A DNA stretch of 64,000 bases, from positions 3,227,001 through 3,291,000 of the forward strand of contig NZ_AP017655.1 in assembly GCF_002355855.1 (NCBI RefSeq), given 5' to 3'. The stretch's first letter is position 1. Each line of letters starts with the position of its first letter. Shown here in pieces: positions 1 through 64,000 of the stretch. The stretch is from Sphingobium cloacae (lineage in GTDB: Bacteria > Pseudomonadota > Alphaproteobacteria > Sphingomonadales > Sphingomonadaceae). The notes beneath the pieces are model-generated. The model was not told the origin of the DNA, searched no databases, and was given only the letters and a program-made list of their open reading frames with translations. The translations under genes and the position numbers were made by a program.

Positions 1-282
1 ATCCTGGAACGCGGCATCTTCGCGGATGTCTCCGTCATCAAGGGCTGGAAGGCGGACGAGAGCGGCAACCTCATCTTCCGCAAGACGGCACGCAACTTCA
101 ATGCGCCGATGGCGACCGCCGCGAAGATCTGCGTGGCGGAAGTGGAAGAGGTGGTGCCGGTCGGCAGCCTCGATCCCGATTGCATCCATCTGCCCGGCAT
201 TTACGTCAAGCGCATGATCGTCGGCGCGCCTTACGACAAGAAGATCGAATTCCGCACCGTTCGCCAGAGGGAGGCCGCATAA
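1..282 (+). CDS. scoA: 3-oxoacid CoA-transferase subunit A (3' part only)
   Basis: The reading frame is open from the first base of the window and ends with TAA at 280-282, giving the last 93 residues of an alpha subunit. Residues such as [17 protein letters not shown] and the closing [11 protein letters not shown] are typical of the C-terminus of succinyl-CoA:3-ketoacid CoA-transferase subunit A. The enzyme moves CoA between succinyl-CoA and acetoacetate in ketone-body and short-chain fatty acid use. The stop overlaps the next start (TAATG), so the two subunits are translationally coupled. The N-terminal part lies outside the window. Confidence 0.9.
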
Positions 283-917
283 TGTCGTGGACCCGCGATG
301 AAATGGCGGCGCGCGCCGCAAAGGAATTGCAAGACGGCTTCTATGTGAATCTGGGCATCGGCATCCCGACGCTGGTGGCGAACCATATCCCCGCCGGGGT
401 GGAAGTCACGCTCCAGTCGGAGAACGGGATGCTGGGCATCGGCCCGTTCCCCTATGAGGGGGAAGAGGACGCCGACCTCATCAATGCAGGCAAGCAGACG
501 ATCAGCGAACTGGCGCAATCCTGCTATTTCTCATCCGCCGACAGTTTCGCCATGATCCGGGGCGGGCATATCGACCTCACCGTGCTGGGTGCGATGGAAG
601 TGGCGGAAAATGGCGATATCGCCAACTGGATGATCCCCGGCAAGATGATCAAGGGCATGGGCGGCGCCATGGATCTGGTCGCGGGCGTCAAGAAGATCAT
701 CGTCGTCATGGAGCATACGTCCAAGAATGGCGATCCCAAGTTCATTCCCGCCTGCACCCTGCCGCTGACCGGCAAGAATGTGGTGGACATGATCGTCACC
801 GATCTCTGCGTCTTCCAGCGGCCCGACCATGACAGCCCCTTCAAGCTGATCGAACTGGCGCCGGGCGTGACGGCGGAGGAAGTCGCCGCTAAGACGACAG
901 CGCATTATCTGAGCTGA
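282..917 (+). CDS. scoB: 3-oxoacid CoA-transferase subunit B
   Basis: This 211-residue protein is the beta subunit of a 3-oxoacid (succinyl-CoA:acetoacetate) CoA-transferase. It begins [16 protein letters not shown] and carries the nucleotide-binding [10 protein letters not shown] stretch and the SENG motif near residue 48, whose glutamate forms the covalent CoA thioester in this family. Further family signatures are [14 protein letters not shown] and [12 protein letters not shown]. The start at 282 overlaps the scoA stop. An in-frame ATG at 180 lies inside scoA and is rejected. Length matches the usual 205-220 residues. Confidence 0.95.
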
Positions 918-928
918 AGGAGTGCGCG

Positions 929-1369
929 ATGAGCCTCGATGGCGTTTATGACGAAGACAATCCCTTTTCCCTGATCCTTCAGGGGAAATTGCCTTCGACC
1001 CGGCTTTACGAGGATGAACATGTGCTGGCCTTCCTCGACATCCAGCCGCAGTCGAAGGGGCATGCGCTGGTCATTTCCAAATGGTCCAAGGCGCGCAACA
1101 TCCTGGAGATGGAGGATGAGGCGCTCTGCCAGGTCATGACCGCGACGAAGAAGGTCGCGAAAGCGATCCGCAAGGCGCTGAACCCCGACGGCATCCATGT
1201 CGCCCAGTTCAATGGCGGGCCCGCCGGGCAGACCGTCTTCCATCTCCACGTCCATATCGTGCCGCGCTGGGAAGGCGGGCCGAGGGGTTTCAGCGTCCAT
1301 GCGCAGGGCAATTTCGCCGATCCGGCCGAATTGCAGGCCCTGGCGGAGCAAATTCGCGCCCAGCTCTGA
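929..1369 (+). CDS. HIT family (histidine triad) nucleotide-binding protein
   Basis: A 146-residue histidine-triad protein. The catalytic motif HLHVHIVPRW is present near residue 105, and the N-terminal part (PFSLILQGKLPSTRLYEDEHVLAFLDIQP) is the usual HIT fold start. Members hydrolyse AMP-linked nucleotides such as adenosine phosphoramidates, and the physiological substrate here is unknown. The start has a good ribosome site (GAAGGAG) and follows scoB by 11 bases, so it is probably the last gene of that transcript. Confidence 0.93.
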   Translation: MSLDGVYDEDNPFSLILQGKLPSTRLYEDEHVLAFLDIQPQSKGHALVISKWSKARNILEMEDEALCQVMTATKKVAKAIRKALNPDGIHVAQFNGGPAGQTVFHLHVHIVPRWEGGPRGFSVHAQGNFADPAELQALAEQIRAQL

Positions 1370-1405
1370 CGCGCCCTCCGCCGGTTGACGAGGAATATCG
1401 CTGAT

Positions 1406-2701
1406 ATGGCACTCAAGCCCTTCATCGCGCCGGGCGCGCGCGTCGCCCTGCGCAGCAAGCCCGCCAATCCCCGGATCGCCGGCGGGCGGGGCGAGGCGGA
1501 GGTCATCCTCGACATATCGCGCCTCCTGTCGCGCAGTTTCCATCCGGCGCCCACCGGCATCGACCGGGTGGAATATGTCTATGCGCGCGAATTGCTGGAA
1601 CGGATGCCGGACCGGCTGGCCTTCGCGGCGGTGCATCCGGCGGGCGGCTATTATGGACGGCTGAACGGCGGGGCGGTGCGCCAGTTCCTGGCCTTCACGG
1701 CGGCGCGCTGGCGCAATGCGCGCGATATGGACCAGAAGGAAGGGCGGGCGGCCGTCATCCGTCAGTTGATCGCCTTGCGCCCCCGTCCGGTGCCGCGGGC
1801 GACCGGCCCGCGCATCTATTTGCAGGTGTCGCCGCATCATCTGGACGATTATGGACAGGTGGGCGCAATCCTGCGCGCGGAGGGCGCGAAATTCGTGACC
1901 CTGGTGCATGACGTCATTCCGCTGAGCCACCCGGAATTCGCCCGGCCGCAGGGGGCGGAGGAGCATCGCAAGCGTCTGCGCGCGATCGATTCCTTCGCGG
2001 ACGGCATCATCGGCAATAGCCAAGCGACGATCGATGCGCTGGCTCCGCATCTCACGCGTCCGCTCGATCAACGGGCCGTGCGTGTCGCGCATTTCGGTTC
2101 CGATCCGGTGGACATAGCCGACGGCGACACCCGCAAGGTGCCGGACCGGCCTTATTTCATCTATATCTCCACCATCGAACCCCGGAAGAACCATCTGCTG
2201 CTGCTCAATATCTGGCGCAGGCTGGTGGAGGAGATGGGTGACGCGGCCCCCGTGCTGGTGCTGGTGGGGCGACGCGGCTGGGAGAATGAGAATGTCGTCG
2301 ACATGCTGGAGCGCGGTGAAATCCTGCGCGGGCATGTGATCGAAGCCGGGCAGGTTTCGGACAGCGAGATGCAGGCGTTGACCCGTCATGCGCGGGCCAT
2401 GCTGATGCCGTCCTTCGTCGAGGGGTTCGGGATGCCGGTGGTGGAGGCGCTGACCGCCGGCGTTCCGGTCATATGCAGCGACATAGTGGCGCATCGGGAA
2501 GTGGGCGGAGACGCGCCGGACTATCTCGATCCGCTGGATGGCATGGGCTGGATGCGGGCGATCCGCGCCTATGGCCGGGAGGGATCGCCCGAGCGCGCCG
2601 TGCAGATGGAACGCATCGCCACCTGGTCGCCGCCGACATGGCGTGACTATTTCGACATAGTGGAGGACATTCTCGAAGAGGTGACGGCCTCGGTTCCTTG
2701 A
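1406..2701 (+). CDS. GT4-family glycosyltransferase (capsule locus)
   Basis: A glycosyltransferase of about 431 residues with GT-B fold signatures. The C-terminal half has FIYISTIEPRKNHLLLLNIW and SFVEGFGMPVVEALTAGVPVI, where the EX7E-like donor-binding region of GT4 enzymes lies. The ATG at 1406 is preferred over an in-frame TTG at 1385 because a GAGG ribosome site lies ahead of it. It opens a run of plus-strand polysaccharide genes with kpsC and kpsS, so it probably adds a sugar to the capsule repeat or linker. Donor and acceptor cannot be read from sequence. Confidence 0.85.
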   Translation: MALKPFIAPGARVALRSKPANPRIAGGRGEAEVILDISRLLSRSFHPAPTGIDRVEYVYARELLERMPDRLAFAAVHPAGGYYGRLNGGAVRQFLAFTAARWRNARDMDQKEGRAAVIRQLIALRPRPVPRATGPRIYLQVSPHHLDDYGQVGAILRAEGAKFVTLVHDVIPLSHPEFARPQGAEEHRKRLRAIDSFADGIIGNSQATIDALAPHLTRPLDQRAVRVAHFGSDPVDIADGDTRKVPDRPYFIYISTIEPRKNHLLLLNIWRRLVEEMGDAAPVLVLVGRRGWENENVVDMLERGEILRGHVIEAGQVSDSEMQALTRHARAMLMPSFVEGFGMPVVEALTAGVPVICSDIVAHREVGGDAPDYLDPLDGMGWMRAIRAYGREGSPERAVQMERIATWSPPTWRDYFDIVEDILEEVTASVP

Positions 2702-2782
2702 CCTTGACGACGCGCGCGCCCAAGGATGCGGCCAGGCCCGGAAGAGCGGCCGTTCAGGGGATGATGAGAACCGGGGAATGCT

Positions 2783-4428
2783 GTGATCTTGCCGCCTTTC
2801 CTGAGATCCCCGCCTTTTCCTTCCATCGCGCCCTGCGTCGCGGCGGTCAGCGCGCCCTTGCCCGAGGGCGGACCGGAAGAAGCCGTTTCCGACGCCCTTC
2901 TCGACAGCATCGCCGCCGCCCGGGTCGGAGGCGATTTCTGGGGCCACCATGTCCGGGGCGTGAAGCTGGTCGTGCAGGCGGGCATTGCGATCCCGCCCGA
3001 AAGATTGAGCGGCCTGGAGGCGGGGCAAGCGGTGGTCATGGGCGGCGCGCCGTCGGTGGAACTGGCCCCTTATGCCCGGGAATTGCCCGGACCTTGCGAT
3101 CCCTGGGCGCTGGTGGAGGAAGCCGAGGCGGTTCAAGCCCGCGCGGATGATGATGTGGCGATTGTCGCGGTCCTGCTGGGCGTGCCCGTGCTCGGCCCTG
3201 ATTTCCAGCCTATCGATCCGCGGCATCTGAAGGAAGTCGCCCGCAACCGGCTATCGCAAGCCTGCTATCGCGACTGCTTTACCGGCGAGGAGGCGGATAT
3301 CGGCCAGGCCGTGCGCCAGCTGGCGGAGTGGCGCGCGCTTTTCAGCGCGAACCGGGGCATCAGCGCCGCGAGCGGCATGGCATGGTGGAAGCGCGATGTC
3401 ATGCGGATATTCCTGTGGGACGGTTTGCGATCTCCTCCCTTTGTGAAGGCGCGGCAGGGGCTGGATCGGGCGTTGCGGGAAAAAGGGGCGCTCGCCGTCT
3501 GGCCGTCCCGCGTGCCGGCTTCGACAGCCGATGCGGCGGCGGAGCAGGGGACGCCGCTGATACGGGTCGAGGATGGCTTCCTCCGCTCGCGGGGACTGGG
3601 GGCGGCGCTGCATCCGCCCGGTTCGATCGTGGCGGATCATAGTGGCATCTATTATGATGCCCGTGTCGGCAGCGATCTTGAGACGATCCTTGCGACCCAT
3701 GATTTTCCAGCGGAGCTGGTGGAACGGGCGGGACGGCTCCGGTCGCGGATTTGCGCCGCCGGGTCACGAAATATGGCGCGGGCCAGGGCGCGATGATAGC
3801 CTTGCCCAAGGGCAGGCGGACGGTGCTCGCGGTCGGCCAGGTGGACGACGACCTGTCGGTCCATCTGGGCGGGGCGGGCGTCGCCGGCAATCTCGATTTC
3901 CTGAAGCGCGTCCGTCAGGCCGAGCCCGACGCGTGGATCGTCTATCGTCCCCATCCCGATGTCCGGGCGGGGCACAGGGCCGGTCATCTGAGCGACGCCA
4001 CCGTGCTCGAGCATGCCGACAGCATCGACAGCGGCTCGCCGCTCATGCAACTGGTGCAATGCGTCGATGAAGTGCATGTGCTCTCGTCCCTGACGGGGTT
4101 CGAGGCGTTGATGCGGGGCAGGCCGGTGACCGTGCATGGCATGCCCTTCTATGCAGGATGGGGGCTGACGCGTGATCTGGCCGCGCCCAATGGCCGTCGC
4201 GGGCGGCGGTTGGGCATAGATCAGCTTGTCGCGGGCGCCCTCATTCTCTATCCACATTATGTCGATCCAGTTACACGCCTGCCTTGCGGTCCCGAAATCA
4301 TGGTGGACCGGCTGGCGGATGGATCGACGCCGTCTGTGAGCTGGCTCATCAGATTGCGGGTGTTGCAGGGGAAGCTACGTCGATTGATGACTTTATCCGC
4401 AGAGTTGCTTCATGGCCGCCCAGCCTAG
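2783..4428 (+). pseudogene. kpsC: KpsC-type capsule Kdo transferase, split by a frameshift
   Basis: KpsC adds beta-Kdo residues to lyso-phosphatidylglycerol, building the linker of ABC-exported capsules. Two overlapping frames together make one KpsC. The first (GTG at 2783 to stop at 3796) holds a shortened first module and then RVEDGFLRSRGLG and HSGIYYDARVGSDLE. The second (through 4428) continues with KYGAGQGAMIALPKG, VGQVDDDLSV, VYRPHPDV, SSLTGFEALMRG and FYAGWGLTRD. Homology switches frame at GGG 3761-3763, where one extra G would restore AAGVTKYGAG. This is either a real one-base deletion or a sequencing error. The 3' end overlaps kpsS by 17 bases. KpsC is normally required for this capsule class, so the status of this gene decides whether the locus works. 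Confidence 0.85.
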
Positions 4429-5686
4429 GACCTTCCTGTTCCTCCAGGGGCCGCATGGACCTTATTTCTCCATGCTCGCCGATGCCTTGCGCGCGCGCGG
4501 GCATGCGGCGCTGCGCATCAACATCAACGGCGGCGACAAGATCGACTGGCCGGGGCCGGGCGCAACCGACTATCGCGGGACGTTCCGGGGCTGGCCGCTC
4601 TTCTTCGACGACTTCATCGTCAATCATGGCGTCACCGACCTGATCCTGTTCGGCGATTGCCGTCCCTATCATGCGTCCGCGCACAAGATGGCGCGGCTGC
4701 GCGGCATCAGGGTGCATGTGGTGGAGGAAGGCTATATCCGGCCCGACTTCCTGACATTGCAGAAGGATGGCGTGAACGGCAATTCCACCCTGCCGCTCGA
4801 CCCGCGATGGTATCGGGAGCGGGCGCGCGACCTTCCTCCCGAAGAAGAGCAGGATCGGGCCATTCCCTCCACCTTCCGCCGCCGCGCGCAGCATACGATG
4901 CGCAACGGGCTGTCGGGTGCGCTGATGCGACCCCTTTTCCCCTTCTACCGCACGCACCGCCCCCACAGTTTCGCGCTGGAATCGGTAGGCTGGTTCAACA
5001 AGCTGCTGTGGCGGCAGGCGGACAGGCGCAAGGCTGCCGGAAATTGGGAGGAATTGCGCGACCGTCCCTATTTCACCCTGCCGCTTCAGCTCAATTCCGA
5101 CTATCAGATCCGCATCCACTCTCCCTTTGGCGACATGCGCGCGGCCTTGCGCTTCGTGCTCAAGAGCTTTGCCCGCTATGCGCCGGAAAAGGTCGCGCTG
5201 GTGGTCAAGCGGCACCCGCTCGACCCTGGCCTGGTCGGTTGGGAAAGGCTGACTCGCAAGCTGGCGAAGCAATATGGCGTCGCCGACCGGGTGATCTATC
5301 TGGCCGACTGGGACATCGCCAAAGTCGTGCAGCGGTCTCTGGGCGTGGTGACGGTGAACAGCACGGTCGGCACGCTCGCGCTCAATACGGGCAAGCCCGT
5401 CATGGTGCTGGGCCACGCCGTCTACAAGGTGCCCGGTGTCGTGCATGAAGGGACGCTCGACGAATTCTGGAAGCGGCCGCAAGCGCCGGACAGGGAGCTT
5501 TATTCCGCCTTCCGCCGTGTCCTGATCGATCGCTGCCTGATCCGGGGCGGCTTGCTGAGCGACGAGGGCCTGCGGATGCTGGTCGATCATGCGGTCGAGC
5601 GGCTGGTCGGAGAGGATGCCGCCGACTCCCGACTGCTCTACCTGCCCGCTGCGCAGGATCGCCGCATCGGCGGCGGCGGCGGCTGA
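4412..5686 (+). CDS. kpsS: KpsS-type capsule polysaccharide linker transferase
   Basis: A 424-residue protein of the KpsS/LipB family, which adds the first Kdo to lyso-phosphatidylglycerol in ABC-transporter-dependent capsules. Visible family features are FLQGPHGPYFSMLADAL at the N-terminus, VHVVEEGYIRPDFLTL near residue 105, VVKRHPLDP near 265 and VNSTVGTLALNTGKPVMVLG near 315, which forms the CMP-Kdo-binding region. The C-terminus ends in a glycine run. The gene overlaps the end of kpsC by 17 bases, so the two are translationally coupled. Confidence 0.92.
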   Translation: MAAQPRTFLFLQGPHGPYFSMLADALRARGHAALRININGGDKIDWPGPGATDYRGTFRGWPLFFDDFIVNHGVTDLILFGDCRPYHASAHKMARLRGIRVHVVEEGYIRPDFLTLQKDGVNGNSTLPLDPRWYRERARDLPPEEEQDRAIPSTFRRRAQHTMRNGLSGALMRPLFPFYRTHRPHSFALESVGWFNKLLWRQADRRKAAGNWEELRDRPYFTLPLQLNSDYQIRIHSPFGDMRAALRFVLKSFARYAPEKVALVVKRHPLDPGLVGWERLTRKLAKQYGVADRVIYLADWDIAKVVQRSLGVVTVNSTVGTLALNTGKPVMVLGHAVYKVPGVVHEGTLDEFWKRPQAPDRELYSAFRRVLIDRCLIRGGLLSDEGLRMLVDHAVERLVGEDAADSRLLYLPAAQDRRIGGGGG

Positions 5687-5699
5687 CGCGGAAGGACGG

Positions 5700-6806
5700 A
5701 TGAGCCAGAACGACGCCATGCAGGGTGCGGAGGCCCTGATCTATCCCGTCATCCTGTCGGGCGGAGCCGGAACGCGCCTCTGGCCCTTGTCGCGGCCCGA
5801 CACGCCCAAGCAGTTTCTGACGCTGCTGGGCACCCGCACGATGATGCAGGAAACCGTGGCGCGCACGGCGGACCGCGCCGGCTTCGCCGCGCCGCTGGTG
5901 GTGTCGGGCGAGCGCCATGTCGCGCTGGTGGCCCGCCAGATCCGGGAAGCGGGAAGCGAAGCCGCCGCAATCTTCCTGGAACCGGAAGGGCGCAATACCG
6001 CCGGGGCAATCGCGCTGGCCGCTTATTGGCTGGCGGAGCGGGATGCCGAAGCCTTGATGCTCGTCATGCCATCCGATCATGCCATCGCCGATGTGGAGAG
6101 TTTCCATCGCGCCATCGCGGCGGCGCGTCCGGCAGCGGAGGCCGGGCGCCTGGTGACCTTCGGCATCCGCCCGACCCATGCGGAAACGGGCTATGGCTAT
6201 ATCGAGGTGGGCGGGGCGCTGCCCGATATGCGGGACGTGCATCATGTCGTGGCCTTCGTGGAAAAGCCGCCGCTGGAAAAGGCGCGTGCCCTGATCGGGA
6301 CGGGACGGCATTGCTGGAATGGCGGCATCTTCCTCTTTTCCGCCCGCGCCTATGTGGCTGAACTGGAGCGTCTGGCGCCGGATGTGGCCGATGCCTGCCG
6401 GGCGGCGACGCGCGCCGCGCAGGACGATGGCGACTATATCCGGCCGGATGCCGCGGCCTTTGCCGCCTGCCCCAGCATCTCCATCGATTATGCGATCATG
6501 GAAAAGACGGATCGCGCGGCAGTGGTGCCGGTCGACATGGGATGGTCGGACGTCGGTTCCTGGCAGGCGCTCTGGGCGCTCAAGGAGCGCGACGGGCAGG
6601 ACAGCATCTGCGAAGGCGCGGCCATCGACATGGACGGCCATGGCAATCTGGTGATCGTCGATGGAGGTCCGCCGGTGGGCACCATGGGGATGCGCGATTG
6701 CGTGATCGTATCGACGGCAAGCGGCGTGCTGGTCATGCCGCGCGAACGCTCCGGCGATATTCGCGCGCTGGCCGAAGCGATGCTGAAGCGCCTGGGCGAA
6801 AGCTGA
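5700..6806 (+). CDS. Mannose-1-phosphate guanylyltransferase
   Basis: A 368-residue nucleotidyltransferase that makes GDP-mannose from GTP and mannose-1-P. The nucleotide signature GGAGTRLWPLSRPDTPKQFL starts near residue 20, and the substrate motif FVEKPP lies near residue 185. The ATG at 5700 follows GGAAGGACGG, and upstream in-frame codons lie inside kpsS. Bifunctional ManC proteins are about 470 residues with a C-terminal cupin isomerase. That cupin is missing here, and a separate isomerase lies convergently just downstream. Confidence 0.92.
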   Translation: MSQNDAMQGAEALIYPVILSGGAGTRLWPLSRPDTPKQFLTLLGTRTMMQETVARTADRAGFAAPLVVSGERHVALVARQIREAGSEAAAIFLEPEGRNTAGAIALAAYWLAERDAEALMLVMPSDHAIADVESFHRAIAAARPAAEAGRLVTFGIRPTHAETGYGYIEVGGALPDMRDVHHVVAFVEKPPLEKARALIGTGRHCWNGGIFLFSARAYVAELERLAPDVADACRAATRAAQDDGDYIRPDAAAFAACPSISIDYAIMEKTDRAAVVPVDMGWSDVGSWQALWALKERDGQDSICEGAAIDMDGHGNLVIVDGGPPVGTMGMRDCVIVSTASGVLVMPRERSGDIRALAEAMLKRLGES

Positions 6807-6820
6807 ACCCCTGAGTTCAG
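6802..6820. terminator. Short hairpin between convergent genes
   Basis: A perfect 7-base stem (GCTGAAC/GTTCAGC, loop of 5) sits exactly across the two convergent stop codons of the guanylyltransferase and the mannose-6-phosphate isomerase. It has no clear T-run, so a role in transcript ends is only suggested. Confidence 0.35.
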
Positions 6821-7647
6821 CCGCGTCCCGGCGTCGCAATCAGCGCCCGGCCCGCGCTCGAGGCATGAAGCGTCTCGCCTGCTTCGAGTATCCAGCACTC
6901 GCCGCTTTTCCATGGCGTGCCGGACAGGTCGCCGGTGCCCTCCAGCGGCAGGAACCAGAAAGCGCCCGTGCCGTTCAGGGTGATCCGCTCCCCGGCCCGG
7001 AAGGCCATATGACGCAGGCCGAACGGCGCGTCCTGCGCCTCCAGCAATTCTCGGTTCTCTTCGGCGGCAACACGTGGCACCGGCAGGCCATAGCGTTCCA
7101 GCCGGGCGCAGGCGAGCGCCTCTTCGACATGAAGCGGACGATCCCGGCCATAATCGTAAAGGCGATAGGTGATGTCGGCGTTGCGCTGAATCTCGACCAG
7201 CAGAATATCCGCGCCGATGGCATGGACGGTGCCCGCCGGGACCATGTAGAAATCCCCCGGCGAAACCGGTCGCCAGTCGATCAGCTCTTCCAGGGCTTCG
7301 CCGGCAACGGCGGCGCGGACATCGGCTTGCGTCACGGTTTCGGGAAAACCCAGGCCGATCGTCGCGCCGGGCTTGCAATCGAGAATGAACCACGCCTCGT
7401 CCTTGCCATGGGCATGGCCTGCGCGCCGCGCGGCGGCGTCATCGGGATGGACCTGAATGGACAGCCGCTCGCTCGTCAGGATATATTTGATGAGCAGGGC
7501 CTGATGATCGGCGGGTGCGCCCTCGAAGATCACTTCACCCACGCGGCCATCGCGCAAATTCCCCAGCCAGCCGGGAATGCAGTCCCTGCCCCATGGCTTC
7601 GTGACGGGACGGGGAAGAAGTTGATGCATCAATTCTGCCGGGTGCAT
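6817..7647 (-). CDS. manA: Mannose-6-phosphate isomerase, class I (cupin)
   Basis: A 276-residue type I phosphomannose isomerase interconverting fructose-6-P and mannose-6-P. The start region (LLPRPVTKPWGRD), the zinc-ligand segment IQVHPDDAAARRAGHAHGKDEAWF and the later YMVPAGTVHAIG are all present. The methionine at 7647 begins the conserved part, and the ORF extension to 7731 is not conserved. It is short relative to the E. coli enzyme (about 390) but matches the compact bacterial form. It is convergent with the guanylyltransferase, and the two together supply mannose-P intermediates to the locus. Confidence 0.9.
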   Translation of the reverse strand: MHPAELMHQLLPRPVTKPWGRDCIPGWLGNLRDGRVGEVIFEGAPADHQALLIKYILTSERLSIQVHPDDAAARRAGHAHGKDEAWFILDCKPGATIGLGFPETVTQADVRAAVAGEALEELIDWRPVSPGDFYMVPAGTVHAIGADILLVEIQRNADITYRLYDYGRDRPLHVEEALACARLERYGLPVPRVAAEENRELLEAQDAPFGLRHMAFRAGERITLNGTGAFWFLPLEGTGDLSGTPWKSGECWILEAGETLHASSAGRALIATPGRG

Positions 7648-7890
7648 GGCGCCAGTATAGCGCGCAATGATGAGCAAGCGGTTAAGTGATAAGCCCACGG
7701 CGCGCAATGGGCGTGAAGAGGGATGCTGCACGGAGTGCGGCTGGCAGGCCTGTGCGTTTTTGAAGGAATGATGCGGTTCCTATGCATGCATACAGTCGGG
7801 CGCATTGGTCCGAGGATGTCCAGAGATCGCGATGAAGATGTGCGATTCGAACCTTCGGTTTTTGCGCGCCTTGGTCTAGGGGGGATGGCG

Positions 7891-8727
7891 ATGTCCGACG
7901 ATCTTTTTCCGCGAGCGCTGGACCCGGCATTGCGTTTCCTGGCGCAGGGCGCGAGCGCGCGCCTCTACGTGCTGGGACAGGGAGAGGTGGTGAAGCTTTT
8001 CCACCCGGCGGTGTCGGACGAGATGATCGAACGCGAGGCTCACGCCTCCCGTCTGGCGGCGGAACTGGGGATGCCCGCCATCGCGACGGTGCGCCGGATC
8101 ACCATGGAGGGCACACGTGGGCTGGTTTATCCCCGCGTGGCGGGTGTCACGCTGCTCAAGGCCATGCGGCGACGGCCATGGTCGTCAGGCGCAATGATGC
8201 CCGCCATGGCGCGCTTGCAGGCGCGCATGCACCAAAGCCCGGAAATAGAAGGGGTGCGGTCCCTCAAGGACGTGCTGCGAACCGACATTCTCCACGGTCC
8301 CGCATCCGATGTTCTCAAGGAATGGGCGCTGGTGCGGTTGAAGACGATGCCGGACGGCCGACGGTTATTGCATGGCGACTTCCATGTGGAAAATATCATG
8401 GTTGCGGAGGGCGGCTTCAAGGTCATCGACTGGTCCAAGGCCGCCTTGGGCGACCCGGCGGCGGATGCCGCGCGGACGGAAATGCTGATGCGGTTCGGAG
8501 CCGGGCCGCAAGACAGGCTGACTGTCCTGGCACGCGAATGGGCAACGCGGCGTTGGCGGGCAGCCTATCTGCGGGAAAGCGGAATGGCGGCGGAACGGCT
8601 GGATTCCTGGCGCGCCGTGGTGGCGGTAGCGTGGCTGCGCGCGCGAAAGCCCGTCCGAGAACGGGCTTTCAGGGAATATTTGCATGATGCGCTAAAAGAA
8701 TCGAATTATGATCGGGCATCTGCATAG
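7891..8727 (+). CDS. APH-fold phosphotransferase family protein
   Basis: A 278-residue kinase-like protein of the aminoglycoside phosphotransferase/choline kinase fold. The catalytic loop HGDFHVENIM (about residue 162) and the metal-binding VIDWSKAALGDPAAD (about 177) are intact, and ARLYVLGQGEVVKLF near residue 25 holds the ATP-binding lysine. ATG 7891 is favoured by an AGGGGGG ribosome site six bases upstream. The substrate is unknown, and the position inside a capsule locus suggests a sugar or lipid rather than an antibiotic. The last 15 or so codons are AT-rich and run through a strong hairpin at 8645-8670, then overlap the convergent neighbour by 22 bases, so the 3' end may have been replaced. 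Confidence 0.8.
   Translation: MSDDLFPRALDPALRFLAQGASARLYVLGQGEVVKLFHPAVSDEMIEREAHASRLAAELGMPAIATVRRITMEGTRGLVYPRVAGVTLLKAMRRRPWSSGAMMPAMARLQARMHQSPEIEGVRSLKDVLRTDILHGPASDVLKEWALVRLKTMPDGRRLLHGDFHVENIMVAEGGFKVIDWSKAALGDPAADAARTEMLMRFGAGPQDRLTVLAREWATRRWRAAYLRESGMAAERLDSWRAVVAVAWLRARKPVRERAFREYLHDALKESNYDRASA
8645..8670. terminator. Perfect 10-bp hairpin inside the 3' end of the APH gene
   Basis: GAAAGCCCGT pairs exactly with ACGGGCTTTC around a 6-base loop. The A- and T-flanked GC stem looks like a bidirectional terminator. It lies in the coding end of the APH-family gene and also just beyond the 3' end of the convergent gene at 8706-9878, for which it could serve as terminator. Confidence 0.45.
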
Positions 8728-9878
8728 TTGAGTTGATGCCCGACCATTTGCTTCATCTTTTCTATATCCATAAGCATCGCATTCTTCTCGGCTCTTTCTT
8801 CTGCATGTTGCCTAAGCGTATACGGCTGAAAGGACGAAAAATATGTATTATATATACCTTCAAATCTATTAAGCTTAAAGTTGGATAGATGATCTATAGA
8901 TGTCACATAATGAGTAGGTACATTGTAAGAAATGAAAGAAACCCATTTTTTGTCATAGAACGATGGCTCTATTTTCCAAAGAAAGTCCTCTTTCTGATCG
9001 TTACCATCCATTTTTTCAAAGAAAAGAACGCCCCTCCTGTGTCGAAGATGGAAATTATCTTTCAATCTTTTAATCAGATAAATGGGTTTTTCAGGATATG
9101 GTTTTTCACAAACGCAACTATCACGACCGAGCGCGAAGAATTTTCCTTTAATTTCATGATTATAAGATCGCCGAACTGCCGATATCCCAAAGTTCCCAGG
9201 ATTGACTTTGTCAAAGCCACCGCTCAGGCATCCCGCGGAAATATTGTATATTTTTGCACCATGTTCCGTAGCAAGAGATTTGATCTTCTGTTGATATCGT
9301 AGATATTCGGTCGGCGGAAGAACCTCTAAAACATGGCTGGCATTTCCCGCGTGGCTATTAGGGAAAGCATCAAATCCATCTAGGCCGGCAATGAATATTT
9401 TTTTTATGCCAAGATAAACAGCTAGCGGGATAGAAAGGTCTGTAATAACAGATCCACCAAAATATACTGTTTCTAAATTTTTATCAAATTCAGAAACGTT
9501 AAACCATGATTTGCTAAAAGGCATGTGATACTTAATACTAAAATCAAATTTTTCATGATCAATATCTTTGAAGAGGTGACTTTTCTCTCTCAAGACATGT
9601 TCTAGAGCAAAAATTTTCTTTGCTTTTTTGAAGTTATCTTTGTCGACTCTTTGTCTGTCTACAATACATAGAATGTCAGGACGAAATTCGGTTTTATATA
9701 TAAAATTAACTCCAATACAGAGTTCATTTTGCAGCTGTTCGGGATCTAGTTTATTAATGCTAGGTCCCATTCCTAAAATAAAACAGCGATCTGTATCCAA
9801 TATTTTCTTTTTCAAATCAGCCGAAAATTTGAATCGATCGATCCTGTTCTTTCTTTCATCTTGTATAGAAATAGACAT
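8706..9878 (-). CDS. GT42/DUF115-like protein with possible AbfB-type C-terminus
   Basis: A 390-residue AT-rich gene product. The N-terminal half has CFILGMGPSINKLDPEQL (about residue 33), CIGVNFIY and later KKIFIAGLDGFDAF with NSHAG. A glycine-rich GxGPS loop followed by an IG(V/L)N strand is shared by GT42 sialyltransferases and DUF115/Maf proteins, which transfer nonulosonic acids. The C-terminal part (about 265-350; FHLRHRRGVLFFE, DFLWKIEPS, VSFISYNVPTHYVT) resembles the AbfB/CBM42 beta-trefoil pattern, which is my own pattern match. Codon use is clearly AT-richer than the flanks, indicating horizontal transfer. It is divergent in composition from, but near, the neuA and NeuB-fusion genes, so a role as a nonulosonate transferase is a reasonable inference. 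Confidence 0.6.
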   Translation of the reverse strand: MSISIQDERKNRIDRFKFSADLKKKILDTDRCFILGMGPSINKLDPEQLQNELCIGVNFIYKTEFRPDILCIVDRQRVDKDNFKKAKKIFALEHVLREKSHLFKDIDHEKFDFSIKYHMPFSKSWFNVSEFDKNLETVYFGGSVITDLSIPLAVYLGIKKIFIAGLDGFDAFPNSHAGNASHVLEVLPPTEYLRYQQKIKSLATEHGAKIYNISAGCLSGGFDKVNPGNFGISAVRRSYNHEIKGKFFALGRDSCVCEKPYPEKPIYLIKRLKDNFHLRHRRGVLFFEKMDGNDQKEDFLWKIEPSFYDKKWVSFISYNVPTHYVTSIDHLSNFKLNRFEGIYNTYFSSFQPYTLRQHAEERAEKNAMLMDIEKMKQMVGHQLNYADARS

Positions 9879-9893
9879 GGAAAATCCGTTTAT

Positions 9894-11909
9894 TCATTCA
9901 GATGTCGGGGAAGCAAACCGCTTTTCCCAAGCGGAACGGTTCGCCATTTCATTTCTGGATTGGTGATAAAGGGCTGTCAGTTCCTCATATCTCTCCATAA
10001 GCCTTTTGACATTCCGTTCGAATTCCGTCCGGTTGGCAAAATAGCGATCCCGATCCATTTCGCATATATAGCCAAGCCCCGACGCGGGGTCGAACGTGAT
10101 CGTGCGCTTGCGGCGATAGGAATCCTGCATGATGGCGCGGACTTCCAGCGGGAAGACGACGGCCTTGCTGTAAAGCATTTTCCGGGGCAGCCTATGTCCG
10201 TTGTGGCTCCATTTCCGCATCAGCCTGGCCCAGCGGCTCCCGTGCCGGTGGGGGGAATGGGGCGTCGTTTCATCATGGCTGAAATGGATGGGCCGGATTT
10301 TCTCGTTCACCGTCAATGCGCCGATCTCCTTCCGACGCGCGCTCATGTCGAGATTGCTCTCCCAGAAATCGGGGCCCCGCATGACGTCGGCGATCGCCAT
10401 GTTGATCGCCTGCGCGGTTTCATAATGGAAACTCTTGTTATAGCGATGGAAGAACGATCCCAGCATCTTGCGCATGTCGTCCTTGCTGATGGCGAGGTCG
10501 TCGAAGGTCAGATGCTGGACGATATGGTTGCGGACATCGAGATACAGCGTCAGCGGCGATTGCTTGACGGAGAAATCGTCCTGATGGCTGACGATGCCGG
10601 GGGCGGTCAGGATAGAGAAGTCATTGGCCAGCGAAAAATAGATGTCGTCCCCTCTGACGAAGAAGGGGAAGGCCCATGTCTGCACGGCCCTGACCGGGAA
10701 GCAGAAATACCACCACCCGCCATAGCGGTTCTTCATGGAAAAGGGTTGCGCCAGCGCCATGGACACGACTTCGTGAAAAAGCCGCAGGTCCCGCCGGTTG
10801 TCGATGGGGCGGCAATGCCGGTCGAATATGGCGCTGTTTTCCCACATCTGCCATTTATGGGCTTCGGTTATCATCGCGCCGCTGATGGCCAGCCGTGGAT
10901 TGGCGGAATAGCGAAGGATGGAAATGGTGCGGCGCAGGGATTCCGGAAAGAAGCTGGCGTCGTCATCCATGAAGAGGGCATGAGTGACATTCTCGTGCTG
11001 CATGACTTCGAGCAGGCCCCGCGAAAAGCCGCCCGCGCCACCATAATTCGGGTTCTTGATGACCCGGCCTTTGGAAAAACCGATGTTGTCGGTCTCCCCG
11101 CCATTGTCGATCACCAGCAGGCTGAAATGGTCGCGCAGGTCGGGATTGCGATCAAAATAGGCCTGAAGCCGGTTGGATGTGCTCTGAACCGCCGCATCCC
11201 GCTTGAAGGTGGTGATGACGCCCGTCAGGTTGACGGCGTTGCGTTCCGGGCCCGTCACGACATAATCGAGAGACTGGATCGTCAAATCTTCGATGGCGAT
11301 GAAGCGGGCATAGATCAATCCATCGAACGGAATGTCCGGCAGTTCGATGATCTGTGTCGCCCCGTCTGCGTCCAGGATCATGTGAACCAGATTTTCCCAA
11401 CTCTTGTGATGCCTGGCGAGCATCACCTCCAGGACGCATTTCCCCTGAGCCTTGAGATGGAGTTCGACGCGATTCTCCGGTTGGAGATCGAAAAACCGTG
11501 CCGGGAAGACATTATAATAGCTATCGAACCGTATTTCCGATCTCTTCAGGGCATAGAAATGGCCGCTCTGGCTATCGTAACCCGCATGGCCATCGCGATG
11601 GAAAAACAGATCCGCCTCTGAATTGACGGTGGGATCGGGTGTGATCAGTCTTTGAACGACAGTGCGGTTTCTGGGGACGGAGAAATTTTCTTCCGGTTCC
11701 GAAACGATATCTTGTATCAAGTTCTGCTCCGCCGATGAATATCTGAGGCGGGGACGGGCTTTAACGGGTTGGTGGCGGCTTGGGTATCGATTTCTCATAT
11801 TGTTTTTGGCTAATCCTCGCGAAGCTATCATGCTCAATGATGATAGAGATTGTTGCGATCCCGTTCCGATGGAGCCTCTTGCGCAACATAAGGATAGATG
11901 TTTAACCAT
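9894..11909 (-). CDS. GlfT2-like (GT2) galactofuranosyltransferase
   Basis: A protein of up to 671 residues with the GlfT2 layout: an N-terminal beta-sandwich-like region, then a GT-A domain beginning LTGVITTFKRD (about residue 245). Next come NPNYGGAGGFSRG, the metal-binding FMDDDASFF (about 340), GGWWYFCFP and FVRGDDIYFS. These are hallmarks of GlfT2-type polymerising galactofuranosyltransferases. Methionines at 11831 and 11798 are possible later starts, and the first 37 residues are not conserved-looking. Its start region faces neuA divergently. With glf in the same locus, a galactofuranose donor is likely. Confidence 0.82.
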   Translation of the reverse strand: MVKHLSLCCARGSIGTGSQQSLSSLSMIASRGLAKNNMRNRYPSRHQPVKARPRLRYSSAEQNLIQDIVSEPEENFSVPRNRTVVQRLITPDPTVNSEADLFFHRDGHAGYDSQSGHFYALKRSEIRFDSYYNVFPARFFDLQPENRVELHLKAQGKCVLEVMLARHHKSWENLVHMILDADGATQIIELPDIPFDGLIYARFIAIEDLTIQSLDYVVTGPERNAVNLTGVITTFKRDAAVQSTSNRLQAYFDRNPDLRDHFSLLVIDNGGETDNIGFSKGRVIKNPNYGGAGGFSRGLLEVMQHENVTHALFMDDDASFFPESLRRTISILRYSANPRLAISGAMITEAHKWQMWENSAIFDRHCRPIDNRRDLRLFHEVVSMALAQPFSMKNRYGGWWYFCFPVRAVQTWAFPFFVRGDDIYFSLANDFSILTAPGIVSHQDDFSVKQSPLTLYLDVRNHIVQHLTFDDLAISKDDMRKMLGSFFHRYNKSFHYETAQAINMAIADVMRGPDFWESNLDMSARRKEIGALTVNEKIRPIHFSHDETTPHSPHRHGSRWARLMRKWSHNGHRLPRKMLYSKAVVFPLEVRAIMQDSYRRKRTITFDPASGLGYICEMDRDRYFANRTEFERNVKRLMERYEELTALYHQSRNEMANRSAWEKRFASPTSE

Positions 11910-11935
11910 CTGGGAGATTTGCCTTGGAGGGATGA

Positions 11936-12646
11936 TTGGGCTACATAGGATTTATTCCCGCACGAGCGGGCAGTGAACGTGTGGAGAACAAGAATACACG
12001 CCCGTTTGCCGGATTTGAAGGTGGCCTACTGGAACTGAAGCTGCGTCAATTAGTGAATGTATCCAGGTTGGATGAAATCATAATATCTTCAAATGATCCG
12101 ATCATTTTGGAATATGCCGAACGTTTCGCTCACGAAGTGGACGAGCGCATAGTGCCGCTTGAACGGCCTGACGAGTTTGGCAACAGCGCTACCTCTATGG
12201 AACGCTTTATTGCAGATTATATAGCGTATTTGAGAAGCAGCGGGATCATCATGTGGACCCATGTAACTCATCCGTTCGTGACAAGTCGCATCTATAACGA
12301 AGCTATCGATGCCTATGAGCGAGCCATTCTGGAAGGGTGCGATAGTCTGGTCGGTGCTACTAGGATACAAAAATTCCTATGGTCGAATGGTAAGCCGTTT
12401 AACTATGATAATTCGACAGAGAAGTGGCCCCGCAGTCAAGATTTGCCTGTCCTTTGGGAAATAAATCACGCCATTTATATGATGCCATTTGAGGTAATGC
12501 AGGTTTCCGGAGACAGAATCACCAAAAATTCTTTCTTCATGCAAATGGAAGAGGGGGTCGCGATGGATATAGATTGGGAAGGTCAATTTCAGTTGATGGA
12601 AGAAATTGCCTTGGCAAGGGTCGCTCGCGGGAAATCATTAATATAA
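11936..12646 (+). CDS. neuA: CMP-nonulosonic acid synthetase (NeuA-like cytidylyltransferase)
   Basis: A 236-residue cytidylyltransferase. The N-terminal signature FIPARAGSERVENKNTRPF is the nucleotide-binding loop of CMP-sialate/CMP-Kdo synthetases, and EIIISSNDP and WTHVTHPFVTS follow in the expected order. It activates a nonulosonic acid with CTP for transfer into the polysaccharide. The start is a TTG at 11936 directly after an in-frame stop and five bases downstream of a strong GGAGG, so no ATG is needed. The gene is AT-richer than the host. It lies upstream of the phosphatase and NeuB fusion genes on the same strand. Confidence 0.88.
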   Translation: MGYIGFIPARAGSERVENKNTRPFAGFEGGLLELKLRQLVNVSRLDEIIISSNDPIILEYAERFAHEVDERIVPLERPDEFGNSATSMERFIADYIAYLRSSGIIMWTHVTHPFVTSRIYNEAIDAYERAILEGCDSLVGATRIQKFLWSNGKPFNYDNSTEKWPRSQDLPVLWEINHAIYMMPFEVMQVSGDRITKNSFFMQMEEGVAMDIDWEGQFQLMEEIALARVARGKSLI

Positions 12647-12872
12647 TATTATTTATTGATACGAAAGATTATATTTTGTTTTTGCGTTCAGCGGACGAAA
12701 TTCTATAATCTAAATATTTGAGCCAGTATTGGTAGGCGGTGCTGCATTACTGCCTCGGGATTGTAATAAGTGGAAGTGAGTGTGCTGAGGTTTGGAGTCG
12801 TAATATTTTCATGGAGCGCCAGAATACGATTGAAGATGTATTTTCGTGTAATATGAACCGAAAAGAACCATT

Positions 12873-13577
12873 ATGAATATCGACAATCTACTCAGGGAAT
12901 GCCTGACAACAATAGACTCCATGATGCCGCAGATCATGGAGCGGCGTTTCCAGATTCAATATAAACCGGATGGAAGTCCCGTTACCGACGCGGATCGATT
13001 CATCGAAGACCGTCTTCATGCCTTGCTGCAAACGCGCCTGCCCGGGCTTCATTTCGTGGGCGAGGAAAGTTTCGATTTCCAGTCAGGTGGGCAGAGCGGC
13101 TATTTCGCCTTGCTGGACCCCATAGACGGCACGGAGAATTTTTGTTCGGGCCTCAAGGAATGGGGTGTATCGCTTGGCATATGGAAGGATGGCATCCATC
13201 AAGGCAGCCTGCTTATGATGCCGGAACTGGGCGAACATCTGATGACCGGCGATTCCACGTCTGCGTTACGGTCGCGCATCACCGGCTTTTCCTCATCCTA
13301 CCATGATGATATCGCCGTCGGTATCCGGGATGCGATTGAGTATCGCGTTACTGGTTGTGCTGTCTATAATATCTATAATGTAGTTCGAGGAAGCTTCGCG
13401 CGTTTCGTCAATCCGAAAGGCGCTTATGCGTGGGATTTGTTGCCAGGCGTGATGCTGGCGTTGGAACATGGTTGTTTGGTTAGGGTGAATGATGCAGACT
13501 ATCACGGGCAATTTCTTGAGCCTGATCGAAAATATCGCGTCGACATACGCAACCGACACAATCTACATCCTGGGTAA
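12873..13577 (+). CDS. Inositol monophosphatase/CysQ-family phosphatase
   Basis: A 234-residue member of the Mg-dependent IMPase superfamily. The metal sites are present: FVGEES (about residue 65), LLDPIDGTENF (about 85) and GAYAWDLLPG (about 190). These enzymes remove phosphate from sugar phosphates, inositol phosphates or 3'-phosphoadenosine phosphates. Position between neuA and the NeuB fusion suggests it dephosphorylates a nonulosonate intermediate. The last 89 bases overlap the next gene in another frame. The 226 bases before it, after neuA, are AT-rich and show no gene. Confidence 0.82.
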   Translation: MNIDNLLRECLTTIDSMMPQIMERRFQIQYKPDGSPVTDADRFIEDRLHALLQTRLPGLHFVGEESFDFQSGGQSGYFALLDPIDGTENFCSGLKEWGVSLGIWKDGIHQGSLLMMPELGEHLMTGDSTSALRSRITGFSSSYHDDIAVGIRDAIEYRVTGCAVYNIYNVVRGSFARFVNPKGAYAWDLLPGVMLALEHGCLVRVNDADYHGQFLEPDRKYRVDIRNRHNLHPG

Positions 13578-15015
13578 GGGGCCGTCGGTCGACCTTGTCG
13601 ATCCCCAAATCTATGCCAATTCATTGGTCATCGGCTTGAACGACGCTGAGCGTATCGCGCCTGCCGACATCACCATATTCCATGGAAGCTGGGTTAAGGG
13701 GGGGCTTCGGGAATCGGGCTATCGTTCACGTCTCTATCTGACGGCGCAGCCGGGATTCAAGGCGGGCGACAAGGCCGTCGTGGAAGCGCCCTTGGTTCAT
13801 TTGAATCAGGAAACCTCAGAACTGCTGATGCAGCGGATGATGACCGACAGTCTGGAGATTGAAGAGGTTCTCTTCGTAACGGCGCTCAAACTGTCGCGCA
13901 TGATCGCGGGAATCCGCGGGCGGTCGCAGACCGTCTATATGCTTGGTTTTGATTTCAGCGCCGAAAAGGGTCATAGCCGGGCGCTTGTCCATGACTATGC
14001 GGACGATAGTGAAGATGAACGCCTGCTGAAGATCTCGGCGCAGGAATTTTATTTCCTCAACGCACTATATGCGCTGCGTGACAGTCCGCTGGACATCCGT
14101 CACGTCGGTTATCGTTCCTTCAGCGGGATCACGCCGGAGGAGTTGAACGGTCACGCCGGAGCTCGGTTCGCTACACCGGAATCCCGAGTGGATGTCGTCG
14201 CGGAATTGACGACCAATCATTTTGGCGATCGTTTTCGGCTGGAAAAGATGATCCGCGCCAGCAAGGCGGCAGGTGCCAATTACATTAAGTTGCAAAAGCG
14301 CGACGTTGAGAGCTTCTACAGCCGAGAGCAGCTATCCTCGCCCTATAATTCTCCATTTGGCAGGACGTTTGGTGACTATCGACATCAGCTTGAACTAAGC
14401 CAGGAAGACTTCCTGTTCGTGGATGCGCTGTGTCGCGATTTGTCCATGGGCTGGTTCGCATCCGTTCTGGATGAACCCTCCTTCCATGTCATGGTGGATA
14501 TCGGAGTTCCGATGGTCAAACTGCCATCCACCATTTCAGAACATAAGAACTATCTGAAGTTCGTGGCGGAAAATTACCGGGGTTCAGTAGTGCTTTCTAC
14601 GGGCATGACAGATGAAAGCTATGAACGCTTCGTGACGGAGGCTTTCGTCGAATGCGAAAAAATCTATTTGCTGCAATGCAATTCAGCCTATCCTACGCCG
14701 CTTGAACATTGCAATATCGGTGTGGTCCGTCATTATCATGGCCTGTCGCGGCAAAATCCTCGCATCGTTCCCGGTTATTCCAGCCATGACCACGGATGGA
14801 AAGCTTCGGCTCTTGCTGTCGCGGCCGGCGCGCGGATGCTGGAAAAGCATGTCAAGCTTGGAAACACGGAATGGGCCCATTTCGATGCCGTGGCGGTGGA
14901 CCTGACTACTTCCGATTTTCGGGAGTATGTCGATCATATTCGGGAAGCCGAACTCATCATGGGTTCGGACCAGAAAAGGGTGAACGAAAGTGAGCACCAT
15001 AAATATCGGAAATAG
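13489..15015 (+). CDS. Fusion: GT42/DUF115-like domain plus NeuB condensing domain
   Basis: A 508-residue two-part protein. Residues about 1-220 hold DTIYILGKGPSVDLVD, VIGLNDAERI and TVYMLGFDFSAEKGHS, a GT42/DUF115 (Maf)-like pattern. Residues about 228-508 are a NeuB-type (beta/alpha)8 synthase: VAELTTNHFGDRFRLEKMI, GANYIKLQKRDVESFY, MVKLPSTISEHKNYL, LSTGMTDES, YSSHDHG and ARMLEKHVKLG, the last two carrying the histidines that bind the metal in NeuB. Such domains condense PEP with a hexosamine or hexose phosphate. The protein stops at VNESEHHKYRK, where the C-terminal SAF domain would start, so SAF is absent. The first methionine lies inside the phosphatase gene (89-base overlap). No later ATG precedes the GPS motif. 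Confidence 0.83.
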   Translation: MMQTITGNFLSLIENIASTYATDTIYILGKGPSVDLVDPQIYANSLVIGLNDAERIAPADITIFHGSWVKGGLRESGYRSRLYLTAQPGFKAGDKAVVEAPLVHLNQETSELLMQRMMTDSLEIEEVLFVTALKLSRMIAGIRGRSQTVYMLGFDFSAEKGHSRALVHDYADDSEDERLLKISAQEFYFLNALYALRDSPLDIRHVGYRSFSGITPEELNGHAGARFATPESRVDVVAELTTNHFGDRFRLEKMIRASKAAGANYIKLQKRDVESFYSREQLSSPYNSPFGRTFGDYRHQLELSQEDFLFVDALCRDLSMGWFASVLDEPSFHVMVDIGVPMVKLPSTISEHKNYLKFVAENYRGSVVLSTGMTDESYERFVTEAFVECEKIYLLQCNSAYPTPLEHCNIGVVRHYHGLSRQNPRIVPGYSSHDHGWKASALAVAAGARMLEKHVKLGNTEWAHFDAVAVDLTTSDFREYVDHIREAELIMGSDQKRVNESEHHKYRK

Positions 15016-15113
15016 ATACGGTTATGCGGTTGGTCATGGTGCTTGGGATGAGTGTTGACGAGTAAACGGATGTGACGGCTAACTGAATGTGGCATTCTTG
15101 ATCCACGTTCCAC

Positions 15114-15169
15114 ATCCCTTGCGCTTCTGCTGCGTCATTTTGGGCTGACGCGGCATAAGCGCAAGGGAT
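15114..15169. repeat. Long inverted repeat downstream of the NeuB fusion
   Basis: ATCCCTTGCGCTT at 15114-15126 pairs exactly with AAGCGCAAGGGAT at 15157-15169, and an inner GCGTCA/TGACGC pair extends the structure. It lies 99 bases after the NeuB-fusion stop and before the IS5 remnant. It lacks a T-run. It could be a transcript end or a relic of another mobile element. Confidence 0.5.
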
Positions 15170-15265
15170 GGGAGGGTATCCCGGTGGAGGTGGACTCTAG
15201 GGTCTGTGGGGATTCATCGTGAGTTGATGATGGTGGCTGCGAGGTGGATGATGGCCTTGAAGCTA

Positions 15266-16317
15266 GAGCATCGAGCGTTTAATCGTACCCATAGCCTGCG
15301 GCATTGAAGTAGTTGCGACATTCCTCGGTCGGGTAGAGGTCGCAGATGCTGCCGACCGCGCGCCAGAGGTCATCGATCGTCCTTGCCCCGATGCGCCTGA
15401 GGTGCGCTTTGAGTTTTGAAAAGGCCATCTCGATCGGGTTGAGATTAGGGCTGTATGGCGGGAGGAAGAGGAACCAAGCGCCGCGCTGCTTGAGGATCAT
15501 CTTGGCCTTTTCGCTCTTGTGGCTCGGCAAGTTGTCGAGGATCACGACGTCCCCCGGATCGAGCGTCGGCGCGAGCTGGGTTTCCACGTAGATTTCGAAG
15601 ATCTCTTTGGTCATCGGCCGGTCGATGATCCACGGAGCGGTCAGGCCGTCGCACCGTAATCCTGCTATGAAGGTCTGCGTCTTCCAATGACCGAACGGGA
15701 CGCGCCCCTTCAGGCGCTGGCCATGACGCACCCGGCCCCGTAGGCGCGTCATTTTCGTCGTGGTCGCCGTCTCGTCGATAAAGACCAGCCGGTGCGTCTG
15801 CTCCCGCATGCGCGGCTGGCGATGCAGCCGCCATCGCCGTCGAGCCTCGCAGACATCATCGCGTCCGCACTCCGATGCCAGCAGCTGTTTTTTTATATCG
15901 GAAGCCCGCTCCGAGAAGGGCCCGCGACAACGAGGCGGGATGCGCACGCATCTTTGTTTCAGCCTCAAGCTTGGCAGCAAGCTCGGGCATGCTGATGTCC
16001 GATTGCGCCTCCACCCAGCGGATCAGCATCGCCATATACGGCGCAAGCTTTCCTGCGCCCGGCGGGCGCCCCTGGCGTGCCGGAGATGCCGAACCAGTCT
16101 TCGCCACACGCTGCACAAGCTTGATCGCGCAACTTACGCTCACACCAAACCGCCGCGCCGCATCACGACGCGAATGTCCCGCCGCCACATGGTCCGATAT
16201 GCGATCCCGCAAGTCGCTCGAAAATGCTTTCCCCATGATCCACCTCCGACAAAGATGAATCATATTTTCCGGCTTCTGGGAATCCCTGGCCCGATTCCTA
16301 TTTCAGGCCCGATGCTC
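15266..16317 (-). mobile_element. IS630-family element A
   Basis: A 1052-base element bounded by TA dinucleotides at 15264-15265 and 16318-16319, as expected for IS630 target duplication. The ends are short inverted repeats: GAGCATCGAGC on the left and the complement of GAGCATCGGGC on the right. It carries one transposase in two overlapping frames. Confidence 0.85.
15279..16236 (-). CDS. IS630-family transposase in two frames (frameshift-made)
   Basis: The first frame (16236 to 15856) encodes the helix-turn-helix half beginning [13 protein letters not shown]. The second (15980 to 15279) encodes the DDE catalytic half with [27 protein letters not shown] and [13 protein letters not shown], carrying the D, D and E. 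Homology passes from YKK in the first frame to QLLASE in the second at a run of seven A on the coding strand (15888-15894). Slippage on that run would make the complete enzyme, as in other IS630 elements. The sequence looks otherwise intact. Confidence 0.85.
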
Positions 16318-16319
16318 TA

Positions 16320-17457
16320 GTGCAATGACGCAGACGGGAGATTCACAAATCGTCTAGGACATGCGACTCTCCCGTCATGGCCCAGACCGTCAACATCCTC
16401 TTGAACGCCGCCGACCGTGCTCGGCTTGAACAAATCGTCGGCGACCGCAACTGCCCGCTCAAGCATGTGCTGCGCGCCAGGATCGTGCTGCTCTCCAGCG
16501 ACCGCTTGCCGGTGCTCGAAGTGGCCCGCCGCGCCGGCGTCAGCCGACCTGCGGTCTGGCGCTGGCAACAGCGCTTCGCTGAGGAAGGCGTCGATGGTCT
16601 TCTCCGCGACAAGACGCGCAAGCCCGGTACGGCGCCGATCGCCGCGCCCGTCGTCGCACGGATCGTTGCGTTGACCTGCTCCGAACCGCCCGGTGCCGTG
16701 ACCCATTGGACCGGCCGCGCAATGGCCAAAGCCTTCGGCGTCTCGCTCCGAACCGTCCAGCGCATCTGGCAGGTCCATCACCTCCAACCCCACCGTCTGC
16801 GAACCTTCAAGAGATCGAGCGACCCCGCCTTCGCCGCCAAGGTCGAAGACATCGTCGGTCTCTACATGGCCCCGCCGGCTCACGCCGTCGTCATCTCGAT
16901 CGACGAGAAGAGCCAGATCCAGGCCCTCGACCGAACCCAACCCGGTCTGCCGTTGAAGCCGGGCAAATGCGGAACAATGACGCACGACTACAAACGCAAT
17001 GGCACGACCACCCTGTTCGCCGCGCTCGACGTCCTCCACGGCACAGTCGTCGGTCGCTGCATGCCCAAGCACAGGCACCAGGAGTTCATCAAGTTCCTCA
17101 ACGCCGTCGAGCGCGCCGTTCCTGCCGGCAAGGTGATCCACGCCGTCCTCGACAACTACGCCACCCACAAGCATCCGAAGGTCCTGGAGTGGCTCGCCGA
17201 TCATCCACGCTGGGTGTTCCATTTCACCCCGACCTCGGGCTCATGGCTCAACGCCGTCGAGAACTTCTTCTCGGCGCTCACCCGAAGGGTCATCCGGCGC
17301 GGCGTCTTCACCTCCGTCGTCGACCTCCAGGACACCATTAGCGCTTACATCCGAAAGCAGAACGCCGACCCTAAGCCCTTCGTCTGGACCAAGCCGGCCG
17401 AGACCATTCTCGCCAAACTCAGGCGGCTGCCTGTACCAACCGACTGAGTCAGTGCAC
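16320..17457 (+). mobile_element. IS630-family element B
   Basis: A 1138-base element bounded by TA at 16318-16319 (shared with element A) and 17458-17459. Terminal inverted repeats are GTGCAATGACGCAG on the left and the complement of GTGCACTGACTCAG on the right. It carries one intact transposase gene and appears complete. Confidence 0.88.
16377..17447 (+). CDS. IS630-family transposase (single frame)
   Basis: A 356-residue transposase. The N-terminal helix-turn-helix is VLEVARRAGVSRPAVWRWQQRF, and a second DNA-binding segment is AKAFGVSLRTVQRIW. The catalytic triad lies in VVISIDEKSQIQAL, AVLDNYATHKHPK and SWLNAVENFFSAL. The gene is uninterrupted and lies between the inverted repeats of its element, so it may be active. 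Confidence 0.93.
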   Translation: MAQTVNILLNAADRARLEQIVGDRNCPLKHVLRARIVLLSSDRLPVLEVARRAGVSRPAVWRWQQRFAEEGVDGLLRDKTRKPGTAPIAAPVVARIVALTCSEPPGAVTHWTGRAMAKAFGVSLRTVQRIWQVHHLQPHRLRTFKRSSDPAFAAKVEDIVGLYMAPPAHAVVISIDEKSQIQALDRTQPGLPLKPGKCGTMTHDYKRNGTTTLFAALDVLHGTVVGRCMPKHRHQEFIKFLNAVERAVPAGKVIHAVLDNYATHKHPKVLEWLADHPRWVFHFTPTSGSWLNAVENFFSALTRRVIRRGVFTSVVDLQDTISAYIRKQNADPKPFVWTKPAETILAKLRRLPVPTD

Positions 17458-18095
17458 TAGGATAGGTTTTGCAGGCACGCATGGCGATGCGCTTGAACTC
17501 CTTGAGCTTGCAGAAGAAGGTCTCGATCAGGTGCCGCCACGTATAGATTACGGCGTCGATCCTGAATTTTGCGCGCGAGCCGGATGTTGCGAGATGATGA
17601 TGCAGGGCTGCGCTCGTTGAGTTCGGCGACGGGTGCATTGATGTCGAACGCCTTGTCGGCGAAGCGCATCGGTGAGCGCGAGAATTTTGGTCGTCATGCC
17701 GTCTTTGGAACGACCAATGGCCTGGCCCTGAGTCTCCCTTTTGCGCCCTGCCCATGGCGGTGAACCTTCACGATCGTGGCATCGATCATTGCGTATTCCA
17801 TGTCCGGTTTGGCTGATAGCGCATCGGGATATGCGTTTGAAAACATCCTCTTCACGCAATCGCGAAAGCGCCGGAAGGCCGTGCTCCAGTTACCGAACCG
17901 CTCCGGCAGGGCCCATGCGCGCGATCCATAGAACTGCCTCCATGAACAGTCCGTTGTTCCTACCGTTCCGCCTGGGATCAGACAGCTTAACCAGGCAATG
18001 CGGCTCGATCTTCGTCCACTGGGGTCTGTCAGAATGTCGCGATCCATCCCGAGCTTGAATCACATTCCATCCCACCTCGCGAATCCCCACAGGCC

Positions 18096-19262
18096 CTAGA
18101 ACGCCCGCCCGACCGCAACGGCAGGCAGGACCGTCGAGGCAATGATTCCGAAGAAGCGCTGGAATTCCGCGACGGGCGAGTTGGAGATATAAACCACATC
18201 GCGGTTCTTCATCGCGAAATTCTGCATCGCGAAATAGGTGGCGGGGTCCTTCATGTCGATGCGGTAGATGACCGGGATGCGCCCCTTGTCGTCCTGCGCT
18301 GCTCCCATGGAACCGCCGGGCACTGCTTGCGGGTCTTCCCAGCGGAACAGGAACACGCCCTTGGGGTCGGCCCGCCGGTCCTGTAGCCCCGCCATGCGGC
18401 CCATCGCCTGCGCCAGGGTGATGCCCCGCGCTTCGAAATTTACTTCCTCGTTACGGCCCGCCGCGCCCAGAACGGTGAAGCTGTATGGTTGGAAGACGGC
18501 GGTCACGATATCGCCTGGGCGCAGAATGACATTCTGGCGCGGATCGGCGATCACATCGGCCAGCGCCATGCTTTCGACCTGATCGCCCCGCGTGATTTGG
18601 ACCGTCATCTTGTCGACCGGCTGCTTCGTGCCGCCCGCTGCGGCGATTGCGTCCAGCAACCTTTCTCCCTTGGGAGAAAGCGGCATGCGCGAACTGGTGG
18701 CGACTTCCCCCACGACCGTGACGAGCGATGTCGTATATTGGGCGAGGCGCACCGTGACCTGCGGCATATGCGCCTTGCCCGACAGACGCGCCACGATGTC
18801 GCGCTCGACCTCCCCCAGAGTGCGGCCTTCCGCGCGGATATGTCCCGCATAGGGCACCACGATGTCGCCTGCCGGGCCCACCTGCATTTCCGGCAGCGGC
18901 GTGGCGGTAGCGGTGTCGAGCGCCGTCATCCGTCCCAGCGTGGACCCGCCGAACAAAGCGGCGGGCGGCGCTTCCCAAATGGTGACGGCCAAGATATCGC
19001 CCCGTCCGATAACCTGTCCTGTCGGCTGCGCAGGGGGGAGGGTGTCGGCAAAGCTGGTACGGACTTGCTGCGCTTGGATTTGCCGCGCGATCTGGTCGGT
19101 GATGGTGATAACGCGCACACCTTCAATCGTCCCATCGGCAGCCGACTTCTTCGTGATCTGCCCTCGGTTCGGCCCCACGGACGTGTCGAACCCCGCACAG
19201 CCCGGCAGCAGGAGCAGCAGCGACGATGCGGGGATCAGGGCTTGGGCAAGGGAGGATCGCAT
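18096..19262 (-). CDS. Outer-membrane polysaccharide export lipoprotein (OPX, KpsD/Wza type)
   Basis: A 388-residue lipoprotein with the lipobox LLPGC near residue 22. It has the polysaccharide export motif GRGDILAVTIWE (about 86), the PYAGHIRAEGRTLGEVE segment and SLBB-like repeats VTVVGEV and FTVLGAAGRNEEV. It forms the outer-membrane part of the capsule export channel with KpsE. The stop codon TAG at 18096-18098 lies at the edge of the IS5 inverted repeat, so the insertion may have trimmed the natural C-terminus slightly. It overlaps the upstream glycosyltransferase by 28 bases. Confidence 0.9.
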   Translation of the reverse strand: MRSSLAQALIPASSLLLLLPGCAGFDTSVGPNRGQITKKSAADGTIEGVRVITITDQIARQIQAQQVRTSFADTLPPAQPTGQVIGRGDILAVTIWEAPPAALFGGSTLGRMTALDTATATPLPEMQVGPAGDIVVPYAGHIRAEGRTLGEVERDIVARLSGKAHMPQVTVRLAQYTTSLVTVVGEVATSSRMPLSPKGERLLDAIAAAGGTKQPVDKMTVQITRGDQVESMALADVIADPRQNVILRPGDIVTAVFQPYSFTVLGAAGRNEEVNFEARGITLAQAMGRMAGLQDRRADPKGVFLFRWEDPQAVPGGSMGAAQDDKGRIPVIYRIDMKDPATYFAMQNFAMKNRDVVYISNSPVAEFQRFFGIIASTVLPAVAVGRAF

Positions 19263-21112
19263 GGTTCTGAACTCGTTGCTTCAATGTGTCGGTAGTGAGC
19301 AATGCCGTCATCGGCCTCGCTTGCAAAGCCTTTATCGCATGAAGCGCTGATGGACCGCGCAAGATAGGTCCCCCAGGAAGCGGGGCTGGAGAGGCGCAGG
19401 ATGCTTTCCGGTGTCAACTGCCTCCGCCAGCGAAGGAAGGCGATGGCGCACAACGCTCGTGCTGTGAGGGTGATGGCGCTCCTCCAGCGATAGGTGCGGA
19501 GACGACCCGGCTCTTCCGGTCGCTCGCGGACCACGAGTCTGGCGGGGCGGCGCATGACATGGGGATGCCAGTCCCGTGCCTCGACAGCATAAGGACCGTT
19601 CGACCTCCCGAACGGAAGGAAGAGATCGCGCAGAAAATGTCGGTAGACGATAGCGCTATCGGCAGATGGCGGGTTTCCGCATGGAAGGGGCGGAAGCGGT
19701 GCGGGATGCGGCGGCGAAGGATCGCGCGTTCGCAGAAGCAGCGCCGCATGATCTTTTCCGGTCCAGCCCAGCAGATCGTCTGATCCCCTGTTGAAGGCGC
19801 TGATACCCTCGATGGCGGCGGCAGCGCGGGCATAATCGTAGGTGACGATGGCGTTGATGACGCCGCCCCATGCTGATCGCGCCAGCCGCCGCCGCGAAAA
19901 CCGGCCATGGGCTTCGCACAGGAACAGCATGTTACGGCGGTCGTAGAAGGCGTGCCAGGGCTGGGCCTTGAGCGCGAAAGGCATGTGCCATACGGCGATG
20001 CCCGCCCAGCTGATCGTGCGGAAACCGGAGCGCGACAGGCGGTAGCCGAACTCCACATCGTCGCCGCGGATGAACAGGGGCAGCGGCAGGCCGCATTGCC
20101 GGACGGCTTCCATCGGAAAGGCGAAGCACCACCAACCGTTGAAGTCCGGCTGGTGATGGAGGGCGACGAAATCGCGCCCGGCATCGGTCGTCACGTCGCA
20201 CGGCTCCGCGGGCGCGATATTGACGATGGCGGGGCGCGAGGGATGCAGGCGGTCGCCGCAGGTGAAGAGCTTGCTGGGATCGTAAAGGTCCAGCATCGCG
20301 CCGCCGATGCAATCCTGCTTCCCCACATAACCCAGCACCGTGGCGATTCGGGCCAATAATAGCGGATGCGCTTCTATGTCGTCGTCCATCAGCAGGACAT
20401 GGGTGATGTCCGGCTGGTCGAGGCTTTCGAGGATGCCCCGCGTGAAGCCGCCCGCGCCGCCCAGATTGGGCTGGTCGATCATGGTGACAGTGGGAAGCGC
20501 GCCCGAAAGCGTTTCCATCCGCCGCGCGATGCCGGGTTTACCCTGATTGACGATGAACAGTTGTTGGAAAGGGCTGCCCGCTCCGGTGAGGAGGGGAAGG
20601 TTGCGCGCCAGCATGTCCTCCCGCTCGAAGGTGCAGATGATCCCGGCCAGCCGCACGTCTCGTTGGGGAGGCGTGGTTGCATGCCAGCAAAGGTCGCGGA
20701 TTTGCGCCCCCTCGGACAGATGAATCCGCGGGATCAGATAGCTGGCATTTTCTCCCTCCGGCAGCGCCACCGGCAGTTCGACAATGCCATCCTCTTCCGC
20801 ATGGTCCGACGCCGCGACGATTTCCTCTTCGCCTTTCTCAGCCCATCGCCGCAATATTTCGACCCGCGCGGTGCCCGAAAGGCGAAAGCGCAACGCGATT
20901 TCGGTCAGGCCGGCATGGCGGCGCCAATAGCTTTCGAAGAACAGATCGAACAGCCGGTCGAGGCGGATCGTCAGGGCGCTGCGCGCCTCGATCCGTCCGG
21001 CTTCGAACGCCGCCGCATCGCTGAGCATGCCGCCGGGAAACTGCTCCAGCGCCTCCAGCAGGGCGAAGAGGGGAAAGGCGAAACGGTCGCGCTGTGCTGG
21101 CGATCCAGTCAT
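19235..21112 (-). CDS. GlfT2-like (GT2) galactofuranosyltransferase
   Basis: A 625-residue second GlfT2-like enzyme. The GT-A domain begins VRLAGIICTFERED (about residue 152) and continues with QPNLGGAGGFTRG, LLMDDDIEAHP (about 243), NGWWCFAFP and FIRGDDVEFGYRLS, the metal- and acceptor-binding motifs. It is high-GC like the host, unlike the paralogue at 9894-11909. It lies directly downstream of glf (18 bases), which supplies UDP-galactofuranose. It is translationally linked to the OPX gene by a 28-base overlap. Confidence 0.87.
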   Translation of the reverse strand: MTGSPAQRDRFAFPLFALLEALEQFPGGMLSDAAAFEAGRIEARSALTIRLDRLFDLFFESYWRRHAGLTEIALRFRLSGTARVEILRRWAEKGEEEIVAASDHAEEDGIVELPVALPEGENASYLIPRIHLSEGAQIRDLCWHATTPPQRDVRLAGIICTFEREDMLARNLPLLTGAGSPFQQLFIVNQGKPGIARRMETLSGALPTVTMIDQPNLGGAGGFTRGILESLDQPDITHVLLMDDDIEAHPLLLARIATVLGYVGKQDCIGGAMLDLYDPSKLFTCGDRLHPSRPAIVNIAPAEPCDVTTDAGRDFVALHHQPDFNGWWCFAFPMEAVRQCGLPLPLFIRGDDVEFGYRLSRSGFRTISWAGIAVWHMPFALKAQPWHAFYDRRNMLFLCEAHGRFSRRRLARSAWGGVINAIVTYDYARAAAAIEGISAFNRGSDDLLGWTGKDHAALLLRTRDPSPPHPAPLPPLPCGNPPSADSAIVYRHFLRDLFLPFGRSNGPYAVEARDWHPHVMRRPARLVVRERPEEPGRLRTYRWRSAITLTARALCAIAFLRWRRQLTPESILRLSSPASWGTYLARSISASCDKGFASEADDGIAHYRHIEATSSEPCDPPLPKP

Positions 21113-21130
21113 CTTTCCCTTAAGCGGCCT

Positions 21131-22915
<1,785 letters not shown>

Positions 22916-22916
<1 letters not shown>

Positions 22917-23725
22917 CAGCTCAGCCTGTGCTCCACCGTCAGGCGGCTAATCCCCAGGCCGATAATGCTCAATCCCATGCACCAGGCGATGAGATAGGAC
23001 AGATCATATTGCGCGACGAAATGCGATCCGAAGAAGCCGTCCCGCAGCATTTCATTGGCATGGACCAGCGGAATGTATAGGACGATCTCATGCATGCCGT
23101 GCGGCAGGCCCGACACCAGGAACATCGCTCCGGACAGCGGATAGAGAATATAGATTGCGGGAGGCCAGAATTTTTCCACCAGCGACGACAGTTCGGACAG
23201 CGCGCCCAGCGTGATGGACAAGCCCATCGAAAACCAGGCCAGCAGAAACCAGGCGAACGCCACCTTAAGAATATCTTCCGGCGGCGAAATCTGCTCTGAG
23301 AAGAGGGAGAACACCACGCTCAGGACAACGAACGATGTGGTCGTCCCCGCGATCTCCAGGAACATGCGGGCCAGATAGATATCCAGCATCTTCACGGGGC
23401 GATGCTGGAGCAAGGCCTGATTGGGTTCGATGGCGTTGATGCAGCGTCGCGACATGTTGCGCCAAAGCTGGATCGCGGAATAGCCCGTGATGGCGAACGC
23501 GACGATGGGGATGCCCGAAAACTGGTTCAGGCCGCGCGCCGTCCATATCCCGGCAACGAGCAGGGTCACGATCGTCGGTTCGATGAACAGCCAGAGGAAG
23601 CCTATATTCTGCCGTCCGTAACGGGTCAGCATCTCGCGCATCAGGAGTGCGCCGATCACGCGGCGCTGCACGGCCCATTGCTCGCGGAAATTGCCGCCGA
23701 GGCCCGGCGGCACCGGCTTATCCAT
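22916..23725 (-). CDS. kpsM: Capsule ABC transporter permease (KpsM)
   Basis: A 269-residue inner-membrane permease of the ABC-2 type. About six hydrophobic segments are visible, including IGFLWLFIEPTIVTLLVAGIW and FAWFLLAWFSMGLSITLGAL. The N-terminal LMREMLTRYGRQNIGFLW is a family hallmark. It forms the channel for capsule export with KpsT. The start overlaps the kpsE stop by one base. Confidence 0.93.
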
Positions 23726-24825
23726 CAGTTCTGATGCTCCCTGATGCCGGCGATCAGCAGCGACAGGATGCCCCAGGCGACCATCCCGACGATGAAGGTC
23801 GCGATGATGCCGCGCAGCCGCCGCGGTTCCAGCGCGCTGTCGGGTTTGTTGGGGTTGACGATGCGCTCCACATAGACCTGCTTGCGGCGCGCTTCGTTCT
23901 GCGCCTCCTGAAGCGAAGCCATCGCTCCGGCGAGCTGCCGTTCGGCAAAGCTGTTTTCCAGTTGCAGCCGTTGATATTCGACGGCGGCGGCGGCCAGCGA
24001 CTTGTTCTTGTCGCCCGCCACGCGGCCTGCCTGGTCGTAGATTTCGTCGCTCAGAATGCGCGCGCGCTTTTCCAGCACGGGGATTTGCGGGTTCTGCGGC
24101 GTGAAGGCGCGAAGCTGGATCAACTGGCTCCTGACGGTGATGAGTTCGTCCTGGAGCTTCGACACCATCTGAAGCTGGATCGCGGCCTGCTGCTGGGGGT
24201 CCACGACGCCCTGCTGGTTGCGATAGGCCGCCAGCGCCAGCGCGGCTTCGCGCGACTGTTTCTTCGCCTGCTCCACCTCTGTTTCGGCATATTTGATGAG
24301 GTCGTCCCGTCCCCGCGTATTGAGGCGGTTGACCATGTCTTCGGCCAGCTCGAGCAGGCGCGCGTTCAGTCTGTAGGCGTCCTCGCTGCTATAGGCACGG
24401 ACTACCAGCGTGCTGATCGCCGTGCGGGCGTCGGCTGAGACATGGACGCGGCTGGTATAATATTTGAACAGCTTCTCGAACGACCCGTTCAGGCCCAGGG
24501 GGTTGAAGCGGTCGAAGATGGAAACGCCCGAATTGGTATAGGCTTCGGTGACGGCGCCGTCCTTGTTCAATTGCTGGAGGGCGGTGCGGGACAGGATATA
24601 TTCGGACGTTGCGTAAATCTCGTCATTGGCGTTGTTGAAGCCGGCCGATTGCAGCAGCAGGCCCACGCCGTCGCTGGCGGCCTGCTTGGGCGCCTTCACC
24701 ACGAAACGGGATTCGGAAATATAGATGTCCGACGCAAATATACCGAAATAGAGGATCGATAACAGTGTCGGGAAGATAACCACCGCAAGAAACAGGTTGC
24801 TCTTCTTGCGCAAGATGTCTGTCAT
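23725..24825 (-). CDS. kpsE: Capsule export inner-membrane/periplasmic protein (KpsE/BexC type)
   Basis: A 366-residue membrane-fusion-like protein. One transmembrane helix lies near residue 10-30 (FLAVVIFPTLLSILYFGIF) and one near the C-terminus (GIIATFIVGMVAWGILSLLIAGI), with a long coiled-coil between (about 165-310, rich in A, E, Q and R). It links KpsMT to the outer-membrane OPX protein. It is the first gene of the minus-strand run kpsE-kpsM-kpsT-glf-GT-OPX, so its promoter should lie just after 24825. Confidence 0.92.
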   Translation of the reverse strand: MTDILRKKSNLFLAVVIFPTLLSILYFGIFASDIYISESRFVVKAPKQAASDGVGLLLQSAGFNNANDEIYATSEYILSRTALQQLNKDGAVTEAYTNSGVSIFDRFNPLGLNGSFEKLFKYYTSRVHVSADARTAISTLVVRAYSSEDAYRLNARLLELAEDMVNRLNTRGRDDLIKYAETEVEQAKKQSREAALALAAYRNQQGVVDPQQQAAIQLQMVSKLQDELITVRSQLIQLRAFTPQNPQIPVLEKRARILSDEIYDQAGRVAGDKNKSLAAAAVEYQRLQLENSFAERQLAGAMASLQEAQNEARRKQVYVERIVNPNKPDSALEPRRLRGIIATFIVGMVAWGILSLLIAGIREHQN

Positions 24826-24933
24826 GATATTCCGTTAGCTTGCGGCGATGATAAGGCTTCTGCACCTAGAGCGGGGCCATGGGCATGTCCACCGATTTTT
24901 CCGTGGAACGTCCGCGGCTGGACGGATCTGCCG

Positions 24934-25545
24934 TTACCCGACGATGACAACTTCCGCTTCCAGCCGACGGGCCTCGCCAAGATCGTGCGTGACATAGAGG
25001 ATCGGCACCTGGCTGATGTCGGGGATGTGCCGGATCATGTCCAATATCTCCTCTTTCCGGCGCGAGTCGACGGAGGAGAGCGGCTCGTCCATCAGGAGCG
25101 CGCGCGGATAGGACAGGAGCGCGCGCCCGATCGCCACGCGCTGCGCCTCGCCGCCCGACAGCGTGTTGGGCCAGCGATCCAGCAGGTGTGCGATCCCCAG
25201 GAAATGCGCCAGATCGTCCAGAGAGAGAGGCGATGAGGGTTTGCGGCCATAAAGCAGATTGTCGCGTACCCGCATGTGCGGAAAGAGGCGGCGGTCCTGA
25301 AAGACATAGCCCAGCCGGCGCCGGGCGGGCGACAGGTCGAGGCGTCGGTCGCTGTCGAAAAGCGGCGCTTCCGACACGCGGACGTGTCCGTGATCGGGCC
25401 TGAGCAATCCCGCGACCATATTGAGGATGCTGGTCTTGCCGATGCCGGACGGGCCGATCAGCGCCACGATGCGCGCCTGCGTCCGGTGGCATAGCGCGAT
25501 CCGGCGCTTGCCGCGCTGGAGGGTGACGTCGATGTCAAAGGACAT
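24934..25545 (-). CDS. modC: Molybdate ABC transporter ATP-binding protein, short form
   Basis: A 203-residue ATPase. Walker A GPSGIGKTSIL (about residue 33), Q-loop GYVFQDRRLFPHM, signature LSGGEAQRVAIGRAL and Walker B ALLMDEPLSSVD are all intact. The usual C-terminal molybdate-sensing MOP/TOBE domain of ModC (full length about 350) is absent. The gene overlaps modB by 11 bases. Given modA and modB nearby, molybdate or tungstate is the likely substrate. Confidence 0.88.
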   Translation of the reverse strand: MSFDIDVTLQRGKRRIALCHRTQARIVALIGPSGIGKTSILNMVAGLLRPDHGHVRVSEAPLFDSDRRLDLSPARRRLGYVFQDRRLFPHMRVRDNLLYGRKPSSPLSLDDLAHFLGIAHLLDRWPNTLSGGEAQRVAIGRALLSYPRALLMDEPLSSVDSRRKEEILDMIRHIPDISQVPILYVTHDLGEARRLEAEVVIVG

Positions 25546-26242
25546 GGCTGTTGGTTCCCGCCCCCGCCCTGCGCGCCAGCAGTTCGGACAGGATCAGCGC
25601 GCCCAGCGACAGCAGCACCGACATGATCGCAAGGCGGCTGACGGCGGCCTCGGCGCCCGGTATTTGCAGGGCGGAATAAATGGCGATGGGCAGGGTTCGC
25701 GTTTCGCCCGGTATGTCGGACACGAAGGTGATGGTCGCCCCGAACTCCCCGATGGCGCGGGCAAAGCCCAGCACTGCCCCCGCCAAAAGGCCCGGCAGCG
25801 AAAGGGGGAGGGCAATGGTGTAGAAGACCCGGAAGCGGCTCGCACCCAATGTCCGGGCGGCCTCTTCCAGCCTCCGGTCGACCGCTTCGATGGACAGGCG
25901 GATCGCGCGCGTCATCAGCGGCAGCGCCATGATCCCCGCCGCCAGCGCCGCCCCCGTCCATCGGAAGAGCAGGGTGATGCCGAACCAGTCGAGCAGCCAG
26001 CGGCCCACCGGCCCATTGGCGCCGAACAGCAGCAGCAACAGCCATCCCGTCACCACGGGCGGAACGACCAGCGGCAGATGAACCAGCGTGTCGAGCAGCA
26101 ACTTCCCTGGAAAGCGCCACCGCGCCAATATCCAGGCGAAGGCGAAGGAGATGGGCAGCATCAGCGCCACCGCGGCCATGCTGACCTTGAGCGACAGGCC
26201 GATGACGGTCCATTCTTCAGGACTGATGTGCCAATCTGCCAC
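25535..26242 (-). CDS. modB: Molybdate ABC transporter permease
   Basis: A 235-residue permease with five or so hydrophobic segments and the inner-membrane loop EEAARTLGASRFRVFYTIALP, the EAA motif that docks on ModC. Conserved ModB segments LVVPPVVTGWLLL and FARAIGEFGATITFV are present. It overlaps modC by 11 bases and forms the transmembrane pore of the molybdate importer. Confidence 0.93.
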   Translation of the reverse strand: MADWHISPEEWTVIGLSLKVSMAAVALMLPISFAFAWILARWRFPGKLLLDTLVHLPLVVPPVVTGWLLLLLFGANGPVGRWLLDWFGITLLFRWTGAALAAGIMALPLMTRAIRLSIEAVDRRLEEAARTLGASRFRVFYTIALPLSLPGLLAGAVLGFARAIGEFGATITFVSDIPGETRTLPIAIYSALQIPGAEAAVSRLAIMSVLLSLGALILSELLARRAGAGTNSHVL

Positions 26243-26371
26243 GAACTGGAGGGACCTTTAAGGAAATATTCGAAATGATTGCCGATAGCGCCTTGCCGCC
26301 CTATCGGCCTTTCAGCCTGTTTCCTGCAAGAGGGCAATCGTCTTCATGACCTTTACCGGAGCCTCCCCGAA

Positions 26372-27118
26372 ATGAAGGAACTGATCGCCTTCGACCTTGA
26401 CGGCACTTTGGCGGAAAGCAAGCAGCCCCTGGACGATGCGATGGGGCAGGCGCTCGCGAGGTTGCTCGCCGCCGCCCATGTCGCGGTGATTTCCGGCGGC
26501 GACTGGCCGCAATTCGACAAGCAGGTCGCAAGCCGCCTTCCGGCCCATGCCGACCTGTCGCGCCTTTGGCTGATGCCGACGACGGGGACAAAGCTCTACA
26601 CGCATCGGGGCGGCCAATGGTCGCCGGTCTATGCCGAATTGTTCGACGAATCGCGGAAGCAGACCATATTTGCCGCCTTCGACGCTGCGCTGGAGGCGAC
26701 CGGCTTCGTCCCCGAACGAACATGGGGCGAGCGGATCGAGGATCGCGGCAGCCAGATCACCTTCTCCGCCTTGGGCCAGCAAGCCCCGATCCATGCCAAG
26801 GAGCAATGGGACCCCGATTTCGCCAAGCGCAAGATCATCCAGGCGGACCTGCGCCAGCGTCTCCCCGGACTGTCGATCAATATGGGTGGGGCGACCTCCA
26901 TCGACATCACGCGCGAAGGGGTGGACAAGGGCTATGGTCTCCAGAAACTGCGGGACGCGAGCGGGATCGCGCTGGATGCGATGCTGTTCGTCGGCGATGC
27001 CATCTTTCCGGGCGGCAATGACTATCCGGCCAAGGCACTGGGCCTCGACACGGTGCGCGTGCGCGATCCGCTCGAAACGCTGGCGGTGATCGAAACCATC
27101 ATCGCCTGCCAAAAATAG
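26372..27118 (+). CDS. HAD-IIB family phosphatase/phosphomannomutase-like protein
   Basis: A 248-residue HAD-superfamily protein with the catalytic motif FDLDGTLAESK at residues 6-16 and the acidic motif LFVGDAIFPGGNDYPAK near 205. The cap contains GGATSIDITREGVDKGYGL, a pattern also seen in eukaryotic-type phosphomannomutases and in HAD-IIB sugar-phosphate phosphatases. ATG 26372 begins the HAD domain, and upstream in-frame sequence is not conserved. It lies between modB and modA on the opposite strand, so it is not part of that transporter. A role in mannose phosphate chemistry is possible but unproven. Confidence 0.82.
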   Translation: MKELIAFDLDGTLAESKQPLDDAMGQALARLLAAAHVAVISGGDWPQFDKQVASRLPAHADLSRLWLMPTTGTKLYTHRGGQWSPVYAELFDESRKQTIFAAFDAALEATGFVPERTWGERIEDRGSQITFSALGQQAPIHAKEQWDPDFAKRKIIQADLRQRLPGLSINMGGATSIDITREGVDKGYGLQKLRDASGIALDAMLFVGDAIFPGGNDYPAKALGLDTVRVRDPLETLAVIETIIACQK

Positions 27119-27124
27119 GCCGGT

Positions 27125-27901
27125 TCAGGGCGCGGTGAAGCCATAACGGCCAAGGATCGCGCGGCCCGTCCCCGACAGCAGGAATTGGCGGAAACCCTCG
27201 CCATCGCGGTGCGTGCTGGCCTTGAGCCGCGCCAGCGGATAGCGGATCGGCGCATGACTGCCAGCGGGAAACGCGCCCACGACGCGCACCTGCTTGGATG
27301 CGCGGGCGTCCGTCTCATAGACGACGCCCAGCCGCGCCGCGCCCCTTTCGACCAGCGCCAGGGCACCACGCACATTGTCCGCGCGCGCGACTTTTCCCGA
27401 AATGGCGGGCCAGACTCCCAGGGTGGTCAGCGCGGCCTTGCCATATTTTCCGGCGGGCACGCTGTCAGGATCGGCCATCGCCAGCCGCGAATCGCCGAGC
27501 GCGCGGGCAATCGGCATGCCGCGTCCGATGCGCAGCCGGACGGGTTGGCCAGCGGGCGCGACCAGCACCAGGCGGTTGCCCGCCAGATCGGCGCGGCTCC
27601 CCCGCCACAGCAAGCCCGCCCTCTCGACATCGTTCATCCAGTCCTCGTCCGCGGATATGAAGAGGTCGGCGGGCGCACCTGCCTTGATCTGCCGCGCCAG
27701 CGCAGAAGAACCGGCGAAGGACAGAATCGGGCGCGCATGGCCGTTGGCCGCCCATGCGTCGGCGGCGGCGTTCATCGATTCCTGAAGGCTGGCAGCGGCC
27801 AGAACCAGCGGCCCTTTCCCCGATGCCGCCATGGCGGAGGGAAGCAGGGCGGCGAACAGCAGAGAAAGCCATGCCGCCGCGAACGATAATCTGCGGCTCA
27901 T
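27125..27901 (-). CDS. modA: Molybdate ABC transporter substrate-binding protein
   Basis: A 258-residue periplasmic protein with a signal peptide (RRLSFAAAWLSLLFAALLPSAMA). The mature protein starts with LVLAAASLQESMNAAADAW and includes FAGSSALARQIKAGAPADLFISAD, the oxyanion-binding region of ModA. ATG 27901 gives the cleaner signal peptide, and a GTG at 27919 is the alternative. It is separated from modB and modC by the convergent HAD gene, so the transporter is not one transcript. Confidence 0.9.
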   Translation of the reverse strand: MSRRLSFAAAWLSLLFAALLPSAMAASGKGPLVLAAASLQESMNAAADAWAANGHARPILSFAGSSALARQIKAGAPADLFISADEDWMNDVERAGLLWRGSRADLAGNRLVLVAPAGQPVRLRIGRGMPIARALGDSRLAMADPDSVPAGKYGKAALTTLGVWPAISGKVARADNVRGALALVERGAARLGVVYETDARASKQVRVVGAFPAGSHAPIRYPLARLKASTHRDGEGFRQFLLSGTGRAILGRYGFTAP

Positions 27902-27946
27902 GCCTTTCTTGTGCGCCACCCGCTGCGGCGAGACAAGCAGCCTCGA

Positions 27947-29125
27947 TCAGTCCGCCCCGTGCTGTGCGATGGTTTGCAGATGCGTCAGCAGGGCATCGCC
28001 ATTGGTAGCCCATGTGAAGCGCAAAGCGGTTTCGCGCACGGCTTCGCGATCGGGAGGGTTGTCGAGCAGGGCTTGTATGGCCGCCGCAATCGCTTCCGGT
28101 TCGCGTTCCACGATCCGACCTGCCTCGGGCCGGTCCACCAGTTCGCGCGCCCCGCCCACATCGCTGATGACGATGGGCGTGCCGCAGGCCAGCGCCTCCA
28201 CCCATGCGTTCGCCAGTCCTTCCGATGCCGATACCAGCGCCATGACATCGGCGGCGGCATAGATGCGGGGAAGGCGGTCATGCGGGACCGAGCCGAGATA
28301 GCCTATCCGGCGGTCGACCCCCAATTCTTCCGCCAGCTTCTCCAAAGTACGCCGATATTGCCCCTGTCCCGCGAACAGCAGGGTGACATCGGGCAGGTGA
28401 GGCAGCGCGCGCACCAGCAAATCCTGCCCCTTGCGCGGGATCAGCGCGCCGACGCACAGCACCACCGGCCCTTCGAAGCCCAGCGCTTCCTTGGCGGCCG
28501 CGCGATCCGCTATTTCGAAGCGTTCCAGATCGACGCCGGTATAATGCACCCGGATCTTGTCGTCATCGATCCCCATTTTCGCCATGGAGCGCTTCATCGC
28601 AGCCGACACGGCGAGCAGTCCGCCCGCTCGATCCGCCGCGCGTTTCACCATCTTGCGGGTGCCCGGACGAGTGCCCCAATAATGGATGTCCGCGCCCCGC
28701 GCCTTGACCGAATAAGGAATGCCCAGCGCCCGTGACAGCCGCTGCGCCACCGGCCCGTCGGGAAAGAAGAAGCTGGCGTCGATCACGTCGAAGGGCTTTT
28801 CGGCATGGAGCCGCCGGATCAGCGGCAATATCGCGCGGGTCATGCCGTAGACGTTGGTCCGCCCGCCGAACTTCGGGATGATCCGGAAAATGGGGCGATA
28901 GACCGTCATGTCCTGCCATCGTTCCCGGCGCGGCAATGCCAGCAGCGGTGCGTAGCGCGCCGCTTTGGACAGCGGCCATGGCGGCAAGCCGATGGGCGCG
29001 ACGACGGTGACATGGACGTCCGGACGCCCCGCCAGTTCGCGCGCCTGCCGTTCGACGAACACGCCGAAATTGGGACGGCTGATGTCCGGGAAAAGGGTGG
29101 AGAGCATGAGGACGTTCAGCGTCAT
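27947..29125 (-). CDS. GT4-family glycosyltransferase
   Basis: A 392-residue GT-B glycosyltransferase. N-terminal LMLSTLFPDISRPNFGVFVERQA and PYSVKARGADIHYWG give the acceptor domain. VVLCVGALIPRKGQDLLVRAL and LVSASEGLANAWVEALACGTPIVISDVGGARELV give the donor domain with its EX7E-type region. Acceptor and donor are unknown. It lies 45 bases beyond modA on the same strand but has no functional link to it. Confidence 0.88.
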   Translation of the reverse strand: MTLNVLMLSTLFPDISRPNFGVFVERQARELAGRPDVHVTVVAPIGLPPWPLSKAARYAPLLALPRRERWQDMTVYRPIFRIIPKFGGRTNVYGMTRAILPLIRRLHAEKPFDVIDASFFFPDGPVAQRLSRALGIPYSVKARGADIHYWGTRPGTRKMVKRAADRAGGLLAVSAAMKRSMAKMGIDDDKIRVHYTGVDLERFEIADRAAAKEALGFEGPVVLCVGALIPRKGQDLLVRALPHLPDVTLLFAGQGQYRRTLEKLAEELGVDRRIGYLGSVPHDRLPRIYAAADVMALVSASEGLANAWVEALACGTPIVISDVGGARELVDRPEAGRIVEREPEAIAAAIQALLDNPPDREAVRETALRFTWATNGDALLTHLQTIAQHGAD

Positions 29126-29271
29126 GACCTTCTTCCTTACACCTCCATGGTTACTGGATGGTTAGGGAGAAAATCCACTTTTGCCTAGGAAGGATCGTCA
29201 TTCCGTTCCGATGGCGGGCAAGGGTGGTCATCCCCTCCATCCAGAGCGCGCATAGCGGGTGATGGCGCCTG

Positions 29272-29835
29272 TCATAGCTGGCGGATGAGCTGCACCGCCA
29301 CGGCCCCCCAGGGCGGATCGGTCAGCACCAGTTGGCGGGCATTGGCGCCCAGCGGCAGGATGTGCAGCCGGTCGCCTTCCCGCCCGATCAGCCGTCCGAA
29401 CAGGAAACGTCCCGCCGGGCGGGGCAGCAATATGTCGCGATTGAGGGCGCTCGCGAAGGCATCGGGCGTGATCTGGCGGCACCAGATGGCGTCCCCGCTG
29501 CGATAATCCCCGATGCTGGCGCTGACATGGACGCCGATCAACCCTTCGATCGCCAGCGGCAGCGGAAGCGTCATGGGGCGCGTCGGCGCGCGCGCGCCTT
29601 CCGGACCCAGCAGCGCCGCGACCGGCGCGGCGCTTTGGCCTGGCAGCGCGACCAGTTCGGCGGAGCTGACATCCAGCGCCTTGGCGATCCGGTTCAGCCA
29701 TTTCACCGAAACGGTGCGGGTGCCGGTTTCCAGCCGCCCGATGGTCTGCGCGGTCGTCGGCGGATCGCAAAGCGCCCCAACCTGTTCCAATGTCAGGCCC
29801 TTGGCCTTGCGGACGGCGCGGATGCGGGTGATCAT
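29272..29835 (-). CDS. XRE-family transcriptional regulator
   Basis: A 187-residue protein with an N-terminal helix-turn-helix of the XRE type (residues 3-62: IRAVRKAKGLTLEQVGALC, QTIGRLETGTRTVSVKWLNRIAKAL). The remainder (about 90-187) resembles an S24-peptidase/LexA-like fold with IWCRQITPDAF and FLFGRLIGREGD, without an obvious catalytic pair. Target genes are unknown. It is divergent from the DUF6456 gene. Confidence 0.85.
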   Translation of the reverse strand: MITRIRAVRKAKGLTLEQVGALCDPPTTAQTIGRLETGTRTVSVKWLNRIAKALDVSSAELVALPGQSAAPVAALLGPEGARAPTRPMTLPLPLAIEGLIGVHVSASIGDYRSGDAIWCRQITPDAFASALNRDILLPRPAGRFLFGRLIGREGDRLHILPLGANARQLVLTDPPWGAVAVQLIRQL

Positions 29836-29924
29836 TGGAACCTCATATTTACCTATTTGGTTTTCTCTTTCCTACATTCCCTTCCTCATGGCAAGCCGTC
29901 TTTCCCGAAAGCCAAGGAGGAGAC

Positions 29925-30380
29925 ATGACCGCCATGCATGTGGAACGGACGATCGAAGACCCTGCGGGACGCCCCCGGCAGGTCATAGTCCATCTGGGCG
30001 AATCGCCGCTCGCCTGGCTCCATGCGCGGGGGCATCTGAAGGAACGTCATTATGTGGCGGGCGACATGCTGCGCACCGATTGGGAGAAGGCGGGTCTGGG
30101 CGCGCGTGTCACGATGCGCTGGGACGGCGCGCCCCGGCAAGGACGGACGGGCGCGGGACGGCCCGACCCCTCCATGGCCCAGCTTTCTGCGCGCGAGCGG
30201 TTCGACGGCGCGATCCGTGCGGCGGGGCCGGGGCTGGCCGACATATTGTGGCGTGTCGCCTGCGCGGGGGAAGGGATCGTCGCGGCGGAGCGCGCGCTGG
30301 GCTGGCCCAGCCGCGCGGGGAAACTCGTCCTGACGCTGGCGCTGGACCGGGTGGCGGACTGGTATCGGGTTCCGGGGTGA
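29925..30380 (+). CDS. DUF6456 domain protein
   Basis: A 151-residue protein of the DUF6456 type, common in alphaproteobacteria. RHYVAGDMLRTDWEKAGL and LSARERFDGAIRAAGPGLADILWRV are the recognisable parts, followed by a helix-turn-helix-like WPSRAGKLVLTLALDRVADWY. ATG 29925 follows AAGGAGG, and an ATG at 29835 is rejected for lack of conservation. Function is unknown, and the C-terminal part suggests DNA or RNA binding. Confidence 0.85.
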   Translation: MTAMHVERTIEDPAGRPRQVIVHLGESPLAWLHARGHLKERHYVAGDMLRTDWEKAGLGARVTMRWDGAPRQGRTGAGRPDPSMAQLSARERFDGAIRAAGPGLADILWRVACAGEGIVAAERALGWPSRAGKLVLTLALDRVADWYRVPG

Positions 30381-30579
30381 TGGCGTGTGTGCGATCATGG
30401 GCGGGAAGGCGGATCGTCGGTTTCTCACCTGACATGCTCTGCGAAGGCAGGAGAGGAGTCTCGATCAAATGGCGGAATTGAGATCCTGTTGCGTCTCAAA
30501 CAGCCATAAGGTTCCGCCTTTCCACGCGAGAAGATGGATATGACGAAGCGCGCCGGACGATCCAGCGGAAGGCGGGATT

Positions 30580-32109
30580 CTACTGCCCGAAGCGCGATTC
30601 TCTGGCGATGGATACGGCTTCGCGCGCGGCGGCGAAGAGCGCCCCGCTCTTCGCCTCGCATTCGCGCTGCTCATAGGCCGGGTCGCTATCCGCGACGATG
30701 CCCGCGCCCGCCTGCACATGCATCACGCCGTCCTTGAGCAGGGCGGTACGCAGCACGATGCAGCTGTCCATATTCCCGTCCGGCGCGAAATAGCCGACGC
30801 ATCCGGCATAGGCCCCGCGCGTTTCCGGCTCCAGTTCCGCGATGATCTCGCAGGCCCGCACTTTGGGCGCGCCCGAAACCGTGCCCGCCGGAAAGCCCGC
30901 GAAGAGCGCGTCGAGCGCGTCCTTGCCCGCCGCCATCTGCCCGACCACGTTCGACACGATATGCATGACGTGGCTGTAGAATTCGACGGTATAGCTGTCC
31001 GTCACGGTGACGCTGCCCGCCGCCGCGACCCGGCCCACATCGTTGCGGCCCAGATCCAGCAGCATCAGATGCTCCGCCCGTTCCTTGGGATCGGCGAGCA
31101 GGCTTTCGCGATTGGCCGCATCTTCGACCGCATTCCGGCCGCGCGGGCGCGTGCCCGCGATGGGGCGGATGGTGACTTCGCCGTCCCGCGCCCGGACCAG
31201 TATTTCCGGGCTGGACCCGATGATCGCGAAGCCCGGCAGGTCCAGATAATAGAGGAAGGGCGAAGGATTGATCCGCCGCAACGCCCGGTAAAGCGCGATC
31301 GGGGGCAGAGTGAAGGGGCTGGTGAACCGCTGCGCCAGCACCACCTGGAAGATGTCGCCCGCGACGATATAGTCCTTCGCCCTGGCGACCATCCCGGCAT
31401 AATGCTCCGGCGTCATCACCGGCGCCAGCGCGATGTCGGCCACCTCGCCGGACGCACTCTGTGGCGGGATCGGCCCGGCGAGCCGTGCGGCCACCGCGTC
31501 GATCCGGTCGAGCGCTTCGATGATCGCGCGATCGGGATCGCCGGCATTTTCCTTCCACACCGGCGCAACCAGATAGAGCGCATCGGCCAGCCGGTCGAAC
31601 ACCATCACCACCGTCGGCCGCACGAACAGCATGTCGGGAATGGCGATGGGATTGGGGGCAGGGCGGGGCAGCTTTTCCACCAGCCCGATCGTCTCATAAC
31701 CGAAATAGCCGACGAGGCAGGCGAGCGCGGGCGGCAGCGCCGGGTCCATCTCCGCCCGGCATTCCGCCACCAGATCGCGCAGCGCGTCGAGCGCGCCCTT
31801 TTCCTGCGTGACAAAGGCGTTCCGGTCGGTCGCCCATTGCCGGTTGATCTGCGCCTCTTGGCCTTGCGCCCGGAAAACGAGGTCAGGGGCAAGGCCGATC
31901 AGGCTGTATCGGCCCCGCACCGCGCCGCCTTCGACCGATTCCAGCAGGAAGTCGCCCCGGTCCGCCTCGAACAGCTTCAATGCGGCGGAGATCGGCGTGT
32001 CGGTGTCGGCGATCTGCCGCCGCCACACCAGAGCGGACCTGCCCTGCGCCAGCGCCTCTCGCGCGGTCGCGATGCCGTCCATCCCTGCCGATCCCGCCCC
32101 TGCCGCCAT
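30580..32109 (-). CDS. trpE: Anthranilate synthase component I
   Basis: A 509-residue chorismate-utilising enzyme that makes anthranilate from chorismate with the TrpG glutaminase. The N-terminal ESVEGGAVRGRYSLIGL holds the tryptophan-sensing LLES-type region. The C-terminal chorismate-binding part has IIGSSPEILVRARDGEVTIR, IAGTRPRGRN and LDLGRNDVGRVA. The length is normal. The gene follows the PPIase gene by one base. No trpG is seen in this window. The 199 bases after its stop hold no evident gene. Confidence 0.95.
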   Translation of the reverse strand: MAAGAGSAGMDGIATAREALAQGRSALVWRRQIADTDTPISAALKLFEADRGDFLLESVEGGAVRGRYSLIGLAPDLVFRAQGQEAQINRQWATDRNAFVTQEKGALDALRDLVAECRAEMDPALPPALACLVGYFGYETIGLVEKLPRPAPNPIAIPDMLFVRPTVVMVFDRLADALYLVAPVWKENAGDPDRAIIEALDRIDAVAARLAGPIPPQSASGEVADIALAPVMTPEHYAGMVARAKDYIVAGDIFQVVLAQRFTSPFTLPPIALYRALRRINPSPFLYYLDLPGFAIIGSSPEILVRARDGEVTIRPIAGTRPRGRNAVEDAANRESLLADPKERAEHLMLLDLGRNDVGRVAAAGSVTVTDSYTVEFYSHVMHIVSNVVGQMAAGKDALDALFAGFPAGTVSGAPKVRACEIIAELEPETRGAYAGCVGYFAPDGNMDSCIVLRTALLKDGVMHVQAGAGIVADSDPAYEQRECEAKSGALFAAAREAVSIARESRFGQ

Positions 32110-32110
32110 G

Positions 32111-34066
32111 CTATTGCGCGCCGCTGTTGGTCGCGGTCAAAGCGCGCTGCACGTTCGCGACGGCATTGGCGTTGCGCCTGACGCCCATTTCCTTCTCCAG
32201 GGCGCGTTCGAACTGCTGGCCATATTCCTCGCCCACGACATTGCCCAGCTGGTCGCGCACCTGGCCCAGCAATTCCGGCTGATCCTTCGCGTCGCCGCTC
32301 TTGATCGCGTTCAGCTGCACGACGAAATAGCCGCGATCCTGCCCGATGGGCAGCGTCTTCACGCTCCCCTGCGCCATGGAAAAGAGGATGGCGACTTCGG
32401 CCGGGGGGCGCTGCTCCCCGCGCATGATGTCGGCGCGGCGGCCGCCCAGCACCTGCGGCGCGGGCAGCTTCACGCCCGCCTGGGCGATGGCGTCGGCCAG
32501 TTTCGCGCCCTTGGCGACCTTGGCCTGGATGTCCTCCGCCAGCTTCTTCGCCTTCTGATTGCCCTGATGGAGCTTGTACTGGATGGCCACCAGCGCCTTG
32601 ACCTTGGCGAGCGGCGGCGGCGCGGCGGCGACGATCTCGCCCGGCGCGGCCAGCGCATAGCGGCGGTCCGGCTTGATCGGCACCAGCTGCGCGTCGTCGT
32701 CCGCGCTCATCGCGAAAACGGGCGCCAGCAACGCCTTCACATCGGCGGTCGGCTCATGAAGCTGGTCCTCGGCCTGCTTGCCGTCCGCCAGCAGCAGCGG
32801 CGTCGTCTCCAGCTTCAAGCCATTATCCTTCGCCACTTCCTCGAACGTGCCGCCATCGGCGATCTGGTCCTCGATCTTGCCGGTGAAGTCGGTGAGAAGC
32901 TGCTTTTCCTTCTGGGCCTTCAGCGTCTCGACGATCTCGCCCCGCACGGCGGCCAGCGCCTTGGCCGGAATAGCCTGCACCCCCGTGACGCGCAGCAGCA
33001 CCCAGCCCAGCGACCCACGCACCGGCCCGACCAGTTCACCCTGCTTCGCAGCGAATACGGCGTCCGCCACCGCCTTCGACGCCGAAGCGGTCAGCGCCTC
33101 GCGGCTCTGGTCCTTGAGCGTCGAAACCGCCAGTCCCGCGCCCTGCGCGGCTGCGCTCAGCGATTTGCCGCCCTTCACCTGTTCGGCCATTGCCTTGGCC
33201 GCCGCTTCGGTGGGCAGCACAAGCTGCTCGACGCTGCGATTCTCCTTCGCGGCATAGGCGGCCTTGTTCCTGTTATAGGCGTCGGCGATCTCCGCGTCGC
33301 TCGGCTGCGCGGCCTGCGCGAAGCGTTCCGCATCGATCACGGCAAAGCGGACGCGGCGCTGTTCGGGAATGGTGAAGCGCGCCGCATTGGCCTTGTAGAA
33401 GGCATCGAGTTGCGCGTCGGTCGGTTCCTTCTCCTCAAGGAACGCCTGTGCCGGGATCGCCGCGACCGTGCCCTGCCGCGCCTCCAGCAGCAGCGAGGCA
33501 TAGGGCAGCACCATGCTGTCGGGCAGCTTCACGCCCAGCCCCAGCGGCGCGAGCATCTGCTTTTCCAGTATCTCCCGGCCGATATCCTCGCGCAGCATCT
33601 GTTCGGTGATGCGCTGCGTGGAGAGAAGCTGGCGGAACTGGTCCTGGCTGAAATTGCCCGCCGCGTCCTGAAAGGCGGGAATCTGCGCGATCTGCGCGTC
33701 GACCAGCCGCTTGCTGATATGGACGCCCTGATCCCTCGCATATTCCCGGATGGTGAGCGCGGAAACCAACTGGTCGTAAATCTGCGCCGCGCCGCCCTGG
33801 GCGAAGAAATCGGCGATCTGCATCCCCGGATTGGACCGGCGCGCATTTTCGAACACGCGCTGCACCCGGTCCTGATATTCCGTCATGGTCAGGCGCGATC
33901 CCCCGGCCTTGGCCACGGTTTCTCCCGCCCCCAGCATGCTGCCGGTGCCGAACTTGCCGCTGGTGACGTCGCCCAGGATGAAGGCGGCGGCGATCAGGCC
34001 CAGGAACAGAATGGCGAAGACCGCACCGAACTTGGAATGGATGAGACGGCGAAAAGTCGTGAGCAT
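32111..34066 (-). CDS. PpiD-like membrane-anchored peptidyl-prolyl isomerase
   Basis: A 651-residue periplasmic folding factor of the SurA/PpiD family. An N-terminal membrane anchor (FGAVFAILFLGLIAAAFILGDV) is followed by a SurA-N-like chaperone region (about 35-215) and a parvulin PPIase domain (about 255-355). ATG 34066 begins the membrane anchor, and an upstream extension to 34207 has no conserved content. It is divergent from tpiA and one base upstream of trpE, an arrangement seen in other sphingomonads. Confidence 0.9.
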   Translation of the reverse strand: MLTTFRRLIHSKFGAVFAILFLGLIAAAFILGDVTSGKFGTGSMLGAGETVAKAGGSRLTMTEYQDRVQRVFENARRSNPGMQIADFFAQGGAAQIYDQLVSALTIREYARDQGVHISKRLVDAQIAQIPAFQDAAGNFSQDQFRQLLSTQRITEQMLREDIGREILEKQMLAPLGLGVKLPDSMVLPYASLLLEARQGTVAAIPAQAFLEEKEPTDAQLDAFYKANAARFTIPEQRRVRFAVIDAERFAQAAQPSDAEIADAYNRNKAAYAAKENRSVEQLVLPTEAAAKAMAEQVKGGKSLSAAAQGAGLAVSTLKDQSREALTASASKAVADAVFAAKQGELVGPVRGSLGWVLLRVTGVQAIPAKALAAVRGEIVETLKAQKEKQLLTDFTGKIEDQIADGGTFEEVAKDNGLKLETTPLLLADGKQAEDQLHEPTADVKALLAPVFAMSADDDAQLVPIKPDRRYALAAPGEIVAAAPPPLAKVKALVAIQYKLHQGNQKAKKLAEDIQAKVAKGAKLADAIAQAGVKLPAPQVLGGRRADIMRGEQRPPAEVAILFSMAQGSVKTLPIGQDRGYFVVQLNAIKSGDAKDQPELLGQVRDQLGNVVGEEYGQQFERALEKEMGVRRNANAVANVQRALTATNSGAQ

Positions 34067-34224
34067 GAATAAAGGCTTCCGAACAGCGGCGGTGAGGCGG
34101 CCCGCTTTAAGGGCGGATCGGCGCGGCGGCAAGCTCTGGCAGGATGGGGCGGGCTGGACAAATGCCGCCGCGCCGTCCATCGCCCCCGCCGATGTGCAGC
34201 AAGTCATTCAAGGGGAAATGATCG

Positions 34225-34977
34225 ATGGGCAGGCGCAAGCTGGTAGTCGGCAACTGGAAGATGAACGGCCTCAAGGCGCAATTGGGCGAAGTGGAGGCCA
34301 TCGGCGCTCTGGCCGTGCGCTGTCCGGCGGTGGAGGTGGGCCTGTGCCTTCCCGCCACGCTGATCGCGCCTGCGCGGGCCGTGAACGGCGCGGCCTTCAT
34401 CGGCGCGCAGGACTGCCACATGAACCAAAGCGGCGCGCATACCGGCTGCCTTTCCGCCGCGATGCTGGCCGAAGCGGGTGCAAGCTGGACCATCGTGGGC
34501 CATAGCGAGCGGCGGCAGGATCAGGGCGAAACCGACGCCGATGTCGCCGCCAAGGCTGTCGCGGGAAAGGCAGCGGGCCTCAAGGTCATCCTCTGCGTCG
34601 GCGAAAGCCTCGACGTGCGGGACGCGGGCGACGCGGAATCGGTCGTCGCCGCGCAGCTTCTCGCCTCTCTTCCCGAAGGTGCGGCGGCGGACTGGCTCGC
34701 CATCGCCTATGAGCCGATCTGGGCCATCGGCACCGGCCGCATTCCCACCATGGAAGCCGTCGAAGCCATGCACCGCGCCCTGCGCGCCGCCCTCACCACG
34801 AAGATCGGGGCGCAGGCGGAAGGGATGCGGATCCTCTATGGCGGCTCCATGAACGGCGACAATGCGGCCGAACTCATGGCCATAGCGGATGTCGACGGCG
34901 GTCTTGTCGGCGGCGCCAGCCTCACCGCCGAGAAATTCGCGCCGGTGATCGAAGCGGCGGCGGGCCAGGCGGCCTGA
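34225..34977 (+). CDS. tpiA: Triosephosphate isomerase
   Basis: A 250-residue glycolytic enzyme interconverting dihydroxyacetone phosphate and glyceraldehyde-3-P. Active-site parts are present: VVGNWKMNGL (catalytic Lys), IVGHSERR (His), AYEPIWAIGTGR (catalytic Glu) and LYGGSMNGDNAAEL for phosphate binding. AGGGGAAA precedes the start. Confidence 0.97.
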   Translation: MGRRKLVVGNWKMNGLKAQLGEVEAIGALAVRCPAVEVGLCLPATLIAPARAVNGAAFIGAQDCHMNQSGAHTGCLSAAMLAEAGASWTIVGHSERRQDQGETDADVAAKAVAGKAAGLKVILCVGESLDVRDAGDAESVVAAQLLASLPEGAAADWLAIAYEPIWAIGTGRIPTMEAVEAMHRALRAALTTKIGAQAEGMRILYGGSMNGDNAAELMAIADVDGGLVGGASLTAEKFAPVIEAAAGQAA

Positions 34978-34983
34978 GAATCG

Positions 34984-35010
34984 GGTTGGGCGCTCTCCGG
35001 TTGCCCAACC
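34984..35010. other. Stem-loop between tpiA and secG
   Basis: GGTTGGGC at 34984-34991 pairs exactly with GCCCAACC at 35003-35010 around an 11-base loop. It lies 6 bases after the tpiA stop. There is no T-run, so it may act in mRNA stability or as a weak terminator before secG. Confidence 0.45.
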
Positions 35011-35068
35011 GCCCCATCATCGCTATGTGCGCGACAACGCACCCTTCACCGGACAGAAACGCAACCGC

Positions 35069-35449
35069 ATGTTCACTTTCCTCCTCGTCGTGCAGGCCAT
35101 CGTCGCCGCCTGCCTCGTCACCGTCATCCTGATGCAGAAGTCGGAGGGCGGCGGTCTGGGTGTCGGCGGTTCGCCGGCGGGGTTCATGTCGGCGCGGGGC
35201 GCGGCGGATTTCCTGACGCGTTCGACCACGATCCTGGCAACGGTCTTCGTCGGCCTGTCCATCACGCTGGCGGTGATCGCCTCCGTCCGGCATGCGCCCA
35301 GCAGCATCGACACCTCGCTGGTGAAGCAGGCCCCCGCCGCGCAGCAGCAGGCACCGGCCGCCGGAAACACCGCCGATCCGCTCGCGGGCGCGGCCGGTGC
35401 GGCCGGCAATGGTGCCTCCTCCAACGGCGCGGTTCCGCTCGCCAACTGA
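35069..35449 (+). CDS. secG: Protein translocase subunit SecG
   Basis: A 126-residue small membrane protein of the SecYEG channel. Two transmembrane helices (FLLVVQAIVAACLVTVILMQ and STTILATVFVGLSITLAVIA) flank the conserved SEGGGLGVGGSPAGFMSARG loop. The C-terminal tail is rich in Ala, Gln and Pro. ATG 35069 starts the first helix. The tpiA-secG-pyrG order is common in alphaproteobacteria. Confidence 0.95.
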   Translation: MFTFLLVVQAIVAACLVTVILMQKSEGGGLGVGGSPAGFMSARGAADFLTRSTTILATVFVGLSITLAVIASVRHAPSSIDTSLVKQAPAAQQQAPAAGNTADPLAGAAGAAGNGASSNGAVPLAN

Positions 35450-35539
35450 TCCTTTCGCCGATCTGACGATCTTTTTTTGCTCGCGCGTGGATTCGCGCGC
35501 TTGCCCAACTCGTTCTTAAAAGGCTAAGCCTCCTCTCCC

Positions 35540-37174
35540 ATGGCGCGGTATATTTTCATCACCGGCGGCGTGGTCTCCTCGCTTGGCAAGGGCCTGATGG
35601 CCGCTTCGCTTGCAGCCCTGTTGCAGGCGCGAGGTTTCCGTGTGCGAATCCGGAAGTTCGATCCCTATCTCAACGTCGATCCGGGCACGATGAGCCCGTA
35701 TCAGCATGGCGAGGTCTATGTGACCGACGACGGGGCGGAAACCGACCTCGACCTTGGCCATTATGAGCGGTTTACGGGCGTATCCGCGCGCCAGAGCGAC
35801 AATGTGACGCAGGGCCGGGTTTATCAGACGATCATCGCCCGCGAACGGCGCGGCGACTATCTGGGCGCGACGGTGCAGGTGATCCCGCACGTCACGGATG
35901 AGATCAAGGCGTTCGCCACCGCCGATATCGAAGACCTCGACTTCGTGCTGTGCGAGATCGGCGGCACGGTGGGCGACATCGAATCGCTCCCTTTCATGGA
36001 AGCGATTCGCCAGCTCCACAACGATCTGGGCCGCGGCCAGTCGATCTTCGTCCATGTGACGCTGGTTCCCTACATCGCGGCGGCGGGCGAACTGAAGACC
36101 AAGCCGACGCAGCACAGCGTCCGCGAACTCACCTCGCTCGGCATCCAGCCCGACATCCTGCTGTGCCGTTGTGAACAGCCGCTGCCCGACAGCGAGCGCA
36201 AGAAGATCGCGCTCTTCTGCAACGTCCGCCCGGAAGCGGTCATCCCCGCGCTCGACGCCAGCAGCATCTATGCGGTCCCGACCCAATATCATGCCGAGGG
36301 ACTGGATGAGGAAGTGCTCCGCGCCTTCGGCATCGACGGCGCGCCGCAGCCCGCGCTCGAACGCTGGCACGACATCATGGACCGCCAGCAGAACCCCGAA
36401 GGCGAAGTCACGATCGGCGTGGTCGGCAAATATGTCGGCCTGCCCGATGCCTACAAGTCGCTGCACGAGGCGCTGCATCATGGCGGCCTCGCCAACCGGG
36501 TGAAGGTCAACATCAAGTGGCTGGATGCCGAATTGTTCGAGGAGGAGGGCGCGGACATCGCCGCCCGCCTGGAACCCATGCACGGCATCCTCGTTCCCGG
36601 CGGCTTCGGCGTGCGCGGCAGCGAAGGCAAGATCGCCAGCGTCAAATTCGCGCGCGAACGAGGGGTGCCCTTCTTCGGCATCTGCCTCGGCATGCAGATG
36701 GCTTGCATCGAAGGCGCGCGCAACACGGCGGGCATCGAGAAGGCCTCCACCACCGAATTCGGCGAAACCAGCGAGCCGGTCGTCGGACTCATCACCGAAT
36801 GGATGAGCAAGGAGGGCCTGCAAAAGCGCACCGCCGAAACCGATCTCGGCGGCACCATGCGCCTGGGCGCCTATCCCGCGAAACTCACGGGCAACAGCGT
36901 GGTAGCGGGCATCTACAACGCCACCGACATCAGTGAACGCCACCGCCACCGCTACGAAGTCAATGCGGGCTATCGTGAGCCGCTGGAAAAGGGCGGGCTG
37001 ATCTTCTCCGGCATGTCGCCCGACGGGACGCTGCCCGAAATCGTCGAGCGGCCCGACCATCCCTGGTTCGTGGGCGTGCAGTTCCACCCGGAACTCAAGT
37101 CCAAGCCCTTCGACCCGCACCCCCTCTTCGCGGGCTTTATCGCGGCGGCGGTCAAGCAGAGCCGCTTGGTATGA
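35540..37174 (+). CDS. pyrG: CTP synthase
   Basis: A 544-residue enzyme that aminates UTP to CTP with glutamine. The synthase domain opens with [20 protein letters not shown], and CTP/UTP contacts follow. The glutaminase domain carries GGFGVRG and the nucleophile cysteine in [14 protein letters not shown] (about residue 382), with the His-Glu pair in [12 protein letters not shown]. It also supplies CTP for CMP-sugar activation in the capsule pathway, but that is a general link only. Confidence 0.98.
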
Positions 37175-37196
37175 TTTTGCTCGAAGCAGGCAATAA

Positions 37197-37922
37197 TTAT
37201 TTGCGACGCGGCGCTTCGCGATTCCAACCTACATTCCGCCGAACAACTTTAGCAGAGACACCTGCGATGATGGTGTTTTCCTCGGCAACAGATTTGGCAA
37301 CCAGCGATCTGGCTGCCACAATAGTGCCATTTGCCAACGTCACACCTTTCAGGATCATGGCATCCTGGCCGATCCAGCAATGATTGCCGATCATAACATC
37401 GGCGCCAAAATTGACCACATTACCAGTCGATAAGTCCAATATCTGGTGACCATCAGTCGTACGGATGGTAATGCCATAGGAGAGCATGCAATCTTGGCCG
37501 AACGTTACTGTAGTAGATGGCTCTTCTAACTTCAGAGACACCCCCCATGACGAAAAGTCCTTACCAATCTTCAGTCTTCCAAATGCAAAGGTGACGTGGG
37601 CGACGACATTTCTGATCGTATATTTTGACGACTCGATTTCGATAGAGCATTCCGTGCCTAGAAAGAATTTGCATCCAATGAGCTTTGCACCTTTGGAGAT
37701 TCTGACGACCGAATCCTTTCCTCTGAACTCGATCAATGCGCCGGCAATAGAAGCTGCTAACTCTTCGGTTCCGTCACTATTTATTGCAATTATCTTATTG
37801 CCATTGTTAGGCATCTGAGCTGGAGCTGGAGCTGGAGCTGGAGCTGGAGCTGTTTCAATGAGGGTTTGGGAAAGCGTTTGTTTACGGCGCAGTCGCAAAG
37901 AAATGCGTTTCAAAATATCCAT
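37197..37922 (-). CDS. Hexapeptide-repeat acyltransferase with an Ala-Pro linker
   Basis: A 241-residue protein of the left-handed beta-helix acyltransferase family. Residues about 65-235 have hexapeptide-like turns (GADVMIGNHCWIGQDAMILKG, GTIVAARSLVAKS, GVSAKVVRRN), typical of acetyltransferases of the WbbJ/MaT group that modify sugars. Residues 26-36 are an (AP)n linker coded by a 6-base tandem repeat. The gene is AT-richer than pyrG and the sugar dehydrogenase beside it, suggesting transfer. A role in surface-sugar O-acetylation is plausible. Confidence 0.75.
   Translation of the reverse strand: MDILKRISLRLRRKQTLSQTLIETAPAPAPAPAPAQMPNNGNKIIAINSDGTEELAASIAGALIEFRGKDSVVRISKGAKLIGCKFFLGTECSIEIESSKYTIRNVVAHVTFAFGRLKIGKDFSSWGVSLKLEEPSTTVTFGQDCMLSYGITIRTTDGHQILDLSTGNVVNFGADVMIGNHCWIGQDAMILKGVTLANGTIVAARSLVAKSVAEENTIIAGVSAKVVRRNVGWNREAPRRK
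37817..37852. repeat. Hexanucleotide tandem repeat (GAGCTG, six copies)
   Basis: Six perfect copies of GAGCTG (plus-strand reading) encode an alternating Ala-Pro stretch near the N-terminus of the minus-strand acyltransferase. Because the unit is six bases, copy-number change alters linker length without shifting the frame. Confidence 0.85.
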
Positions 37923-38027
37923 TGATTAGGCAGCCCCAAGATTTCAGCCGTGAGAACCTGCCTCCCAGCATCTAAATAATCAATATTTTCATGAAATTCG
38001 TGTAGCACGACCACGAAGCGCGATTGA

Positions 38028-39212
38028 TCAACCCGCAGGCGTTAGCTTCAACAACCGCCCCTGCGATCCCTGCTCGCCATCCTCCAGCAGCCAGAGCGCG
38101 CCTTCCGGCCCTTGCTCGACCTCGCGGATGCGCGCGCCCATGTCCCACTGGTCGGCCTTGGCGGCATTCTCGTCGTCCAGCTTCACCCGGATCAGCGCTT
38201 GCGCCGAAAGTCCGCCCAGAAACAGCGACCCCTTCCACTCCGGAAACAGATCGCCTGAATAATAGATCAGCCCCGCGGGCGAAATCGAAGGATTCCACCA
38301 GACCTTGGGTGCCTCGAACCCGTCATGCGGCTGATGGTCGGGAATGTCGCGCCCGTCATAATGGCTGCCGTTCGACGCCTTGGGATAGCCGTAGTTCATT
38401 CCCGGCTTGATGAGGTTCACCTCGTCCCCGCCCTGCGGTCCCATCTCCTGTTCCCAAAGCCGCCCGTCCTTGTCGAAGGCCAGCCCCAGCAGATTGCGGT
38501 GCCCATAGGACCACACCGCCGGGTGGAAGCCCTTGTCCGCCAGCGGATTGCCCGCCGCAGGGCTTCCATCGGGATTGAGCCGCAGCACCTTGCCCAAGGT
38601 CGCCTTCGGGTCCTGCGCCGGGTCGAATTTCTGCCGCTCGCCATTGGTGAAGAACAGATATTTGCCGTCCGGCGAAAAAGCGATTCGCCCGGAATAATGG
38701 CCGTTCCCGTCCACATAGGGCGTCGCACGGAAGATCGTCTTGAAGCCGTTCACCATTGCTTGCGGAGAGCAGGGCGCGCGTACACACTGCACCTGCCTTT
38801 CGACCAGTTGTCCCATGCCCAGCGCCACGCCCTTGCCGCCCGCGCCCTGTTCCGACCAGCTGAGATAAACGATCCCGTTCTTCGCGAAATCGGGATGCAG
38901 CACCACGTCCATCAGCGCGCCCTGGCCCGCGCTGTCCACGCGCGGCCCGCCGTCGATCCCGACCCGTACCTTGCCGTCCCAGCCCTTCTCCTTGTTGCGC
39001 GGATCGAACAGGATCAACTCGCCCGCCTTCTCCGTCACCAGCATCCGGCCGTCCGGCAGGAAGGTCATCGCCCATGGCGCATCGAAATCGGCGACCACCG
39101 CGGTTTCGAACGGCTTGCCTGCCTTCTCCGCCCGGTTATGCCCCGTCGCATTGTCGGCGGAACAGGCAAGCAGGACCAGCGGCAGGGCGGCTAAAGAAAA
39201 ATGGCGCATCAT
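38028..39212 (-). CDS. PQQ-dependent sugar dehydrogenase-like lipoprotein
   Basis: A protein of about 394 residues of the soluble glucose/aldose dehydrogenase beta-propeller family. A lipoprotein signal (LAALPLVLLACSADN) precedes the propeller, which contains WAMTFLPDGRMLVTEK, ALMDVVLHPDF, RIAFSPDGKYLFFTNGER and YGHRNLLGLAFD, the usual substrate and PQQ sites. ATG 39212 (or 39209) follows AGGGAGAGA. A second in-frame extension to 39263 is not needed. The electron acceptor is unknown. Confidence 0.88.
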   Translation of the reverse strand: MMRHFSLAALPLVLLACSADNATGHNRAEKAGKPFETAVVADFDAPWAMTFLPDGRMLVTEKAGELILFDPRNKEKGWDGKVRVGIDGGPRVDSAGQGALMDVVLHPDFAKNGIVYLSWSEQGAGGKGVALGMGQLVERQVQCVRAPCSPQAMVNGFKTIFRATPYVDGNGHYSGRIAFSPDGKYLFFTNGERQKFDPAQDPKATLGKVLRLNPDGSPAAGNPLADKGFHPAVWSYGHRNLLGLAFDKDGRLWEQEMGPQGGDEVNLIKPGMNYGYPKASNGSHYDGRDIPDHQPHDGFEAPKVWWNPSISPAGLIYYSGDLFPEWKGSLFLGGLSAQALIRVKLDDENAAKADQWDMGARIREVEQGPEGALWLLEDGEQGSQGRLLKLTPAG

Positions 39213-39327
39213 GAGTCTCTCCCTTTGCTTGCCCAACCCGTAGGCAGCCTGCGCGTTCCGCATTGCATTCGGCGGCGTGGAGCTTAGATAGTGCTTGTAA
39301 TATTATATCGCGAAAAGGAAAGTGGGC

Positions 39328-40512
39328 GTGAGCAGTGATCCGGTCGTCATAATAGGTTATGCGCGCACGCCGATGGGCGGGTTCCAGGGCGCGCTGTCTT
39401 CGCTCAAGGCCACCGACCTTGGCGCCGCGGCCGTCAAGGCGGCGGTCGAGCGGGGGGGCGTCCCCGCCGACGCCATCGACCGCCTCTATATGGGCTGCGT
39501 CCTCCCCGCCGGGCTGGGACAGGCGCCCGCGCGGCAGGCCGCGCTGGGGGCGGGCCTTCCCCGCTCGGTCGAGGCCACCACCGTCAACAAGATGTGCGGA
39601 TCGGGGATGCAGGCCGCGATCATGGCGCATGAGGCGCTTACGGCCGGGACCGCCGACATCATCGTCGCGGGCGGCATGGAGAGCATGACGAACGCCCCAT
39701 ATGCGCTTCCCAAGCACCGCTCCGGCGCGCGCATCGGCCATGACCGCATCATCGACACGATGATGATGGACGGGCTGGAGGACGCCTATGAACCCGGCAA
39801 GGCGATGGGCGTCTTCGCCGAGGACGCCGTGCGCGACTATCAGTTCACGCGCGAGGATCAGGACGCCTATGCCATCCGGTCGCTCGAACGCGCCAATGCC
39901 GCCATCGCCAGTGGCGCCTTCGCCAAGGAAATTACCCCCGTCACCGTCAAGGGCAGGGGCGGCGAGACGGCTGTCGACACCGACGAACAGCCCGGCAAGG
40001 CCAAGCCCGACAAGATTCCCTCCCTGAAACCCGCTTTCGTGAAGGACGGAACCATCACCGCCGCCAATGCTTCCTCCATCTCGGACGGGGCGGCGGCTCT
40101 GGTGATGACGCGCCGGAGCGTCGCGGAAAAGCTCGGCCTTCCTATCGTCGCGAAGGTCGTCGCCACCGCGGCTCACGCCCATGAGCCGTCGCAATTCACC
40201 ACCGCGCCCGTGCCAGCCATGCGCAAGGCGCTGGAGAAGGCGGGCTGGTCGGTGGCCGATGTCGACCTGTTCGAAGTCAACGAAGCCTTCGCCGTCGTCG
40301 CGATGATCGCCGCGAAGGAACTCGCCATCCCGCCCGAAAAGCTCAATGTTCATGGGGGCGCGACCGCGCTCGGCCATCCCATCGGCGCCAGCGGCGCGCG
40401 CATCCTGGCCACCCTGATCGCCGCGCTCCAGGGGCAGGGCGGCAAGCGCGGCCTGGCGTCTCTCTGCATTGGTGGCGGCGAGGCGACCGCGATGGCAATC
40501 GAACTGGCGTAG
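39328..40512 (+). CDS. Acetyl-CoA acetyltransferase (thiolase)
   Basis: A protein of about 394 residues of the thiolase family, catalysing acetyl-CoA + acetyl-CoA to acetoacetyl-CoA or the reverse. The nucleophile cysteine is in VNKMCGSGMQ (about residue 90), and the later catalytic residues lie in NEAFAVVAM, NVHGGATALGHPIGASGAR and the closing SLCIGGGEA. GTG 39328 has an AAGGAA site seven bases upstream, and GTG 39322 is possible but too close. It lies convergent to the MFS gene. Confidence 0.95.
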   Translation: MSSDPVVIIGYARTPMGGFQGALSSLKATDLGAAAVKAAVERGGVPADAIDRLYMGCVLPAGLGQAPARQAALGAGLPRSVEATTVNKMCGSGMQAAIMAHEALTAGTADIIVAGGMESMTNAPYALPKHRSGARIGHDRIIDTMMMDGLEDAYEPGKAMGVFAEDAVRDYQFTREDQDAYAIRSLERANAAIASGAFAKEITPVTVKGRGGETAVDTDEQPGKAKPDKIPSLKPAFVKDGTITAANASSISDGAAALVMTRRSVAEKLGLPIVAKVVATAAHAHEPSQFTTAPVPAMRKALEKAGWSVADVDLFEVNEAFAVVAMIAAKELAIPPEKLNVHGGATALGHPIGASGARILATLIAALQGQGGKRGLASLCIGGGEATAMAIELA

Positions 40513-40554
40513 CGGGAGGGACCGGCCGGGCGGGTGCCTTTTACCCGAAGGGCA

Positions 40555-41832
40555 TCATTTCCCGCTGCGGCTGGTCCACCAAAGTCCCATGATGCTGATC
40601 GCGGCGGCCGCCGTCATGTAAAGGCCGACCCATTCCACCCCGCGCACCGCGATCAGCCATGTCGCGACGATGGGCGCCAGCGCCCCGCCGATGATGCCGC
40701 CGAGGTTGAAGGAGAAGGACGCGCCCGTATAGCGCAACTGCACCGGGAACAGCGCGGGCAGATAGGCGCCCAGCGGTCCATAAACGAAGCCCATCATGAA
40801 AAGCGCCAGGCTGAGGATCAGGAAGATCGGCAGCAATTCCCCCGTCGCCATCGCCGGGCCAAAGGCGATTCCCATCAGGATCGTGCCGAAACAGCCCGCG
40901 ACAAGGACGCGCGTCGGGCTGCTCTTGTCGGCCCACCATCCGGCCAGGACGATGCTCGAAGCCATGAACATGATCGCGCCCAGCTGCACCGCCAGAAAGG
41001 TTTCGCGATCGATCTTCAGCATGGTGGTGCCATATCCCAGCGCGAAAGCGGTGGTGATGTAATAGATGGCGAAGCAGGCCACGACCGCGAAAGTGCCCGC
41101 GACCGCCGATCCCAGATGGTTCTGGAACAGCGTGGCGAGCGGCACGGCGGGCGGCGGCGCTTCGGCCTGTGCCGCGGCGAACTCAGGCGTTTCGGTGAGC
41201 TTCAGCCGCACCCACAGGCCCAGGAGCACGAGCACCGCGCTGCCCAGGAAAGGCAGGCGCCATCCCCATGCGAAGAAATCCTCGTCACTCAGCCACAGGC
41301 CCAGCAGCAGGAACAGCCCGTTGGCGGCGATGAAGCCGACCGGCGCGCCCAGTTGCGGGAACATGCCGAAGCGCGCGCGCCATCCGGGCGGGGCGTTCTC
41401 CACCGCCAGCAGCGCCGCGCCGCCCCATTCGCCGCCCAGCCCCAGCCCCTGCCCGAAACGCAGGATGCACAGGATCAGCGGCGCCCACCATCCGATCGTC
41501 TGGTAGGTGGGCAGAAACCCGATGGCGAGCGTCGATCCTCCCATCAGCATCAGCGATATGACCAGCGTGGCCTTGCGCCCGATCCGGTCCCCATAATGGC
41601 CGAAGATCGCCGCGCCCAAGGGCCGCGCGAAGAAGGCGAGCGCCAGACTGCCATAGGAGGCCATCAACTGCGCCGTGGGCGAGGAGGCGGGGAAGAAGAG
41701 CGCCGGAAAGATCAGGCTGGCGGCCGTGGCGTAGATATAGAAGTCGTAAAATTCGACCGCCGTGCCGATCAGGCTGGCCCCCAGCACCCGCCGTTGGCGC
41801 CAGATCGCGCCCATCCCGCCTTCACCGTCCAT
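40555..41832 (-). CDS. MHS-type MFS transporter
   Basis: A 425-residue, twelve-helix major facilitator of the metabolite:H+ symporter group. The conserved TAVEFYDFYIYATAASLIFP starts the first helix, and HYGDRIGRKATLV and RFGQGLGLGGEWGGAALLA are MHS signatures. The substrate cannot be read, and relatives move shikimate, proline betaine or dicarboxylates. It is convergent to the thiolase and 19 bases downstream of the methyltransferase gene on the same strand. Confidence 0.9.
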   Translation of the reverse strand: MDGEGGMGAIWRQRRVLGASLIGTAVEFYDFYIYATAASLIFPALFFPASSPTAQLMASYGSLALAFFARPLGAAIFGHYGDRIGRKATLVISLMLMGGSTLAIGFLPTYQTIGWWAPLILCILRFGQGLGLGGEWGGAALLAVENAPPGWRARFGMFPQLGAPVGFIAANGLFLLLGLWLSDEDFFAWGWRLPFLGSAVLVLLGLWVRLKLTETPEFAAAQAEAPPPAVPLATLFQNHLGSAVAGTFAVVACFAIYYITTAFALGYGTTMLKIDRETFLAVQLGAIMFMASSIVLAGWWADKSSPTRVLVAGCFGTILMGIAFGPAMATGELLPIFLILSLALFMMGFVYGPLGAYLPALFPVQLRYTGASFSFNLGGIIGGALAPIVATWLIAVRGVEWVGLYMTAAAAISIMGLWWTSRSGK

Positions 41833-41851
41833 CTTCTTCCCCCCGCCTTCT

Positions 41852-42667
41852 CTATCTTTTCCGCTTCTGGTTCAGCAGTTCATAGGCCATCACCGCGCAG
41901 GCGACCGCGGCGTTCAGGCTGTCCGCCTTGCCCAGCATCGGCATCTTCACCAGCAGGTCGCATTCCGCCTCATAGCTCTCCGGCAGGCCCTGCGCCTCAT
42001 TGCCGACCAGCAGGAAGGAAGGGCTTTGATAGCACAGTTCCTGATAATCCTGCGTGGCCTTGAGGCTGGTGCCGATCAGTTCGCCGGGGCCGGAGCGCAG
42101 CCACGCCATGAACTCGCCCCAGCGCGCCTGCGTGATCGATTGGGTGAAGAGCGCGCCCATGCTCGCCCGCACCGATTCGACGGAGAAGGGGTCGACGCAA
42201 TCGTCGATCAGGATCAGGCCGCCCGCGCCCACCGCGTCGCCCGTCCGCAGGATGGTGCCCAGATTGCCCGGATCGCGCAGCGACTGCGCGACGATCCAGA
42301 TGTCGGCCTTGCTCCGGTCGAGCTTCGCCAGCGGCACCAGCCGGTCGCGATAGACGCCGACGACGGCCTGCGGATTGTCCTTGCCCGAAATCTTGGAGAG
42401 GATGTCCGGCGTGGTTTCGATGACGTCGCCGCCCGCCGCCTCCATCGCCGCGATCAGGTCCACGGCCAGCGGATGCGCGGACCCGGCATGGAACAGCATG
42501 TCCGGCAGCACGCCTTCCTCGCGCGCTTCGGTCAGGATACGCAGCCCTTCGGCCAGGAACAGTCCTTCGGCCTTGCGGAACTTCTTTTCGCGCAGGGATC
42601 GGACGCGCTTGACCAGAGGGTTGGAAAATCCGGTAATCTCGCGTGCCACGCCGTGTGGGTTCCTCAA
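41852..42667 (-). CDS. TrmH/SpoU-family RNA 2'-O-methyltransferase
   Basis: A 271-residue SPOUT methyltransferase acting on tRNA or rRNA. An N-terminal substrate-binding region (FRKAEGLFLAEGLRIL) is followed by the knot domain with SLRDPGNLGTILRTGDAVG (motif 1), FLLVGNEAQGLPES (motif 2) and DSLNAAVACAVMAYELL (motif 3). Exact target is unknown. Confidence 0.93.
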   Translation of the reverse strand: MRNPHGVAREITGFSNPLVKRVRSLREKKFRKAEGLFLAEGLRILTEAREEGVLPDMLFHAGSAHPLAVDLIAAMEAAGGDVIETTPDILSKISGKDNPQAVVGVYRDRLVPLAKLDRSKADIWIVAQSLRDPGNLGTILRTGDAVGAGGLILIDDCVDPFSVESVRASMGALFTQSITQARWGEFMAWLRSGPGELIGTSLKATQDYQELCYQSPSFLLVGNEAQGLPESYEAECDLLVKMPMLGKADSLNAAVACAVMAYELLNQKRKR

Positions 42668-42718
42668 AAGCGATGAAGCCGCCTCTCTATAGGCGTGGCC
42701 CGGAAAAGGGTAGGGGCT

Positions 42719-42991
42719 CTATTCTTCCCCGAACTTGTCCTCCACCAGCGTGACGAGCTGGATCAACGCATCCTGCGCTTCGGGGCCCGCGGCGCTGATG
42801 GTGATCGAATCGCCCATCGCCGCGCCCAGCATCATCAGCCCCATGATCGACGTGCCGGTGACTTCATTGCCGTCCTTCCTGACGGTGATCTGCGCGGGAA
42901 GGCCGCTGGCCAGGGTGACGAACTTGGCGCTGGCGCGGGCATGAAGGCCGCGCTTGTTGCTGATCCGGACTTCCTGGCTGATTTCGTTCAT
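42719..42991 (-). CDS. ptsH: HPr-like phosphocarrier protein
   Basis: A 90-residue HPr with the phosphorylated histidine His17 in NKRGLHARASAKF and the HprK-target serine Ser48 in GTSIMGLMML. It takes phosphate from enzyme I and passes it to EIIA. The start overlaps the EIIA stop by 4 bases (ATGA). It belongs to the regulatory PTS of alphaproteobacteria, where no sugar permeases are needed. Confidence 0.96.
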   Translation of the reverse strand: MNEISQEVRISNKRGLHARASAKFVTLASGLPAQITVRKDGNEVTGTSIMGLMMLGAAMGDSITISAAGPEAQDALIQLVTLVEDKFGEE

Positions 42992-43392
42992 GTAGTGCTA
43001 CCCAATAGTTCCGACGCGACGCTGATATATTTCTGGCCCGCCTCCCGCGCGGCGGCCACGGCGGACCTGACGTCCATCACCTTGCGCGCGCTTTCCAGGC
43101 GGATGAGCATGGGCAGGTTGATGCCCGCGATCACCTCGATCTCGCCCGCGCGCAGCAGCGATATGGCAAGGTTGGACGGCGTGCCCCCGAACAGGTCCGT
43201 CAGCAGGATCACGCCCGAACCATCGTTCACGCGCTCGACCGCGGCGGTGATGTCCGCGCGGCGCAATTCCATGTCGTCCTCCGGCCCGATGCAGATCGTC
43301 TCGATCTGCTGCTGCGGCCCGACGACATGCTCCATCGCCACAACGAATTCCGTCGCGAGCGCCCCATGGGTGACAAGTACGAGTCCAATCAT
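42988..43392 (-). CDS. PTS EIIA component of the mannose/ManX type
   Basis: A 134-residue EIIA of the mannose family with the phosphorylation site His9 in LVLVTHGALA and the family motif LLTDLFGGTPSNLA. It sits in the regulatory PTS with HPr, HprK and RapZ and senses carbon/nitrogen state. The ATG at 43392 is used because upstream in-frame codons overlap rapZ. Confidence 0.94.
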   Translation of the reverse strand: MIGLVLVTHGALATEFVVAMEHVVGPQQQIETICIGPEDDMELRRADITAAVERVNDGSGVILLTDLFGGTPSNLAISLLRAGEIEVIAGINLPMLIRLESARKVMDVRSAVAAAREAGQKYISVASELLGSTT

Positions 43393-43414
43393 CTGCTCTA
43401 ACGGCCCACCTGTT

Positions 43415-44356
43415 TCATGATTGTGCTTTCGGGCCTCCCGGTCTGCGCTTCTCCAGGGCGTCCTGGGGCGCTGATTCCATGTTTCTGTGGCTGACCGTGG
43501 GCGAAAAGCCCGCGTCTTGCAAGTATCTGGCGACGCGCTCGGCCACGTGCACCGACCGGTGCCGTCCGCCGGTGCAGCCGAAAGCGACCGTGATGTAGCT
43601 TTTCCCGCCCTCCGCATAGCGGGGCAGCAGAGTGGCCAGCAGTTCCTCGATCCGCCGGATGCTGTCCTCATAGGCCGGGTCCTGCGCGATATAGGCGGCG
43701 ACCTCCGCGTCCTGCCCGGTCCTGGGCCGCAGCGCGTCCTCCCAATGCGGGTTGCGCAGATAGCGCATGTCGAACATCAGGTCGGCATTGCGGGGCACGC
43801 CGCGCGAAAAGCCGAAGGACAGGATCGTCAGCACCGGATCGGACAGCCGCTCGCGCGCATAGCGGTTGCGGATTTCCTGTTGCAGCGCATTGCTGCTGAA
43901 CGTGGTCGTATCGATGACCTGCGCGGCCCAGCGGCGCAGCGGCGCGGTCAGCTCCCGCTCGCGCGCGATGCCGTCGGCGGCGGGCCGGTCGAGCGCCAGG
44001 GGATGCCGCCGCCGCGTTTCGGCGAAGCGCCGCTCCAGTTCGCTGCCCGAACAGTCGAGGAACAGCGTCTCGACATCGTGGCCATGTTTTTCGCGCAGCG
44101 CCTTGATCCGGCGGACGATGGCATTGGCGTCGAACCCCCGGGTGCGCGCGTCGATGCCGATGGCGAGCGGGCGCTCGTCCGCCTCGCTGTGCCCGGCCGC
44201 CAGCGGAGTGTCCAGCAGCCGGTCGAGCAGGACCAGCGGCAGATTGTCCACCACTTCCCAGCCCATGTCCTCCAGCGTCTTGAGCGCGGTCGTCTTGCCC
44301 GCGCCGGAAAGCCCGGACACCAGCAATATCGTCTTGGGCGCAGGCGTCTCCGTCAT
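43415..44356 (-). CDS. rapZ: RNase adapter RapZ/YvcJ-like nucleotide-binding protein
   Basis: A 313-residue P-loop protein. Walker A is SGLSGAGKTTAL (about residue 15), and later family features include LDCSGSELERRFAETRRRHPL, SFGFSRGVPRNADLMFDMRYLRNP and VAFGCTGGRHRSV, the last for the C-terminal RNA- or ligand-binding domain. In enterobacteria RapZ directs RNase E to GlmZ RNA, and in alphaproteobacteria the role is less clear. It overlaps hprK by 4 bases. Confidence 0.94.
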   Translation of the reverse strand: MTETPAPKTILLVSGLSGAGKTTALKTLEDMGWEVVDNLPLVLLDRLLDTPLAAGHSEADERPLAIGIDARTRGFDANAIVRRIKALREKHGHDVETLFLDCSGSELERRFAETRRRHPLALDRPAADGIARERELTAPLRRWAAQVIDTTTFSSNALQQEIRNRYARERLSDPVLTILSFGFSRGVPRNADLMFDMRYLRNPHWEDALRPRTGQDAEVAAYIAQDPAYEDSIRRIEELLATLLPRYAEGGKSYITVAFGCTGGRHRSVHVAERVARYLQDAGFSPTVSHRNMESAPQDALEKRRPGGPKAQS

Positions 44357-44784
44357 GCCCGGCCCATCGCTTTCAGCGCCAGTTCGACCTTGACCGGCGC
44401 GGACGCTTCCAGCGCCGCGATGTGCACCAGCGGAATGTCGATGCCCGCGAGCCGGCGGCTTTCGCCCTCGACCGGAAGCCGTTCCGTCCCCTCGCCCAGA
44501 TGCGCGATCAGCGCGACCGGCGCGCCGTCCCGATGCGGCATGTCGACCACGCCGATGCCGCGCACCTCCATCCTGCCCGCGATGGTGGCGGGCGCGCTGG
44601 CGATCAGCCGCCCGCCTTCCGCCGTCAGGATCGTGTAATCGTCGCTCACCAGCACCGCTCCCCGATCGATCAGGCGCAGCGCCAGATCCGATTTCCCCGC
44701 GCCGCTCGGCCCCTGAAGCAGCACGGCGCGCCCGCCGATGGCGACGCTTGTCGCATGCAATGTCTGAGAAGCCGCGCCCGTCAT
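44353..44784 (-). CDS. hprK: HPr kinase/phosphorylase, short alphaproteobacterial form
   Basis: A 143-residue HprK consisting only of the catalytic domain. Walker A GPSGAGKSDLAL lies near residue 25, followed by LVSDDYTIL and a later MEVRGIGVVDM with the HprK signature. It would phosphorylate Ser48 of HPr. Full-length Gram-positive HprK is about 310 residues, and the short form is normal for alphaproteobacteria. It lies between chvG and rapZ. Confidence 0.93.
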   Translation of the reverse strand: MTGAASQTLHATSVAIGGRAVLLQGPSGAGKSDLALRLIDRGAVLVSDDYTILTAEGGRLIASAPATIAGRMEVRGIGVVDMPHRDGAPVALIAHLGEGTERLPVEGESRRLAGIDIPLVHIAALEASAPVKVELALKAMGRA

Positions 44785-44873
44785 GATCCGCCCTCTTCTA
44801 GCCCCGGTCGCACGGGGAAGATATGGGGGAAAGCGCCGGGACCATAAATACTGTTCCGGTGGGGGACGAAACC

Positions 44874-46466
44874 CTATTCCGACACCAATCCGGGGTCGCG
44901 CTCGACCGCCATGGGCAGGCGCACGATGAAGCGGGCGCCGCTCTGTTCGTCCTCGCGGTCGGCGATGCTGACCTTGCCCTGATGTCCCTCCACGATGGAG
45001 CGGGCGATGGCGAGGCCGAGGCCGGAATGCTTCCCGAACGCCTCGCTTTCGGGCCGCACGCTGTGGAAGCGGCGGAAGACATGCTCGCGCTCCGATTCCG
45101 GGACGCCCGGCCCTTCATCCTCGACGCTGACCAGCACTTCATTGTCGGCCACCGTGGCGATGATCTGCACCAGCCCGCCGTCGGGCGAGAAGGATACGGC
45201 ATTGTCGATCAGATTGTCGAGCACGCGGATCAGCCGCTGCTCCTCGCCCAGCACCACCGCCACATCCTTGCGCGGACGGGCGAAGGCGAGGCGGACGCCC
45301 CTCGGCACGCCGCGCGCCTCGCGGGCGATCACCATCTTTTCGATGAGCAGGCCCAGGTCGATCGGCTCGAAACGGGTGCGCGAAAGCTGCGCATCGATAC
45401 GGGAAGCCTCGGCGATGTCGGTCACCAGCCGGTCCAGCCGCCGCACATCCTCCTTGCAGATGTCCATGAGCTGCGTTCGCAAATCGGGCTGCTCCACCCG
45501 GTCCAGCGCATCCAGCGCTGATCGCAACGAGGCGATGGGGTTCTTGAGTTCATGACTGACATCGGCGGCGAAGGCGTCGGTGGCGTCGATCCGCTGGCGC
45601 AGCGCATGGCTCATGTCGGAAAGGGCGCGGGCCAGCATCCCGATCTCGTCCCGCCGTTCGGGCAGGCGCGGCACCGTCACCTCGCGCGCGCGGCCCAGCC
45701 GGACGCGCACGGCGGCGCGCGCGAGGCTCTGGATCGGCTGCGCGATGGTCCGGGCGAGGAACAGCGACAGCAGCACCGAAGCCAGCACGGCCGCCGCCAG
45801 CACGATCCCCAGCCGCAGCCGCTCCGCCCGGACGATGCGGGTGATGTCGCGGGCGTTTTCGGTGGACAGCAGGCTGGTGCCGTCCTTCATCTTCACGGCG
45901 GCGGAGATCATGAACGTCCGGTCGGGCGCATAGCGGTTGGCGGCTTGCGGCCTGCCGGTCTTGTCCGCCAGCATGATTTCCGGCCATGCCTGCGCGCGGT
46001 CAACGGCGGGTTCCTCGAAATTGGGCGGCCGGTCCGCGAAGACGACGCGATCCATCATCTTGTCCAGGAAGCGCGCGACATGCCGTTTCAACTCCTCTTC
46101 GGACGGCAGGCGCAGGCGGTAACGCGGCGCGTCCAGTGTGAAGCTGTCCGCGATCAGCCGCCCGTCCGGCGCATAGCGGCGCACCCGGTCGTCCGTCTGC
46201 CGTGCATAGGCGGCGACCAGCTTGTCATGCAGTTCCGGCGGCGCGTTCTCCAGCCCTATGGCGAGCAGCTTGAGTTCGCGCGCCGACTGTTCCAGCCGGT
46301 CGTCGACGATCCGCGTGCGATAGCTGTCGAGATAGAAAAAACCGCCCGCCAGCAGGGCCAGCGCGAATACGTTCACCGCCAGGATGCGCAGCGTCAGGCT
46401 GATGCGGCCCGACCAGCGCACGGCGAGCGGCGCGTCATTCCTCGGAGAATCGGTATCCGGCGCCAT
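44874..46466 (-). CDS. chvG: Sensor histidine kinase ChvG
   Basis: A 530-residue membrane kinase. A transmembrane helix ([19 protein letters not shown]), a periplasmic sensor region, a second helix ([20 protein letters not shown]), a HAMP domain ([17 protein letters not shown]) and the phospho-acceptor [17 protein letters not shown] (His about 320) precede the ATPase motifs [14 protein letters not shown] and GPGVPESE. It phosphorylates ChvI and controls envelope and carbon genes in rhizobia. ATG 46466 is chosen because the longer ORF lacks conserved residues. It overlaps chvI by 32 bases. Confidence 0.93.
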
Positions 46467-47139
46467 ATAATGTGTCGATCGCGTTGAAATCGGAATCCAC
46501 CTCGCGGAACTTGCGGCGCAGCCGCTTGATATGGCTGTCGATGGTGCGGTCGTCGACATAGACATCGTCCTGATAGGCCGCGTCCATCAACTGATTGCGG
46601 TTCTTGACCACGCCGGGCCGCTGGGCAAGCGTTTCGAGGATCAGGAATTCCGTGACGGTCAGCGTCACGTCCTTGCCGTCCCATTTCACCCGATGGCGGG
46701 CCGGGTCCATCTCCAGCCGTCCGCGCACGATGGGTTCCACCACCGGGTCGTCGGGCGCCGCGGGCGTGCGGCTGACCTCCGCGCGGCGCAGGATCGCCCG
46801 GATGCGCGCGATCAGCAGCCGCTGGGAAAAGGGCTTGGCGATATAATCGTCCGCTCCCATGGCGAGGCCGAGCGCCTCGTCCAGTTCGTCCGCCTTGGAC
46901 GTGAGGAAGATGACCGGCATGTGGCTTTTCTCGCGCAGCCGCCGCAACAGTTCGAGACCGTCCATGCGCGGCATCTTGATGTCGAACACCGCCAGATCCG
47001 CCGGATTGTCGAGCAGGGCCTTGAGCGCGACATCCGGGTCCGCATAGACGCGCGTCACGAAGCCTTCGGCCTGGAGCGCGATGGACACGGACGTCAGGAT
47101 ATTCTTGTCATCATCCACAAGGGCGATGGTGGCTGTCAT
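46435..47139 (-). CDS. chvI: Response regulator ChvI
   Basis: A 234-residue OmpR-family regulator. The receiver has [14 protein letters not shown] and the phosphorylated Asp in [16 protein letters not shown] (about residue 52). The C-terminal winged helix contains [15 protein letters not shown] and [16 protein letters not shown]. ChvI acts on pckA and on envelope and stress genes in Agrobacterium and Sinorhizobium. The 281-base gap to divergent pckA therefore probably holds a ChvI-controlled promoter. Confidence 0.95.
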
Positions 47140-47420
47140 GCATCATCCCGCCATGGTGCAAAGGGCAATGGAAGCAATCGTTAGACGATGGCTGCTCCTC
47201 CCGCAAGGAAGTCGCATCTCCGCTTATTATGCGGTCCGACCGTCGATTTTCGGGATAAGCTCAGCCTTTCGGGGATTTGACGGCACCTGTTCGACCGCCT
47301 AATGCCGATTCCATCCACCGCGAAGGACGTTCCCCGGCCATGGACCGGCACGCCTGAGAGGAGAGGATTGGCCGCCTCCCAGGATGACGGCGGCATGGAC
47401 TATTATTCAGGAGCAAAGGC

Positions 47421-49019
<1,599 letters not shown>

Positions 49020-49035
49020 CGCGCTGGTTCTTTGG

Positions 49036-49074
49036 AAGAGCCGGGGAGGGGGGCGCCCCTCCCCGGCTCTTTTG
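49036..49074 (+). terminator. Rho-independent terminator after pckA
   Basis: A 16-base perfect stem (AAGAGCCGGGGAGGGG paired with its complement) around a 5-base loop is followed by a T-run. It starts 17 bases after the pckA stop. Confidence 0.9.
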
Positions 49075-49133
49075 CTTTCTGTGGCCGCGCGCAACTGCTA
49101 ATCTGGGTTGCATCAAATCGAGGGAGTCGCCGC

Positions 49134-49451
49134 ATGGGCATGTTTGATGATCTTCTGGGAAATATGGGCGGGCTGGAAGCGGTCGCGGCGAAAATCGGCG
49201 TGTCGCCCGAACAGATGCAGGCGCTGATGACCGAGATCGGCGGCAAGATCGGCGGCGGCGAAACCAGCGTGTCCGCGCTGGCCGAAACGGCGGCGGAGCA
49301 TGGCGTGTCGGCCGACAAGCTGCAGGATCTGCTCAGCCATTTCGGCGGGCCCGAAGCCATTCTGGGCAAGCTGGGCGGCATGTTCGACCGGGATGGCGAC
49401 GGCAATCCGCTCAATGAACTGGGCAGCATCGCCAAGGGCCTTTTCGGATAA
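49134..49451 (+). CDS. Small conserved hypothetical protein
   Basis: A 105-residue protein starting MGMFDDLLGNMGGLEA after an AGGGAG site. It is rich in Gly, Ala and Glu and contains two or three short helices (EQMQALMTEIGGKIGGG, DKLQDLLSHFGGPEAILG) and a DRDGDGNPLNE loop that resembles an EF-hand-like calcium-binding segment. No signal peptide is seen. Function is unknown. It lies directly after the pckA terminator, so it has its own promoter. Confidence 0.75.
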   Translation: MGMFDDLLGNMGGLEAVAAKIGVSPEQMQALMTEIGGKIGGGETSVSALAETAAEHGVSADKLQDLLSHFGGPEAILGKLGGMFDRDGDGNPLNELGSIAKGLFG

Positions 49452-49634
49452 GACGGCAAGGGGGGAGGGCATGTTTCCCGCGCCCCCTTTTCCCCAGCTT
49501 TCGGGCCGACAAGTTTTTTTGGCCTTGCCATCGGTGCTGACAAGCGCCATTTCGGCGCATCATTATTGCGAACGATATGCAACTAGCGCCGTCCGGGCAC
49601 TGGCTTCTCGCATGAATTGGCAAGGATAAAGGTC

Positions 49635-50450
49635 TTGAGCGAAGTGACGATCGAAAAGCCGGTGCTGGAACCGACGGGCGCGCTGAGCGTGGAAACGGTG
49701 CTGTCGGTGCGCCACTGGAACGAACATCTTTTCAGTTTCCGCATCACGCGGCCCGCCAGCTTCCGCTTCCGGTCGGGCGAGTTCGTGATGATCGGCTTGC
49801 AGGGCGACAATGGCAAGCCGCTGCTGCGCGCCTACTCGGTCGCCAGCCCGTCCTGGGACGAGGAGATCGAGTTCCTGTCGATCAAGGTGCAGGACGGCCC
49901 GCTGACTTCCAAACTCCAGCTGATCCAGCCGGGCGACCAGATCTATCTTGGCCGCAAGCCGACGGGCACGCTCGTCACCGACGCGCTGCTGCCGGGCAAG
50001 CGGTTGTTCATGCTCTCGACCGGCACGGGCCTTGCGCCTTTCCTCAGCCTGTCGCGCGACCCGGATGTCTATGAATTTTATGATGAGGTCGTGATCGTCC
50101 ATTCGGTGCGCCGCGTCAGCGACCTGGCCTTCTACGACGAATTGACCGGCAAATGGCCGGAAGACCCGCTGGTCGCCGAACAGGCGGGGCGGCAGTTCCA
50201 CTATGTGCCGACCGTCACGCGCGAACCCTTCCGCAACAATGTCCGCATCGACGCCCTGATCGAGAATGGCAAGCTGTTCGAAGGCATTTCCGGTGCGCCG
50301 AAGTTCGACCCGGAAACCGACCGGGTCATGATGTGCGGCAGCATGGAGATGATCAAGCAGTTCGGCGCCTGGTTCGAGGAGAATGGCTTTGCCGAAGGCT
50401 CCAACGCCGCGCCCGGCGCCTATGTGATCGAGCGCGCTTTCGTCGGCTGA
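49635..50450 (+). CDS. fpr: Ferredoxin--NADP reductase
   Basis: A 271-residue FAD enzyme that transfers electrons between NADPH and ferredoxin or flavodoxin. The FAD-binding RAYSVASPSWDEEIEF and the NADP-binding FMLSTGTGLAPFLSLSRDP are typical, as is the C-terminal YVIERAFVG. The start is probably the TTG at 49635 (MSEVTIEKP) with AAGGA upstream, and an in-frame TTG at 49617 is the alternative. Confidence 0.92.
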   Translation: MSEVTIEKPVLEPTGALSVETVLSVRHWNEHLFSFRITRPASFRFRSGEFVMIGLQGDNGKPLLRAYSVASPSWDEEIEFLSIKVQDGPLTSKLQLIQPGDQIYLGRKPTGTLVTDALLPGKRLFMLSTGTGLAPFLSLSRDPDVYEFYDEVVIVHSVRRVSDLAFYDELTGKWPEDPLVAEQAGRQFHYVPTVTREPFRNNVRIDALIENGKLFEGISGAPKFDPETDRVMMCGSMEMIKQFGAWFEENGFAEGSNAAPGAYVIERAFVG

Positions 50451-50473
50451 TCGCGGGCGACACGTCATGTCAG

Positions 50474-50502
50474 GAAAGGGCTGCCCTGCGCGGCCCTTTT
50501 TT
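50474..50502 (+). terminator. Rho-independent terminator after fpr
   Basis: A GC stem (AAAGGGCTGC with GCGGCCCTTT, one G-T pair) followed by six T residues. It lies 24 bases after the ferredoxin reductase stop. Confidence 0.75.
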
Positions 50503-50582
50503 GGCTATGGTCTGCCGGTGGGCGTGCTGAATGACGGTTGAGGCAAGGTTGGGTTTCCTCCACTCAATCCGAAACCCATCGC

Positions 50583-51125
50583 CTATCCAACCAACCCCGC
50601 GCCCAGCAGAAGCAAGAGCTTCACGTCCAGCGCATAGCCTTGCTCCCGCCATGCACCGATCTGCGCCGTCAGTCTGGCGAGCGGCACGCGATGGACGTGG
50701 ATGTCCTCCCCATCGACGCCGCCGCCATTTCCTGTTCTTTGCAGGTCGTGCGCCCGGAACAGCGTGAAGCTCTCCGACACCATGCCGGGCGAGCTGTAAA
50801 ATTCCCCCAGCGATTCCATCCGGCCCGCGCCATAGCCAGTCTCTTCCTCCAGTTCGCGCATGGCGGCGTCGGCGGCGTCTTCATCCACCGCTCCGTCGCC
50901 GACGAGGCCGGCGGGCAGCTCGATGCACCGCCTGCCCAGCGGGACGCGGAACTGATCCACCAGAATGACGTGGCGGCCCTCCGCATCCTCGTCGATGGCG
51001 AGGATGACGGCCGCCCTGATGTTCCGCGCCCGGCTGACATATTCCCACCGCCCGCGCTTCTTCGCGGTGATGAAGCGGCCGGCCCACATCGTCTCTTCGG
51101 CCGTCGCCATATCCTGTTCGCTCAT
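50583..51125 (-). CDS. NUDIX hydrolase (ADP-ribose pyrophosphatase-like)
   Basis: A 180-residue NUDIX protein. The Nudix box reads GAVDEDAADAAMRELEEETGYG (about residues 78-100), with REXXEE acid residues intact. The upstream VDQFRVPLGRRCIELPAG is typical of ADP-ribose pyrophosphatases. It is the last gene of the lemA-TPM-TPM-nudix run and overlaps the TPM gene by 4 bases. Confidence 0.92.
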   Translation of the reverse strand: MSEQDMATAEETMWAGRFITAKKRGRWEYVSRARNIRAAVILAIDEDAEGRHVILVDQFRVPLGRRCIELPAGLVGDGAVDEDAADAAMRELEEETGYGAGRMESLGEFYSSPGMVSESFTLFRAHDLQRTGNGGGVDGEDIHVHRVPLARLTAQIGAWREQGYALDVKLLLLLGAGLVG

Positions 51126-51805
51126 AATTCGATCAGCCTGTCGGGCAGTTCATTGGGATTGTCCGCGCTCTGGGGGAAATGGGCGGCGAGCACCGCGCCC
51201 ACCTGCGTCACCGCCGCGGCCATGCCCTCGCCGGGACGCCCGTCGCGCACCGCGTCGATTATCGCGGCCATGGCCGCGCCCCATGTTTCGGTGGCCACTC
51301 TTTCATTGATGGCGCTGTCCGCGACGATTTCCGCCCTATGCTCGTCCAGAGAGAGATAGATGAGGACGCCCGTGCGCCCCTTCGTCCGGCCCTGGGCTAC
51401 GGCGCGGAACAGCGCCATGGCCCGTCGGTGGACGCGCCGCGTCTTGGTCGCCGCGGGCGTCAGCGCCATCCGCAGCGGCATCCACGCCAGTGCATAGCGG
51501 ACGGCGAGGAATATCAGGATCAGCAGGCCCAGCAGCACCGTCAGCATCTGCCAGTCGGGCAGTTCATGGTCCCAACTTCCCAGCAGCCATGAACCGAAGG
51601 CGCGCAGACGGGCGGGAAAGGCGGCCGCCAGCGACAGGCCCAGAAAAGTCGCGCCGATGGCCCAATGCAGCCCCGCGTCATGATAGGCGTCGGACCGGCG
51701 CGCGACGATGGTGACGATCTCGCCATCGGTGTCCCGCTCCGCCTCCGCCACGGCTGCGGTCACGCGGTCATGGTCGGCTTCGCTCAGGTGAAGGCGCATC
51801 ACCAT
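51122..51805 (-). CDS. TPM-domain membrane protein
   Basis: A 227-residue protein with an N-terminal cytoplasmic region, two transmembrane helices (about 45-65 and 85-105) and a C-terminal part resembling the TPM fold (GVLIYLSLDEHRAEIVADSAI). It overlaps both neighbours by 4-7 bases and forms an operon with the other TPM protein and LemA. The molecular role is unknown. Confidence 0.82.
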   Translation of the reverse strand: MVMRLHLSEADHDRVTAAVAEAERDTDGEIVTIVARRSDAYHDAGLHWAIGATFLGLSLAAAFPARLRAFGSWLLGSWDHELPDWQMLTVLLGLLILIFLAVRYALAWMPLRMALTPAATKTRRVHRRAMALFRAVAQGRTKGRTGVLIYLSLDEHRAEIVADSAINERVATETWGAAMAAIIDAVRDGRPGEGMAAAVTQVGAVLAAHFPQSADNPNELPDRLIEL

Positions 51806-52614
51806 CCCCCCGACGCGCCGCCGCCGCCGAAGCTGCCGCCGCCGCCCGAAAAGCCGCCTCCGCCACCCCAGCCGCCGCCACCGCCCCAGCCGGAGCCGCT
51901 GTCATGCCAGCTATGATCGGAAGGGCCCCAGAGGATCACCGGCCCCGCGCCGCCCCGATAGCGGCGACCGCCCTTGCTCCGTCCGGCGATCATCGCGGCG
52001 AAGACGATGACGAGCACGACGATCCAGAAGATCGCCATCACCGTGCCGCCATCGCCGCCGCTCTGCCGCTCCTGCGCCGCCGCGGCCTGCGCGCGGGCTT
52101 GCGCTTCTTCGGGGGGCAGGGCGAGCAGCGTGCCGATCTCCTCCGCGCCCGCCGCGATGCCGCCCGCCATGTCGCCGGCCTTGAAGCGCGGCGTGATCGT
52201 GTTGCGGATGATCTGGGAGGAAAGGGCGTCGGTCAACAGGCCCTCCAGCCCATAGCCCACCTCTATGCGGACGCGGCGCTCATTGGGCGCGACGATCAGC
52301 AGCGCGCCGTCATTCTTCTCCTTGTCGCCGATCCCCCATTCCCGGCCCAACCGATAGCCGAAGTCGGAAATGTCATAGCCCTGAAGGTCCGGGATGGTCG
52401 CGACCACCACCTGCCGCCCGCTCTGCTGCTCCAGCGCGGCGAGCCGCTGGTCGAGCGCCTGTTCCTGCGCGGGAGCGAGCAGCCCGGCCTCATCCACCAC
52501 CCGGCCGGTCAGCTTGGGGAAAGTCTGCGCCTGGGCTACCGGCGCGAAAACCGGAACGCCCGCCGCTGGCGCGAACGCCAGCAACATCAGGATCAGGAGA
52601 AGACGGCGGAGCAT
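51799..52614 (-). CDS. TPM-domain protein with a glycine-rich tail
   Basis: A 271-residue exported protein. A signal peptide (LLLILMLLAFAPAAGVPVFAPVAQA) precedes the TPM domain (about 38-165: RVVDEAGLLAPAQEQALDQRL, NDGALLIVAPNERRVRIEVGYGLEG). One transmembrane helix (VMAIFWIVVLVIVFAAMIAG) and a C-terminal Gly/Ser/Trp-rich tail (about 235-271) follow. It usually pairs with LemA genes. Low-complexity ends of this kind are normal in the family. Confidence 0.9.
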   Translation of the reverse strand: MLRRLLLILMLLAFAPAAGVPVFAPVAQAQTFPKLTGRVVDEAGLLAPAQEQALDQRLAALEQQSGRQVVVATIPDLQGYDISDFGYRLGREWGIGDKEKNDGALLIVAPNERRVRIEVGYGLEGLLTDALSSQIIRNTITPRFKAGDMAGGIAAGAEEIGTLLALPPEEAQARAQAAAAQERQSGGDGGTVMAIFWIVVLVIVFAAMIAGRSKGGRRYRGGAGPVILWGPSDHSWHDSGSGWGGGGGWGGGGGFSGGGGSFGGGGASGGW

Positions 52615-52621
52615 CGTTGGA

Positions 52622-53224
52622 TCAGTTGCCGAAATCGACCTTCGGCGCTTCTTCCGCGCCCGGCGTCGTCGCCTGGAACGGCGTCATGGGCTTGGCGCCA
52701 TGGATCAGCTTTGCGCCGATCGCGTCCGGGAAGGTGCGGATGCGCGTATTATAGGCGCGCACGGCCTCATTATAGTCGCGGATCGCCACGGCGATGCGGT
52801 TTTCGGTCCCCTCCAGTTGCGATTGCAGGTCGAGGAAATTCTGGTTGGTCTTGAGGTCGGGATAGGCTTCGACCGTGGCGAGCAGGCGGCCAAGGCCCTG
52901 CGACAATTGCGCCTGTGCCTGCTGGAACTGCTGCACCTTGGCGGGATCGGACAGGTCGTTGGCGCTGACCTGGACGGAGGTCGCCTTGGCGCGGGCTTCC
53001 GTCACGCGGACCAGCGTGTCCTGCTCCTGCTTGCCCGCGGCCTTCACCGTGGCGACGAGGTTGCCGACCAGGTTCGACCGGCGCTGATATTGCGCCTGCA
53101 CGTCGGCCCATTTGGCCTTGGCGACTTCCTCGGCGGCGGGAACGCTGTTGATCCCGCAGGCCGACAGCGCAAGCGCGCCCAGCACGGGCAGGAAAATGGC
53201 ACGAAGGCGGGAGAAGCTAGGCAT
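52622..53224 (-). CDS. lemA: LemA family lipoprotein
   Basis: A 200-residue protein with a lipoprotein signal (FLPVLGALALSACGIN) and a long helical domain: AEEVAKAKWADVQAQYQRRSNL, LVGNLVATVKAAG and YPDLKTNQNFLDLQSQLEGTENRI are the LemA hallmarks. ATG 53224 is preferred, and a longer ORF to 53452 has no conserved N-terminus. It is the first gene of the operon with the two TPM genes. Confidence 0.92.
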   Translation of the reverse strand: MPSFSRLRAIFLPVLGALALSACGINSVPAAEEVAKAKWADVQAQYQRRSNLVGNLVATVKAAGKQEQDTLVRVTEARAKATSVQVSANDLSDPAKVQQFQQAQAQLSQGLGRLLATVEAYPDLKTNQNFLDLQSQLEGTENRIAVAIRDYNEAVRAYNTRIRTFPDAIGAKLIHGAKPMTPFQATTPGAEEAPKVDFGN

Positions 53225-53327
53225 GGAATATCCTCTGCTCATGTTTCGTCCGTTGAAATAGGCGGTTGTCCCATCGCGCGCAACGGCGCATGTGTGCGAC
53301 ATCGAAAGGAAATTGAGGGGTTTGACC

Positions 53328-53756
53328 ATGGGTCTTGTTTCCGAGTTCAAGGCTTTCATCAATCGCGGCAATGTGATGGACCTGGCCGTCGGCGTCATCA
53401 TCGGCGGCGCGTTCGCGACCATCACCAAGTCGCTGACCGATGATCTGATCATGCCGGTGATCGGTTATCTGTTCGGCGGGGCGGACTTTTCCGGATACTT
53501 CCTCCGGCTGGGCGCGATCCCGGCCGGTTTCAAGGGCAATCCGGAAAGCTATGCCGATCTGAAGGCGGCGGGCGTCGCCATGTTCGGATGGGGCGAGTTC
53601 CTGACGGTCCTCGTCAACTTCCTGATCCTGGCCTTCATCATCTTCCTGCTGATGAAGTTCGTCAACCGCGTGATGGCGAAGCCCGAAGAGGCCGCCGCAG
53701 GGCCGTCCGAGGAGGTTCTGCTGCTGCGGGAAATCCGGGATTCGCTGAAAAAATAA
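53328..53756 (+). CDS. mscL: Large-conductance mechanosensitive channel
   Basis: A 142-residue inner-membrane channel. The conserved N-terminal [25 protein letters not shown] is the first transmembrane gating helix, and [19 protein letters not shown] is the second. The C-terminal helix ([13 protein letters not shown]) is the cytoplasmic bundle. The start at 53328 is the conserved methionine. Length is normal. Confidence 0.97.
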
Positions 53757-53902
53757 GAGAGAATGCGATGAACCGAGCGGCGGAGGGGAACCATCCGCCG
53801 CCCGGCCTGTTGATCGCGATCAGGGTAGGGGACGGCCTGGCGTCGCTTTCCACCCGTGCCGAAAGACGTCAGCCCAAAGGGGGCGCAACAGGAGAATACG
53901 CC

Positions 53903-54178
53903 GTGAAAACCATCGTTACAGTCCTTGGCCTTGCCAGCATGATCGCGCTTGCGGCATGCGATTCCAAGCAGGAAAACACGGTCGAGAACGCATACGAGAA
54001 TCAGGCGGACGCACTCGACAACCAGGCGGCGAACATGGAATCGCTGGCCGACAATCTGTCCGGCAGCGCCGAAAATGCGGCGGAAAACGCCGCCGACGTG
54101 CTGGAGAACAAGGCCGACGCGACCCGCAACGCCGGCGAGGCAGCCGCCGAAGCGGTGGAAAAGAACGAAAAGAAGTAA
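53903..54178 (+). CDS. Small lipoprotein, Ala/Glu/Asn-rich
   Basis: A 91-residue exported lipoprotein. The GTG start with AGGAGA upstream gives a lipobox MIALAAC at the end of a short hydrophobic signal. The mature part is a repeated NxxENxAD-like helix (ENAYENQADALDNQAANMES, GSAENAAENAADVLENK). Longer in-frame starts upstream overlap the mscL stop and lack a signal. Function is unknown, and small periplasmic helical lipoproteins of this kind are common in sphingomonads. Confidence 0.8.
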   Translation: MKTIVTVLGLASMIALAACDSKQENTVENAYENQADALDNQAANMESLADNLSGSAENAAENAADVLENKADATRNAGEAAAEAVEKNEKK

Positions 54179-54204
54179 TTCTTCGTTCGCGGCCGTGGCC
54201 GCAC

Positions 54205-54237
54205 GGGCGTCGCGATCGGATCGCGGCGCCCTTTTTC
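54205..54237 (+). terminator. Rho-independent terminator after the small lipoprotein
   Basis: A GC-rich stem (GGGCG..CGCGATC pairing with GATCGCG..CGCCC) is followed by TTTTTCTT. It lies 26 bases after the stop and 64 bases before the cheA start. Confidence 0.85.
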
Positions 54238-54301
54238 TTGTCTTTAACGCCCTCTTAACCACGCATGGCCATGGTATCGCCCGCATATATGGGGCGTGGG
54301 A

Positions 54302-56668
54302 ATGGACGAACTCCTTCAGGAATTCATATCGGAAACGCAAGAAACCCTGGAGGCGCTTGCGGGAGAGGTCGTCGCCTGGGAAGCCGACCCGTCCGATCGC
54401 GACCGGCTGGACGCGATCTTCCGATTCTTCCATACCGTGAAGGGCAGTTGCGGTTTCCTGCACCTGCCCCGTTTCGAACGCCTGAGCCATGCGGCCGAAG
54501 ACGTGCTGTCCGACATCCGCGCGGGAAAACGCCAGCCCGACGCGGACACGGTGACCGCCGTTCTGGGCATCATGGACCGCATCGCCGAACTGACGCACGC
54601 CATCGCGGTCGGCGCGCCGCTCGCGCAGGAGGATGACGATTATCTCGTCGCCGCCCTGGCCGCGCGGGATGCCGGACCCGTTCAGCCCGATGCCCCAGCC
54701 GTCGCGATCCATCAGGGCGCAGGCCCGCAAGGCGCCGCGACACAGGCGCCGCCCCGCACGATCCGCCTGCCGCTGACGCTGATCGACCAACTGATGAACG
54801 GCGTGTCGGACATGGTGCTGGCCCGCAACGAACTGGCCCGCCAGTTGCGCGACAGGGCCAGCGATCCCGCGCTGGAGGGGGCGTTCGAGCGGCTGTCCGC
54901 CTGCGTCGCCGACATGCGCGATGCGATTTCGCGCACGCGCATGCAGCGGATCGAGCGGCTGTTCGCGGCCATTCCCCGCACCGTGCGCGACCTCAGCCGC
55001 GATCTCGGCAAGCGGATCGACCTGGGCCTTGAAGGGGGCGATGTCGAGATGGATCGGGAAATGGTCGAGATGGTGGTGGACCCGCTCGTCCATATCGTCC
55101 GCAACAGCATCGACCATGGAATAGAAACCCCCGAACGCCGCCGCGCGCTGGGCAAGCCGGAAACCGGCCGGCTGCGGCTGGAAGCGCGCCAGTCCGGCAA
55201 CCAGATCGTCATAGAGATCAGCGACGACGGCGCGGGCATCGACACGGGGCGTCTGGTCGAGAAGGCCCTTGCCGCCGGGAGGCTGACGCCGGACGCCGCC
55301 GCGCGCATGAGCGAGGCGGAGAAACTGGACCTCATTTTCCAGCCGGGCCTTTCGACTGCGCAGGCGGTGACGGCCATTTCCGGCCGCGGGGTGGGGATGG
55401 ACGTGGTCCGCGCCAATATCGAGCGCATCGGCGGCACCATCGGGCTGGACAATCATCCGGGGCAGGGCCTGCGCATCACCCTGCGCGTACCGCTGACCCT
55501 GACGATCATCCCCGGCCTCGTCCTGCGTGCGGGCGGCCTCGATTTCGCGATTCCCCGGGCGTCCGTGGTCGAAATCCTCCACGATACCAGCAACATGCTT
55601 CGGATCGACGAGGTGGGCGGGGCGAAGATCGCGACGATCCGCGATGTCCGCCACTCGATGATCGATCTGGAGGATATTCTGGCCCTTCCCGTTCCCGCCC
55701 AGCCGGAACCGCGCGCGCTGATGGTCGTCCGCTCGGCCAGCGGCTTTCCCTTCGCGCTCGGCGTATCGGCGGTGGAAAATCATGAGGAACTGGTGATCCG
55801 ACCCGCGTCCCCGCTCGTGATGGCGAGTGGCATCTATGCCGGGATGACGCTGCCCGACAATGGCAGGCCGATGCTGCTGCTGGACGCCACCGGCCTTGCC
55901 CGCAAGGCGTCCCTGCCGGAGACCGCGGAACAGCCCGTCGCCGCCAGCGACGACGAAAAGACGGACGTCAGCGATGGCGTGGAAATGGTCGCGGCGCTGC
56001 GGTTCGAGGCGCTTTCCGGCGAGCGCCGCCTGCTCCAGCTATCCCTGATCGATCGGGTGGAGGAACTGGAGGCGAATCTGTTCGGCCGCTCGGGCGGCCA
56101 CGGCTTTGTGCGGCTGGAAGGCCGGATCGTCCCTGTCATCAACGATTGCCATGGCCTTGGGCGGGATCGCATTTCGGTCCTCCGCCTGCGCGATGGCGCG
56201 CGGGAAGCCTATTATGCGGTCGGCGCGGTGCTGGATATCGTCAGGATGCCCGCCGTCCCCGACATGATCGCCATGCATGGCCATCTGAGCGGCGTAAGCG
56301 TGGTGGAGGGAGAGCATCTGGAAGTCGTGAATCCCTTCGCCCTGTTCGCATCGCTGCCGGGCGAAGCGCCAGCCCGCAGCCGTTGCGTGCTGGCCGATGC
56401 GGAGGATGGATGGGCGCGTGAGATCCTCGCCCCGCTGCTCCGCCATGCGGGGTATGACGTCCTCATGGGCCTGCCCGATGGCGAGGCGGTCGATCCGTCC
56501 GATATCGTGCTGTGCACCACGTCCGATGCGGCGCAGGCGGCGGATCTGCTGGGATGCCGGACCGTTCGGTTGCGCGCCGCTCCGCAGCCTTCGGGGCCGC
56601 AGGACGCCAGCATCTATCGCTATGATCAGGACGCCCTGATGGCGGCCATCGCGGGAGCACGCCGATGA
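54302..56668 (+). CDS. cheA: Chemotaxis histidine kinase CheA with an unusual C-terminal half
   Basis: A 788-residue CheA. The Hpt domain holds HTVKGSCGFLHLPRF (phospho-His about 45). The dimerisation helix (IRLPLTLIDQLMNGVSDMVLARNELARQL), the ATPase boxes (VRNSIDHGIETPERRR, ISDDGAGID, GRGVGMDVVRANI) and a CheW-like domain (about 405-545) follow. After that come a second CheW-like region (about 565-690) and a short REC-like tail (about 695-788, CVLADAEDGWAREILAPLLRHAGYDV) with weak conservation. ATG 54302 is preferred over GTG 54296. It is the first gene of a che operon. Confidence 0.92.
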   Translation: MDELLQEFISETQETLEALAGEVVAWEADPSDRDRLDAIFRFFHTVKGSCGFLHLPRFERLSHAAEDVLSDIRAGKRQPDADTVTAVLGIMDRIAELTHAIAVGAPLAQEDDDYLVAALAARDAGPVQPDAPAVAIHQGAGPQGAATQAPPRTIRLPLTLIDQLMNGVSDMVLARNELARQLRDRASDPALEGAFERLSACVADMRDAISRTRMQRIERLFAAIPRTVRDLSRDLGKRIDLGLEGGDVEMDREMVEMVVDPLVHIVRNSIDHGIETPERRRALGKPETGRLRLEARQSGNQIVIEISDDGAGIDTGRLVEKALAAGRLTPDAAARMSEAEKLDLIFQPGLSTAQAVTAISGRGVGMDVVRANIERIGGTIGLDNHPGQGLRITLRVPLTLTIIPGLVLRAGGLDFAIPRASVVEILHDTSNMLRIDEVGGAKIATIRDVRHSMIDLEDILALPVPAQPEPRALMVVRSASGFPFALGVSAVENHEELVIRPASPLVMASGIYAGMTLPDNGRPMLLLDATGLARKASLPETAEQPVAASDDEKTDVSDGVEMVAALRFEALSGERRLLQLSLIDRVEELEANLFGRSGGHGFVRLEGRIVPVINDCHGLGRDRISVLRLRDGAREAYYAVGAVLDIVRMPAVPDMIAMHGHLSGVSVVEGEHLEVVNPFALFASLPGEAPARSRCVLADAEDGWAREILAPLLRHAGYDVLMGLPDGEAVDPSDIVLCTTSDAAQAADLLGCRTVRLRAAPQPSGPQDASIYRYDQDALMAAIAGARR

Positions 56669-57102
56669 AACAACTCTATCTCTTCGCGACCCTTGCGGGC
56701 GCGCGGGTGGCGATCGCGGCGGACGAAATGGAGGCCGTGGTCCGCCTGGCCGATATTGCGCCGGTGCCCGGCCTTGGCGCTCATGTCGCCGGACTGTCCG
56801 CCCTGCGCAGCCGCGTCCTGACGGTTCTCGACATTGCCGCGCTGATATATGGAACGCCCTCCTCTTCGGAACGGCGGCCTTTGGCCGTCATCGCCGAGAT
56901 CGGCGGGCATGGCTATGCGCTGATGGTCGAGGGGGTGTCCGACATCTGCCGCGCGCCCGGCGGGGAACTGCCCTTGCGCGGCCAGCTCGATCCGGCATGG
57001 CGGCCCTATGCCCGCGCCATCGTGGAGCATGACGGGGTTCCCTGGCTGCTGGTTTCGCCCGCCGCTTTGCTCGAAAACAGCGCCGTGGATCAGGCGGCAT
57101 GA
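56665..57102 (+). CDS. cheW: Chemotaxis coupling protein CheW
   Basis: A 145-residue CheW. LYLFATLAGARVAIAADEMEAVVRL and HVAGLSALRSRVLTVLDIAALI are the SH3-like barrel signatures. It couples receptors to CheA. The start overlaps the cheA stop by 4 bases, so the pair is translationally coupled. Confidence 0.92.
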   Translation: MKQLYLFATLAGARVAIAADEMEAVVRLADIAPVPGLGAHVAGLSALRSRVLTVLDIAALIYGTPSSSERRPLAVIAEIGGHGYALMVEGVSDICRAPGGELPLRGQLDPAWRPYARAIVEHDGVPWLLVSPAALLENSAVDQAA

Positions 57103-57184
57103 AGAAATTACCCATGTTTACCATTTACTTGGCTTTCGATCCTAGGGTCGCGCGCTCGACACGGGAAAATGCAAGGGACGCTTC

Positions 57185-57550
57185 ATGAAAAACTGTCTGG
57201 TGGTCGATGACTCCAAGGTCATCCGCAAGGTGGCTCGCCACATACTCGAATCGCTCGACCTCACGGTCCGCGAAGCGGTGGACGGGCGCGATGCGCTGGC
57301 CCAGTGCGAAGACCATGCTCCGGACGTGGTCCTGCTCGACTGGAACATGCCGGTGATGAGCGGCATGGAATTTCTCCAGGCCCTTCCCAACGCCAATATC
57401 GCGACGCGGCCCAAGGTCATATTCTGCACCACCGAAAACGGCATCGGCCATATCAAGGCGGCGGTGGAGGCGGGGGCCGACGAATATGTGATGAAGCCCT
57501 TCGACCGCGAAACCCTGGAAAGCAAGCTGGCCATCGTCGGCGTGATCTGA
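57185..57550 (+). CDS. cheY: Chemotaxis response regulator CheY
   Basis: A 121-residue single-domain receiver. Acidic pocket residues are in CLVVDDSKVIRK, the phosphorylated Asp is in VLLDWNMPVMSGMEFL (about residue 53), and the conserved lysine is in YVMKPFDRETLE. It relays CheA phosphate to the flagellar motor. It lies in the che operon. Confidence 0.95.
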   Translation: MKNCLVVDDSKVIRKVARHILESLDLTVREAVDGRDALAQCEDHAPDVVLLDWNMPVMSGMEFLQALPNANIATRPKVIFCTTENGIGHIKAAVEAGADEYVMKPFDRETLESKLAIVGVI

Positions 57551-57605
57551 AGGGCCGGCGGCCGCCCTTCTTCCCCCCTTGTCCTTGTCCGAAAGCCCTT
57601 CGTTC

Positions 57606-58691
57606 ATGAACGCCATCGTCCCGGTCCATCATTGCATCGATGCCGCCACTCCGGTCGCGCGCGTGCTGGTGGTGGATGATTCGGTGGTCGTGCGCACCGT
57701 CATCACGCGAATATTGGACAGCGATCCCGCCTTCGACGTGGTCCAGCGGTTCAACAATGCCGAGCAGGCCCTGCGTTATCTGGAGGGGCATCCGGTCGAC
57801 CTGGTGCTGCTGGACATCGAATTGCCCGGCCAGAGCGGCCTTGCCGCGCTTCCCGCCATTCTCAAGGCCTGCCCGCGCGCGCGGGTGGCGATCCTCTCGG
57901 GAAATTGCGAAGCGGGCAGCGCCATCGCCGTCCAGGCGCTGGCCCTGGGCGCGAGCGACATCCTGTCCAAGCCCTTCAGCGGCAGTTTCGGCCAGCAATT
58001 CCCGCAGGCGTTGATCGAGCGGCTCAAGCGGCTGCTCCATGGCGATCCGCCGCCCTTGCCGGAACCGCAGGCACCCGCGCCGCTGACGGTGACGGCTTGT
58101 GCGGAACTTCCTCTCGCCTGTCTCGGAATCGGCGCCTCGACAGGCGGCATCCATGCGCTGGGCCTGTTGTTCGGCGGTCTTTCCGTGCCGCTCGGCGTGC
58201 CCATCCTGCTGACCCAGCATTTGCCCGCCAGCTTCACCCTCTATTTCGCGCAGCAACTGGCGCTGATGACCAGCCTCAGGGTCAAGGTCGCGGAGCAGGG
58301 CGATCTGCTGGAGCCGGACACGATCTTTGTCGCGCCGGGCGACGCCAATCTGCGGCTGCGGCGCGATTTCCGGAAACGCCCATGCGTCCAGCTCACATCC
58401 GAAGCCACGCCGTCGGGCAATCTGCCGGGCGTCGATCCGATGTTTTCGAGCATCGCGGACATCTATGGCGCGGGCGGGGCGGGGATCGTCCTCACCGGCA
58501 TGGGGCGCGATGGCGCGGCGGGCGCGCGGGATATCGTGGCCGCGGGCGGCTGGATCGTCGCGCAGGATGAAGCGAGCAGCGTCGTATGGGGCATGCCCGG
58601 GGCGGTCGCGGCGGCGGGTTTGAGCTGCGCGGTTCTGGAGCCGAGCATGATGATGGATTTCGTCGCCCGGCAAGGGAGGATATGGTCTTGA
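57606..58691 (+). CDS. cheB: Chemotaxis methylesterase CheB
   Basis: A 361-residue protein with an N-terminal receiver (VLVVDDSVVVRTVI, phospho-Asp in LVLLDIELPGQSGL) and a C-terminal methylesterase. Catalytic parts are IGASTGGIHALG (Ser), LTQHLPASFT (His) and VLTGMGRDGAAGA (Asp). It removes methyl groups from receptors. ATG 57606 is used. The end overlaps cheR by 10 bases. Confidence 0.95.
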   Translation: MNAIVPVHHCIDAATPVARVLVVDDSVVVRTVITRILDSDPAFDVVQRFNNAEQALRYLEGHPVDLVLLDIELPGQSGLAALPAILKACPRARVAILSGNCEAGSAIAVQALALGASDILSKPFSGSFGQQFPQALIERLKRLLHGDPPPLPEPQAPAPLTVTACAELPLACLGIGASTGGIHALGLLFGGLSVPLGVPILLTQHLPASFTLYFAQQLALMTSLRVKVAEQGDLLEPDTIFVAPGDANLRLRRDFRKRPCVQLTSEATPSGNLPGVDPMFSSIADIYGAGGAGIVLTGMGRDGAAGARDIVAAGGWIVAQDEASSVVWGMPGAVAAAGLSCAVLEPSMMMDFVARQGRIWS

Positions 58692-59545
58692 ACCCCGCAT
58701 CCTCCGCGACGCACGGAGGGCTCCGGCTTCTGTCCGCCCTGCTGGAGGCCCGGACCGGGCAGGTCCTGTCGCCGGAACGGGAATGGCGGGCGGAAACGGC
58801 GCTCAAGCCGCTTCTGCGCGCGTATGGCTTCGGGGACGCGGCGATATTGGCGGCCCATCTCGCCCGCCATCGCGACCCGGATCTGGAGGCGGCGGTCGTC
58901 GATGCGCTTCTCAACAATGAAAGCAGCTTCTTCCGCGATCTCCAGATTTTCGGGATGATCCGGCGGGAAATCCTGCCGGACATCCGCGCGCGTGGAAAGG
59001 ACCGCCGCCTGCGTATCTGGAGCGCGGGCTGCTCCACCGGCCAGGAAGCCTATTCGCTCGCCATCCAGCTTTGCAACGATGCCGGACACTGGCGTGGCTG
59101 GCGTATCGAGATATTGGCGACCGATGTGTCCGCGACGGCGATCGAGCGCGCGCGGGCGGGAGTCTTCCCCCAGATGGATGTCCAGAGGGGGCTGTCCGTC
59201 AATGACCTCATCCAATGGTTCGATCCGGTAGAGGGCGGCTGGCGCGCCAACGACCGGCTGCGTGGGATGATCGATTTCCGGCAGGATAATCTGCTCGATC
59301 CCCATGTGCCTTCCGGCGCCTATGATCTGCTGCTGTGCCGCAACGTGATGCTCTATTTCACGCAGGAGCGGCGGCAGAAGATGTTCGGCGTCTTGCAGAA
59401 CCACAGTCACGATCATTCCGTCCTGCTTCTTGGGGCGGGGGAAACGGCCATCGGCCATGGCGATCCCTTCGTCGCGCATCCGGATTTCAGGGGCGCCTAT
59501 CGCCTGCCGTCCTGCGCGGAGGATGCCGCGCGACGGGCGGTCTGA
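58682..59545 (+). CDS. cheR: Chemotaxis methyltransferase CheR
   Basis: A 287-residue SAM-dependent methyltransferase. NNESSFFRD (about residue 80) and the SAM-binding IWSAGCSTGQEAYSLAIQL (about 107), ILATDVSATAIERARAG and LLLCRNVMLYF are CheR features. A GGGAGG site precedes ATG 58682. It overlaps cheB and closes the che operon. Confidence 0.95.
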   Translation: MVLNPASSATHGGLRLLSALLEARTGQVLSPEREWRAETALKPLLRAYGFGDAAILAAHLARHRDPDLEAAVVDALLNNESSFFRDLQIFGMIRREILPDIRARGKDRRLRIWSAGCSTGQEAYSLAIQLCNDAGHWRGWRIEILATDVSATAIERARAGVFPQMDVQRGLSVNDLIQWFDPVEGGWRANDRLRGMIDFRQDNLLDPHVPSGAYDLLLCRNVMLYFTQERRQKMFGVLQNHSHDHSVLLLGAGETAIGHGDPFVAHPDFRGAYRLPSCAEDAARRAV

Positions 59546-59670
59546 TTTCCTTTTCCGCCACGCTTGATTGACGGGCCGCTCTCCGCCATTGTCCTCCCGA
59601 ACGCCGCTTCATGCGAAGCGGGCCGGAAAGGGCGCGATGATCGAGAAGCTGTGGTGACTGGCCTTTCCCG

Positions 59671-60369
59671 ATGACAGACATTCCGATGATCGACACGCCC
59701 TCGCCCAATTTCGACGAGCGCAGCCTGCCCATCTCGCTGCTGGTGCTGCACTATACGGGGATGCCGGATGCGGCGAGCGCGATCAACTGGCTCGCCAATC
59801 CGGATTCGAAGGTCTCGGCCCATTATGTCGTGACCGAGGACGGGCAGATCATCCGCATGGTGGATGAGGAAAAGCGCGCCTGGCATGCGGGCCGATCCCA
59901 TTGGCGCGGGATCGACGATGTCAATTCCGCCAGCATCGGCATCGAAATCGTCAATCCCGGCCATGAATGGGGATACCGTCCTTTCCCGGAAACGCAGATG
60001 AGCGCGCTCATCCCGCTGATCCACGACATCGTGCAGCGCCGGAAGATCACCCGCGGCAACATCGTCGGCCACAGCGACATCGCCCCCGCGCGCAAGCAGG
60101 ACCCCGGCGAACTTTTCCCCTGGGGCCAGCTTGCCCGGCTGCGTCTGGCCCTGCCGCGCCCGACCAGGAACCTGATGGACCCGCATTGGTCGGATGGCGG
60201 CTTCATGCTGGCGCTGGAGCGGTTCGGATACGACATCGCCGATCCGCAAGCGGCGGTGGTCGCCTTCCAGCGGCGCTTCCGTCCCGAACTGATCGACGGG
60301 ATCATCGATGGGGAATGCCGTGCTATCCTGCTGGCGCTGCTGCTGCCCAAGCCGATGGGGGATGACTGA
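59671..60369 (+). CDS. N-acetylmuramoyl-L-alanine amidase (AmiD/amidase_2 type)
   Basis: A 232-residue cell-wall amidase. The zinc ligands are in VLHYTGMPDA (His) and VGHSDIAPARKQDPGELFPW (His and the paired Asp), with the glutamate in IGIEIVNPGHEWG. The C-terminal part (about 165-225) resembles a peptidoglycan-binding domain (GYDIADPQAAVVAFQRRFRP). No signal peptide is visible, suggesting cytoplasmic muropeptide recycling. It lies 27 bases upstream of the RNase P RNA. Confidence 0.92.
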   Translation: MTDIPMIDTPSPNFDERSLPISLLVLHYTGMPDAASAINWLANPDSKVSAHYVVTEDGQIIRMVDEEKRAWHAGRSHWRGIDDVNSASIGIEIVNPGHEWGYRPFPETQMSALIPLIHDIVQRRKITRGNIVGHSDIAPARKQDPGELFPWGQLARLRLALPRPTRNLMDPHWSDGGFMLALERFGYDIADPQAAVVAFQRRFRPELIDGIIDGECRAILLALLLPKPMGDD

Positions 60370-60395
60370 GCCGCTGGAAGTCTGTATAGGCGCCG

Positions 60396-60810
60396 ATGCC
60401 AGAGGGCCGGGCGGCCGCGGCTTCGCGCAAGCGGGGGCGAGGAAAGTCCGGGCTCCACGAAATGACGGTGCCGGCTAACGGCCGGCTGGAGTGATCCAAG
60501 GGACAGTGCAACAGAAAGCAGGTCGCGTTTTTGTCTTCGGACATTGGGGCTTCGGCCACGCGAAATTGAAAGGGTGCGGTAAGAGCGCACCGCGTCTCCG
60601 GCAACGGAAGGCGGCACGGTAAACCCCACCGGGAGCAAGACCGAATAGGGGCGGCGCGCGGCTTGGCCGCTAGGCATGTTTCGGCCGAGACCGCCCGGGT
60701 TGGTTGCTTGAGGGACGGAGCAATCCGTCCCCTAGAGGAATGGTCGCCCATCTCCGCCCATCTTCGGGTTGGCGGAGTGGACAGAACCCGGCTTACAGGC
60801 CCTCTGGCAT
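60396..60810 (+). ncRNA. rnpB: RNase P RNA, class A
   Basis: The 5' end (GCCAGAGGGCC at 60398-60408) pairs with the 3' end (GGCCCTCTGGC near 60799-60809), forming the outer helix P1. The conserved GAGGAAAGTCCGGGCTCC (from 60441), AGAGCGCACCGCG (from 60584) and ACCCGGCTTACAGGCC near the 3' end are RNase P hallmarks. It is the catalytic RNA that trims tRNA 5' ends. Confidence 0.95.
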
Positions 60811-60868
60811 TTTGATTTTGACCTCATCCGGGGTGGCGTTTGCCGCTCCGCTTTCCTAATTTGGTGAC

Positions 60869-61417
60869 ATGGCACGGAACGGGCGATCGAATGACTGGGG
60901 GTTTCCCCGCTGGCGCAGCTACGGCGCATCGCGTGAAGCGCAGGCGGTGCGGCTGTGCGACCGGCATGGCTGCGACCGGCCCGGCGACTGCCCCGCGCCA
61001 AAATCGCCCAACAGCCGGGAGCGCTGGTATTTCTGCGCGGATCATGCGGGGGAATATAATCGCAACTGGGACTATTTTCAGGGTCTCGACCAGGAAGAGC
61101 GGGAACGGCGCGAGCGGGACGAACAGCGCGAGGCGAACGGCTATCAGTCGAGCGCCTATCATGGCTGGGGCGGTCCCGGCGACGGCAGCCGCTCGCGCGA
61201 CGAACGCAATGCCCTCAAGGCGCTGGAGCTGGAGGACGACGCTGATTTCGAAGCGGTGAAGAAAAGCTGGCGCAGGCTGGCGAAGGAGAATCATCCCGAC
61301 GTGAAGCCCGGCGACACCCATGCCGCCATCCGCTTCCAGACCATCCAGGCGGCCTATGAGGTGCTGCGCACCGCCGAGGAACGCCGCACTTGGAAGCCAC
61401 GGGAGCGCGCGGATTGA
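60869..61417 (+). CDS. J-domain (DnaJ-like) protein
   Basis: A 182-residue protein. The C-terminal J-domain (about 114-176) has ALKALELEDDADFEAVKKSWRRLAKENHPDVKPG with the HPD motif, and AIRFQTIQAAYEVL. The N-terminal part has cysteine/histidine pairs (RLCDRHGCDRPGDC, FCADHAGEYNRNWDYF) that may bind a metal. It is predicted to recruit Hsp70. The stop overlaps the next start (TTGA). Confidence 0.93.
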   Translation: MARNGRSNDWGFPRWRSYGASREAQAVRLCDRHGCDRPGDCPAPKSPNSRERWYFCADHAGEYNRNWDYFQGLDQEERERRERDEQREANGYQSSAYHGWGGPGDGSRSRDERNALKALELEDDADFEAVKKSWRRLAKENHPDVKPGDTHAAIRFQTIQAAYEVLRTAEERRTWKPRERAD

Positions 61418-61734
61418 AGGGCCATGTGCGGTCGAACTGGTCGAACGCGGTTCTGATCTGCCGCAAATGTTCGAAGAAGCTGGACGGCGGCTTCGGCCCC
61501 GATGGGGATGAGCGTCTGGCGAAGGCGCTGCGCCGCCATCTGAAACTGAAGAAGGGACGCAAGGCCGCCGCCGGCATCGTGGAGGTCAATTGCCTCGGCA
61601 TCTGTCCCAAAGGGGCGGTGACGGTGGTCGATGGCGCGCACAGCCGTGATTGGCTGCTGGTGCGGCCCGGCGCGGATCCGGACGATCTGGCGCGGGAACT
61701 GCATCTGGCGGCGGAAGAGGAAGCGCCTGCCTGA
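61414..61734 (+). CDS. (2Fe-2S) ferredoxin-like protein
   Basis: A 106-residue protein with a thioredoxin-like ferredoxin pattern: VLICRKCSKKL carries two cysteines and EVNCLGICPKGAVTVV the other two, as in (2Fe-2S) ferredoxin-domain proteins. It starts at a TTG overlapping the J-domain stop (TTGA), so it is translationally coupled. A longer TTG start at 61390 would lie in the J-domain gene. The electron partner is unknown. Confidence 0.85.
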   Translation: MKGHVRSNWSNAVLICRKCSKKLDGGFGPDGDERLAKALRRHLKLKKGRKAAAGIVEVNCLGICPKGAVTVVDGAHSRDWLLVRPGADPDDLARELHLAAEEEAPA

Positions 61735-61850
61735 AAAGGCTGGCTTCATGCCCCTGTGGGGAGAGGAGCCCGGTGTCGTCGTTCGATCCGGGCTGAAAGC
61801 GGAGCCGCCGGTTATGTCTCCCTGTCCGTGCGGGAGCGCGGCGATATCAG

Positions 61851-61891
61851 AAAAAACGGTCCGCCCGCCGCCGTCCCACAACGGCGGGCGG
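61851..61891 (-). terminator. Rho-independent terminator of sodB
   Basis: On the minus strand a 10-base perfect stem (CCGCCCGCCG with CGGCGGGCGG) is followed, after four bases, by six T residues. It lies 8 bases beyond the sodB stop. Confidence 0.88.
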
Positions 61892-61898
61892 ATCGGGA

Positions 61899-62513
61899 TC
61901 AGCCCGGCTGGTCGGCGCGGCTCACGCCCTTGCCGTCCAGATTCTGGGCCGCGAAGTCCCAGTTGATCGCTTCCTTGAGCACGCGGTCGGCATAGTTGGG
62001 GCGCGCGTTGCGATAGTCGATATAATAGGCATGTTCCCACACATCGAGGATCAGCAGCGGCGCATGGCCGTCATGCGCGACCGGCGTGTCGGCGTCGTGA
62101 TAGCTGGTCACTTCCAGCTTGCCGTCCTTCAGGATCAGCGCGGCCCAGCCGCTGGCGAAATGGCCCACGGCCTCCGCCTTCAGCTTTTCGACCAGCGCGT
62201 CGACCGAACCGAACGCCTCGTTGATGAGGTCGAGCAGCTTGCCTTCCGGCGCGGTCTTCGTCGGCGAAAGCGACTGCCAGTAGAATGTGTGGTTCCAGAT
62301 CTGGCCGACCTGGTTGAACAGGCCGCCCTTGGACGACTTGATGAGTTCGACCAGCGACTTGCCCTGCAAGGCAGGATCGGCGGCGACCAGCTCGTTCGCC
62401 TTCACGACATAGGCATTGTGATGCTTGCCATGATGATAGTCGAAGGTTTCGGCCGACAGGATGTCGCCGAACGCATCCTTGGCATAGGGCAGGTCGGGCA
62501 GGATAAAGGCCAT
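61899..62513 (-). CDS. sodB: Superoxide dismutase (Fe type)
   Basis: A 204-residue enzyme that converts superoxide to oxygen and peroxide. Metal ligands lie in FDYHHGKHHNAYV (His), QIWNHTFYW (His) and ILDVWEHAYYIDYRN (Asp and His), the last being a dismutase signature. The pattern and cytoplasmic nature fit SodB, and Mn or cambialistic use cannot be excluded. A strong terminator follows. The 253 bases upstream hold its promoter and no other gene. Confidence 0.96.
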   Translation of the reverse strand: MAFILPDLPYAKDAFGDILSAETFDYHHGKHHNAYVVKANELVAADPALQGKSLVELIKSSKGGLFNQVGQIWNHTFYWQSLSPTKTAPEGKLLDLINEAFGSVDALVEKLKAEAVGHFASGWAALILKDGKLEVTSYHDADTPVAHDGHAPLLILDVWEHAYYIDYRNARPNYADRVLKEAINWDFAAQNLDGKGVSRADQPG

Positions 62514-62766
62514 GGTTTTTCTCCTCGGTTTTTTGGGTGGACGGCCACATAACGGCTGGCGCGTCCGAAGGCTCCGATCCCTCCCCTAGCAGGGAAAGAA
62601 GCATGGGAAAGACGATTTTTGCTGTCAGCGGCCACGGAAATATCCATGTGACAGGGGCGGAACGGTCGGCTAGATTGGTCGATCAGGCGGATGGCGTTGC
62701 GCTGCGGGTTTCGGCCGGGCGCGGCGGATTTACCCCGCGTAAACCATCCCATCCTATGCCGCTCCC

Positions 62767-63486
62767 ATGTCTCCGGCACAGAAGATAGCGCTCTCGGTAC
62801 TGTTCTCCGTCGCGATGACGATCCTGCCGCTCGCGATCATGTCGCGCGTTCCGGGATTGGGCATCCCGCCCGCTTATTGGGCCTTCGCCTTTTTCTGCCC
62901 TGCCATCGGCTCCTATCTCGTCTCGCGCAGGCTGGTCCTGCAAAGCGAGCGGCTGACCCGGCTGCATGACGAACTGTCTCGGGCGCATGAGATGCTGAAA
63001 CGCGCGGCGGAATCGGATTCGCTGACGGGCGTCCTCAATCGCGGCGGTTTCTTCCGCCGGATGGAAAAGCGGCAAGGCGCGGGCGGCATGGGCTGGCTGC
63101 TGATGCTGGACGTGGATCATTTCAAGTCGATCAACGATCGCTACGGGCATGAGGCCGGGGATCGCGCGCTTCAGGCGATGGCCGCGCTCCTGCGCGGGAC
63201 GCTTAGGGCAGAGGATATCGTCGGGCGGCTGGGCGGCGAGGAATTCGGCATCTATCTGCCCCAGGCGACGCAGGATCTGGCAGCGAATATCGCCGAACGC
63301 CTGCGCTACCGTGTGGAGGAAACGCCGCTCGTCGATCTTGAGGGCGGTCCCATCGCCATGACCGTCTCCATCGGCATGGTCCGCATCGGCGAGCGGGCGG
63401 CGCTTCGCGACTGCCTGCGCATGGCCGACATCGCTTTGTATGAAGCGAAGCGCAAGGGCCGCAATCAGGTCATATTGGCGGCCTGA
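62767..63486 (+). CDS. Membrane-bound GGDEF diguanylate cyclase
   Basis: A 239-residue protein with two N-terminal transmembrane helices (about 6-25 and 36-52), a short coiled region and a GGDEF domain (about 80-238). The active site is LGGEEFGIYLP, a GGEEF variant that supports c-di-GMP synthesis. The upstream DSLTGVLNRGGFFRRME and FKSINDRYGHEAGDR are intact. It probably affects the motile-to-sessile switch, which fits the che and capsule genes in the window. Confidence 0.93.
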   Translation: MSPAQKIALSVLFSVAMTILPLAIMSRVPGLGIPPAYWAFAFFCPAIGSYLVSRRLVLQSERLTRLHDELSRAHEMLKRAAESDSLTGVLNRGGFFRRMEKRQGAGGMGWLLMLDVDHFKSINDRYGHEAGDRALQAMAALLRGTLRAEDIVGRLGGEEFGIYLPQATQDLAANIAERLRYRVEETPLVDLEGGPIAMTVSIGMVRIGERAALRDCLRMADIALYEAKRKGRNQVILAA

Positions 63487-63490
63487 CGCC

Positions 63491-64000
63491 TTACCCTTGA
63501 GGCGGCGTGGTCTCGCCGATCTCGTCGCTGTCCAGCTTGTCGCCGATGTCGAGGCCATGGCGCATCAGCATCGGGATATTGGCGGCGGCAAAGACCACCG
63601 ACACGATGGTGACGCCCCACACCTTGACCGCCAGCCAAGCATCGAAGCTCATCGACCGGCGCATGACTTCGTTCGCCACGGCCATGCCGACGAAGAAGAG
63701 CGCCCAGTTGCGCGACAGCTTGAGCCAGCCTTCTTCGGTCAGCCCGTCATAGGCCGCCTGCAACAGATATTTGAGCAGCGCCTTCCCCCGCATCAGCCCC
63801 GCGAACAGCATCAGCGCGAAGAAGGCGTAGATGATGGTCGGCTTGATCTGGATGAACCGCTGGTCGTGGAAATAGATGGTGAGCCCGCCGAAAAAGAGGA
63901 TCAGCAGCGCCGACAGCCACAGCATCGGCGACACGCGGCCCAGCTTCACCTTCGACACGATGACCGCGATCACGATGGCGGCCATGAAGGCGGCGGTGCT
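63491..64000 (-). CDS. Septation protein A / YciB family inner membrane protein (5' end outside window)
   Basis: The frame is open to the window edge, giving at least 169 residues. Several hydrophobic helices and KPTIIYAFFALMLFAGL, GLTEEGWLKLSRNWALFFVGMAVANEVMRR and VKVWGVTIVSVVFAAANIPMLMR match the YciB/IspZ family of septation-related membrane proteins. The start is not visible. The stop is at 63491-63493, 2 bases after the cyclase stop in convergent orientation. Confidence 0.92.
   Translation of the reverse strand, partial: STAAFMAAIVIAVIVSKVKLGRVSPMLWLSALLILFFGGLTIYFHDQRFIQIKPTIIYAFFALMLFAGLMRGKALLKYLLQAAYDGLTEEGWLKLSRNWALFFVGMAVANEVMRRSMSFDAWLAVKVWGVTIVSVVFAAANIPMLMRHGLDIGDKLDSDEIGETTPPQG

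Follow-up and report, generated by a model that had tools for sequence, protein, structure and literature searches.

Synthases of the NeuB/PseI type pair a NeuB barrel (PF03102) with a SAF domain (PF08666), and in NeuB it is the SAF domain that carries the contact to the N-acetyl group. A phosphorylated route to such sugars has been described for Bacteroides thetaiotaomicron and Prymnesium parvum, in which Kdn-9-phosphate is formed by a synthase, dephosphorylated by a phosphatase and activated by a CMP-synthetase (PMC6200933). As far as that source is available, phosphorylation and dephosphorylation steps belong to the pathways of B. thetaiotaomicron, P. parvum and humans and are missing from many bacteria, and a phosphatase homologue was not found in P. 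parvum itself. Here we describe a gene from Sphingobium cloacae in which a NeuB barrel is joined to a domain with a sialyltransferase-type predicted fold. The gene lies in a 64,000-nt stretch of contig NZ_AP017655.1, hereafter the window.

The gene is a single open frame of 508 codons with an ATG start (Table 1). A preliminary description of the window, made from the letters alone, had reported one uninterrupted frame linking a GxGPS-type N-terminal domain to NeuB, and the open reading frame, the Pfam match to NeuB and the predicted fold bear this out. The full-length protein is predicted by AlphaFold with a mean pLDDT of 84.6 and a pTM of 0.78, and no other protein of the genome matches the NeuB family.

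Table 1. Positions of the fusion gene, its two parts and the associated features in the window.
Feature	Position	Strand	Basis or remark
MptE-like (DUF115) protein, candidate separate transferase	8706..9878	-	PF01973, E 6.1e-13; weak C-terminal AbfB-like match
Cytidylyltransferase, PseF-like, proposed CMP-nonulosonate synthetase	11936..12646	+	PF02348, E 6.3e-9; TIGR03584 PseF 49.6 bits, below cut-off
Inositol-monophosphatase-family gene, proposed sugar phosphatase	12873..13577	+	PF00459, E 8.4e-22; conserved neighbour
Fusion gene	13489..15015	+	508 aa; GT42/Maf/MptE-fold domain and NeuB barrel, without SAF
N-terminal domain	13489..14148	+	Residues 1-220, GKGPS at 29-33; structure prediction, VIA alignment, profile match
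NeuB synthase part	14179..15012	+	Residues 231-508, ending EHHKYRK; Pfam NeuB, Foldseek, PDB alignment
Insertion-sequence block	15017..18092	.	Directly past the stop codon of the fusion; lacking in S. faniae

The Pfam NeuB model is covered whole by residues 254-496 (E 1.7e-42), and the best PDB matches of the fusion in Foldseek are PseI (8h2c, E 8.5e-14) and NeuB (1xuu). Scores on the NCBIfam models for NeuB (124.9 bits, cut-off 399.65) and PseI (103.5 bits, cut-off 340.25) are both below threshold. The catalytic residues expected of a NeuB are all in place: Glu25, Lys53, Lys129, Tyr186, His215 and His236 of Neisseria meningitidis NeuB, which we take to be catalytic or to bind PEP and metal, align with Glu239, Lys267, Lys344, Tyr401, His433 and His454, none of which varies among the 34 rows of alignment A1. 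This alignment comprises the window, two loci from a scan of the window's order (L003, L004), 30 of the 44 loci from a wider genome scan and the E. coli plasmid locus L076, picked by a script requiring the GKG motif; L005, L036, L040, L044, L051, L052, L057, L071, L073 and L074 were unparsed, and L032, L033, L059, L063 and L070 were omitted as near copies.

No Pfam match to SAF is found in the fusion protein; the same library recovers SAF in five of seven other NeuBs of the window's order, which serves as a positive control. The protein had been said to stop where SAF would begin, and the same is seen in 49/49 copies, each of which ends in EHHKY followed by 0-19 residues (the window, L005, the 44 genome-scan loci and the enterobacterial L076, L078 and L079, with the unannotated E. 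coli record L077 uncounted). The open frame of one of these, L071, has just 224 residues and looks broken. Because the insertion-sequence block starts immediately past the stop codon, an artefact could be suspected, either two genes joined by error or a SAF domain severed by the insertion. This can be dismissed with near certainty: the ending is the same throughout the 49 copies, and that of Sphingobium faniae (L032), which lacks the block, is identical to the window's. The possibility that separate genes had been fused by a sequencing error likewise fails, given the recurrence of the fusion across copies. The fusion is neither chance, artefact nor truncation, and we regard it as genuine because unrelated bacteria carry it too, in most cases next to genes for a sugar phosphatase and a sugar-activating enzyme. 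The block itself holds two transposase genes with DDE_3 domains.

A search for the same fusion elsewhere, as the preliminary description had proposed, returned 44 genome-scan loci, all of which span query residues 13-506. Carriers belong to the Alpha-, Beta- and Gammaproteobacteria and to the Actinobacteria (Nesterenkonia, Demequina, Garicola), together with single metagenome-assembled genomes labelled Deinococcales and cyanobacterium (labels as given, binning unchecked). Within the window's order, a full fusion (matches spanning at least residues 10-506) is found in 4/396 genomes, and identity to the window's protein is 94% in S. faniae and 88% in S. wenxiniae. In E. coli, megablast finds a close relative of one plasmid copy in 4 of 5426 genomes, of which three carry it on plasmids and one on the chromosome, a count that misses more distant copies such as one unannotated record. 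In a 60-row tree of NeuB domains, all 34 rows from fusions fall into a single clade with support of 100/100; the nearest row outside it, L006, joins at 99/94 on a long branch and its placement is unsure. We read the cassette as mobile and its spread as probably horizontal.

No Pfam family matches residues 1-232 of the window's protein. AlphaFold2 models residues 1-220 with a mean pLDDT of 88.7 and a pTM of 0.87, apart from a low-confidence loop at 161-168 (pLDDT <50), and the VIA structure alignment places the model with Maf, MptE, GT42 and GT29 folds. The predicted fold is thus that of the GT42/Maf sialyltransferase superfamily, and the concern that residues 1-220 might show no GT42/DUF115-like fold is not upheld. 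Residues 1-232 do not reach the gathering score of the MptE-like/DUF115 family (PF01973); hhalign finds a remote link to neighbouring MptE-like domains (probability 94.4%, E 8.5e-8, 135 columns). On the predicted structure, we place the domain within the GT42/Maf/MptE fold, as a diverged representative. As MptE and thiamin pyrophosphokinase have this same fold, the domain might instead transfer phosphate or pyrophosphate from ATP, which we consider improbable since the pathway proposed below would have no pyrophosphoryl-transfer step.

The motif reads GKGPS in 36 of 45 readable copies and GKG-other-S in the remaining nine, with four more copies unparsed; Pro32 varies in copies outside A1. Among the positions conserved in the 34 GKG-selected rows are Gly29, Lys30, Gly31, Asn51, Asp52, Asp60, Trp68, Tyr83, Arg116, Glu125, Asp155, Gln185 and His205, and the 23-row alignment A5, selected by the same motif, has 28 invariant N-terminal columns. 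Since it is so strongly conserved, the fused domain presumably does something, and such conservation would also fit an active enzyme. The domain could therefore be a working transferase of nonulosonic acids whose catalytic site has changed; one polypeptide would then perform the first and last steps of a pathway, with the phosphatase and the cytidylyltransferase acting in between. Its GT42/Maf/GT29-like predicted fold agrees with this, as does its constant association with NeuB: the domain is fused in every full copy seen, and a search of 385 genomes of the class turned up no convincing copy lacking NeuB. What speaks against it is the lid loop. A histidine occurs somewhere in this loop in 23/34 rows, the best column holds it in five and none is conserved, though another residue could serve; all seven neighbouring MptE-like domains that were aligned keep one. 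In CstII the general base is His188, according to the available part of PMC4202792, and its position is probably equivalent to that of the lid-loop histidine.

Separate transferases were sought in 33 carrier genomes, which represent 29 genome-scan loci and four genomes of the order scan (L058 and 14 other genome-scan loci lie outside this set; G393 and G188 stand in for L032 and L033). Polysialyltransferase-family genes (PF07388) occur in 3/33, all three within the cassette locus. MptE-like genes (PF01973) give eight matches in seven genomes, seven of them, in six genomes, in the surroundings of the cassette; the eighth, in G188, is on another contig, and the cassette of that genome sits at a contig end. 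Where present, these genes would be better candidates for the transfer step than the fused domain. Most of the 33 genomes show no other candidate by PF07388 or PF01973, and for these genomes a transferase role of the fused domain keeps some probability. On balance, we consider an active transferase in the fused domain unlikely. In its most specific form, one half would make a nonulosonic acid phosphate and, after phosphate removal and CMP attachment by two helpers, the other half would put the same sugar on the capsule by means of a fold of the sialyltransferase type whose catalytic site differs from that of GT42; this we hold to be rather doubtful. The earlier idea of one polypeptide uniting synthesis and transfer thus stands for architecture and fold, whereas transfer by the front domain is possible and not favoured, given the lid loop and the separate candidates. 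We lean towards binding of a nucleotide or CMP-sugar, by which the domain would regulate the synthase or channel its product. An analogy is human GNE, which CMP-Neu5Ac inhibits at an allosteric site in the account given in the accessible text of PMC13214540.

The genes beside the fusion are also conserved. Loci were fetched with about 8 kb on each side in most cases and less at contig ends, so neighbour frequencies are lower bounds. An inositol-monophosphatase gene is present by profile search in 40/49 loci, directly adjacent to the fusion in 34 by the script rule and in four more by coordinates (L036, L040, L044, L052), and present without being adjacent in L056 and L068. It was not found in nine loci, all from Nesterenkonia or Garicola, of which L060 and L063 have <430 nt of upstream sequence before the contig end. 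The window's phosphatase and fusion genes overlap out of frame by 89 nt (13489-13577), the phosphatase stop falling within the codons for Gly29-Lys30, and this register recurs in 22 of 36 measurable loci. A cytidylyltransferase is found in 38/49 loci. In E. coli ET350 and on an Enterobacter plasmid, the order is cytidylyltransferase, phosphatase, fusion, in capsule loci with rhamnose genes. The window lies in a Kps-type capsule locus as well: a polysaccharide export protein and UDP-galactopyranose mutase are encoded there, together with relatives of KpsS, KpsM and KpsE that score below their NCBIfam cut-offs. In the MptE-like gene at 8706-9878, the domain is followed by an AbfB-like match (E 1.5e-4; 22.3 bits, cut-off 22.8), and the product is perhaps a transferase recognising a furanose polymer. 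A capsule-synthesis gene at 2783-3793 (PF05159, short match) is overlapped by a frame at 3751-4428 that resembles its continuation, possibly through a frameshift.

The families of synthase, phosphatase and CMP-synthetase that a phosphorylated Kdn pathway would require are encoded together here, at the level of family assignment. The position of the phosphatase gene next to that of the synthase hints at a phosphorylated substrate. We favour Kdn, made from mannose-6-phosphate, at about even odds, because of this phosphatase, because no PF02350 epimerase is shown in 14/33 carrier genomes and because a SAF-less NeuB in locus L085 is also accompanied by a phosphatase. Most of those 14 genomes may be incomplete, and absences may be gaps. 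N-acylglucosamine 2-epimerase (AGE) is another source of ManNAc, outside this search. NanE, sought in these 14 genomes and in the window genome, gives among the 14 a strong match in one, a borderline match in one and weak matches below cut-off in three. PseC exceeds its cut-off in 3/33 carrier genomes, all three among the 14, and in these the precursor may be of pseudaminic type. A further point against Kdn from mannose-6-phosphate is that 9/33 genomes, the window genome not among them, match the model for type I mannose-6-phosphate isomerase, although within the window one gene resembles manA weakly (49.3 bits, cut-off 116.2) and another exceeds the GMP_PMI cut-off.

The same cassette could yield another ulosonate: ManNAc-6-phosphate would give Neu5Ac-9-phosphate, whereas a pentose phosphate would give an octulosonate. 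The PF02350 epimerase, present in 19/33 carrier genomes including the window's own, counts against Kdn and for this alternative. The variety of the cytidylyltransferases accompanying the cassette, which fall into three clusters, also favours the alternative. In S. faniae, a different cytidylyltransferase (L032, 6518-7384) occupies the place of window 11788-12872, beside the 94% identical fusion, as if the gene had been exchanged. The missing SAF domain argues the other way, as do the 14 genomes in which the epimerase is not shown. The cytidylyltransferases point the same way: in the five tested and in the window's own, PseF gives the highest score, ahead of KdsB models and short of its own cut-off. 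A product other than Kdn from this cassette therefore seems to us possible and the less probable outcome.

We propose that the fusion acts as the synthase in a capsule cassette of three enzymes, which would make a CMP-activated nonulosonic acid by the phosphorylated route. Its C-terminal barrel would condense PEP and a hexose 6-phosphate, for which mannose-6-phosphate is the likeliest candidate, to Kdn-9-phosphate; the inositol-monophosphatase-family enzyme would remove the phosphate, the cytidylyltransferase would form the CMP sugar, and a transferase encoded separately in the capsule locus would attach this sugar to the polymer. Binding of a nucleotide or CMP-sugar, which we consider most likely for the N-terminal domain, would serve to regulate the synthase or hold its product. 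Taken as a whole, we give this explanation roughly an even chance of being right. Searches of the open-access literature showed no such fusion or cassette, and public annotation of the enterobacterial copies reads N-acetylneuraminate synthase family protein, a plain label that annotators could drop for such genes. The cassette is thus an apparently undescribed (by that literature), recurrent capsule module of Proteobacteria and Actinobacteria that probably makes a sialic-acid-like sugar by a phosphorylated route which, in the available part of PMC6200933, many bacteria do not use. The fusion offers a test case for the possible reuse of a sialyltransferase-type fold in controlling or completing the pathway to which it is fused.

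Compared with known systems, the fusion has the barrel fold and catalytic residues of NeuB/PseI synthases and differs from them by its missing SAF domain, its extra N-terminal domain and its NCBIfam scores below cut-off. Other NeuBs lack SAF as well: L006 and L015, which unlike the fusion are unfused, and the 290-residue Leptospira protein of PDB 6ncs, also unfused and judged SAF-less by chain length only. The SAF-less NeuB of L085 (7350-10306), nearest to the fusion, is found with a cytidylyltransferase, a histidine phosphatase and an RraA-like protein; synthase and phosphatase are again together, but this phosphatase is unrelated to that of the cassette. Extra domains are also known from long sphingomonad NeuBs (L008-L012, frames of 766-845 aa). 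L008 combines CBS, NeuB, SAF and a xylose-isomerase-like barrel (AP_endonuc_2), thus with other partners and with SAF retained, and L009-L012 are likened to it by length alone. With GT42 (Cst-I, Cst-II), the Maf glycosyltransferase and MptE-like/DUF115 proteins, the N-terminal domain has the predicted fold and a GxGPS-type motif in common, whereas it lacks a conserved lid histidine and a Pfam match. The closest pathway is that of Kdn-9-phosphate in B. thetaiotaomicron and P. parvum, which has the same three steps and, by description rather than sequence, no fused transferase-like domain in the available part of PMC6200933; the inositol-monophosphatase family of its phosphatase further sets the cassette apart from it.
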